Program-made: the position numbers and the translations under genes | From: Bathymodiolus brooksi | Taxonomy: Eukaryota; Mollusca; Bivalvia; Mytilida; Modiolidae | Reading direction: 5' to 3' | Assembly: GCA_963680875.1 (NCBI GenBank) | Contig: OY804585.1 | Location: forward strand, 31,610,186 to 31,674,185 | Length of the DNA: 64,000 nt | In this document: positions 1-64,000 of the stretch, in pieces | How the letters are laid out: every line of letters begins with the position of its first letter | Position numbering within the stretch: position 1 is the first letter of the stretch | The notes under the pieces: generated by a model | What the model saw: only the letters and a program-made list of their open reading frames with translations | Databases searched by the model: none | What the model was told of the DNA's origin: nothing

Positions 1-50
1 GACAGACAGAGGTAAAACAGTATACCCCCCTCTGGTGGAGCGGGGGTATA
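1..50 (+). repeat. 3' end of a dispersed repeat
   Basis: The segment has a GACAGACAGAGG stretch followed by a short C-run/G-run stem and ends in GGGGGTATAA. The same layout (GGACGGACGGAC, CCCCC stem, GGGGGTATAA) ends the repeat at 1292-1369, so this is the truncated end of another copy that starts outside the window. Confidence 0.55.
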
Positions 51-600
51 ACAATGATAAATTGATGGATCATTGAATTACGAAAATTCAAAATGGCTGC
101 TAGGTAAACTTCTAATATCTTTCTTCCCTGAAACCACATGCGATAGATTTGTTACTATGTATTCCCTTTATGACACTTGATCAAGATTGTGATCAGAAAT
201 TCAAGATGGACTTTCATAGGAAATACAAATGTATGTTTAAATGTTTTCTCTGAAACACAAATACTGGTAGTCATTTGAAAAGACATTTTCCTGGATTGTT
301 CCTTTTTGTGTGGTCCACAAATTTTACCATCACTGTCTACAAGGACATCTATTAAACACAGGATACAATTAAAATGTGTGTCAAAACTGAAAAGCTTTCT
401 CAGAAACTAGAAACTTGATTGAATCCAAACTGTAGATCAAGGATCATCTTATGGTTCTTTACAAAGTTGTTTCTTGCATGGAATGAGAGTATAGGTCTAT
501 GGGTTAGGGTTATGGTGTTTTATGCCACTTTCAACAATATTTCAGTTATATCGATGAAATCAGTTTTATTGGTGGAGGAAACTGGGGTACCCGGAAAAAC

Positions 601-1369
601 TAGTATTACTTACTGTGAGCACAGCTCACTAAGATATACCCCCCCGCTCCCCACATCTGTCCAACCTATTTCCATAACCAAAACATTACTGATTGTTCCG
701 ACCAAAAATGAAAGGGACCCTCCTCTCTTCACCGGTAAGCTGCTGATAAAATTTCAAAACATTCCGAGAAATACTAAATCAAGTTATCATACGACATACT
801 GTAGGGTAAAAATCCTATTTTCCGTCATATCAAGTCCAATAACTCTGGAACGGCAAAAGTGAAAATCGTCAAAAATGAAAGGGATCCTCCTCTCTTCACC
901 GGTAAGTTGCTGATAAAATTTCAAAACATTCTGAGAAACACTACTCAAGTTATCATATGACATAGGGTAAAAATCCTATTTTCCGTCATATCAAGTCCAA
1001 TAACTCTGGAACGGCAAAAGTGAAAATCATCAAAAATGAAAGGGATCCTCCTCTCTTCACCGGTAAGCTGCTGATAAAATTTCAAAACATTCTGAAAAAC
1101 ACTACTCAAGTTATCATACGACATAGGGTAAAAATCCTATTTTCCGTCATATAAAGTCCAATAACTCTGGAATGGCAAAAGTGAAAATCGTCAAAAAAGA
1201 AGGGGATCCTCCTCTCTTCACCAGTAAACAGCTGATAAAATTTTAAAAGATTCTAAGAAACACAACTCAAGTTATCGTACGACATAGGATTTGTCTACAG
1301 ACGGACGGACGGACAGATGGACATGGTGAAACCAGAATACCCCCCTACAACTTCGTTGTGGGGGTATAA
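601..1369 (+). mobile_element. Nested non-coding repeat element with internal tandem copies
   Basis: The borders are set by the interrupted SINE. The left end carries ATATACCCCCCCGCTCC and the right end a GGACGGACGGACAGATGG stretch followed by a hairpin ending GGGGGTATAAA. Because the two ends are partly complementary, it resembles a non-autonomous DNA element. Short A-rich flanks are compatible with a small target duplication but cannot prove one. No coding capacity is seen. Confidence 0.55.
701..1290 (+). repeat. Tandem repeat, about 4 x 161-167 bp
   Basis: The marker TCCTCTCTTCACC recurs at 721, 888, 1049 and 1210, giving periods of 167, 161 and 161 bp. Units diverge by a few substitutions. 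An apparent reading frame from 419 to 862 runs through this non-coding repeat and is not considered a gene. Confidence 0.85.
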
Positions 1370-1490
1370 AAACCACTGACCTGCCACAAGTAACTGACTG
1401 ACTTTTACACATAAAATTGCATCGAGTACATCTCCACATGAGCGGGATTTGAACTCGCAATGAGAATATAAAATGGCCTATAGCTATACC

Positions 1491-1703
1491 CCCAGACATA
1501 GTAAAAAGATTTAATGGTCTTCTTACTTTTATGTTGATTAAAAGAAAGATGGCTACTACCACCATCACAGATCAACAATATTGTCTGCCCTTAGTATAAT
1601 TTCTAATGGTCATCAAGATTTGATGGGAGCCCTAGGGTGCATTTGTAGAATCTTCCAAAGTCAACGTAGATTAAGTTGAACATGTATCTTCAAATATATC
1701 TTT
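1491..1703. other. Short unique spacer before the LINE
   Basis: I see no gene, repeat or recognisable signal here. It ends at the target site of the LINE insertion. Confidence 0.5.
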
Positions 1704-2472
1704 AAAGATGATTAAGCAGTAACTGGTTTTTGTGATCTAGAATTGATGTAGTTTACATTCTGGCTGCATGAAATAATTGCACACCTCCTTTTCATAGGTG
1801 ATTTTTTGTGGATTTTTCCACAACTGAAACACTAATGGTACATTGTACATGGGTGAAAATCCTACATGTTATAGTTCATATAATTAAATGTGGTCTTCTC
1901 TAGTTGTTTGCCACCTTGAATCTTTGAATCTTGAATTGAAGTAGTAGATTTTCTGCATGTGGACTTGCTCAGGTTATGGTCGTATCTATTGTTTGGGACA
2001 ACAGTGAGTAAAGTGGGTATGAATTCAGTGTTGGTCTTGTATCTTAATTGATAAATATAATAGAAATGATATGTATAATACTGATAACTTATTTAAATTT
2101 TTGTTTTCTTTACCAGTTACATTTTAACAGAATGAAACAGATTATTGATGTGTATGATTTTGATTTTGCTGATACTATATGAAATGAAAAGGATATAATT
2201 TATAACTGTAAAAATTGCAATATATTATGTTGTTTAGCTTTTTGTAGCCATGTTTGATTACAGTCATTGTTTTTATTGTCTCTTTCTTTTGTCTTCTTTC
2301 TCTTTGTACTACTGTTCATTATATTTTTTCTGTTGTCTTCTTTCTTTTTGTACTACTGTACATTTCATTTTTGTGTACTTATTATTATATTGGTTGGTCT
2401 GGTGCAGAATTTATGTATATTGTATGTTTATTTATGATAATCAATCAGTGTGTTATGTTATAAGATTACTTA

Positions 2473-5400
2473 ATGGCTAGTATAAGAATTCTTTCAGTAA
2501 ACTGTCAGGGACTCGGTAACATTGTAAAAAGAACAGATGTCTTTAATTATCTAAAAAAAAAGCAGTGCAACATCTACTGTCTACAAGATACTCATTTTAC
2601 TTGTGAAAATGAAAAGAGCATACGATCAAGTTTGGATTATGAATGTTATTTTAGCTCATTTACATCAAATGCCAGGGGTACTGCTATTCTTTTTAACAAT
2701 AATTTTGAATTTAATATTCTTAAAGAGAAAAGAGACATAAATGGGAATTATCTTGTTTTAGATATTAATGTTGACAAAATTAACTTTACACTTGTTTCTA
2801 TTTATGGACCGAATGATGATAATCCTCAATTTTATGAGAATATCATGTCAATAGTTGAGGAATTTGGAAATGAAAATTTTATAATTTGTGGTGATTTCAA
2901 TCTTGTATTATGTCCAGAGTTAGATTACTGTAACTATTTGCATGTAAATAACCCAAAGTCGAGAGAGAAGGTTTTAGAATTAATTGAAGAAAGAAGTCTA
3001 ATAGACCCTTATAGGCAACTTTATCCAGATAGTTATCGTTATACTTGGAGGAAAAAAAATCCATTTAGACAGGCTAGATTGGATTTTTTCCTTTTTACAG
3101 AAAGTATGCTTACTAATTTAAAAAATTGTACTATTGATCCAAGTTACAGATCTGATCATTCAATGATTATTTTAAGCCTTGTGTTTAATCCCTTCAATAA
3201 AGGTAAGGGCTTGTGGAAGTTTAACAACTCACTATTATACGAAAAGGACTACAGCAAAATTGTAAGGAAAAAAATCATTGATCTGAAAAAACAATATGCA
3301 GCATTAATCTATAATAGGGATAAAATTCAAGAAATTGATGATAATGAACTGCAACTTACTATTAACATTCAACTGTTTTTGGAAATGTTACTTTTAGAAA
3401 TACGAGGAAAAACAATTTCATTTGCAAGCTATATAAAAAAAATTAAGGAACAGAGATTTAGAGATCTTCAAGAAGAAATTGCTACCCTTGAAAAAAAAGT
3501 TACTGAAAACTCAATTGAAAATTTAGAAACAAAAAAGCATGAATTGGAATCTCTTAGAAATGAAAAAATGAAAGGTAAGTTAGTAAGATCAAGAGCTCAA
3601 TGGGTAGATGAAGGAGAAAAGCCAACAACATATTTTTGTGGGCTAGAATCTAAAAATTATACCAGTAAGATAATTCCAAAAGTTGAAAAAGATAATGGGG
3701 AAATTGTTACAGATCAGAAGGAGATATTATAAGAAGTATAATATTTTTATGAAAATTTGTACAAAAATAAAGATGAAGATAAGGGTTGTAGTCTTAAAGA
3801 TATAGTGGAGGGTTTGAAGGGGGCAAGTATAAGAAAACTCACAGAAGAAGAAAAAGATAATTTAGAAGGGGAAATTGGGAGCTTTGAAGCTGGGGAAATT
3901 TTGAAAAAGATGAAAAATAACAAAAGTCCTGGATCAGATGGGTTTTTAAAGTTTTTTTGGAAAGATCTGAAAGTTTTTGTTATTGGTTCTTTAAATTATG
4001 GGTATAGTTTAGGAAGTTTATCTGTTACACAAAAACAAGGTATAATCACATGTTTACCAAAGGGAGACAAATCAAGACATTTTCTAAAAAATTGGCGGCC
4101 AATCTCATTGTTGAATACAGTATATAAGATAGGGTCTGGGGTGATAGCAAATAGAATTAAAAAAGTTCTCCCCACATTAATTAATAATGATCAGACTGGT
4201 TTTATTGCAGGTAGGTACATAGGGGAAAATATTAGGCTTTTGTTTGATATAATGGAATATGCAGAGGAGAATGATATACCTGGTTTATTTTTGTTAATAG
4301 ATTTTGAGAAGGCTTTCGACTCAATATCATGGAACTTTCTTAATAACATTTTAAAATTTTTCAATTTTGGGGAATCTATTCAAAAATGGGTTAAAACGTT
4401 TTATAACAACATTAAATCTGCAGTCAATCAGGGAGGGAATTTATCTGAGTTTTTACGTATAGAGAGAGGCTGTAGGCAAGGGGATCCGTTGTCCCCTTAT
4501 TTATTCATACTATGTGCTGAAATAATGGCTATAAAAATAAGAGAAAACCCTAAAATAAAAGGAATTAAAGTCTTGTACTCAGAACATGAAATTTCTCAAT
4601 TCGCTGATGATACATCAGTAATTTTGGATGGATCAGAAGAATCATTAAATGAAACACTTTTGGAATTGGAATGGTTCAAAAAGATATCAGGCCTTAAAAT
4701 AAATTTTTCAAAAACACAAGTTATTTGGATAGGAAGCAAAAAATACAGCAGTGATAGACTATGTGAAAACTGGAATCTCTCCTGGGGAAAAACTACGTTT
4801 ACTGTTCTGGGAATAAATTTCGATGTTGATATTTCTAAAATTACAAAGATCAATTATGAAAAATATTTAAAAAAAAATGAAAGGATTCTTTAAACAGTGG
4901 AACAAAAGAAATTTAACTCCTATAGGTAAGATTACTGTGGTTAAATCACTAATTCTGCCAGTACTTAACCATCTTTTTATTGCACTTCCAAACCCTAGTA
5001 TAGAAATTATTAAAGATATTGAAGATATGTTATATACATTTATTTGGAAATCATCTGTTAATAGAGTGAAAAAAGATATCATGCAAAAGGAGTATCAAGA
5101 GGGGAGACTTAAGATGATTAATATACATTCTTTTATTTTGGCTTTGAAGTCCACATGGATCAGGAGACTCTTTTTCAACAATTGTAAATGGCAGAATATG
5201 TTTATGTCATCAATTGATATAAATAAACTATCATGTGGCGGTAGTGGATATATAGAACAAGTAATAGAAAGTATAAAAAATCAATTTTGGAAGGATGTAT
5301 TATATGCTTGGAAATCTGTTATTGAAAAAGACGAAAACAAAGATTGGACAAACTTTCTTGCCAATACAGTTTGGTTGAATAAACAGGTAAAAATTGACAA

Positions 5401-6262
5401 AAGAACTATCTTTTATCCAGAGTGGTTCAATAGGGGTGTAAAGTTTGTTAACGATTTTGTCAATGATGATGGTTCTTTTCTGACTTTAGATCAGTTTTCA
5501 AACAAATTTGGATTTTGTGTAAATTTTTTGCAATATAATGGGGTTATTAGTTCTTTACGACAAATGCTAAAATTATATCCATATGGAGACAAATCATCTA
5601 ATTTACAGACTCCTTTTGTCCCATCATCTCTACAAAATATTTTTCGAAGTTCTAAAGGTTCAAAAGATATGTACACAATTCTAAATAAAAACAGTAGTTT
5701 TCCTACAGCTCAAAGAAAATGGAATACAGTTTTTGATATTAATTCAAATGAGTGGAAACAAATTTATATACTCCCTTTTAAAGCTACAGCATGTACAAAA
5801 TTACATTGGTTTCAATTTAGAATAAACCACAATATTCTGGCTACTAATTATTTCCTGAAAAAAATTAAAATTATTGATGATGCAAATTGTAATTTTTGCC
5901 AAAAGGAAAATGAAACAATTGAACACATTTTTTGGGGTTGTGAAAATGTACAAAATCTTCTAGGGCAAGTAAATTCTTGGTTCGGTGACAAAGACATAAA
6001 CCAAACATTTTTAAAGAAGACTCTAATTTTTGGGGATGTTGATAAAGTATATAAAGATGATGTATACAATGCCATTTTACTAAACATAAAATACTATATA
6101 TATACAAACAGATGTCTGAAGAAAAAATTATCCATTCATTCGCTTAAAGCCTGTTTGATAAATTTATATAAAACTGAAAAAATGATTGCTGTCCGAAATC
6201 AAAGAATTGCAGAATTTCAATTACATTGGAGTACTTTTGAAAAACTGTTTGAGGATTGTTGA
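2473..6262 (+). pseudogene. LINE endonuclease-reverse transcriptase ORF, two stops and one frameshift
   Basis: The N-terminal ~230 residues are an APE-type endonuclease: SVNCQGLG near residue 8, GDFNL, and a terminal RSDHS motif. The reverse transcriptase follows in the same frame after two in-frame TAA codons (3730-3732 and 3739-3741). Visible motifs are NWRPISLLN, QTGFIAGRYIGENIR, DFEKAFDS, GCRQGDPLSPYLF and the catalytic FADDT (about 4603). The C-terminal part continues in the next frame from about 4877. The shift falls in an A-homopolymer at 4868-4876, so a sequencing error is possible there. A zinc-finger zf-RVT motif (CNFC...EHIFWGC) sits near 5890-5945. The domain order fits L1/Tx1-clade elements. 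With these lesions it should not encode a full protein. Confidence 0.88.
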
Positions 6263-6822
6263 CATAGTTTTTATTCTTATGTAAATTCCCTTTACATAGA
6301 GATTCCACTAAATACTAACTGATATAGTATATCTAAATATACTTTTCTTGTTTATATTTACTATACTATAGTATACTTTATAGTATATTCATTATGGGAT
6401 AATTAAAACAATATGAATATTTGATCCATCCAAATAATACTTTTGTATATCTGGTACAGTGTTATAGTCCAATTGATTGTTTGCACCAGGCCAGACCATA
6501 AAAGTTTTACATATAAATGCCAATATAAAGTACAATCTCATCTTCTCAATGTCTTTTCTTTTTTTCTTTTTTTTCTTTTTAAAAATACACTAAAATTCTT
6601 ATCTACTTTTTTTCCTAATTATACAAAATTTTTTTTTATCACATATATCAATAGTAAACAATATACATATGATTATACATTGTATATTGGAAAAGATTGT
6701 AAGAAGATTTAATTGTACTTTACTATATAGATTGTATGATGTTTTATATGTTATTATATTATTGTACTCTATTCTGTATTGATGTATTTTGCAGTTGAGA
6801 AAAAAAAAAAAAAAAGAAAAAA
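6263..6822 (+). other. LINE 3' untranslated region and A-rich tail
   Basis: AT-rich sequence with T-runs (6550-6640) and several TATA/ATAT-rich stretches, closed by GAG(A)15 G(A)n at 6798-6825. The open frame at 6443-6712 is low-complexity and belongs to this untranslated region. Confidence 0.75.
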
Positions 6823-6944
6823 AAAGATGATTAAGCTATTTAAAATGGTAGAAAAGAAAAATGTGATATAATTATAGATTTCCCCCCTTATTTCGTTATA
6901 CACATGTGCACAAAATTTGCATTTGCCACATTCGACTTTGACAG

Positions 6945-7170
6945 TTGCTTTATAATCCAGGTCGTTGTGAGTTTGAATCCCACTCAGGAGAGGTGTACTC
7001 GATACAACATTATGTGATAAAGATTGTCAGTGACTTGCAGCAAGTCAGTGATTTTCTCCGGGTAATCCGGTTTCCTCCACCAATAAAACTGATTGACGAT
7101 TTAACTGAAATATTGTTAAAAGTGGTGCTAGACACCATAACCCTAAACCTAATGCCTATAATCCAGGTTA
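6945..7170 (+). mobile_element. tRNA-derived SINE (window's common family)
   Basis: It contains a B-box-like GTGAGTTTGAATCCC, then GATACAACATTATGTGATAA, CTTTCCTCCACCAATAAAAC-type sequence and the tail ATATTGTTAAAAGTGGTGC. It ends in ACCATAACCCTAAACC. At least twelve further copies or fragments lie in the window in both orientations. The layout resembles mollusc SINEs with a conserved central domain (V-SINE/MetaSINE type); the family name is my inference. Confidence 0.75.
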
Positions 7171-8122
7171 AATAAATAGGAAATGTACATGTAAGTGTAC
7201 ATGTAACATAAAAATATATTTATGTGGTGCCATTTTAGAAAAAAATCTACCGCTTATCGTTCAATACTGAATACAGATCATCTTTAAGATTCTATAATCT
7301 TGAATGCAAATAAATATACAGAAATAGGAACTACGTAGTTTCTCTACAGAGTTGTACAGCACCATTCATGAGGCTTTTTGAAGTTTTACTAGTTGTGTGA
7401 AACAACAGATGGGTTGTAAATGAGTGTGTACTGTTTTGAGAATACCTGTAAAAGCTTGCTGTAACTGCTATAATAAACTAAAGTTTGTTAGGAATGATCA
7501 TTAATGGTGTACGTGTCGCCAATTTTATTGAAAAGAACGTTAACAGACAAAATTTTGAATCCAGTCGTTTTCTGGGGTGTCCTCTGTCACGTCTGCACTA
7601 TTTAACTGTTTCTTACAGTTTACTCTACATGAATCAGGTACTGGATTAAGAAAGCAACTATTAATTCATATACCTTTATTGTGTACACAGAAAACGTAAT
7701 GATTGACCGATAAAATTACCTTTAATACATGTACCACTGAATATACTGATGCCTTACACCTTCAACAAGATTATTTGTTACTATAAATTATAATGATAAT
7801 TTTGTTGAATAAATGATCTTTATAATTCTCATAAACTGTTAGAATCTGCAGAAGAATACAAGAGGCAGTCTTACAAAGATAATTTACCTTAAAAAACAAT
7901 TCAAGTTGGGTAAATGAATGTGATTTCTGAAAATTTTGTAAGAATCTAAAATTTGAAAACTTTAATGTCTGAGTCTCAACGGAAAATGGCAAGTCCATGA
8001 CTCATCTTGGCAAAAACATTACATCAAAGGACTAACACTTTTAAAAGATTACAATGCAGACAAATGATTAACATAATAAACACATGTATTTATTTTCATT
8101 ACGTTGAATATTAAAGATGTAT
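7171..8122. other. Intergenic stretch without a recognised feature
   Basis: AT-rich sequence. The only open frame (7771-7998, minus) is short, low-complexity and shows no family signature. I see no RNA gene. Confidence 0.5.
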
Positions 8123-8654
8123 ACAGTCAAACCAGCTTTAGTGATCACCTCTATTAAGTTACAGTCAAGCCAGCTTTAGTGATCACCTCTATTAAGTTAC
8201 AGTCAAGCCAGCTTTAGTGATCACCTCTATTAAGTTACAGTCAAGCCAGCTTTAGTGATCACCTCTATTAAGTTACAGTCAAACCAGCTTTAGTGACCAC
8301 CTCTATTAAGTTACAGTCAAACCAGCTTTAGTGACCACCTCTATTAAGTTACAGTCAAACCAGCTTTAGTGATCACCTCTATTAAGTTACAGTCAAGCCA
8401 GCTTTAGTGATCACCTCTATTAAGTTACAGTCAAGCCAGCTTTAGTGATCACCTCTATTAAGTTACAGTCAAGCCAGCTTTAGTGATCACCTCTATTAAG
8501 TTACAGTCAAGCCAGCTTTAGTGATCACCTCTATTAAGTTACAGTCAAACCAGCTATAGTGATCACCTTTATTAAGTTACAGTCAAGCCAGCTTTAGTGA
8601 TCACCTCTATTAAGTTACAGTCAAGCCAGCTTTAGTGATCACCTCTATTAAGCA
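8123..8654 (+). repeat. Minisatellite, 14 x 38 bp
   Basis: The unit begins ACAGTCAARCCAGCTTTAGT and contains GATCACCTCTATTAAGTT. Unit starts are spaced exactly 38 bp from 8123 to 8617 with no indels. Variation is limited to a few transitions. The array lies beyond the 3' end of MFSD5. Confidence 0.95.
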
Positions 8655-8724
8655 ATAACTTGTATTGTATGACCTTAATTTTGATTTCCTTTCACAGTGA
8701 ATTTCATAGAATTAAACCTGTATT

Positions 8725-8806
8725 TAACGACCACCTGACCTGTCTTGTGTGACCTAATTTCAATGTTCCTTTAGAAGGTCACATAAGACAGGTTTGACTG
8801 TATCAT
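8725..8806 (+). repeat. Imperfect hairpin related to the 38-bp unit
   Basis: GACCTGTCTTGTGTGACCT at about 8737 pairs with AGGTCACATAAGACAGGT at about 8776, and the right arm runs into TTTGACTGTA, the complement of the array's ACAGTCAAA. It looks like the remains of the ancestral dispersed element from which the array grew. Confidence 0.55.
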
Positions 8807-8872
8807 GAATATGCACGAGTAGCACTTAATATATCAACAACTTTGATCGTTTCCAAAATCCTAGTCTTACAC

Positions 8873-8878
8873 TTTATT
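8873..8878 (-). terminator. Polyadenylation signal of MFSD5
   Basis: TTTATT on the plus strand reads AATAAA on the minus strand, 67 nt past the MFSD5 stop codon. This is the first canonical signal downstream, so the mRNA most likely ends near 8850-8860. Confidence 0.65.
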
Positions 8879-8944
8879 ATTGTCATCATCGTACAACTAT
8901 AACAACATTTTTCATTTAACATGTTCAAAGTCAATCAAATTCTT

Positions 8945-10300
8945 TCAAAATATGTTCACAATATGATCCGACTCTAACCATGCAGCTTCCTGTTTAAGGC
9001 CATCATGATTTTTAGATATTGTGTGTAGCCTAAATCCACTGAGAATGGCTAAAAATAGTAACATAACGCAGATGACGAAAATCATTCTGTTACCATGCTG
9101 GAAAACATCCTCATGGAGCAACATAAGAACGATGCAAGCAATAAGGTTTATTGGAACACGGAACCAGTTTATTATGCTCCACCTGTGAGTATCTGGAATG
9201 ATATGACTACGGAGAAATCCCATTGACGGAAAATACAAGCCAACACCTATTTGAAAGAGTAACAATGCAGCATATGACAAGTCATACATGTCAGCGTGAT
9301 GTCCAGGGCGTGTTGATATGACTAATATTATGTTCGCTATAAAAGCAATGCATATTGATATCAGAAGTAATACTGAAACTGACAATTTTTTCTTAGCAAC
9401 GATGATTTGGAAAAATGCTTGTCCTATTAGAATGCTTATCATAAAAGTAGAAAATATAATCCCAAGCGATGATCTTGAAGGTCCCAAAATTGGTGTCCAT
9501 AAGAAAATTGTGATATAAATTACACTTTCATATAATGACTCCACAGCTCCTATCATGAATATTTCTTCCTCTGTAACAATCTTCTTAAATCCTTCTCCAC
9601 ACTGCTTCTTAAATTTTACTTTATGTACAGCACTATTCTCACTCCATTGTGTATACACGATAATTCCTGCAAATATCAAGAACGGAACAGCGAACATATA
9701 GGGTGCAACAGGTCCTAAACCAAACCATTCTGACAAAACATTGGTACTAATACCAGCTATAACAGCTAGAATGCCATTCCAAAATGAGGCTTTAGCGAAT
9801 GTTACTGACATCCATTCTTTCGGGAAGTCATGAGTCTCAAGATGCTCATGGATATACCATGCTTCAAAAGCACTGAAAAGTACTGATGTTGCAAGTCCTC
9901 CTATAATTCTACCAATTATCAATACACCATAACTTCTTGACAGTTTTAAAAAGCATGATATTGAATAAACGACTGTAAAAAATAGGCATAACTTTTTACG
10001 TCCAAAATTGTCTGCAGCTATTGGTGTCCAGGTACCAAAAATAACAGAGGCAGCAAAACCAAACACATACAAAACTGCTATCTGAGGCTCTTGAAATCCA
10101 TAATATGAATATAATTTGTACAGATACGGTCCTTGTAACCAGTCTGCAAACATTGCCAACAAATAAGCTGCAAAATATGTCCGTTGAAATTTGAGAAACT
10201 GAGGATTGTTGCCAATCGATTCATCTTTCCTTGCTCTATGAGCTAATACCTGCAAAACTGCACAAATTCCAAACAAGACAAAAAATGTAAAAACCTCCAT
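8945..10300 (-). CDS. MFSD5: Major facilitator superfamily domain-containing protein 5 (molybdate-anion transporter)
   Basis: This 451-aa intronless reading frame is full length (human MFSD5 is about 450 aa). Family landmarks are FADWLQGPYLYKLYSYYGF near residue 50, the MFS motif-A-like ADNFGRKKL near residue 95, and SAFEAWYIHEH near residue 143. About twelve hydrophobic segments fit a polytopic membrane carrier. In other organisms the family is reported to take up molybdate, in animals with some evidence for neuronal and nutrient-responsive roles; the substrate here is inferred. The ATG at 10300 is chosen because the alignment with the family starts there. A good 3' splice site lies upstream at 10409-10410 (minus), so a 5'-UTR intron is likely. 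It stands alone, transcribed away from the LINE relic cluster at 11.8-14.1 kb. Confidence 0.95.
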   Translation of the reverse strand: MEVFTFFVLFGICAVLQVLAHRARKDESIGNNPQFLKFQRTYFAAYLLAMFADWLQGPYLYKLYSYYGFQEPQIAVLYVFGFAASVIFGTWTPIAADNFGRKKLCLFFTVVYSISCFLKLSRSYGVLIIGRIIGGLATSVLFSAFEAWYIHEHLETHDFPKEWMSVTFAKASFWNGILAVIAGISTNVLSEWFGLGPVAPYMFAVPFLIFAGIIVYTQWSENSAVHKVKFKKQCGEGFKKIVTEEEIFMIGAVESLYESVIYITIFLWTPILGPSRSSLGIIFSTFMISILIGQAFFQIIVAKKKLSVSVLLLISICIAFIANIILVISTRPGHHADMYDLSYAALLLFQIGVGLYFPSMGFLRSHIIPDTHRWSIINWFRVPINLIACIVLMLLHEDVFQHGNRMIFVICVMLLFLAILSGFRLHTISKNHDGLKQEAAWLESDHIVNIF

Positions 10301-10408
10301 CTTTGATCCTATTTATGTTATTAATTGTTTTTTTTTTTTTTCTTGTGGTTTCTCTTTTGTTACTGTTGTTAAGATAAATACATTTTCTTCTGTCACATTT
10401 TAGCCAGC

Positions 10409-10425
10409 CTGAAAATACAAAAAAA
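10409..10425 (-). promoter_or_regulatory. MFSD5: Likely 3' splice site of an MFSD5 5'-UTR intron
   Basis: Read on the minus strand this is a T-rich tract followed by TTTTCAG, 109 nt upstream of the MFSD5 start codon. Exon sequence would begin at 10408. I could not identify the partner donor or the first exon. Confidence 0.5.
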
Positions 10426-11780
10426 GATTCAATTAATATATACTCTGGTAGTTCTTTCATTAAATCTGATTATTATATAGATAGGTGTGACTTACTGAGA
10501 TTTCTCAATGAAATAAATCCCTGTAATTCACATGTGAAATAAATTGTTTATTTTGACTCGTTATTTTCCCCGCAGGTTTCACTGTAGCCGGAACTACTTT
10601 TACACACACGTCAGTGTTTTAGTGTGTAATGTACAAAAATGCATGTCATCATCATATACAATGCACAAAATATGGATAGGTAACAGATATTTGCGACAGT
10701 AAAACCAAGATTTACACACGGAAAGCTTAAAATACATGTAATAGTTATTTCCATTCTAATGCAATACAAAATTCTAACATGACGTCCTTCTTTCGCTTTG
10801 TAAATAAATGAGCGATTTATCGATTGGGTATAATCTCATTAGCACATGCGCCGGTGCACACAAATAAGCCAGGTAATAAAATAATTAAATAAAATTATTT
10901 ACACTTGTTGTTAATGTTTTAATAACATTTATATTTACTGAAAATAATCAACATATCCAAAATTAATAATATGTGATGTGCAATTAAAACATGCAAACAT
11001 AATATTATTGTTACGGATGCTCCATCAATACGACTGACATTCCCGTCGTAAATGTATATGTGACTGACTTTTCCGTCGTAAATGTACATGATTTATCATC
11101 TGCTCGAATTTGGCAGCATAAATTGTCTGTGACATTGTCCGCAAATGGAAATATAAATTATCGTCTTCCAAATAAAGTATACTACCGTATTTGTACTGTT
11201 AGACATATCAGAATCGAAATAATTCATGGAAGCTTAATTTTTTTCAGCTGGGGGGGTGCAGAGGGGGAGGAGGGATATCAATCTTCTGGAACTGTGACAG
11301 GCAAATTCTGAGTCGGTTCAGTGAATTTATTTATCAGGGACAGAAATTACCGGAGGCCCAGTCGCCCATGGCCCCTAGATTTTGGTCTGGGCTACTAAAC
11401 TTTTACCTATAATTTAGTTAAACATATAGACATTTTTGTTAATTTTTTTTATCAAAAAAGCTTGAACTTCCCAATTTCTATCCCTGTTTATAAGTCTGAC
11501 CAAATGTCTGGCAAAACCATCCAGGAAGCTAACCTTTGTATTGTTGTTTGGTCCAATATTATTATTAACCTTTTCTAATCTTGCTTACATGTATATGTAC
11601 ACTTGTACAGGTAGTTTACAGGTAGTTTACTGGTAGTTTACAGGTAGTACCTGCCTCATATCAAACTGAACTAGTGATTACAATACCACTATCTGCTTTT
11701 CACCGAAATTTCACTTCTTGAAGAGTGTTACACACCCTATGCTATGTGCAAAATATACATAGACAATAATATAGACAATA
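10426..11780. other. Upstream region of MFSD5, no gene recognised
   Basis: It probably contains the MFSD5 promoter and first non-coding exon, but no TATA box or initiator can be assigned. The frame at 11060-11311 has no family signature. Short internal repeats are present: two copies of a CGTCGTAAATGTA block (11045-11090) and four GGTAGTTTAC-like units (11610-11650). Confidence 0.4.
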
Positions 11781-12822
11781 TTTTATTTGCACGAACACAT
11801 TTACAATAAATGGTTATGGCATAAACTGAAACAATACAGAATAACAGACTCATGGAATGACAGTGGTATTTAGTGCTATATTAAAATAGCCACAGTTTCT
11901 AAATGGCCTTTCTCATTAAGAAACAATCATTTAAAAAATTGACTGTAATTTTAAGAGTGACCTGCAAACTGCTATTAAAAAGTAAAGACATGTGTCTTAA
12001 TGAAATATTTGAGTTAACTATTTTAATGTTAACTTTTTGTAAGAATGTTTTTCTTAAAGATATATACCGGTAATGTGGACAAGTTGAAAAGAAATGATAT
12101 TCGTTCTCAACTTCTCCTGTATCACATGACAGGCAGACACGATTCTGTCGCTCTATATTTGAGTAACGACCTTTTTCAATGGCTAGAGAATGAGCACTAA
12201 GCCGAAATTTGCTCAGCAAAGATCTATCTGATTTTAATTTACAGATGGTTCTTTCACCACTTTTATGAATTTCTCAAAAAAACTTTTCACACACATTAAT
12301 CAAGCTATTCATATTCTGTTTAGCCTGATCTTGAATCCTTTGTTGAATGCTAATAGTATAAAATTTACTATTATTTGTGTTAAAGTTAAGATGTCCAATT
12401 CCTAACTTATTAATCCACTCTTTTATAGTGGTTACCCATTTATTGGTTTTTTCTGTATTGATATAAATTTTATTTACAAGTGTATTTGGGGAGTTAACTA
12501 TGTGATCAAGTAATTTTATAGCTGAAAGTTTGATTCTTAGATGCAAAGGAGTTCTGTTTGTCTCTGCTAGACAAGCTACATTAGTAGTTTTACACTACTG
12601 TACCCCTAAAATTTCTTTCATAACATTTAGATGTAGGTGTTCAAAAAGGTCAGAATCTCTGAACTTATTATATGTACTTACACTCCAAACTTCACTTCCA
12701 TACAGGATGATGGGGACAACCAGGGAATCAAGAAGATTGCAAGGATTGTTTAGAGTAATTGTCTTTTTAATTTTGAACCATGCCTTTCTGCCCTTTTCCA
12801 TTAGGTTTTTGCTAGTTTGGCT

Positions 12823-13936
12823 CTAGTCCGAGATTCCTCTGCCGTTCGACGGCATTTACATTTTTTGCTAGAGCCGTGGGACGTCAGAGAGCTCTACATA
12901 CGGAAAACAGTGGATTTGCCTCTCCAACTCTTGGTCGGCACATTTCCGCGTTTCGTGGCTATCAGATTTTATTTTCTATCAGAAACCCTTATATAAATCG
13001 CTTCACCAATCATTTTCCTATTCATTCATAACCATCTTACCCTCAGAAAGTGGTGTTACACTCCATTACAGCACGATTTTGCCTTAGATCCCATTATTCC
13101 GCCATTTGACTTCCATTTACGAATCTACAAATGTGATCTCGCGATACTAACTGAATGATGACAGCAACGCATTGCATGATGGGAGCTAATTAATGCAGCG
13201 TGCCAAATTATTTGGGGCATACTTAAACAACATTCAAATCACATGGAAGACGATACATTTAAGCATATTCTGCAGGACAAACAGTTCCATCTACAGATCA
13301 AAGCAGAGCAGAAGGAAATAATACAGAATGTGTTGGAAAGAAAAGATTCAATGGCAGAGTGATACCAACGGGCTTGGGAAAGAGCATGTGTTACATCCCC
13401 CCTTTTTGGACAAGGTATACTACATCATTTCTGATGGTTATCTGTAATTCACTATTGCTGTTAAAATCATTACCAATCAATATAATCAACTGTATTAAAT
13501 GTTATGTTAATTGTTCTGCCTTAACAGGCACCTATGATTGGCAATAAAAATATTTGTTTGTTTGTTTATATTATGCAAATCATCTCCCATGATACATTGC
13601 GGTAATCGTAGTTTTCTCGAAGTCACGTGACAAATGTTCCAAAATGGATGTGAAATGACGAAATCATAGGGTCTAAGGGAAAATCGTGCTGTAATGGAGT
13701 GTAACACCACTTTCTGATGGTAAGATGGTTATGAATGAATAGAAAAATGATTGGTGAAGCGATTTATATAAGGGTTTCTGAAAGAAAATAAAATCAAAAA
13801 GCTACGAAACGTGGAAATGTGCTGACCCAGAGTTGGGAGGGAAAATCCACTGTTTTCCGTATGTAGAGCTCTCTGACGTCCCACGGCTCTAGCAAAAAAA
13901 ATAATGCTGTCGGACGGCAGAGGAATCTCAGACTAG
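12823..13936. mobile_element. Foldback DNA element with ~290-bp inverted repeats and 7-bp target duplication
   Basis: The left arm (12823-~13110) and right arm (~13650-13936) are imperfect inverted repeats starting CTAGTCCGAGATTCCTCTGC on the left and ending with its near complement. TTTGGCT flanks the element directly at 12816-12822 and 13937-13943. Removing the element and one copy of TTTGGCT rejoins the surrounding LINE reading frame without a shift, which fixes the borders. The core of about 540 bp carries a RecQ-like helicase fragment and no transposase, so the element is non-autonomous. Confidence 0.85.
13243..13414 (+). pseudogene. Captured RecQ-like helicase exon fragment
   Basis: An ATG at 13243 opens a frame with KAEQKEIIQNVLERKDSMA. 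After a short frameshift near 13355 it continues as VIPTGLGKSMCYIPPFWT. This matches the region before and including the Walker A motif (GxGKS) of RecQ-family helicases. Coding similarity stops at ACAAG|GTATAC, which looks like a 5' splice site at 13415. The fragment is therefore probably a captured exon rather than a transposon gene. The frameshift and missing motifs Ia-VI make it non-functional. Confidence 0.6.
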
Positions 13937-14106
13937 TTTGGCTCAAGTTGCCAGTGTAGCTAACAGTAACACCAAGGTAGCAGTATTAGTTAACTGTCTC
14001 TAACTATTCATTATCCAATTTAAAGTGATTGAGGAATGATTTACCATTAGATTTAAATATCATTATTTTGGATTTTTTTTTTGTACATACATGTACTCTA
14101 TTACGA

Positions 14107-15030
14107 AGCTAGTCATTTCGTACCATAACCATTTTGTACCATTGCCATTTCGTACCATAATTTGCCATTTCGTACCACAAAATTGCAATTTCGTACCATA
14201 ACCAGAAACCATTTCGTACCATATGTATTTTGCACCATAACCATTTCGTACCATATGTAATATTGCTCAGTAGCCATTTTGGAACTAGAATTACACTATG
14301 ACCATTTCGTACCATATGGAAGTAGATACATTATGGCCATTTCGTACCATATAGAAATAGAATACACTATGACCAATTCGTACCATATAGAAATATATTA
14401 TACTTTATGTTTTTATTTTCCCTATTTGTCTTTGTTAGCGCAGCAGGTCAATATAACGTTATATGGACCGGGACTGGACTGCCTCGTTTTCGATTCGGTT
14501 CCGCAACGATACCTGCATTATTATTTTAGATAAAAAGTATAATATAGCAAATAGTTCATGTCACTTCGGGTCATATGGCAGTATATGGACCGGTCTGTCA
14601 CCAAAAAAATATTATATGGACCTCAGAAGCTTCGGTCTATATAATATTTGTTTGGTGACGGACCGGTCCATATACTGCCATATGACCCTCAGTGCCATGA
14701 ACTATTTGCTATAGAATACACTATGACCAATTCGTACCATATAGAAATAGATTACACTATGACCAATTCGTACCATTTAGAAATAGATTACACTATGACC
14801 AATTCGTACCATATAGAAATAGATTACACTATGACCAATTCGTACCATATAGAAATAGATTACACTATGACCAATTCGTACCATATAGAAATAGATTACA
14901 CTATGACCAATTCGTACCATATAGAAATAGATTACACTATGATCAATTCGTACCATATAGAAATAGATTACACTATGACCAATTCGTACCATATAGAAAT
15001 AGATTACACTATGACCAATTCGTACCATAT
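14107..15030 (+). repeat. 36-bp tandem array (TTCGTACCAT units), in two blocks
   Basis: Block 14714-15030 holds about nine near-identical units of 36 bp containing CACTATGACCAATTCGTACC. Block 14107-14400 holds older, diverged units. They are separated by 14401-14713, which contains a palindrome. Related units, in the opposite orientation (GGTACGAAATGG), occur at 17887, 18710-18850, 20625-20690 and 21065-21110. Open frames on both strands here are translated satellite. Confidence 0.9.
14543..14713. repeat. Long palindrome (hairpin arms ~80 bp)
   Basis: TATAGCAAATAGTTCATG at 14543 pairs with CATGAACTATTTGCTATA ending at 14713. The arms, including CATATGGCAGTATATGGACC, remain complementary to a short central spacer around 14620-14640, with a few mismatches. 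It looks like a foldback MITE inserted in the 36-bp array. Confidence 0.85.
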
Positions 15031-15189
15031 GGAAGTATATACATTATGTCGATTTCGGTCTCAATTTAAAAAGAAGATTTTCACAATTAATGATTGTAAA
15101 GCCAGATTATATATGCACGTGTCATGACATGATTACTAATTATCTGCACGTGTGTGATGTGTGTTGACACTTTCTATCATTAATTGTTT

Positions 15190-15590
15190 TACATTATTCA
15201 AATTCTTTATTCAAAAGCAGTACTGCTTATAGAAATTAACATACAATATACAATTATTCAATGCATCAGTTGTATACAATTGATGCATTATGATAATAAC
15301 AGCGGAGCACGATAATATATATATATACAATAATACGAAACTAAGCGTTGCGAATTTTTTCAGCTAGTAACAAATATTTACCAAGATTGTTAAGTTCTTT
15401 AATATTGCGTACAGACAGTAATTGTATTAATTTAAAACATGGCGGCATTTGCCAATAATATTTCTTAAGATATCTTCTTCTTACAAACTGTACATCAATA
15501 TATTTTTCACATTGTAGAATAAAATGATATTCATCTTCAACAACATTTAAGTTACACATACTACACACTCTTTTAAGCTTGTTACTGGTA
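15190..15590 (-). pseudogene. 3' fragment of another LINE (zf-RVT region)
   Basis: Minus-strand frame 15568-15341 reads CSMCNLNVVEDEYHFILQC and then KYYWQMPP...LIQLLSV, typical of the zinc-finger-like C-terminus of CR1/Jockey-type LINE proteins. The sequence below 15340 looks like its 3' UTR. No endonuclease or RT palm is present, so it is a 5'-truncated dead copy. Confidence 0.7.
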
Positions 15591-15881
15591 ATTTACAAGT
15601 TTTAATGTACTTTAACAATTATAGTGCAGACGCCAATTTTTTTTTAATAGAGATCATAGTCACTTGCAATCCGCTGTACGGAAAAGAGACATTAACTACT
15701 GATAATTATAATTAACATTTACCAGTACCACATACTCGTTACCCGTCATTTTTGCATATGAATTATATTCATAAAAAATTCACTTTCAAGGTATTTCATG
15801 TTAATCAAAAATGAAACTACGAAGAACTGTTTTAGATACCTAAAACTTATGTCTTCCCTTAATGCGGCCATCTGTACAACA

Positions 15882-16380
15882 ACCTATCTCGAAAGACAAA
15901 AATGTTATGGCCCGGGCAAGAAAATACTATTTAAAAAACAATTATTTGACCTTGATGTCAAAGGTCAAGGTCCCACGAAGGTCGCTACGGTACATGATAC
16001 ACCACCTTATGGTCATGCACCCACATACCAAATATCATTAACCTATCTCGAAAGACAAAAATGTTATGGCCCAGACAAGAAAATACTATTTAAAAAACAA
16101 TTATTTGACCTTGAGGTCAAAGGTCAAGGTCCCACGCAGGTCATTACGGTATGCGACACACCGCCTTATGGTCATGCACCCACATACCAAATAAATACTA
16201 TTTAAAAAACAATTATTTGACCTTGAGGTCAAAGGTCAAGGTCCCACGCAGGTCATTATGGTACGCAACACACCGCCTTATGGTCATGCACCCAAATACC
16301 AAATATAATTGACCTATCTGGAAAGACAAAAAAGTTATGGTCCGGACAAGCTTCGCTGAAAAGAAGCAGAAGAAGAAGAT
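15882..16380 (+). repeat. Tandem repeat, about 3 x 159 bp, with nuclear-receptor-like half-sites
   Basis: ACCTATCTCGAAAGACAAAA begins units at 15882 and 16041. A third, 5'-shortened unit starts near 16193 and a terminal start lies at 16312. Each unit contains TGACCTTG followed by GTCAAAGGTCAAGGTC. In units two and three this is AGGTCAAAGGTCA, a perfect DR1 arrangement. The array ends in a purine-rich AGAAGAAGAAG stretch. Confidence 0.85.
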
Positions 16381-16419
16381 GCAGAAGCGGAAGAAAAAAT
16401 CAGACTAAAACAATATGTC

Positions 16420-16448
16420 TCCCTTCATTCGAAGGGGAGACATAATTA
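16420..16448. repeat. Small hairpin closing the 159-bp repeat element
   Basis: ATGTCTCCCTTC and GAAGGGGAGACAT flank a short loop. A GTCTCC/GGAGAC stem also occurs at the left end of the element at 54150. It probably marks a transposon end. Confidence 0.5.
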
Positions 16449-16699
16449 TTGGTTGAGCCAATTTTCAAAAAAATTCAAGTAATTTGATTGGATAAACTAG
16501 TAGGAAATATTTGTAAAAACAAAAAAAGTGCATGGCTTTCTCTTTAGAAAATAAGAGCTTGGGTAACATTTGTTCGAATTTCTCTTCAAACGATATGAGC
16601 TTGGACTTCCTTTCATTTCATTTCCTAAACTGACTACCTTTGATCTAATAGCAATAAAAGCAAATGGACAATGATTAGTTCTTTTATTTTTTAATTACC

Positions 16700-17559
16700 C
16701 AGGGCTCCCACTACTTTGAAATCAGAGGGAGAAGTGACTTCTCTTTCAGTTGCTGACAAAAGAGAAGTGAGAGACAACAGGTAGAAGTGGTGAGAGTACA
16801 GGGAGAAGTCAAAATATTTTTCTAATTGTACCACTTTTCACATTCGCGGGGCATTATCGTGGCATTCATATGTTATAATGTACTTGTTATGCATTAAGGT
16901 ATATTCAGTAGTTGTTTAATTCCTTGTTTTTTTTAGCATATCATCTCTCTGATTTACATACATTCCTTGTATTTCTTTTTTGTTTGTTTGTATTAAAAAA
17001 AATAAATAAACCCTTTACAGATTCTTTGTTTTGTCTTGCAGATGATAAAGGCACATATATGATAGTCAACTATTGTCCAATAAATAATAAATAAATAAAA
17101 TTGAATAATAAATTTTATCACAAACTGTGAAATCGCTAATTATTTAATCAAATTTTAATGAGTGTATATTATTTACATTGCTTCTCTTTAATCACTGATT
17201 GATATTAATTAAGAAACTAATCATATCCACAAAGTTAACAATCCCTTTGGATAGCCGCCATCAAACCCCAAATAAATGAAATGAAACAATACCGACGTTA
17301 TTTTCCCGAGTACGGATCCGTAGTACAGTTTTTATATTCGTAACTGTTTCGATTACGTCCCTTTACAATGGCGGTTTGAAAAATGGAAATTTTGTAGTAA
17401 AAATATACCGATGTTTTACCGTTAAAACAGTTAAAATTAGCAAAGCAACTTGGTAAAAATACAGGGCGACTTCCACTTCTCTTTTGGCACTAGTACAAAG
17501 CGAAGTGAGCAGCAACAAGGCGACTTCTTCGCCCGAATCGCCATCCAACATGAGCCCTG
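16700..17559. mobile_element. hAT-like non-autonomous element (CAGGGCTC termini)
   Basis: The left terminus CAGGGCTC (16700) and right terminus GAGCCCTG (ending 17559) are perfect inverted 8-mers. ATTACC is directly repeated at 16694-16699 and 17560-17565. The subterminal zones hold GAAGTGACTTCTC-type palindromic motifs. No transposase is seen. CAGGG...CCCTG ends suggest hAT, although hAT normally duplicates 8 bp. Confidence 0.65.
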
Positions 17560-17907
17560 ATTACCATCGTTGATTAACTGTTAAGCAAATAATAAATTTA
17601 ATGCAGAAAAAGCTTTATTACTTCAAAGCTTCTACAAGTTGTAACGAAATAATTATCTTTATTAAATAAAATAATAAATAATGTTGAAATCACTGAACAT
17701 TTAATAAAATTAATGATACCTGTATGTATATATACATGTATATTTTTTTTTGTTCGTTTGTTTTGTTTTTTTCGTTTTAAATACATACTTTTTACGGTAC
17801 CAACATGCAGCATGCACTTGGGTATAACATTTATTTGAATATGATGTAAAATAAGGATAAATGTACTATCTGCATAAGATTTTGCATATGGTACGAAATG
17901 GTCAATT

Positions 17908-18689
17908 TAGGGCTCACCACACTTGCAAAAAATAGCCAGACTCGACTTCTCCCTCAGAGAACATGAGGGAGAAGTGAAGGCATGACAGGGAGACATGTTT
18001 TCGCAAAAATGTGGGTTTTTGCACTTTTTTTTGCATTTGAAGTGTCTTTGCTAATATCTTGTTTATATCTTTCATATTTAACATTAAATTCATGTTTTGT
18101 ATTTGTTTTATTATTATTATTGATCTTATATTCATTGATTTTAGATTTATTCATTTTTGCCTTGAAATCTGTCAATGACACCTAAATGTTCGTTTCCTTC
18201 CCCACACCCCCCCGATTTACTACGTCCCCATGATCGCCGTGTTTAAAACTTAGACATGTTGATTGTTTAGCTTTTAAAAAGCTACAAATAACTCAAGTTT
18301 TGTGAAAATAATTAGAATATAACACAATTCAACGGCCAATTTGGTAAAGGAAGCGTCTGTTTGTATATTTTAAGATTTGGGATTTAATATTCACCTGGAA
18401 TTTCGTCAGTACAAATTTGCAGAAGTTTGCTGTGATACTTTTGTATCAACAAATTAAACCTTCTTTATTGCTTGAATAAAACCTTTTCCTCTTATTCTTA
18501 TGTATCTTCCCATTGATTACAATTGTTTTGACAATCAGCTTTACCATAAAACGAAGATTATTTGCAAGAAAAGAGTGACTTGCAAAAAGAAACAAGGCGA
18601 CTTTAATTTCGCTTTGTAGTCGAGGGAGAGCGACTTCAGCCGATATAGGGAGAGAATTTCGACCACTTCGCCTGGTTTGGTGAGCCCTG
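17908..18689. mobile_element. Second hAT-like element (AGGGCTCACC termini)
   Basis: Termini AGGGCTCACC and GGTGAGCCCT are inverted. Subterminal GAAGTGAAGG / GCGACTT motifs resemble those of the 16700 element. It sits inside the 36-bp array family: the flanks GGTCAATT and GGTCATAA look like a decayed 8-bp duplication. The open frames here (17914-18185) are non-coding. Confidence 0.6.
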
Positions 18690-18846
18690 GGTCATAACTT
18701 ATTTATCTGCATATGGTACGAAATGATCATAATGTGTCGATCTGCATATGGTACGAAATTGTAATAATGTATCGATCTGCATATGGTACGAAATGGTAAT
18801 AATGTATCGATCTGCATATGGTATGAAATGGCAATGGTACGAAATG
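18690..18846 (+). repeat. 36-bp repeat block (GGTACGAAATGG units)
   Basis: Four units of ATCTGCATATGGTACGAAAT lie head to tail with about 36-bp spacing. They are reverse complements of the units at 14.7-15.0 kb. Confidence 0.85.
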
Positions 18847-21110
18847 GTGGGTACCAGACAACTCGGACCGAGACAAGTCGGCCCGTAAGTGAGGACAAGT
18901 CGGCCCGTAAGCGAGGACTAGTCGGCCCGTATGTTCTGACAACTTGGACCATCAATAGTTGTCTTACTTATTTTTTTAATAAAATTGATGGAAATCATAA
19001 AGATACAGTCATCTGTCAAAAGTATTGGGAAATGTAAAAAAAAAACCCCCCATATAATCAAACAAAACCATATTTTTTTCAAAAAATTATTGTGAAGTCA
19101 TTTCTGGATAGATTTTTACAAATGTTACACCAAAACATTCGGAATTGTCTATATTTTGATTGGTTATTTACTCATTATGTTGTTATGAGTGATTTTTATT
19201 TGTACATAATTTTTGTGTTTCCTGTCTGTATAATTGAGCAATAGTGGCCATCTGTTCATTGCTATTTGTCAACAAATATACCCCATTAGTAGGTGTGTAT
19301 TAAATTGGTAATAAAACATTCATGAGTTAATTATAATGACAATAACTAATGTTTCAACTGATGATCTGTTCGATGGAACTTTCCAACAAAAAATCCTAGA
19401 TGTGGATAAAATGATTTCCAAAACAAAAAGAAAATGAATGAACCGAATTTTAAATAAATAATTAAAAATATCTTAAAAATATCTTAATACTTCAGCAACT
19501 AAAAATAATATGACAGGCATGTATTTAAAAGAAATTATGTAGCTGCGAAAATACAATGTATAAAAAATTAAACTTTGAATTAATGGACAACAAAACCCAA
19601 TTTTGACAAAATCCTGTTAACAGTTTAATTTTTTTTTTATTTATCAAAGACAACTTGATATTACATATTGTCATCTTTAAGATATAATTTTTTTTTAATT
19701 TATGTTTTGTTTAATGACACCCATTTGCAACTTTTCCAAAAACCATGAAGCTTATACAAACAAAAATAATACATAATGTTTATATGAAATTTCATAATTT
19801 ATAAGCTCTAAATATTTTTTTCTTAAATTATTTATTTTTAATTTTTCATACATGTACATGTATGTATTAATTTTATTCCTGTAAATGATACGTAATAGAC
19901 CATGTTATGAGAACAAAATCACGTCCTAATCACATTTTTGGTCACTTGATATTATCATTTAATAAATAATTCATTTTCACTAAAAGCTAATAATTGTCCT
20001 TTAAATAAGTAAATAATTATACACATATAAATATTGAACGAATGCCAGACAACTCGGCCCGAGACATGTCGGCACGTAAGAGAGGACAAGTCGGCATGTA
20101 TGTTAAGACAACTCGGACCGTATTATTGTTTTATAATATTGTTCAATATTTATATGTGTATAATTATTTATCTATTTAAACATGCCTGTTAAAAAGCTAC
20201 AAACAACTCAAGTTTTGTGAAAATAATTAGAATATAACACAATTCAACAGCCAATTTGGTAAAGGAAGCGTCTGTTTGTATATTTTAAGATTTGGGATTT
20301 ATTATTCACCTGGAATTTCGTCAGTACAAATTTGCAGAAGTTTGCCGTGATACTTTTGTATCAACAAATTAAACCTTCTTTATTGCTTGAATAAAACCTT
20401 TTCCTCTTATTCTTATGTATCTTCCCATTGATTACAATTGTTTTGACAATCAGCTTTACCATAAAACGAAGATTATTTGCAAGAAAAGAGTGACTTGCAA
20501 AAAGAAACAAGGCGACTTTAATTTCGCTTTGTAGTCGAGGGAGAGCGACTTCGGCCGATATTGGGAGAGAATTTCGCCCACTTCGCCTGGCTTGGTGAGC
20601 CCTGGGTCATAATGTATTTATCTGCATATGGTACGAAATGATCATAATGTGTCGATCTGCATATGGTACGAAATTGTAATAATGTAGACAATTCCGAATG
20701 TTTTGGTGTAACATTTGTAAAAATCTATCCAGAAATGACTTCACAATAATTTTTTGAAAAAAATATGGTTTTGGTTGATTATATAGGGATTTTTTTTTTA
20801 CATTTCCCAATACTGTTGACAGATGTCAGACTGTATTGTATCTTTATGATTTCCGTCAATTTCATTAAAAAAATAAGTAAGACAACAATAATTATTGATG
20901 GTCCGAGTTGTCTTAACATACTAGTCTTCGCTTACGGGCCGACTTGTCTGGTACCCATATTGAACAATATTATAAAACAATAATACAGTCCGAGTTGTCT
21001 TAACATACGGGCCGACTGGTCCTCGCTTACGGGTCGACTTGTCTGCGGATCGAGTTGTCTGGCATTCGAAATGGTTATGGTACGAAAATGATTTTCACTA
21101 TGGTACGAAA
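18847..21110. repeat. Rearranged inverted/direct repeat complex with CGGCCCGTAAG modules
   Basis: Modules containing ACAAGTCGGCCCGTAAG lie at 18855-18955 and 20046-20122 in one orientation, and at 20900-20955 and 20990-21068 in the other. A 210-bp block at 18940-19150 recurs inverted at 20686-20910. A shorter palindrome joins 20005-20040 to 20130-20165. The spacer 19150-20000 is AT-rich with no coding sequence. The whole resembles one or more foldback elements that recombined, but I cannot assign a known family. Confidence 0.7.
20187..20690 (+). repeat. Direct duplication of 18270-18770
   Basis: The right ~420 bp of the hAT-like element at 17908-18689, together with the adjoining 36-bp units, is repeated here nearly identically, about 1.92 kb downstream. 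Because flanking DNA is included, this is a segmental duplication and not a second transposition. Confidence 0.8.
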
Positions 21111-21823
21111 TGACTATAGTATAATTCCTCTATTATGTCTATGGTCACTAGTAAACCAAATTTCTATTTTCAGGCAAAGTTGGTAAACAATTATATGTAC
21201 ATAAGCATAAAGTTTTGCATATGTTTGCTCATCCAAGACCAAGGATATCTAATTAGTAATTAGCTTCGTGAGCTTTCCAGGCGCAGGCAGTGCCCGTTTC
21301 ATATTAATTAAATAGTATTAATACGTAACCATTTAATTTTTTAAGTTTAGAAATATTTCTTCTGGTACAATAGATGGTAGATATGAAAGTACACACCAAC
21401 ATAAACCAAGAATACAACTGCAATGTCTTTTAACTACTGACAGGTTGAGGTTGCATAGTAAGATCGTTGAAGGGAATTTTTCTTGCCAACAAAACGGAAA
21501 TAGTAAAGAACTGCCTAAATATAATATAAGATGGGCACCCGACCTTGGGATGCGTACAGAAGAATGAAATGTGGTAGACATATACAAGCAAAACATTAAT
21601 ACGCCTAAATGTGAATTAATTTTGATCCTATAATGCAAAATGCAACTATAGTATAACTATAGATCATGTATTGCTTTACTGGAGTAAAATCGGGTCTGCA
21701 ACACGTGTTTTATGCAAATCACTAATTACCAGAAAAACGAACACGCAAACACAAGAACCCATGTGAAGACAAGGCAGTCGAATATTATTTAATTCTTTTT
21801 CGCTCTTAGAAAAAATATTCACA
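21111..21823. other. Region upstream of METTL1
   Basis: No repeat array or gene is recognised. The frame at 21333-21638 (minus) has no family signature. The METTL1 promoter should lie in the last few hundred bases, but I see no TATA box. The start-codon context is ACAATG. Confidence 0.4.
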
Positions 21824-29716
<7,893 letters not shown>

Positions 29717-30143
29717 CGAAGCCTGATATGTTAATACATTAATTTCTGATATAGAAAAGTTTCACCACCGCTGACTACATGTATATGTAAAAATGGTGAA
29801 TATTGGATGACAACGACTGAAGAGTATAAGATTTACAATACATTTGTAAAATGAAGACGATACATTCACTGAATATTCAGTGGAACATGACAATATTAAA
29901 TATATATTAACAGAATCTATGGATAAACTTATTAAGTACCAGTTTTACGATTGTTTTGTTTTTTAGGAGATTTTCCTATAATACAAAAATTAACCTTCTA
30001 TAATCCCTTTTCTTGCTATCAGAGCATCAAGACAATCTCTACTTTGTTTGTAGTCTCTGGCCAAGTACAATTTTGGACTTTTATTGTTCTGGAGTTATGC
30101 CCCTTTATTTGCCAAAAATACCAATATTCTCAAGTTTATGTTC

Positions 30144-30149
30144 AATAAA
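30144..30149 (+). terminator. Candidate polyadenylation signal of METTL1
   Basis: AATAAA lies 428 nt after the METTL1 stop codon. It is the first canonical hexamer downstream, but a nearer variant signal could be used. Confidence 0.4.
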
Positions 30150-30489
30150 GTCCCCCCTAAGCAAATCATTTGAAATTTATACTAAAGGTCAGAGACCATA
30201 AATGGCATGATTCATGGAAATTTAACACCTTTTTCATTCTATAGTTTAACGTCCCTTAATTAATTGAAAAATTGGAATTTTTGTGGTTTTCTGTGACCAG
30301 CCAAAAGATATTGTCTGATGCAGCAGGCATAGCTTTTAGTTTAATATTAGTAGGAAACATTCATCTTAGGAGTTACATATTTTGCAGAGCAAAGGATGAT
30401 TTGGTTTTTAATGAGAAATTTAAAGTACCTATTGAATGAACCCAAAGATTACAATGGCTATTGTATTTATTCAATTGAACATTCAGGGC

Positions 30490-30745
30490 TGTTATGGTCA
30501 TAGTGATATTGTAGTTGGATTTACAACTACCTATGCAATCAGTGCCTATCACTAATAAAGTTGTGAGTTTGAATCCCACCCATGGTGAGGTGTACTCAAT
30601 ACCACATTATGTGATAAAGTTTATCAGTGACTTACTGCAGGTCTGTGGTTTTCTCCAGGTTCCTCCACCAATAAAACTGACCACCATGATATAACTGATA
30701 TATTTTTGAATGTGCCACCATAACCCTTAACTCTAGCCCTCAATT
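30490..30745 (+). mobile_element. SINE between METTL1 and ISOC2
   Basis: Near-complete copy with GTAGTTGGATTTACAACTAC, GTTGTGAGTTTGAATCCC and the tail CACCATAACCCTTAACTCTA. Confidence 0.75.
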
Positions 30746-30862
30746 GAACAGTTCACCTTGAGCAGCATCAACAAATAAACAGGAAAGGTTTTATATCTAT
30801 TGTAATAAGACACAGCACCACCCAAGGGGAAAGAAATGACTACCAGGTATTCATAATAGCAC

Positions 30863-30868
30863 TTTATT
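30863..30868 (-). terminator. Candidate polyadenylation signal of ISOC2
   Basis: TTTATT (AATAAA on the minus strand) lies about 1.25 kb beyond the ISOC2 stop codon. The interval 30870-32118 has no gene and fits a long 3' UTR. Nearer non-canonical signals are possible. Confidence 0.35.
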
Positions 30869-30869
30869 T

Positions 30870-32118
30870 TGACAAATTCAATAGAATCACAGGTTTCAAT
30901 TCATAAAGTTCTCCTCAATGTACAAAATCATCTTAACAAATTATATAAAAATCAACTAGTATTAGTCATATGAACTAAATGTATTCAGTCCAGTCAGTTA
31001 ATCCTAGATTAAACTAAGAAATTAGATAAAATCAAACTTCCAGGCCACAAAAAGGTAATTCTCCTTCTGTATCAAGTCACGTGGTTATCAGATGAGAGAT
31101 GGAGTAAGTTAATCCAAGAATAAAAGAATAAATTAACAAAAATCAACTGATATTAATTAGTCCATTAAAACAAACTTCTTGGCCACAAAAAGGTAATTAA
31201 ACATGAATTGATAGTTAAAAACAAAAGAAGAGTATATACATATACATATAGTAAAATGTTTCAAATATTCTGTGGAGATGTTTAATAAAATTGTTGTATG
31301 AAATAAATTATTGTTCAAGTCGATTCATTTGTACTGAATATTAAATGCTTGTTTGACTTCATCACAATAATGCCAATTTTGGGCTATTTCTTTACCTCGT
31401 ACATCAGCATTTTGGATGGAAACTGTCAAAGGTCAGTAAACATGTACATGGCAAGCTGTCACACCTTGTCGTGAGAAGGATACGAAGGATAACATTTTTG
31501 TAGGATGTTGTCTTTAGTCTATATATATAGCAAACTATCTGCTTTAGATAATGATGCCTCTTCTACCCCCCATCACTAAATTGTATAGTTTTCCATATAC
31601 CAGGAACATGTATCTATACAATGTACATGCTTAATGAAATATTATCTATGTTCTATAGAGTAATATCTTAATTCAAAATTACATATACACATATCATATT
31701 AAAACTTAACCATCATACTATGTGTGGCTGATCTGTGGTGGGTCCAGAATTTTCTACAAGAGAGGGAAGAGAAACCATTTCTTCAATTTAATTGTTCAAA
31801 AGGGAATACCTCAACCAAGACTGTTCTCAAAATAGTCTTGAAAATTAAAATTGTTCACTCTCTTGATCCATTTGGCTAATATGATGAAGAATTGTTGTAT
31901 ATACTGGTATATTTAAATGCCTTTTTAATTTTATGATATTTCATCCCCAATGGCATTGTAATATTTCCAACTGGTATTTCTGAGTGTAATATTAAAAAAA
32001 TAAAAAATTACAATTAAGTCATAATTTATAAATTTTCACAAAATTCATTATCAAGAAATAATTATTCTGTATCAAATGGCACATCTGGCATGAAATCGTT
32101 ATTATTAATGTCAATGTT
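30870..32118 (-). other. Presumed ISOC2 3' UTR
   Basis: No reading frame, array or SINE is recognised. AT-rich. The assignment rests only on its position between the ISOC2 stop and the nearest clear AATAAA. Confidence 0.35.
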
Positions 32119-35100
32119 TCATAGAGTTGTCTCCCCTTTTATAGATGTGTTAAGTAAACCAGTATCTGGTGCCGATTCAGTTATCAGTTTCTGTATTGGT
32201 TTAAATTTAGGATGAGCTGCATCACCACACAGTCCTAACAACATGCACTCACTGGTGGTAAGATATGCCCCTGCTTCTCTCATTCTCTGGAAGGCAAACA
32301 TTCTGAAAAATATTCAAAAGATGTGTATTAAAAAAAATGGTATATTTGGCTGCTCTTTCTCTTTTTTTTTTTTTTTTTTCAATCCAACAATTTTTTTTGT
32401 TGGTAGTTGTTCTGATGGTTCAGTCTTTTATTTTTCAGGTGTATTATAAGAAGCAGGAACTGCTGACACTTGGCGAGCATCTGGGTTCATCCCCAGTTTT
32501 TGGTGAGATCTGTGCTACTCATCTTTTTAGCTTTCTATGTTGTGTTGTGTTTGTGTGTTTCGTTTATCTTCGTCCTCTGTCTTGACTGCCCAATGTTGTC
32601 TCTCTATTGTCCATTCTTCATTGCACCTTCTGTTTTCTCTAAAGTTTATTTTATTTACTGTTATCAGTAATTCAGGCAAGTTTTCCTTGATCTCTACTAA
32701 TCAATTAAATCTGTATCAGAAAATGACACGATTCAAACAAATTTTTTTATGGAGAAATCTATACCTGTACAGGCAAAATTGCTTAAAAGAATTGTCTTCT
32801 AAAAATAAACAAACAAAAATAGGTAAAATATCATCTGGCTGCAACCAGAGTTAAATTTTGCTGTTATCAAAATCAATAAAAAATCCCAAGGAAGACCAAA
32901 ATTTGTACTGGTTTATTTTATGTCAAAGACACATGATTTCTGTTGTTTGTAATTAAATTATGAATGAACTCAATTTTGTAGGAATCATAAAGAATAAATA
33001 TGTGAAAACATCATGAAGATAAAAAATGTGAAACAGTGCCACCTGTCATCTAAATTTACCAACAGAAAAATGAGATAATCTTTTTCTATCTATCAATCAT
33101 TTTGTCAACTGTGAGAAAGTGTAGACAAAATATCTATGCAACAAAGTTGTCAAGAATACCCAGGTTTACCTGTCTGTCATTGATCTTGATGAACAGGCAT
33201 TGGCTATTAGGTGAATATCAAAGTTGTCTTACCTGTCTGACATTGACCTTGAAGAGCAGGCATCAGCTATTAGGTGAACATCAAAGTTGTCTCACCAGTC
33301 TGTCATTGACCTTGATGAGCAGGCATAAGCTATTAGGTCAACATCAAAGTTGTCTTACCTGTCTGTCATTGACCTTGATGAGCAGGCATCAGCTATTAGG
33401 TGAACATCAAAGTTGTCTTACCAGTCTGTTATTGACCTTGATGAGCAGGCATAAGCTATTAGGTCAACATCAAAGTTGTCTTACCTGTCTGTCATTGACC
33501 TTGATGAGCAGACATCAGCTATTAGGCGAACATCAAAGTTGTCTTACCTGACTGTCATTGACCTTGATGAGCAGGCATCGGCTATTAGGTGAACATCAAA
33601 GTTGTCTTACCTGTCCGTCATCGTCCTTGATGAGCAGAAATCAGCTATTAGGTGAACATCAAAGTTGTCTTACCTGTCCGTCATCGACCTTGATGAGCAG
33701 ACATCAGTTATTAGGTGAACATCAAAGTTGTCTTACCTGTATGTCATTAACCTTGATGAGCAGGCATCAGCTATTAGGTGAACATCAAAGTTGTCTTACC
33801 TGTCCGTCATCGACCTTGATGAGCAGGCATCAGCTATTAGGTGAACATCAAAATTGTCTTACCTGTCCGTCATTGACCTTGATGAGCAGGCATCAGCTAT
33901 TACGTGAACATCAAAATTGTCTTACCTGACTCATTGACCTTGATGAGCAGGCATCGGCTATTATGTGAACATCAAAATTGTCTTGCCTGTCCGTCATCGA
34001 CCTTGATGAGCAGACATCAGCTATTAGGTGAACATCAAAGTTGTCTTACCTGTATGTCATTGACCTTGATGAGCAGGCATCAGCTATTAGGTGAACATCA
34101 AAGTTGTCTTACCTGTCCGTCATCGACCTTGATGACCAGGCATCAGCTATTAGGTGAACATCAAAGTTGTCTTACCTGTCCGTCATCGACCTTGATGAGC
34201 AGGCATCAGCTATTAGGTGAACATCAAAGTTGTCTTACCTGTCCGTCATCGACCTTGATGAGCAGACATCAGCTATTAGGTGAACATTAAAGTTGTCTTA
34301 CCTGTATGTCATTGACCTTGATGAGCAGGCATCAGCTATTAGGTGAACATCAAAGTTGTCTTACCTGTCCGTCATCGACCTTGATGAGCAGGCATCAGCT
34401 ACCGGTATTAGGTGAACATCAAAGTTGTCTTATCTGTCCGTCATCGACCTTGATGAGCAGGCATCAGCTATTAGGTGAACATCAAAATTGTCTTACCTGT
34501 CCATCATCGACCTTAATGAGCAGGCATCAGCTATTAGGTGAAGATCAAAGTTGTCTTACCTGTTTGTCATCGACCTTGATGAGCAGGCATCAGCTATTAG
34601 GTGAACATCAAAGTTGTCTTACCTCTCTGTCATTGACCTTGATGAGCAGGCATCAGCTATTAGGTGAACATCAAAGTTGTCTTACCTGTCCATCATCGAC
34701 CTTGATGAGCAGGCATCAGCTATTAGGTGAGCATCAAAATTGTCTTACCTGTCCGTCATCGACCTTAATGAGCAGGCATCAGCTATTAGGTGAACATCAA
34801 AGTTGTCTTACCTGTCTGTCATCGACCTTGATGAGCAGGCATCAGCTAATTAGGTGAACATCAAAGTTATCTTACCTGTCCGTCATTGACCTTGATGAGC
34901 AGGCATCAGCTATTAGGTGAACATCAAAGTTATCTTACCTGTCCGTCATTGACCTTGATGAGCAGGCATCAGCTATTAGGTGAACATCAAAGTTGTCTTA
35001 CCTGTCTGTCATTGACCTTGATGAGCAGGCATCAGCTATTACGTGAACATCAAAGTTATCTTACCTGTCTGTCATTAACCTTGATGAGCAGGCATCAGCT

Positions 35101-38100
35101 ATTAGGTGAACATCAAAGTTTGTCTCATCAGTCTGTCATTGACCTTGATGAGCAGGCATCAGCTATTAGGTCAACATCAAAGTTGTCTTACCTGTCTGTC
35201 ATTGACCTTGATGAGCAGGCATCAGCTATTAGGTGAACATCAAAGTTGTCTTACCTGACTGTCATTGACCTTGATGAGCAGGCATCGGCTATTAGGTGAA
35301 CATCAAAGTTGTCTTACCTGTCCGTCATCGACCTTGATGAGCAGACATCAGCTATTAGGTGAACATCAAAGTTGTCTTACCTGTCCGTCATCGACCTTGA
35401 TGAGCAGACATCAGCTATTAGGTGAACATCAAAGTTGTCTTACCTGTATGTCATTGACTTTGATGAGCAGGCATCAGCTATTAGGTGAATATCAAAGTTG
35501 TCTTACCTGTCCGTCATCGACCTTGATGAGCAGGCATCAGCTGTTAGGTGAACATCAAAATTGTCTTACCTGTCTGTCATTAACCTCGATGAGCAGACAT
35601 CAGCTATTAGGTGAACATCAAAATTGTCTTACCTGACTGTCATTGACCTTGATGAGCAGGCATCGGCTATTAGGTGAACATCAAAGTTGTCTTACCTGTC
35701 CGTCATCGACCTTGATTAGCAGGCATCAGCTATTAGGTGAACATCAAAGTTGTCTTACCTGTCCGTCATCGACCTTGATGAGCAGACATCAGCTTTTAGG
35801 TGAACATCAAAGTTGTCTTACCTGTATGTCATTGGCCTTGATGAGCAGGCATCAGCTATTCGGTGAACATCAAATTTGTCTTACCTGTCTGTCATCAACC
35901 TTGATGAGCAGGCATCGGCTATTAGGTGAACATCAAAATTGTCTTACCTGTCCATCATCGACCTTGATGAGCAGGCATCAGCTATTAGGTGAACATCAAA
36001 ATTGTCTTACCTGTCCGTCATCGACCTTAATGAGCAGGTATCAGCTATTAGGTCAACATCAAAGTTGTCTTACCTGTCTGTCATCGACCTTAATGAGCAG
36101 GCATCAGCTATTAGGTGAACATCAAAGTTATCTTACCTGTCCGTCATTGACCTTGATGAGCAGGCATCAGCTATTAGGTGAACATCAAAGTTGTCTTACC
36201 TGTCTGTCATTAACCTTGATGAGCAGGCATCAGCTATTACGTGAACATCAAAGTTATCTTACCTGTCTGTCATTAACCTTGATGAGCAGGCATCAGCTAT
36301 TAGGTGAACATCAAAGTTATCTTACCTGTCCGTCATTGACCTTGATGAGCAGGCATCAGCTATTAGGTGAACATCAAAGTTATCTTACCTGTCCGTCATT
36401 GACCTTGATGAGCAGGCATCAGCTATTAGGTGAACATCAAAGTTGTCTTACCTGTCTGTCATTAACATTGATCAGCAGGCATCAGCTATTACGTGAACAT
36501 CAAAGTTATCTTACCTGTCTGTCATTAACCTTGATGAGCAGGCATCAGCTATTAGGTGAACATCAAAGTTATCTTACCTGTCTGTCATTAACCTTGATGA
36601 GCAGGCATCAGCTATTAGGTGAACATCAAAGTTGTCTTACCTGTCTGTCATCGACCTTGATGAGCAGGCATCAGCTATTAGGTGAACATCAAAGTTATCT
36701 TACCTGTCCGTCATTGACCTTGATGAGCAGGCATCAGCTATTAGGTGAACATCAAAGTTATCTTACCTGTCCGTCATTAACCTTGATGAGCAGGCATCAG
36801 CTATTAGGTGAACATCAAAGTTATCTTACCTGTCTGTCATTGACCTTGATGAGCAGGCATCAGCTATTAGGTGAACATCAAAGTTGTCTTCAAGAAGATC
36901 TAATACTGTATTCTGTATACAAACATGATTCTCTATTCCACATAATATTACAGACTTTACATCTGAAATGTAAAACAACATGATGGAAGTCCTCACGATG
37001 AACACAAGTCCTCCGGCCCAAGACCATTAAAACTTTGTTCGGACCAGTAAATTTTTCAGTTTTTATTTTGATATACATAAAAAATAAATTCTAGAATTTG
37101 ATTCGGACCAGTAAATTCAAATTTTGATTTTGAGTACTGTGATGGGGTCAGTGGGGAATTTGTTTGCATGAACTCAACTAGAGGTAATGTATATTCAATA
37201 CTAATATTAGTGGCACTAATGTAAGTGCCACATAAAGTAAAAAATGTATTGGCAATGAGTAATAAAAGGGTACACTTGACGGTAGCATGAAACAACCACA
37301 ACTAATCAATGCAAAAATGTTTGAACACGTGTATTTTAAAACAGGCTGTGGATACAATGTATCTTAATTTATAATAAAAACCCTTTTTAGCACTTTTTGG
37401 CCTCTTGTTTTGCAGGTTTTTTTTTTGGAAAGGGGATAGGCTTGAATTACCCAAAATCTATCCATCCATTTCTTCTGTGCCAAGGATTATTGTGTTGAAA
37501 TCTCAGAAGAATTCGTCAATTAGAAACTTAAGTTATTATGAAAAATATGTGTCAAAAAGCAGCAACTACCAATGTTATAGTCTTTGGTTGATCTAACGAG
37601 GGATCAAACCATGTTTTACAGCACTCCAGGCATGCTCATTAAACCACAGCACTCCCGGCATGCTCATTAAACCACAGCACTCCCGGCATGCTCATTAAAC
37701 CACAGCACTCCCGGCATGCTCATTAAACCACAGCACTCCCGGCATGCTCATTAAACCACAGATGCCGTCATGATACTACAGCACTCGAGGCTCATTAAAC
37801 CACAGATACCGTCATGATACTACAGCACTCGAGGCATGCTCATTAAACCACAGATGCCTTGGTTGCTCTAACGAGGGATCAAACCATGTTCTACAGCACT
37901 CGAGGCATGCTCATTAAACCACAGATGCCTTGGTTGATCTAACGAGGGATCAAACCATGTTCTACAGCACTCGAGGCATGCTCATTAAACCACTGATGCC
38001 ATCATGTTCTACAGCACTCGAGGCATGCTCATTAAACCACTGATGCCGTCATGTTCTACAGCAATCGAGGCATGCTCATTAAACCACAGATGCTGTCATG

Positions 38101-41100
38101 TTCTACAGCACTCGAGGCATGCTCATTAAACCACTGATACCGTCATGTTCTACAGCACTCGAGGCATGCTCATTAAACCATCGATGCCATCATGTTCTAC
38201 AGCACTCGAGGCATGCTCATTAAACCACCGATGCCGTCATGTTCTACAGCACTCGATGCATGCTCATTAAACCACAGATGCTGTCATGTTCTACAGCACT
38301 CGAGGCATGCTCATTATACCACTGATGCCGTCATGTTCTACAGCACTCGAGGCATGCTCTTAAAACCACAGATGCTGTCATGTTCTACAGCACTCGAGGC
38401 ATGCTCATTAAACCACAGATGCTGTCATGTTCTACAGCACTCGAGGCATGCTCATTAGACCACAGATGCTGTCATGTTCTACAGCACTCGAGGCATGCTC
38501 ATTAAACCACTGATGCCGTCATGTTCTACAGCACTCGAGGCATGCTCATTAAACCATCGATGCCGTCATGTTCTACAGCACTCGAGGCATGCTCATTAAA
38601 CCACTGATGCCGTCATGTTCTACAGCACTCGAGGCATGCTCATTAAACCACAGATGCTGTCATGTTCTACAGCACTCGAGGCATGCTCATTAAACCACAG
38701 ATGCTGTCATGATACTACAGCACTCGAGGCATGCTCATTAAACCACTGATGCCGTCATGTTCTACAGCACTCAAGGCATGCTCATTAAACCACAGATGCT
38801 GTCATGTTCTACAGCCCTCGAGGCATGCTCATTAAACCACAGATGCTGTCATGTTCTACAGCACTCGAGGCATGCTCATTAGACCACAGATGCTGTCATG
38901 TTCTACAGCACTCGAGGCATGCTCATTAAACCACAGATTCTGTCATGTTCTACAGCACTCGAGGCATGCTCATTAAACCAATGATGCCGTCATGTTCTAC
39001 AGCACTCGAGGCATGCTCATTAAACCACAGATGCTGTCATGTTCTACAGCACTCGAGGCATGCTCATTAAACCACTGATGCCGTCATGTTCTACAGCACT
39101 CGAGGCATGCTCATTAAACCACAGATGCTGTCATGTTCTACAGCACTCGAGGCATGCTCATTAAACCACAGATGCCGTCATGTTCTACAGCACTCGAGGC
39201 ATGCTCATTAGACCACAGATGCTGTCATGTTCTACAGCACTCGAGGCATGCTCATTAAACCACTGATGCCATCATGTTCTACAGCACTCGAGGCATGCTC
39301 ATTAGACCACAGATGCTGTCATGTTCTACAGCACTCGAGGCATGCTCATTAAACCACTGATGCCGTCATGTTCTACAGCACTCGAGGCATGCTCATTAAA
39401 CCATCAATGCCGTCATGTTCTACAGCACTCGAGGCATGCTCATTAAACCACTGATGCCGTCATGTTCTACAGCACTCGAGGCATGCTCATTAAACCACAG
39501 ATGCTGTCATGTTCTACAGCACTCAAGGCATGCTCATTAAACCACAGATGCTGTCATGATACTACAGCACTCGAGGCATGCTCATTAAACCACTGATGCC
39601 GTCATGTTCTACAGCACTCGAGGCATGCTCATTAAACCACAGATGCTGTCATGTTCTACAGCACTCGAGGCATGCTCATTAAACCACAGATGCTGTCATG
39701 TTCTACAGCACTCGAGGCATGCTCATTAAACCAATGATGCCGTCATGTTCTACTGCACTCGAGGCATGCTCATTAAACCACAGATGCTGTCATGATAATG
39801 ACGATGAAACACCAATAATATAATACAACCTCAAAACTTATTTTTGCTGTTATTTATAAACAACGAATTCAAGTGACGAAGACCACTGTATTTTTTGAAA
39901 ATTCATGAACATTAATACCAATGATAATAAATCAATTTACAGTTGGTAGTTCTTACCTAGACCATTTCTATTAAGTTATGAACATGAAAATGACATATTA
40001 TATATAATCCTGTGGTGTCTGTTCCAAGCTAGGACCTGGATTTCTTAATGTCATACGTCATGGTCTTTTTTATGTTCAGTGGTTTGAAGTTTGAAGTGAG
40101 AGGTGGTTGTTCGTTTTGTTGATATTGATGGAATTGTTGACCATCACTGTTTGAACTTTCTTTCCATAATTATATATGCTCTGTCTTTTTATGCACAATA
40201 TGCTATATAGTGAGTTATTTTGGAAAGTAGAAAATTTGATAAGAAAACATTTTTTATTTTATTTTCAAGAACATTACTACAGTTAGTACTTTACTTTTTG
40301 ACATTATTAAAAGAATTGTCAAAGGTATAATAAACACAACTTAGTTGTAAAGTTTATCCGTGACTTGAAACAATTTGGTAGTTTTCTCCAAGTACTAAGG
40401 TCCTCCACCAATATAAAATTGACTACAACTAAATAGTATTAATAATATTGCCGATGTTGACACTAATAACCTGATAATTTAAGAAATAATTTTGGCAATA
40501 CAAATATTGGTGTCTAATAAATTTTTATAATACACTAGAAACAATGAAGGAATATATTCTACTTTTATTTTTTTATTTTTAAATATAATGATATGTTACC
40601 TGGTAATGTTTTTATGTGATCTACAACAGCTGGTACTAACATAGAGAAACTGGTCTTAGGAAATACTTTCTCTTTACTGACGTCCATCTCAGAAACAGTA
40701 GGACCCAGACCTGAAACAAAATACAAAACTATCATATGTCAACATACACTGACAATAAACAGTAGGACCCAGACCTGAAACAAAATACAAAACTATCATA
40801 TGTCAACATACACTGACAATAAACAGTAGGACCCAAACCTAAACAAAATATAGAACAATTAAATATGTCAACAGACATTGTCAAGAAAAATATACTTTTA
40901 TACAGAGCTACTAAACTGGGGGGGAGTTTGCTGTACAAAAAAAAAAGAATAAAAAAAAAGAAAATAAATTATAATTAAACATCATAATTCTAAACCTAAA
41001 CCAAATTTTGGAAAATGTTATAACTGTCATCTATATGCATATATATATATGTATTTGGAGATTTGGGCTGGGATTAAAAAAAAACCCCTTATTTGTAGCA

Positions 41101-41767
41101 TGCGACCACAGTGTTCCTTCTCTACCTCAAAATCTACAAAATGGGTATTTCAACATGTCTGGATTGAGCTTTCTCCAAATACATGTACAGTTGTAAGGTA
41201 CATAAGTACAGTCAGGCTATCCAGACAACACTCGATCGAGATGGCGTCTTTTATATTAGTCAGCTGGGGATGTGTTGGGAAGTTCTGTGGGACAAGTCCT
41301 GGGGCTTGTCACCACTACCCAGTGTTGATGTAGAAGTGTGTACTGTTTTTATTATTGACAAAATATTGTTCTATATATATAATTCTATATATAATAAGTT
41401 AACACGTGTTCATGAATTTATATGTACATTTTAAAGCCTTTTCTGCACAACAAAATTTTAAGACAGTTCCATGTTTCCTATGATTATGACGTATATTCAA
41501 TCAATAGACCTCATAGTGTATTTTGAAAATTGAATGAAAACTTTGAGCAAGTTGAGGTCTATATTTATGACCTAGATTTTAACCTTTTGGATATTGTTCA
41601 GTGACAACCACTGGCATGTCAAGTATTTTAGCAGCTTGTAGCATTCTGTTGGCTACGGTGATAATCTGTGGATAATAAACAATGTTTCCTCTAAATTTTT
41701 CTTGCATGTCACACAAGAAAAGAGCTGTGTTCTTCAGATTTATCTTTCCCAACCTTCTGGCTGCCAT
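32119..41767 (-). CDS. ISOC2: Isochorismatase domain-containing protein 2-like hydrolase, four exons
   Basis: Minus-strand exons: 41767-41584, 40710-40600, 36962-36830, 32302-32119. All introns are GT-AG and the spliced frame gives 203 aa (human ISOC2 205). The ATG at 41767 has a strong ACCATGG context. The family's catalytic triad is present: Asp20 in FLCDMQEKF, Lys80 in FPKTSFSM, and the nucleophile Cys113 in [21 protein letters not shown] (132-143) closes exon 3, and the last exon carries [21 protein letters not shown]. Animal ISOC2 is a small cytosolic/mitochondrial hydrolase-like protein whose physiological substrate is unsettled. Intron 3 is largely a 63-bp satellite copied from exon 3, intron 2 holds a 47-bp array, and the exon 2 acceptor is duplicated; splicing may therefore be error-prone. 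Confidence 0.94.
32303..33162 (-). other. ISOC2 intron 3, part outside the array
   Basis: Contains a T20-like run (32361-32380) and no recognised element. The short plus-strand frames at 32243-32854 overlap the T-run and intron and look spurious. Confidence 0.4.
33163..36888 (-). repeat. 63-bp minisatellite derived from ISOC2 exon 3 plus its donor site (~59 copies)
   Basis: Read on the minus strand, each unit encodes [10 protein letters not shown] then [10 protein letters not shown] and an in-frame TAA formed by the intron's GTAA. The first unit (36888-36826) is the real end of exon 3 with the authentic donor at 36829. Copy number is estimated from length (3726 bp / 63). Most copies keep the donor core CAG|GTAAGA. 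Many differences between copies are synonymous third-position changes or cluster as shared variants, which suggests repeated local duplication. Long plus-strand open frames (up to 446 aa) arise because 63 is a multiple of three. Confidence 0.95.
36987..37140. mobile_element. Small MITE-like element next to the ISOC2 exon 3 acceptor
   Basis: It runs from AGTCCTCACGATGA to TTTGAGTACTGT and contains two GGACCAGTAAAT blocks. A second copy lies inverted at 50526-50684 in H6PD intron 2, ending TGAGGACTG. It starts 22 bp upstream of the exon 3 acceptor. Confidence 0.6.
37618..39795 (+). repeat. Hierarchical minisatellite (28-, 71- and mainly 47-bp units) in ISOC2 intron 2
   Basis: The left edge has four to five 28-bp units (CAGCACTCCCGGCATGCTCA start). 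Then come units with an extra TTGATCTAACGAGGGATCAA segment (about 71 bp). Most of the array (38000-39790) is about 38 copies of a 47-bp unit containing TCATGTTCTACAGCACTCGA. The units seem to have evolved by changing length from a single seed at 37587-37660. The 88-aa frame inside is spurious. Confidence 0.93.
40010..40170 (+). repeat. Dispersed repeat, first of three copies
   Basis: It contains AGGACCTGGATTTC, CATGGTCTTTTTTATGTTCA and GAATTGTTGACCATCACTGT. Other copies are at 52002-52555 (internally amplified) and 57525-57675. Confidence 0.7.
40350..40470 (+). mobile_element. Degraded SINE fragment
   Basis: GTAGTTTTCTCCAAGTACTA and CCTCCACCAATA match the SINE core, with many substitutions and no tRNA-like head. 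Confidence 0.45.
40695..40850 (-). repeat. 64-bp tandem duplication across the ISOC2 exon 2 acceptor
   Basis: The block holding the intron end (TTTTGTTTCAG) and exon start (GTCTGGGTCCTACTGTTT, minus strand) is present at 40695-40758, again at 40759-40822, and partly a third time to about 40850. Acceptor AGs are at 40711-40712 (authentic) and 40775-40776 (copy). The third copy has lost the AG context. Confidence 0.88.
40851..41583 (-). other. ISOC2 intron 1
   Basis: A-rich run (40938-40970) and otherwise unremarkable. The plus-strand frames at 41008-41434 overlap each other and have no family signature. Confidence 0.4.
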
Positions 41768-42124
41768 GGTCAAATTATGTGACTATGAGTTACTTCCCTT
41801 TAATACAGGTGTATCAGGTTGGATGGTCCGGCCACCAGATGTTCCGCACGGCCAAAATTGCCTATGCAATTTGTTCCGGTTCGGAACTTTGAGCCTAGGC
41901 TATTTGTTCCGATGCCAGGCAATATGGGCCGACATGCTTTTACAATTATAAACCTATATATATTTTGTAATTTACAACGTATTATCAATAAAAATATTCA
42001 TCTCGGCTACGTGTGTATATTTTTTAATTCGTAATTCGTTTGTTTGTTTGTTGGCAACATAAAAGTTGCACAGGAAAAATAAAAGAAAGATTACGACAGA
42101 CGGAATTGTGTTACGCAACATAAT

Positions 42125-42493
42125 TTCATAGTTGGAAATAAGGTGTTAATGAAAAACAGAAAAAATGATCACAGAATGGGAGCCGGAACCTTAGAAAAAA
42201 ATTGAATCGGACCATATGAAATCATCGAGGTGTTTTCAATAGGAACAATGAAACTAAAGAATTGCTTGACCGAAAAAATATTAAAAACAGTCCAACATGC
42301 CAGCAACCTGAAGCCCTACCTTGAGTCTGAGCAACAGGATGAAACCAGGGATGTAACAGAATATGATAGCGAAAAAGTTGCAGTAACAGACTCACAAGAA
42401 ACCACAGTTAATGAACAGACTAAGCCGAGGACAAAAAGGCTTCGTCTAGACAGTAAAATAAAAGGTAAGAATATCAAACTGCTTAACAAATGA
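42125..42493 (+). pseudogene. Integrase C-terminal GPY/F module of the Ginger-like element
   Basis: The frame reads VGNKVLMKNRKNDHR then an in-frame TGA (42203-42205) and IGPYEIIEVFS...LKNCLTEKILK...SNLKPYLE. This is the GPY/F-type SH3-like module found at the C-terminus of Ty3/gypsy and Ginger integrases. An A-rich, charged tail follows, and GTAAGA at 42465 could be an old donor. No DDE residues precede it. Confidence 0.7.
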
Positions 42494-42825
42494 CTAGTTT
42501 ATAGCTTATTATCTAGGTATAATTTGTCTGGATAATAATGAACATTATTAGACCAATGTTGTTCTCTTATTTATCATTCTTAGTATACACTATAAACACA
42601 TTCATTTTTTATGAAGATAAAAAGTTGACTTACAAAATCAGATTAAAAAAAAACGAGAAGGTTTAAGTCCGAGGCGAGAAAAGACCGAAGCGTTAATCGA
42701 AATGGATAATCCAATAGACAGATGGCTCGAATGGGACAACATAGAAAGATGAAGACGCACAAAGGACAAAACGAACAATAAAAAAAATCTTACAACGTTA
42801 TCTACATCAATTAACAAATCAATAT

Positions 42826-45528
42826 CAGAGGCGGATTTAGAGGGGGCGTGCGGGGCGTGCGCCCCCCCCCCCCCCCCCCCTAAAATTCGCAAAGCATATA
42901 TTATACAACGTTAATTAAGCAGTTCAACAAACAACTTTTTCATGAATGATTAACTCGTGACCTGCAAGTCAAAATGAATAGTAATGATATTAGGAGTAAA
43001 TTTGGGATATCATTCTAAAAAGCTCTACCCATTGATAAATGATCAGTATACTGTCCGTCCGGATGAAGCTTTTCGTTTCGCCGTTGGGTCATTCATTGAA
43101 AACGTATGATTCGTTCTTGTTTATTGACAAACAAAGGCGAATATGTTAACATTAATGCTGCATGAAACGATTCTGATCATCTAATTTAGTAGGGTCATTA
43201 TCAAAATACACGCACTTTTTCCTGTTCATATTTTGGCGACATCAAATATTTTCGTTCCCCTTTTGCTTTAGCCTATTAGTTTTTCCTACATTACAATGAC
43301 ATATTCACATAATATGCAGTCGGGAAAACCACCATGAAAAAAAAAAATTCTTGATAAGTAGCACCCCCTCATACATTTCAGTCCGTGGTGTTACCAATAT
43401 AAAATATTCTTTTTAGGAAAATGAAAAATAATTTTTATGTAAAAAGTGGTTACATACATAATATACAGCGACATCATGCATAGTGTAGGATATTTTCTTT
43501 GGAGCACTATTTTTTCACAATATTTGAATATGTAGTTGCGGAGTTCCATGTAAGCTGCATTATGAAGCAAGCAAGTTTTCATAATTGTATTTTGTTTCAC
43601 TTTATTTAAAGAAAAGATGACTTATACATAGTTATCAAAGTCAACTTTATTCAACTTTAATATAATTTACTTCAATTATGTCATTTATCCTTTTTATGAA
43701 ACAATTTACCGTGATGAGGTAACACCATTGACAAGAGATAACATCATTGACAAGAGGTAACACCACAGATAACAAAAGTAACACCAGGGACATCTTCATG
43801 AATGTAAACATTTAATTCAAGAAAAAAAACACAACTATCAACCTATATTTGTTGTTTTCTGAAATGTTTTCAGTACAATATTCAGTTTTTCAACATATTG
43901 GTTTAATGCATGAACAATATCAGTTTTGTCCATGGTGTTATGAAGATATGTCCATGGTGTTATGAAGACATGTCCCTGGTGTTACCAGGTCTAAACAGTA
44001 TACTCCCATCAGCTCCTTAAACTATATCTTATAAGTAAATGACGATGTTTGAACAATTTTTCTGCATAGGTTAAAGAGCAATATTTTGTTCTGACTATTA
44101 CTGTTTATGGAATAATGTGTTTATTGAACTTTATTCACAATTGTAATGCTAAATGTCTGTGGTGTTACACAATCTTTATGGTAACACCATTGACAGTAAC
44201 ACTGATCACAGACAAACAGGTAAGTATTTTCGGGATAAAAGGAAAATAATATCTCCCTGACTATATTTTATATGCATATCCTGTGAAGAATACCAAATGT
44301 AATGCATTGTATATTTTTACATTTTGTTCAATTCTAACAAAAAGAAGTAGTGAGAAGTACACCACAGACATAAAATTCATATACTATACCAATTGCACGT
44401 ACCTTTTCGGCTCTATATCAGTTTATGGATCACTTTTGTTTTTGTCGTCTGCACATCTCATGAAACAGGAAATAAACAAAGGGAGAAACTATTTTTGCTT
44501 CAAATATGACAAGACAGATGACTCTTACCAGCCTTAATAGGAAGGGTAACACCACAGACATGACAATCTATAACAGCAGGTTTTTGCTAATTCTCTTTTT
44601 AAATTTCAATATATATCAAGCAAAAATAATGCTGTGCTATTAGAGTTTTAGGAATAGTTCAAAAATAATATAAAGATTGAATAAAATCATTACATCTGAA
44701 TAGTACAATTGACCAGAAGTAAGTCATTCTGGAAAAATAACACGTAACACCAAGGAAAAAACAGGTCTTCGTGTAGCAAGTACAAATTCGCAATTGGACC
44801 AATCTGGACTTTAGATGGTAAAACTATAGAGGGCTGATGTGCCTTCATGCAAAACATGTTTTCTCTAATCAGTTTGGTTGATATTTGTCTTTTAATTGCA
44901 TAATAACAGAAAAGTGCGTGTATTTTGATAATGACCCAGTAACGTTAGCTTATCAGAAATCAACAACAAGTTCATGTATTGACAATTTCCGCTTTTGTTT
45001 GTCTATAAACAAGAACGGTCGAATCATACGTTTTCAATGAATGAATCAAACGACGAAAAGAAAAGCTCCATCCGGACAGGCAGTATTAACTAGAACCACC
45101 CGAAAGGACAAGCATCGAAAGTACAGACCAATTAATGAAATGAGGAATACGTTAAAACTAAACTAATAGTTCTTTGAAGGGTTAACATATCGTGATCGAT
45201 CAGTCATGAGTTGAACAATTCGCATCACGGTTGTTAAAGAAAAGTTTTACTTTAGGTTCTTATAATCTGACAAAAACATACTGCTAACAATTATCCGACA
45301 AAGTTAAGACTCAAAGTCAAGTTTTTTTGGTCTGATAAAAATGGTGTGGTTGGTTCAAAATTGTCGTTCAAATAAATGTCTGTAATTCCTCAAACCCCCA
45401 TAGCTTCCAGGGGGCTTAGCCCCCTGGGCCCCTCATCAGGGCTCTGCCTTGGACACGCTGGGTACGCGGTCCCCAGACCCCTCGCCTACTCACGCTCCCC
45501 CTAACCACAAATCCTGGATCCACCCCTG
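42826..45528. mobile_element. Nested element with inverted repeats and 5-bp AATAT flanks
   Basis: Termini are CAGAGGCGGATTTAGAGG and the inverted CTGGATCCACCCCTG. AATAT is directly repeated at 42821-42825 and 45529-45533. A C-run lies near the left end. Subterminal inverted blocks (43040-43225 and 44905-45085) match over about 180 bp, including GAAAACGTATGATTCG versus its complement. No transposase frame is seen. Confidence 0.7.
43383..44760. repeat. Scattered GTAACACCA(Y)(D)GACA motifs, about 13 copies
   Basis: Forward or inverse copies occur near 43385, 43716, 43741, 43761, 43779, 43928, 43951, 43973, 44154, 44181, 44196, 44547 and 44744. The inverse form is TGTCCATGGTGTTA. They are not in a strict period. 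They occupy the core of the nested element. Confidence 0.75.
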
Positions 45529-45535
45529 AATATAC

Positions 45536-46016
45536 ATGTATGTTAGGTATCTTCCAGAGTTTTTGCTCATGATAGCAGAGGAAGACGTAGTTAACAAATT
45601 GGTAAAAACACGAAGACTCATTCAGGAACAAGACATTGAAACAATTCCCAGCAATTTTCCCAGGGAAAGTAATAAAATTAAAAATTGGCGAGGTCAGGCC
45701 ATATTTGGACGAAGACGCGCTTGTAGCCCTACATGCAACTAGTAAGTATTTATTTGTGCAGAATATATGAACACATATCCACAAATATATTGGATATAAA
45801 AATGGCATAATTCCAACATATGTATTTTTCAGTTCAAATGAAATTAAAATGACGTTGAAGGCGCATACCATGCATTATTGTCCATTGTGCAACAAACCAT
45901 CAGTTCAAGATGTCGTTGGATGTGATAATTGCATGGAGTGGAATCACCTTAAGTGTCTGTGCCTAACCAAGGAACCAAAATAAAAAACGTGGTTTTGTGG
46001 CTATTGTGACTCTTAA
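45536..46016 (+). pseudogene. PHD-finger exon(s) of the Ginger-like element
   Basis: A charged frame (45536-45742) ends near a GTAAGT donor (45741). TTTTTCAG at 45823-45830 is an acceptor. The following frame gives CPLC, GCDNC, WNHLKC and, after a TAA at 45981-45983, WFCGYC. This is the Cys4-His-Cys3 spacing of a PHD finger, broken by one stop. Confidence 0.7.
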
Positions 46017-46252
46017 AACCATACACGAATGTTGTAGAGTTTGTAATACTCCGAAAGTTATTTTTTCTTGTGCCTTAATTTACGTCAGTATGATACTTTT
46101 GTTGCATTAACTATTGCCTTCAACTTAGGTCGGTACAAATTGTCTAGACCCGGACCATTCAGCCTAAGCTACTCATTCCGACCGGCCCTTTTAGCCTAGT
46201 CTATGTATTCTGGCCGGCCCATCTGACGGGTCGGAACAAATTGCCTGCTACA

Positions 46253-48378
46253 CCGGCAGTTCAATACTTTCGATGTTTCCAGTTTTCTAAAATATATTCA
46301 ATGTTTACATGGGTAGGAAATTAAATAATCTGATTTACATGTTTAAACAAATTTCTGTTTAAATTCAGTCTATAAAATATTCGAATTCGAAACTAATTCT
46401 TCATAAATTAAAGATGTCAGCCTCCTTGTGCGACAGAAATGTTTTATTTCTACGTAAACCAACGTTGTCATAAAATAATGAATACTGGAGGTATTTAAAA
46501 TCGATGAATGTTGTATAACTCATATCCTTTGAACGATAGTTTATATTTGAAGTAGTGATAAGGTTGGGTACTTATTTCTGAAATATTTATTTTCCCATCA
46601 ACAAAAAGGGAGGTAATTTCAAAGTAAAAAAATAATATCATGTAACATTTTTCTATTCGATATACAAGTGTCAACAGTAATTGTTATTGTGTGATAAACA
46701 AAGATTGATTAATAATTGGGGATAACATTAGGGAAAGAGTTGCTAATGGCACCACCACCCAACCCTAACCCTATTTATGTAAATTGTGATCAAAATCATT
46801 AAATTAGATATGCTTATTATGAAATATATATAAATTTCATATATTTTTGGGTGGGGATGCCATAAGGAACTCTTACCAACATTAGTTCACATGCAATGTC
46901 CTTATAAACAGACAAATAATTTGATACTGTGACTGTGCTGCTTCTATCCAAATGCACAGTATAATGTCGTAGTGAAGCTTAAGGTTTTTTTTAAGAGGAA
47001 GAGAAAAAAACTGCTTGGCTTAGTTAATGTTTTCCCTTTTTATTCCATAATCATATACTGTTGTGTCTACAATTTGATAAAAAAGAAAGAAAAAATAGGG
47101 TATGAGTTGGCAATGGTACTTGTGGTTGTGTACCTCATCAAAGCTCTGTTTTATTTTTAGTAGTCTAGCAATATTATTAGGAATTTTACTTTTTTCAATA
47201 TTCCACAAAATTACAGGATGTTGAAATGAACTACTTGGTACCTGGTCAAATCGCTCCCGTCAATATCGCCCCCACATTTAACAAAATCACCCTATTTCAA
47301 AATCGCCCCAACATTTTTTTGTATAAATGATAATAGTTAATATTATTATTACTATTATTATCGGTTTTGACAACGACATTCTGATGAGGAATAATTGAGA
47401 TAATATATATTATAGACAATAACAATTACAGTACATGTAATAGGATTTTTTTTATTTTTTTTATTCTGTCGGTTAAGTGAGGACAATTATGTGTGTCCTT
47501 GTAATAATTAATTTCTTCTTTTTAATCAAACATTTCTTTGTAAAGCATAGATGCACTGTTTGTGTAATGATTAATTAGCTACCCCAGATTAGTTTTTGTT
47601 TTTTTGTTTTGTTGTTGTTCCAATCGGAAGCACATCAAGGAGACCCAAGCCAATGATACATGTACATACTCTTGATATTGTCTATTACCTGTGCAATGCA
47701 AGCTTGTGTCAGAAAGCAAGTTATCTCGTTTTCAGAGATCTCTACCCCACACAAACAAGTCGGCAATCTTTAGTCTGTGGGACAATACACGCAAAAAATA
47801 ATCACCAAATAACTTTTACAACTGTGCAGTTATTTGAACGGTTCAATTTGACTTGCATTCCACTACTTAATATGTTTTTCAGAAATTTTGCATATACACA
47901 AATACTCTATCTATGTGAACATTAATGAATCATAGTTTTTTCTATTACATATACACTGTCAGATGATATCCATATTTTCCTGCTTTGAGGTATATATGCA
48001 AATTCATGTACAAAGGAGAACTTGCGGGTGCATCATATGATTTGAAAAGAAATTTAATCAGTGATGTGCAATATTCCAGCAAATTATCAACAAAACGAGC
48101 AATTATATCTAAAACATTGAATACAATGAAGACGACAACATAATGATGTTGGAAATACAGGTCCTGGTAAGGGACAGACACAAACGTGATTGCGATAACG
48201 ACAAGACAATAATAAACCTGCACAGAATTTGCTTCCACTCAAAACAGCTATTATATGAGTAACAAACTGCTGTTTACTCTTAAACCTTCGATGTCCAAGT
48301 GCTGTGTGGGGGAATGGTTCAGTCTATTTTTTATTGCATAACTTTTTTGTACATGAATTATATATTCTGTTTTGTAGG
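46253..48378. other. Intergenic region upstream of H6PD
   Basis: No gene is recognised. Frames at 47596-47925 (plus) and 47945-48238 (minus, no ATG at its start) show no family signature. A candidate 3' splice site, TTCTGTTTTGTAG, ends at 48378, 43 nt before the H6PD start, so a 5'-UTR intron is possible. Confidence 0.45.
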
Positions 48379-48421
48379 ATTATTTAGTTGAATGAGAATA
48401 ATAAAAAACTAAGAGACGAAG

Positions 48422-51400
48422 ATGAAGATCAACCTTGTTTTAATAATGGTCATGCTACAGTTGTCTGAAACAATAGATATTAACAGACACACTGACATTG
48501 TTTTAATAGGAGCTCAGGGTGACCTTTCTAAAAAATATCTCTGGAATTCAATTTTTAAACTTTATCTGAAATATTCTTCAAGTAACTCAACATTCAGATT
48601 TTTTGGATGTGGAAGGTCACCACCTAAGGAGGGACAAAAAACAACCAATGAAATATTACAAGAAAGAATAAAATGTGACAAAAACGATGTGAATTGTGTT
48701 GCTAAGCGACAATATTTTTTAAGCAATGTCAAGTATTTACCTGTTAAGAAAGAAGAAGATTTTGAAGTTCTTCGAAAAGAGCTAGATTCCTCCAAGGGAA
48801 ATGGTAAAGCAACTGGGAGAATACTGTACTTAGCGATCACTCCAAGTGCCTATGTTGATACATCATATAAACTTTATAATTGCTGTTACCATGCCAACCA
48901 GAACAGCTGGACACGATTGGTACTGGAAAAGCCGTTTGGTAGTGACCAAGCTTCAGCTCAGAAAATGGCTGCAGATATTTATAAGTATTATGTAGAGGAA
49001 GACATATTCAGAGTAGATCATTATCTTAGCAAGTCAGTTGTGAAAGAAATTTTACCATTCAGGTAATACAGGTAGTTTGAAGTTTTTGAAGGGGGGGGGG
49101 GGGGGGTGTATGGTGTATGGACAGTTTTATTGGTGGAGGAAACCAGAGTACCCAGGAATATCACCGACCTGCTGCAAGTTTGATACTGACAAACTTTATC
49201 ACATAATGTTGTATCGAGTACACCTCGCCTGAGTGGAATTCAAACTCACAACTTTAGTGGTGATAGGAACTGATTGCATAGGTAGTTGTAAATCCAACTA
49301 CCATACAATCACGGCAACAGTGGCCCCCAAAATATGTATAAGATCCTTTTATTCTTATCAGTATTATCAATAGGATAGTAAATTTGTTGTATGATCAAAA
49401 GTAAAAATTAATATTTAAGAGAAATAACAACAAGGTAAAATTTTTTTCTCTTTCCCTATTCATTTCCTGGAATGATAATTGTTGGTCATTGTGGTTATTA
49501 GTTCACAAAACATGAAGTGTTAAATATATTCTAATGTAGTACTGTTTTAGTCTTATAAAAACTATTTGTGCAAAACATGACATTACATAAAATTTTGTTT
49601 GTGTATTTTTGATGCATACCGGTAGATTATAGATGGTACTTGCAATTTTTGAGAATATTTCCTGATGGTCAGTTTTACTGTTGGAGGGAACCAGAGAACA
49701 CACAGAAAATGTTGACAAGCTGCAGGTTGCTTTAGGGATTGAAGACTAGCAAACCCTAGTAGGCACTGATTGTGCAGGTTTATGTAAATCTAGCTAACGT
49801 ATATATGTAGCATGACTGTCATGGAACCACAGATTTAACATACTGAAATTGCATGGCCATTCAATTATTTACAAAAAAATGTACCTGTATTAAACAGATT
49901 TCTCATTTTGATATTTCCTTTGTTTTATTTTACAGATTAGCAAATAAAGATAAATTAGAATATCTTCTTAGTAATAAACATGTAGAAAGGATAGAAATAG
50001 CAATCAAAGAAACCATTGGTGCTAAAGGTTAGTTTAAATAATGATAGTACCAAATGTTTTATTAAGAATTCAAAATACTGCCATGTTTTTTTTTTATATG
50101 AGGTCGCTTACGTACTAGCGGAAATTATAAATATTTGATTAATTAATTTTAAAAGCGTAAATTAATCGATTCACTTTTCTCTAAATATTAATTAAAAGAT
50201 CACCAAAAGAAGAAAACGGAAGTTCAACACTACTTTTTTTTTTAAATGAGCATCATATCGTTTGTATCGTAAGCGGCCTCCACGTATCGTGAACCGAACT
50301 GTCCCAAAATAATCGCTATTTCAGTACATACGGTGAATCGTTTCTCTCTTAGAATGGACACACCTTTCTGTACATGGGAAGAAGGACACATCCTTCTATT
50401 TTATCAGGAGGAATACTGACAAAAGCAGATCAGTGTTTTTTGCCCACATCAAAAGTGTCCGCTCTCTATCCATCCCATATTGATTTCTGTGGCTGTGCTG
50501 CACAAAGATGTGACCACAATGATCACAGTCCTCAAAATGAAAATTTGAATTTCCTGGTCCGAATCAAATTATTAGATTTATTTTCATATACATTGTAGTT
50601 TTAAATAAAAACCCCAAAAATTACTGTTCTGAACAAATTTTTACTGGTCTTGGGCAGGAGGACCGTTGCTCATCGTGAGGACTGTGATCAGGTTAAGTTT
50701 TATTTTGGCTGCTAAATCTTGTACAGGCCAAGAGTTAGGCCTATTATGGTCCCAGAGTTATGGACCCATAATAAATTAAAAAAGTTAATTTTTATATTTT
50801 TATTATATATTCATGAAGGTTATTGACTGCTGTACCAGACACTGCTTTCAGTTTATTATTAGCTTGAGGTAGGGGTATCTGTGTTCTATGGACACAATTT
50901 TTGTTGATTTTTGAACTGGTAATACCATTCTTTATCTCAGTCACGGTGAAGTCTTCAATGAAGAGTATAGCATATTTCTCAAATTGATTATGAAATAGGC
51001 CTAACCTTTCTAATCTGAACAGCTACCTTGTTCAGAACAAAAAAATGCTTGGATTGGACAGGTTTCAAGAGGGAGGGGTGGGATCCCATTAACCGGTTTA
51101 ACCCTGCCACATTTTTATACTGTTTTACCTCTGTCCGTCCGTCCAAGATATTTTTCTTCGCATTTTTCTCAGTAACTGTTGATGGCAGAAATCTGATATT
51201 TGGTCACAAGCGTCATATAGGTATACCATATTGTGGGTAGCGTTTTTGGACCCATCAGATTCCTACTTCCTGTTTACCGACTTTGTTGATTTTTATACAC
51301 ATTGAACATATATGCTCATTTTTAGTCACATTTTTCTCAGCAACTATTGATGGCAGAAATCTGATATTTGGTCACAAGCTCCATATAGGTACCCCATATC

Positions 51401-54400
51401 GTGGGAAGTGTTTTTGGACCCATCAGATTCCTACGTCCTGCTTGCCGATTTTGTTGATTTTTATACACATTTAACATAGGGTGTACATTTGTATATGCAC
51501 ATTTTTCGTCACATTTTTCTGAGCAACTATTGATGACAGGAATCTGATATTTGGTCACAAGCTTCATATAGGTATGCCATATTGTGGGAAGCATTTTTGG
51601 ATCCGTCAGATTCCTGCTTCCTGTTTGCCGACTTAGTTGGTTTTTATACACATTGAACATACATGCACATTTTTTGTCACATTTTTCTCAGTAACTATTG
51701 ATGGCAGAGATCTGATATTTGGTCACAAGCTTCATATAGGTACTCCATATCGTGGGAGGCGTTTTTGGACCCATCAGATTCCTACTTCCTGTTTACCGAC
51801 TTTGTTGATTTTTATACACATTGAACATACATTTTGTATATGCCCATTTTTAGTCGCATTTTTCTCAGCAACTATTGATGGCAGAAATCTGATATTTGGT
51901 CACAAGCTTCATATAGGTACCCCATATCGTGGGAAGTGTTTTTTGACCCGTCAGATTCCTACTTCCTGTTTGCCGAAGAGCGGGGGTATCATAAGTGAGC
52001 AGTTCATCTTGTTGTGTCTGTCACCTGTCAGAACCTGGATTTCAAACGTCATATGTTGTGGTGCCTTATTTTGTGTTCAGTCAGTTAAGGTGAGAGGTGA
52101 TTGTTCATCTTGTTGTGTCTGTCACCTGTCAGAACCTGGATTTCAAACGTCATATGTTGTGGTGCCTTATTTTGTGTTCAGTCAGTTAAGGTGAGAGGTG
52201 ATTGTTCATCTTGTTGTGTCTGTCACCTGTCAGAACCTGGATTTCAAACGTCATATGTTGTGGTGCCTTATTTTGTGTTCAGTCAGTTAAGGTGAGAGGT
52301 GATTGTTCATCTTGTTGTGTCTGTCACCTGTCAGAACCTGGATTTCAAACGTCATATGTTGTGGTGCCTTATTTTGTGTTCAGTCAGTTAAGGTGAGAGG
52401 TGATTGTTCATCTTGTTGTGTCTGTCACCTGTCAGAACCTGGATTTCAAACGTCATATGTTGTGGTGCCTTATTTTGTGTTCAGTCAGTTAAGGTGAGAG
52501 GTGATTGTTCGTTTTGTTGATGTTGATGGAATTATTGACCATCACTGTTGAGACTTTCTTTTCATAATTCTCTGTTCAAGAAAGCATAAAGCTGCTACTG
52601 TGAGTCTATTTGCTGAATATGTTGGTATAATATTGTTGTATTGTATTTAGGGTTGCATAATGCACAGGATTTTGCCCAGATTCTTTATTTTGTAGGAGGG
52701 GTGCACATTATAAACAGGAACAATGTGTTTCACTCTTTCCCAGACCGGGAAATCACATGTCCGCCATGTTTTTTTGTTTACTATTGTCAACATGCAAAGT
52801 TAAATATTTCTTAAATTGTTTGGACACTATTCCACAAAATAATTAATTGCATCTACTATGTTTTAATTATTGAAGAATTAAAACTGTCAAGTGCAGTTTT
52901 GTTTTGTACTTGTAAATATTTACCTTTGATAGATACGAAAATAAATTAAATATAAACGTCTGACTATATCTAGCCATGTGTAAAATAATCAATAATCTTG
53001 CCGATAAGTCAATGTGTGCAAGTGTAAATGTGTCATAATTACTTAGTGTATAATTAGACTGTCAGACTGTGTTTACACAAGATTATAGTGATTGAAATAA
53101 AAAGAAAAGAAACAATAAAATATATTTGTCAATTTTTATGTCAAGTCTAATAGCTTGATTGCTCCCGGGTGAAGTTAAATCCGATTAACACAAAATTACA
53201 ACATATAACAATCTGTTATGATTGCATGGCTTGGATGCTATTTCATCACTAAATAATAAGGCATTGTTTGTAGTTCATTCATGATCATTAACTATTTGGT
53301 CAATTTTAAAAATACAAAAAAATAACGGATTGTCGGCGCTCTTTGATGTATGTAACAACCGTATTTTCAACAACTCTGCACAAGCTTAGCAATGTTCAAC
53401 AATGTCATAATAAGTGACAATTGTTTGCCTTTTTTTATTCTATATCATTATTTTCTGTCATCTTCAACTATCTACTGCGTTAATTTACGTTCAGATCCGA
53501 AATTTAAACTTATATTTACCGATGCTCATTGCTGTACTAGATTTCGAATCCATTACACAACATCCGGATAATAAAAACATCATATGAAAACGCCAATAAA
53601 ACCCAACACATTTAATATTTTGCAACTTTATTGAAGATGAAAAGAGATAAATGGTTCTTAAATTCTCCCAGCAAATGAAAGTCGCTCAAAGGATTGAAAA
53701 ATATATACGATTGATATTTAATTCTTACATTTCCGACGATTTTTTTCAAAAGTCCATGCGCATTATAGACACGAACTAGTTTTTTTCTGGAGATTTTCAA
53801 GTCCAAGAGGGGGTGTGCATTATGCACCAATGCACATTATGCAACCCTAAATACGGTATTATAGGCTTAGGGTTATGATGGTTGATGCCACTTTCAACAA
53901 TATTTTAGATATATCGTGGCGGTCAGTTTTATTGGTGGAGGAACCGGAGTACCTACAGAAACCTACCGAGCTCTCACAAGTCACTGACAAATTTTATCAC
54001 ATAATGTTGTTTCAAGTACACCTCGCCATTAGTGGGATTCAAAATCACAACTTTAGTGGTGGTAGCACTGATTGCACATGTAGTTGTATATCAAACTACC
54101 ATACGATCCCGATCATGATGGCCCATTGTTATATTATACAAGTTAATTAAGTCTCCCAAACAACGTGTGGAGACTTATAGTTTTTGCTTATTATTATTAT
54201 CATTATTATTATTATTCTCCTCCTCCTCCTCCTCTTTCTCTTTCTTTCTTTCTTTCCGTGGACCATGAACTTGTCCATGGCAGATCTCAGGAAATATTGG
54301 ACAGAATTTCATGAAACTTGGTGGAGTTATAGATATATGTTTCTAGTTGGTCCTAAAGTGTTCAGCTTTGTGGTAAAAGGGGTCAAAGTCATATTTTGAG

Positions 54401-56719
54401 GGGTTCAAAGGGGGTGGGTTTACTATAGAATCCTATGGGAAAGTTGAAATTTCGTACATTAATGTTGATAACTTCTAAATGGATAATGATAGAGACATAA
54501 AATTCTGTGTTTTCAAAATTTTCGAGATGTCTGCCAATTTCAAAATGGCTGCCAAAACACGGCATAAAAAATGGGCGTTAAAAATTCAACATTGTCCGAT
54601 ATCATCAAAATTATATATGTGGGTAGATAATGATGTCCCGAATTGATTCAAGACATTGACAAATTTCTACCAGTCGCCATTTTCAAAATGGCCACCACAA
54701 TACCGCACAAATTTAACATTGTCCGATTTCAATGACATTTCATATGTGGGTAGATTATGATGTACCAAATTGATTCCTGACATCGAAAAATTTCTACCGG
54801 TCGCCATTTTCAAAATGGCCACCACAATACCGTACAAATTAAACATTGTTCGATTTCAACGTCCTGAATTGATTCCTGACATCGAAAAATTTCTACCGGT
54901 CTCCATTTTCAAAATGGCTGCCACAATACCGCAAAAATTCAACATTGTTCGATTTCAAAGGTAGCTTTTGATTTATTTTTTAAACCTGTTGTCAGTGGCC
55001 GGTTTGGGAGACTCCATAATCATTAGATTATAATCATATCTTGTTGTATTATGAGATGTAAAAAGTACTAATATTTCTTCTTTCTTAATTTCAGGTCGGA
55101 TTGATTTTTATGACCGATATGGTGTTGTACGTGATGTCATGCAGAACCATCTGACAGAGTTACTGGCCCTGATTACAATGGATCTTCCTGTAGATATTAC
55201 CGATCAAAAATTGTTGGAACAGAAAAGATTAGAATTGCTAGAGAGTGTTGAGAAGGTGGAAAGTAAAAACATCTTGCTCGGACAATATGTACAATATATT
55301 CAGCAGGCGGCGGATGAAAAAGATAATACTACCCAATCAATGAAAACCCCAACATATGCTAGTGTGCTTTTGAAAATTCTTAGTCCAAGATGGCACGGGG
55401 TACCTATCGTCATGGTTTCTGGAAAACATTTAGATGAAAGGTCTAGCTTTATCAGAGTTTTATTTAAAAACGACAGATTTTGTGTTTCTGGCTGCGACAA
55501 ACTGAATGGATCAAATTACGACAGTACTAGACAAATAATTTTTCAAATAAATCCTAATGAATTGCCGTCACCTGGAATATTAATTTCCAAGAATTTATTT
55601 AAGCCATACCTTCCAAATTCTTTAAAGGAATTGGCCATTTCTACTGGACATACAGGATTATATGGACAAAGCATTAACGACTTTAATTTTTATATTCCAA
55701 CAGTAGACAATGATGCTTATACAGCCGTGGTTGAGGATTTGTACCTTGGAATAAAAACTGGTTTTGTCAGTACTGAAAGATTATCTAAACTTTGGCAGAT
55801 ATGGTCAAGAGCCATTGAGGAAACATCTTCTGTTATTCCAAGGAAATATTTGGAGAATGGGGACCAATCTTTAAATTTTATCATACATCCAGACAAACTG
55901 CAATTTTTGAGACCAAGTTTAATTGACTTAGATGAAGGCAATTTTCAAAAAGCTTCAAAATACTCAAGTATTCCTTCTACCTACCTTGGTCAGCCTCTTG
56001 TTGTCAGAGAGGAGGCAGATTTACTACAATTATTGGCCAATCACATTCAGGCATCAGTTTGGCAATCATTACAAAATAAACATGACTTTCACATTGCAGT
56101 CTCTGGAGGCAAAACACCAGGGAAACTCTTCAAAATATTAGCACAAAGGCAGTTACCATGGCAACATGTTCATTTATGGGTTGTAGATGAAAGATGTGTC
56201 TCTTTAAACGACGAAGAATCAAATTTTAATTTGCTGTACAAAGAGCTTATCAAGCATGTAGATATTCCTTACATTAACATCCATCCAATGCCAGTAGATA
56301 ATCTTGGAAGATTTTGTGATGAATCGGACAAAAACGATAAAACTTACGAAGAAAAGCTAAATTATTTTACAAAATTTAAGCTTAACTATATTTTACTAGG
56401 AGTAGGTACTGATGGACATACTGCTTCGTTGATGCCCTATTCTGATTCTCTCAAAGAAAAAATTAAACATGTCACTTACACGAAAACGAAACAATCAAAT
56501 ATAAAAAGAATGACATTGACTTATAATATTATAAACAATGCACAACATATTTCAGTTTTAGTAACAGGAATGCATAAAAATAAAATTTTGACAGAATTAT
56601 TAAATGATAGAAATCCATTACAGTACCCAATACTGGGTGTTAAACCACACAAAGGAAATTTAACATTTTATTTTGATTATGATGCTTGGATACCAACAAT
56701 TTTAAATTTTTATACATGA
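48422..56719 (+). CDS. H6PD: GDH/6PGL endoplasmic bifunctional protein (hexose-6-phosphate dehydrogenase), three exons
   Basis: Exons 48422-49062, 49936-50027 and 55095-56719 join in frame through GT-AG introns to 785 aa (human 791). A hydrophobic N-terminus (first ~15 residues) fits an ER signal peptide. The dehydrogenase half has the nucleotide-binding [12 protein letters not shown] (30-41; canonical GASGDLA), LEKPFG, the substrate-binding RVDHYLSK (197-204) and [11 protein letters not shown]. The lactonase half has [10 protein letters not shown] (about 577), [17 protein letters not shown] and GTDGHTAS. The enzyme oxidises glucose-6-phosphate and hydrolyses the lactone in the ER lumen, supplying NADPH there. 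All hallmarks are intact. The last exon is unusually long (1625 bp). Intron 2 (5.1 kb) is almost entirely repeats. Confidence 0.96.
49091..49330 (-). mobile_element. SINE copy in H6PD intron 1 beside a G-run
   Basis: After a G16-like run (49091-49106) the SINE starts at ACAGTTTTATTGGTGGAGGA and reads through CACCTCGCCTGAGTGG to a head ending ATACAATCACGGC. Reverse orientation. Confidence 0.7.
49660..49830 (-). mobile_element. Diverged SINE copy in H6PD intron 1
   Basis: TGATGGTCAGTTTTACTG, GGAGGGAACCAGAG and GGCACTGATTGTGCAGG keep the SINE order, with large deletions. Confidence 0.55.
50028..51094. other. H6PD intron 2, first part
   Basis: It includes the inverted copy of the 36987-37140 element at 50526-50684. 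The remainder is unassigned AT-rich sequence without coding potential. Confidence 0.5.
51095..51975 (+). repeat. Tandem repeat, about 5 x 168-183 bp, H6PD intron 2
   Basis: CTGATATTTGGTCACAAG recurs near 51193, 51361, 51544, 51712 and 51889. Each unit carries CCCATCAGATTCCTACTTCC-like and GATTTTTATACACATT blocks. The array starts after CTGTCCGTCCGTCC and ends in GCGGGGGTATCATAAG, ends like those of the 601-1369 element. The frames inside are not genes. Confidence 0.85.
52002..52506 (+). repeat. Five nearly identical 101-bp tandem units inside a dispersed repeat
   Basis: GTTCATCTTGTTGTGTCTGT starts units at 52002, 52103, 52204, 52305 and 52406. Flanking sequence to 52555 (ATTATTGACCATCACTGT) matches the single-copy relatives at 40010 and 57525, so the middle of one repeat copy was amplified. 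The 64-aa frames are spurious. Confidence 0.95.
52640..53862. mobile_element. Non-coding element with GTATTTAGGGTTGCATAATG termini
   Basis: GTATTTAGGGTTGCATAATG near 52645 is the inverse of CATTATGCAACCCTAAATAC ending near 53855. Just inside, GGGGTGCACATTATA (left) pairs with GTGTGCATTATGCAC (right). The 1.2-kb interior has no transposase. Confidence 0.7.
53866..54126 (-). mobile_element. SINE copy, near full length, H6PD intron 2
   Basis: From AGGGTTATGATGG through GGTGGAGGAACCGG and GTACACCTCGCC to CATACGATCCCGATCATG. It abuts the preceding element. Confidence 0.75.
54150..55015. mobile_element. Element with GTCTCCCAAAC termini and internal tandem repeats
   Basis: Left AAGTCTCCCAAAC (54150) and right GTTTGGGAGACTC (about 55003) are inverted. 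A microsatellite (ATT/TCC/TTTC runs) covers 54186-54257. Three to four units containing CATTTTCAAAATGGC and ATTCAACATTG-like blocks fill 54540-54960. It ends about 80 bp before H6PD exon 3. Confidence 0.7.
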
Positions 56720-56844
56720 GAGTTTTATTTATAAATGTTGATTTTAAAATTATATAATTGTTTATTGTTGTCTTGCTACCAGATTCGGCCAACACTATTG
56801 GTGTTCCTGTTGAATTTGTGTGATTATGGTAATTTGCTAGGAGG

Positions 56845-56985
56845 AGGGTTGTGGTGTGTAACGCTACTTTCAACAATATTTCAGTTATATCGTGGCGACC
56901 AATTTATTGGTGGAGGAAACAGGAATACTCAGAGAAAACCACTGACTCATCGCAAGTCATTGACAAATTTTATCACATAAAGACT
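56845..56985 (-). mobile_element. SINE fragment in the H6PD 3' flank
   Basis: Starts GTTGTGGTGTGTAACG, has GGTGGAGGAAACAGG, and stops at TTTATCACATAA without the head. AATAAA at 56994-56999, just after it, is the nearest canonical polyadenylation signal for H6PD. Confidence 0.65.
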
Positions 56986-58520
56986 TTGTTAGGAATAAAT
57001 TAAAGGATATGGATATAAATGAACTTGAAAGATTGTCAATTTTACACTTAGACAGAAATTAAAGTGCTGTCTTAACTGATCTACACCATGCATCTTTGTT
57101 ACAAGTCAAAAGCTTCAAAACAACTATTAGTCTTAGGTCAAACAGATTTGGTAGGTTGCAATATCTCTGCTCTCATATTTGATATTGTTCTACAAATGTA
57201 TGTCATTTGTCTTTTACCAATTTCTCATTGTCTAATATATATTTTGTTACCACTAATTTGTGTGATTACCATAGATCAAGATCGTTCTGTGATACCCCAG
57301 TTAGGTCCCACAAATTCGGTTGTTTGTTGTATCTTAAAATCCTCTTCTCATATCAATATAGATCACATGACTTCTATATTTATTTCATATTTGTATTGTC
57401 AATCCAAGGGACATCATTTTGTTTGTTGACACTTATCTAATACTGCATAATTCTTATTACTCCAGGTCCAGTTATCAAGGAGGGGGGATAATTCCCATTA
57501 ACTGGATTTACTTCACCACATTTTTGTGTCTATCTCAAGCCAGAACCTGGATTTCCAATGTAATACGTTTAATTGTGTCATGGTCTTTTTTGTGTTGCAC
57601 CAGTTAAGATGAGAGGTGATTGTTCGTATTGTTGATATATATTGGTGGAATTGTTGACCATCACTGTTTTAACTTTTTTTCATAATACCAACATATCCTG
57701 TGAGATTTCTGTCACTCCATTCATCATTAAGACAACAACTGTTTAAGAACTGTTATCAATACATGTATTTTAATACTAGAACATTTCACAGATCAGCAAA
57801 GACGGTGTGAATGCCATGGTCATCATGTAAGGCAGCTGGGTTTATATCTTCCTTAAGATGGGAGTCTGTAGTGAGGTGTACTAGATACAACTTAATGTGA
57901 CAGCAGTGACTTGTGGTGTTAAATCCTATCCAAAAACTTTGTCATTTTTCAATATCTTCATTAGACATTACCTACTTTCTGTTTGGGTAATTAGCTTCTT
58001 CCACAGTTTTCAATGAATGCAGATCTTTATAACTTTACAGAATGTTTGCACAAAGCCACACATGTTGAAGATATGCACCTGGCATTATTCATCATAAAAT
58101 TTGAAAGCAATGTAGATAGTATCTCCTCATTGCTTCATGCTCATCGACATATATTCTTAAATTGATATTTTTATATAAAACAAACTATAGACACTCACGT
58201 AAATTTTGTGGTAAGATTGTTTCACTCACCTGGTTATAAATTATTGTTAGTCAATAATTTATGTACCTGTATATTAAATTGTGGGTTTAATCAGATGTGT
58301 GGTTTCTAAAAGGTATTTGAACATTTCTCCATTGTTACTTTTAAATATTTTACTGTCGTGGTTGCCATTCTTAAATTTCTGATCATCATTGAAAAAAAAA
58401 CTTTGTTGAGGGTCATCATGATTTCTGATCATGACAAAAATTTCGACACATCCATTCAAGGATGAAAAGCTTGTATTCATTTTCCATATGGTCCAATGTT
58501 ATTCTATAATAACTCAATGG
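56986..58520. other. Downstream of H6PD
   Basis: No gene is recognised. It contains a dispersed-repeat copy at 57525-57675 (GCCAGAACCTGGATTTCC ... GTTGACCATCACTG) and a short SINE fragment around 57870-57920. Other frames are short and AT-rich. Confidence 0.5.
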
Positions 58521-58522
58521 TT

Positions 58523-58860
58523 AAACTCAATCTTAACTATTCGGCCATTCTCGCTACCCTGCAAATAACCTTGTACGTACATAGTAGAAATTCTTCTTAA
58601 ATTGTTTGCCGGAAGCTAAGTTAAGCCACACAAAAATATAGTCCACGAAAATCCAATATGGAAGACATACTAAGTAAAATCTAATCATGCAAAACTAATT
58701 AAAACTGTGATTGAAATATAGAAAATTGTTTAAAATATAACTTTATCAAACTTTCATGTTACTGACTTGTGAAAAGTAGTGCGATTTATGCGCCTAATGC
58801 ATACAAGGTTATTTGCAGGGTAGCAAGAATGGCCGAGTAGTTACGATTGTGGTTAAACTA
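58523..58860. mobile_element. MITE with ~60-bp inverted termini
   Basis: TTCGGCCATTCTCGCTACCC on the left (58540) is matched by an inverted GGGTAGCAAGAATGGCCGAG on the right (58818), with ATAACCTTGTA inside. About 215 bp separate the arms. No coding sequence. Confidence 0.8.
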
Positions 58861-58904
58861 AGTCATGCAGTGGTGGCCATCTTGGATTAGTAATTTGTTA
58901 ATCT

Positions 58905-60045
58905 GCTATACCATATTAGTTATCTGTTAAAACATATTAGTTATCTGTTTTTAAAGATTAGTTATCTATTTTAACAGATTAGTTATCTGTTTTAAAAGAT
59001 TAGCTATCTATTTTAACAGATTAGTTATCTGTTTTAACAGATTAATTATCTGTTTTAACATATTAGTTTTCTGCTTTAACATATTAGTTATCTATTTTAA
59101 CAAATTAGTTATCTGTTTTAGCATATTAGTTATCTGTTTTAACAGATTAGTTATCTATTTTAACAGATTAGTTATCTATTTTAACAGATTAATTATCTAT
59201 TTTAACAGATTAGTTATCTATTTTAACAGATTAGTTATCTGTTTTAGCAGATTAGTTATCTATTTTAACAGATTAGTTATCTATTTTAACAGATTAGTTA
59301 TCTGTTTTAGCAGATTAGTTATCTATTTTAAGATTAATTATCTATTTTAAGATTAATTATCTATTTTAACAGATTAGTTATCTGTTTTAACAGATTAGTT
59401 ATCTATTTTAACAGATTAGTTATCTATTTTAACAGATTAGTTAAAATAGATTAGTTATCTATTTTAACAGATTAGTTATCTATCTTAACATATTAATTAT
59501 CTGTTTTAAAAGATTAGTTATCTGCTTTAGCATATTAATTATCTATTTTAACAGATTATTTATATTTTTTAACAGATTAGTTATCTGTTTTAACATATTA
59601 GTTATCTATTTTAACAGATTAGTTATCTATTTTAACAGAATAGTTATCTGTTTTAACAGATTAGTTATCTATTTTAACAGATTAGTTATCTGTATTAACA
59701 GATTAGTTATCTATTTTAACAGATTAGTTATCTATATTAACAGATTAGTTATCTGTTTTAACATATTAGTTATTTGTTTTAACATATTGATTATCTGTTT
59801 TAACATATTAATTATCTGTTTTAAAAGATTAGTTATCTGTTTTAACAGATTAGTTATCTATTTTAGCAAATTAGTTATCTATTTTAACATATTAAAAATT
59901 TGTTAGAGCATATTTAGTTATCTCTTAACAGATTAATTATCTGTTTTAACAGATTAAATATCTGTCTCAACAGATTAGTTACCCGTTTTAATAGATTGAT
60001 TATCTGTTATTTCATTAGTTATCTATTTTAACAGATTAATTATCT
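58905..60045 (+). repeat. AT-rich minisatellite, about 50 x 21 bp
   Basis: The unit is ATTAGTTATC followed by TRTTTTAACAG, with A/G and C/T variants and a few shortened units (for example 59326-59355). Its AT content is about 80 percent. Confidence 0.92.
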
Positions 60046-60702
60046 TTATTTATTTAGAGAGGATTTTGCTGACAGCCGACAACTGTGATCGTTTTCCTCT
60101 AAGTACATGTATGGTAAATACATCATCTGAGTCAATGTAATGGTTATTGCAAATGCTAAAATGACAAGACAGAATATAATGGAATAGTACTATGTTACAA
60201 GATAAGTTATCTGTTATAAAAAGATTAGTAATATTTATACATGTGGCAGTCGAAAAGAGAAATATCTCGGGAGTGTAACGATATAATTGGGTCAGCGAAA
60301 GGATCACAAATAAGCGAAAAATATTGAGGCGAAGTGGGGAAGGGGTAAAGGGCAGATGTTTACCTTGAAGTAAGGAAGAGGAGGGGGCATATATTTTTTG
60401 AATGAAACAAGTGCCTGTGGTTCAGATAGAACATATAGAACGCTGTGCGACATACGATACGGGAGCAAATTAATTTAACAAAAGTGTGAATTTCTACAGA
60501 AATAATCAGAATAAACATAACTTGAGGTCATTAAGCATAAACAAATCCAGGAATTTGTTAGGAGCGGGGGCATCCATGTCCCATGGACACATCCTTCTTT
60601 TATTTCAAGTTGTTAGCTCTCCTGACCATTTATTCAGATAAATACCCATATACAATTACGATTTCATATCCATATAACTTACATTTCCATATAGACCCCC
60701 CC

Positions 60703-60743
<41 letters not shown>

Positions 60744-61104
60744 CTTAATGGTCACATTTCAAAATTGACCAGTTGCAGCTTTTCTCCTCTAATAAACACC
60801 CCAATTTCAGTAATGATTTTCACTCATTTTTCAATCAATCTTGCAATGTCAATTAAAAAGCAACCTATCAACACATTTAAGTTAAAATGGCTTTTAAAAT
60901 TAAAAAAATAAATGTACATTATATTTGTGTGCTTCACAAGTAAAACTCTTAAATGACTTCTGTTACTCTTATACACACATCCCCACCCGTCTTTTTTGGG
61001 AATTTTTCTACACCTCGGTGCATATGTATATAATGCATTAGAAAAAATACCAACCAACATTTTCATGTCATTTTCTTCCAAATTACATGTAGAACACAAC
61101 CAAC
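60046..61104. other. Low-information region with a CT microsatellite
   Basis: A C-run and (CT)n tract lie at 60696-60744. No gene is recognised; minus-strand frames here overlap the array or the G-tract. Confidence 0.5.
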
Positions 61105-61153
61105 GGGGGGGGGGGGGGGGGGGGGGTGGGGGGGGGGGGGGGGGGTGGGAGGG
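61105..61153 (+). repeat. Poly-G tract (G22 T G18 T GGG A GGG)
   Basis: Nearly pure G for 49 bp. It could form stacked G-quadruplexes and is a likely site of assembly error. The proline- and glycine-run frames across it are artefacts. Confidence 0.9.
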
Positions 61154-62158
61154 CAATGTTTGCGCCCCATTAGTCAAGAGCTGTGTTATATATACCTGCC
61201 TATACACATACAATACCCTTCAAGTAAAATAAGATCTATGCAAATATTCATAATTTCACCTCTTAAAACCACTTTCATGGCTTAAATTCAATTTTTATGT
61301 TACATACAATTAGTTCTTCCTACTCTTTTACTTTTACCACTCTAATTTAAAGGGGACGAAACTAACAAGGCCAAACTGACTTCTAAATTCAAAACTTTTA
61401 TTCTTTTAAATATTTTTTCATGTTATATTGCATAAAAAACAATGTCTTATTTTCCAACAATAATTTCTATTTAAATTGTCTCAACTTTTTCCATTAAATA
61501 TTTACAATTTTTTTATTTGTCAACAGGGCCTTGGGAGTCTAGGCTTATAAATATGTTAAATCTGTGATTATATTCCAAAGTAGGTATTTATTATTAACTC
61601 CTGCACATTCCACTTGCAAATTGCCTACTGATGAGTCCCAAATGCAAACGGAAGTGTTGCAGATTCAAACACATATAATATCGCACGCTAAAATAAAAAT
61701 GCTTTATATGTACAATGTCAAAGGAGTGTAAACTTTCCAATGATGCCTATTCACAAACAGTATTTCAACTGTCAGCTACATGTATTTGAACAAACATATT
61801 TAATTTAAAGAATATTTTATTCAATAAATGAATTGCATTGGATAGCAGGACATGCCTATATATATCCTCTCCAAAAAATATCAAACAAAATGATCTATAA
61901 CGTGTGACCTTTGCAAAAGACACTATGAAATATTGACATCCACACTTGCCTTTTGTACAGCACATTTCTGTGTCCACACTTGCCCTCAGGCAACACTTGT
62001 AACAAATTAGAAAAATATACTGTTGTGGCCCTTGCCTTCCCAACTATCTTAATCTAGTGATTGCATTAATTGTCGACTTATTTGTCGTTATTAAACTGAT
62101 AAACAGGATAAGAGAGATAAATCTTGTACGTTTGTGTTACATCTTTAAAAGGTTGTTT
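61154..62158. other. Intergenic stretch without a recognised feature
   Basis: AT-rich. The frame at 61765-62043 (minus) shows no family signature. Confidence 0.4.
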
Positions 62159-62581
62159 TCATAGGTAGATTTTAATACGACACCGGGTGCCTACTTTCGG
62201 TTTTGTATTTATTTTAGATGACATGTATGCTTTATAGGTATTTACCACGTACAAAGTAAGTTCTAATAACTGTTCTTTATTGAGGTTGAAATTGTCAACT
62301 TTCTCCACTTTTCTAAAGGCACGTAATTGATCAAAACGTCTATTAAAAAAAGGAACACTAAAATATTTATGGACACCAAACATTCTATTTCATAATCTCA
62401 TGGCCTTTTGGTGTAAATTCTTTATGAAAAATGTTAATTCTCGTACGAGAAAAGAAAATTGCTTGAACACGGAAAAATTTAGTATGTCGCTATGATAAAA
62501 TATATTCGTATGTCTCTTGCTCATGCTGGTATATCTCAATCCTTGAAAAACAAATGTCAAATACTCAAATATATAGATCAC
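62159..62581 (-). pseudogene. Unrecognised coding-like stretch, one in-frame stop
   Basis: Two minus-strand frames (62581-62390 and 62383-62159) are in the same register and separated only by a TGA and two codons. Together they give about 138 residues of normal composition, rich in Phe, Lys and Arg, such as FLVRELTFFIKNLHQKAMRL and VPFFNRRFDQLRAFRKVEK. A T-rich stretch ending CAAG at about 62543 could be an acceptor. I do not recognise the family. It may be a decayed gene, an exon with a real stop, or a retroelement relic. Confidence 0.35.
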
Positions 62582-62714
62582 AACAAAACAGCTGGTTTTA
62601 TTAAAAACAAAAAAACAGACATAGGCTTTAGCAAAAGGAATTGTTTAGCTTAGGTTTTTTAAATGTTGAAACAGCTTTGATTAAACCATGCTCACAAGAT
62701 CTCTAAACACCGAA

Positions 62715-62975
62715 AATTAATGACATGCTCCCCTCGAGTGCGTGAGTTCGACCCGGTCGGGTCCGTCGGGTTAAACCAAAGACTATACAATTTGCTAAGC
62801 ACACGACATTCGGGGATATAATAGCCAAGACGGGTTGGCTCGGAATCAGGATAATGTGTTCGAGTGGAGTGACATGCATACCATGGGCTGATGTTTCAGC
62901 CAGCTAGCACTAACAAATCCAACTAAAGCGTGTTGGTATACCGGTAGTACAAAGAGGACATCATCATCATATCAT
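62715..62975 (+). mobile_element. Second tRNA-derived SINE family, TCA-repeat tail
   Basis: GCGTGAGTTCGACCCGG is B-box-like. It is followed by GCTAAGCACACGACATTC, GTGGAGTGACATGCATACC-like text and a tail CATCATCATATCATCG. Only one copy is in the window. It differs from the common SINE throughout. Confidence 0.6.
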
Positions 62976-62982
62976 CGAAATG

Positions 62983-63140
62983 TAGGGTTAGGTTAAGGGT
63001 TATGGAGTTTAAAGCCATTTTCAACAATATTTAGTTTATATGATGGCGGTCAGTTTTATTGGTGCAGGAAACCTATTACCCCGAGATAACCACCGACCTG
63101 CCGAAAGTCACTGACAATTTTTTTGTACCGAGAACACATT
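62983..63140 (-). mobile_element. SINE copy of the common family
   Basis: Begins AGGGTTAGGTTAAGGGTTATGG, has GATGGCGGTCAGTTTTATTG and CCACCGACCTGCC, and lacks the head. Confidence 0.7.
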
Positions 63141-63782
63141 TTGAGCCTAAATATATTTGACCTTTAACCTTTTAAAGAACATAATACAGTAAGACAACGT
63201 TTGGACAAACATATATTCGAAAGGGACAAATGTTCGGATTAGACAGGTTAAATTTTCAAGGATGTCAGATAATTTGACTAAATATGATGTTCTTTTTTTA
63301 CACAGGAGTCCGATTTTATATTCATTAATTGCTTCAGACATATTCCACTGTAGTTTCTGATTGGCTGAAAAATATTATATGATGTTAAAAAAAAAATCGA
63401 CATAATTGTGTTATTAAAGAAAGAAATCTGTGGTTGTTTATTTTCCTACAATACATTTGTTATGATCAACCATATATAAGGGTGAGAATGCCATTTGCTA
63501 AGGGTCAAATGCCCCCTTTTCCACTATCGTTAGCATCTTTCAGAAGTGATATATATTGTAATGATTCATGAAACCCGATTTTTTTGTAGCGATCGTTAAC
63601 GTCAAACATGTCCAATGGAAAGACAAATTTATCGTTACCGATATTTTGAGCAAACATTTTTACCGTTAATCATTTTACATGATACCCCATTCACAGCTTT
63701 CTATATCATCTAAAACATTCAAAAATAAACTCTGTTGTTTCTTCTTTTTATCAATATATATAAATGCTTTTATGTTATTTTC
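63141..63782. other. No recognised feature
   Basis: AT-rich sequence without a convincing reading frame or repeat. It could be intronic if the frame at 63784 is an exon. Confidence 0.35.
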
Positions 63783-63783
63783 A

Positions 63784-63976
63784 GATCATATCAAAGCAAG
63801 CAATAGACAATCAACAAATAATAATTAAAAAAGGCAATTTGACGACAGCTTGTCGCAGTAGGATCAGAAAAATGTTACAGTGTGGTGAAAAAGCAAATAT
63901 ATATTTGTACAACTACATGTACATACAATGTATGATGACTATATTAACGACAATATCGATAATAATATTTCTTTAA
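63784..63976 (+). CDS. Possible terminal exon of an unidentified gene
   Basis: A good acceptor (TATGTTATTTTCAG, ending 63783) is followed by an open frame of about 64 codons that starts I-I-S-K-Q-A-I-D-N-Q-Q and contains TACRSRIRKMLQCGEKANIY. The last 20 residues are hydrophobic. I do not recognise it and no upstream exon can be assigned, so chance is quite possible. Confidence 0.2.
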
Positions 63977-64000
63977 GCGAAATCAATAACTCTCAAAATT

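Follow-up and report, generated by a model that had tools for sequence, protein, structure and literature searches.

In an ISOC2-like gene of the mussel Bathymodiolus brooksi, a 59-unit, head-to-tail array of the end of exon 3 extends into intron 3, and most copies retain the 5′ splice site. The array is real as a sequence structure and, judged by its anatomy, is most likely a long, extreme form of the exon/intron-boundary minisatellites termed ‘mirages’ in amphioxus. Similar arrays recur in the same gene and elsewhere in the genome, and we consider it quite probable that the ISOC2 array is tolerated as a by-product. Positions refer to the window, the whole stretch of 64,000 nucleotides that was analysed (assembly GCA_963680875.1, contig OY804585.1, 31,610,186 to 31,674,185, forward strand).

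The ISOC2-like host gene

The gene is intact on conceptual joining of its exons, with four coding exons on the minus strand that encode an open protein of 203 amino acids. The features of the locus, in gene order, are:

41584–41767, minus strand: coding exon 1, from ATG (conceptual joining; Pfam Isochorismatase)
40693–40888, minus strand: stretch that holds the exon 2 acceptor and exon start three times in tandem at 64-bp spacing, with the authentic copy last (TRF, 64 bp × 3.0, 90%)
40600–40710, minus strand: exon 2 (conceptual joining)
37618–39794, no strand assigned: compound array in intron 2, mostly of 47-bp units (TRF), no relation to the exons having been noticed
36830–36962, minus strand: exon 3, 133 nt, with the authentic donor GT at 36829–36828 (conceptual joining)
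33168–36890, minus strand: head-to-tail array, 59 units each about 63 bp long (TRF and own segmentation); unit 1 (36890–36828) is the end of exon 3 together with its donor
33168–33230, minus strand: unit 59, the last (edge) unit, with donor CAGGTAAAC
32119–32302, minus strand: exon 4, coding portion, including the normal stop, absent from all predicted alternative products

The naming of the gene as ISOC2 in the initial annotation is supported by the Isochorismatase domain of the predicted protein (PF00857, E 2.9e-31) together with its full-length match to ISOC2-named proteins. Among the 120 protein matches listed, the best is from Mytilus galloprovincialis (90% identical over 99% of the query) and has an uninformative name; many of the named matches are called ‘isochorismatase domain-containing protein 2’, and an ‘isochorismatase domain-containing protein 2-like’ protein of Pecten maximus matches at 76% over 99% of the query. 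The intact exon 4 and the 90% Mytilus match imply correct exon joining. A short isoform from Mytilus californianus (P0008), considered as a related product, departs after ...GLCG, inside exon 4, and is unrelated. The paralogue on C6 has its donor at a different place, and no array is found in the 2 kb of L015 that were read. Elsewhere in the window, a 217-codon open frame on the plus strand (48413–49063) looks like glucose-6-phosphate dehydrogenase and may encode an enzyme of that family.

Structure of the exon 3-end array

TRF reports a period of 63 bp, 59.0 copies and 93% matches at 33166–36890, and our segmentation from 36890 down to 33168 gives 59 units, 55 of which are 63 bp long and the remaining four 64, 64, 69 and 61 bp; the roughly 59-fold amplification claimed in the initial annotation is borne out. 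Its account of the unit, as the end of exon 3 plus the first bases of intron 3 with the nearest copy authentic, is equally sound: the true exon end is unit 1, the edge copy nearest the exon, and all other copies reach into intron 3. Whether the unit is described as 59 exon nt plus 4 intron nt or as 61 plus 2, it is the same unit, because AA is common to exon and donor.

The array consensus is identical to the exon unit. There are 46 distinct sequences among the 59 units, and two inner ones are identical to the exon unit. Unit 59, at the far edge, has 5 differences from the exon unit against a mean of 2.8 over units 2–59; the same count is found in units 7, 14, 35 and 38, and unit 47 shows 6 differences. 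Two 8-unit blocks, units 22–29 and 49–56, are 97.2% identical, above all of 100 shuffles of the unit order, which suggests that a block was duplicated within the array; at block lengths of 3–6 units the shuffles are not surpassed, and at 9 units there is a tie. When the assembly (2.0 Gb, 136 contigs) was searched with a 121-base query from the exon and array start, only the best candidates being scored (one candidate stretch), all 58 matches fell within the array. The opposite strand has an open frame of 448 codons along the array (35637–36980, plus strand), probably a by-product of the repeat, 63 bp being 21 codons.

Donors and predicted splice products

The donor 9-mer CAGGTAAGA is present in 52/59 units, in agreement with the earlier statement that most copies retain CAG|GTAAGA, and GT itself in 56/59. 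The predicted pairing of the common array donor with U1 is −11.0 kcal/mol, compared with −4.1 for the exon 1 donor and −8.0 for the exon 2 donor. Each later donor would lengthen exon 3 by about 63 nt. It had been proposed that use of any donor other than the first leads to a TAA after RSMTDR and loss of the last exon; conceptual translation returns this result for every alternative donor (58/58), each giving an in-frame TAA after ...SSRSMTDR and an identical predicted truncated protein of 143 amino acids. The stop of the predicted 143-aa product lies at least 59 nt upstream of the last junction, and by the usual 50–55 nt rule the predicted alternative transcripts would be decay targets. From the last array donor to exon 4 there are 867 nt; intron 3 was perhaps shorter than 1 kb before the array expanded.

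Variation and exchange within the array

Forty-seven distinct point variants are present in the array, and 5 of them fall in the donor 9-mer against 6.7 expected (P 0.32), so there is no sign that the donors are either guarded or purged. By copy counts, the donor 9-mer ranks second of 63 circular 9-mer windows for non-consensus copies, tied with others; the donor window is thus among the quieter ones, a weak hint toward donor constraint.

The initial annotation described many of the variants as synonymous in the exon frame. This does not stand for distinct coding variants, of which 9/43 are synonymous against 21.5% expected, that is, the neutral rate; it does stand when variants are weighted by copies, since synonymous variants are found in more copies (mean 9.1 versus 2.1; P 0.0017 by permutation, 0.016 by rank test). 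The skew gives P 0.058 (rank test 0.20) when three CpG-type dinucleotides are left out, P 0.009 for transitions alone, and 0.126 for transitions with CpG-type columns removed. Neutral turnover does not fully account for it, and conversion between exon and array, one of the two sources considered in the initial annotation, may have contributed. Exchange between exon and array can also be judged at the 73-bp array on C1 described below, where the exon copy has 6 differences from the array consensus in the last 56 exon nt and the units average 0.43, which speaks against such exchange at that array.

Boundary arrays elsewhere in the genome

The same gene carries a small mirror image of the donor array in the acceptor copies of exon 2. 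The first exon bases of the three copies are 40838, 40774 and 40710, the authentic one being 40710, and the two extra acceptors, if used, would cause a frameshift with a stop after 96 or 89 amino acids.

Across the genome, tandem donor motifs are not enriched: a pattern of three donor motifs occurs 13589 + 15205 = 28794 times, against 18870 + 13542 = 32412 for the reversed control pattern. About 100 places matching the pattern were listed, all on C1, and five loci there were inspected. Exon-like open frames stand at the start of 2 of about 7 donor-bearing arrays in these loci, both in L053, and in each an exon-like segment is followed by an array of its own end and donor:

L053, 1717–1939: exon-end array, 38 bp × 5.8
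L053, 3281–7993: exon-end array, 73 bp × 64.6, 99% matches

GTAAGG is kept in all 65 donor sites found in the 73-bp array. The joined L053 frames match no Pfam family, so the evidence for these exons consists of open frames and of splice signals identified by visual inspection. In another locus, L049, a coiled-coil-like exon frame passes directly into an extended array whose units are short (about 5576–6953, gene sense), which is possibly a further exon-end array.

The frequency of such structures was estimated in two samples. The first comprises 60 regions (29 gene clusters) from 62 of 81 matches to the carrier family PF00153, each with about 200 bp on either flank. Exclusions were made blind to repeats and removed 10 matches in open frames of at least 221 aa, which are likely single-exon, and the 9 weakest; at least one retained region, L057, resembles an intron-less, stop-bearing copy. 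Six of the 60 regions have their own splice boundary in tandem copies (interval 3.8–20.5%), on the donor side in L060, L082, L084 and L105 and on the acceptor side in L094 and L102, the calls for L060, L094 and L102 resting on about two copies by TRF and reading by eye. The second sample, 14 regions from 16 of 22 AAA matches (excluding three on C101, two on C78 and one C4 match), contains no own-boundary copies (0/14), the array in L143 being purely intronic. Pooled, the samples give 6/74 regions (interval 3.0–16.8%). Two side observations come from the AAA matches. In L140 an entire AAA exon is duplicated side by side (253–417 and 463–627), both copies being open, with their own splice signals and 79% identical, and these are possible alternative exons. 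The open frames that hold the C101 matches are 676, 768 and 879 aa long, and C101 is perhaps a bacterial contaminant contig.

Tandem arrays are common in general. In 20 pieces of 1.5 kb taken at round-number positions (L115–L134), arrays of at least 2.8 copies cover 13.1 of 30 kb (44%) and occur in 10 pieces, and the same criterion gives 11.1 kb covered in the 64-kb window; minisatellites may be unusually abundant in this genome. If each boundary presents a target of 55 bp and arrays of at least 1.8 copies have the density seen in the window, the 74 regions should hold 3.3 boundary captures, against 6 found (P 0.12). For the first sample alone the expectation is 2.7 (P 0.055), or 2.2 from the sample's own density (P 0.025). 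Random placement of arrays roughly suffices to account for the boundary captures, and boundaries may mildly attract arrays.

Comparison with known systems

Mirages have been described in amphioxus Adh3, the globins BflGb6 and BflGb9 and troponin C, with similar repeats in PGBD5; they are minisatellite-like tandem duplications of an exon/intron boundary, at either exon end, in which many copies, not all, keep AG/GT and homogenisation skips the edge units (PMC3087553, PMC3902484). Mirages reportedly leave regular splicing undisturbed, and length and somatic instability is reported (PMC3087553, PMC3902484). The ISOC2 array is alike in its boundary-spanning units, in having the authentic boundary as an edge copy, and in keeping the signal in most units, and both 5′ and 3′ boundaries and several genes are affected here too. 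It has 59 copies in a mussel, whereas the haplotypes of BflGb6, in a lancelet, have 3 and 6; the comparison is one of anatomy.

In humans, the IFI6 minisatellite has short, 12-nt units in about 26 copies and yields in-frame isoforms. IFI6 (6-16, G1P3) has several donors in this exon-end minisatellite, and two downstream repeat units are used as donors (PMC4526556). The ISOC2 array differs in its 63-bp units and in that every predicted alternative product is truncated. Human duplicated genes also have variable internal tandem repeats at exon–intron boundaries that are able to alter splicing (PMC2812944); these differ in averaging 30-bp units in four copies and in having been detected between recent paralogues. 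The tandem duplication in potato RdRp crosses an intron–exon boundary, as in ISOC2, and created a new intron under the Rogers model (PMC4974935), although in potato it is a single duplication and the new intron is in use. A literature search found no boundary minisatellite in a mollusc, which carries little weight for print overall, with most subscription papers outside its coverage.

Function or by-product

Tandem arrays are prone to assembly errors, and the copy number could in principle be an artefact of this kind. That is highly improbable, given the 46 distinct sequences among the units, a window without N, and unrelated arrays of like kind at other loci of the assembly. Numerous strong U1 matches within one intron also bring to mind a selected platform for U1, in which intronic sites would block premature 3′-end formation or aid transcription without being used in splicing; protection by U1 against premature polyadenylation is an idea from work on U1 and polyadenylation. 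With the donors unconstrained, and tandem donor motifs genome-wide below their reversed control, we give this the lowest probability of all the readings. The initial annotation proposed a third role, in which the 59 donors compete, a longer array gives more truncated, decaying isoforms, and array length thereby sets ISOC2 output. The retention of GT and of the full motif, a predicted U1 pairing above that of the exon 1 and exon 2 donors, the identical truncation from all alternative donors and the precedent of repeat donors used in IFI6 (PMC4526556) all suit such tuning. The absence of donor constraint, the similar arrays at further sites of the genome and the amphioxus cases, reportedly harmless to splicing (PMC3087553, PMC3902484), speak against the proposal, which is not supported, and we regard it as unlikely. 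Lastly, the array could be an intermediate in the birth of an intron or exon, its copies being later recruited as one or the other, as the new intron of potato RdRp (PMC4974935) and a model proposed for the amphioxus globins (PMC3087553) would allow. Read on the minus strand, the array has many stops in each of its three frames (159, 113 and 101), and a recruited unit would therefore break the protein, which leaves this reading very unlikely.

We favour instead, as quite probable, a mirage-type by-product that is tolerated, a boundary minisatellite whose exon-proximal donor is the main one and whose effect on output is none to small. A short tandem duplication over the exon 3 end and its donor would have started the array, and slippage and unequal exchange would have expanded it, as at many sites of a minisatellite-rich genome. 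It would be tolerated with the exon-touching donor intact and the additional copies intronic. On precedent, exon definition would direct most splicing to the donor at 36829; any leak to donors 2–59 would give the single 143-aa frame and be expected to end in nonsense-mediated decay, with a net change in ISOC2 output that would be none to small. The recurrence of boundary arrays (at exon 2, twice in L053 and in 6/60 carrier-family regions), the high array coverage and the unconstrained donors support the by-product reading, as do the greater divergence of edge unit 59 and the 8-unit block duplication. With the same architecture at exon 2, L053 and 6/60 regions, a purpose specific to this gene is unneeded. 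Against it stand the 0/14 AAA regions, the 6 captures where 2.2 are expected, the use of donors in IFI6 and the synonymous skew. In a broader reading, which we rate as rather unlikely, very many exons of this genome carry tandem copies of their own boundary in unstable number, and this number serves as a dial, heritable and perhaps somatic, for the amount of transcript decay, with the 59 donors of ISOC2 as an extreme.

Significance

If the sampled rate holds (6/60 and 0/14), very many exons of this mussel would have almost exact copies of their splice site next to them. Equal splice sites in this genome call for caution from gene predictors and read aligners, and boundary arrays are relevant to the birth of introns from boundary duplications. 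The ISOC2 array raises a testable point, namely how splicing behaves with 59 near-equal donors, and at the sampled rate the genome would offer a natural test of an old question, how the exon-proximal site is chosen among equals and how much error is absorbed by decay.
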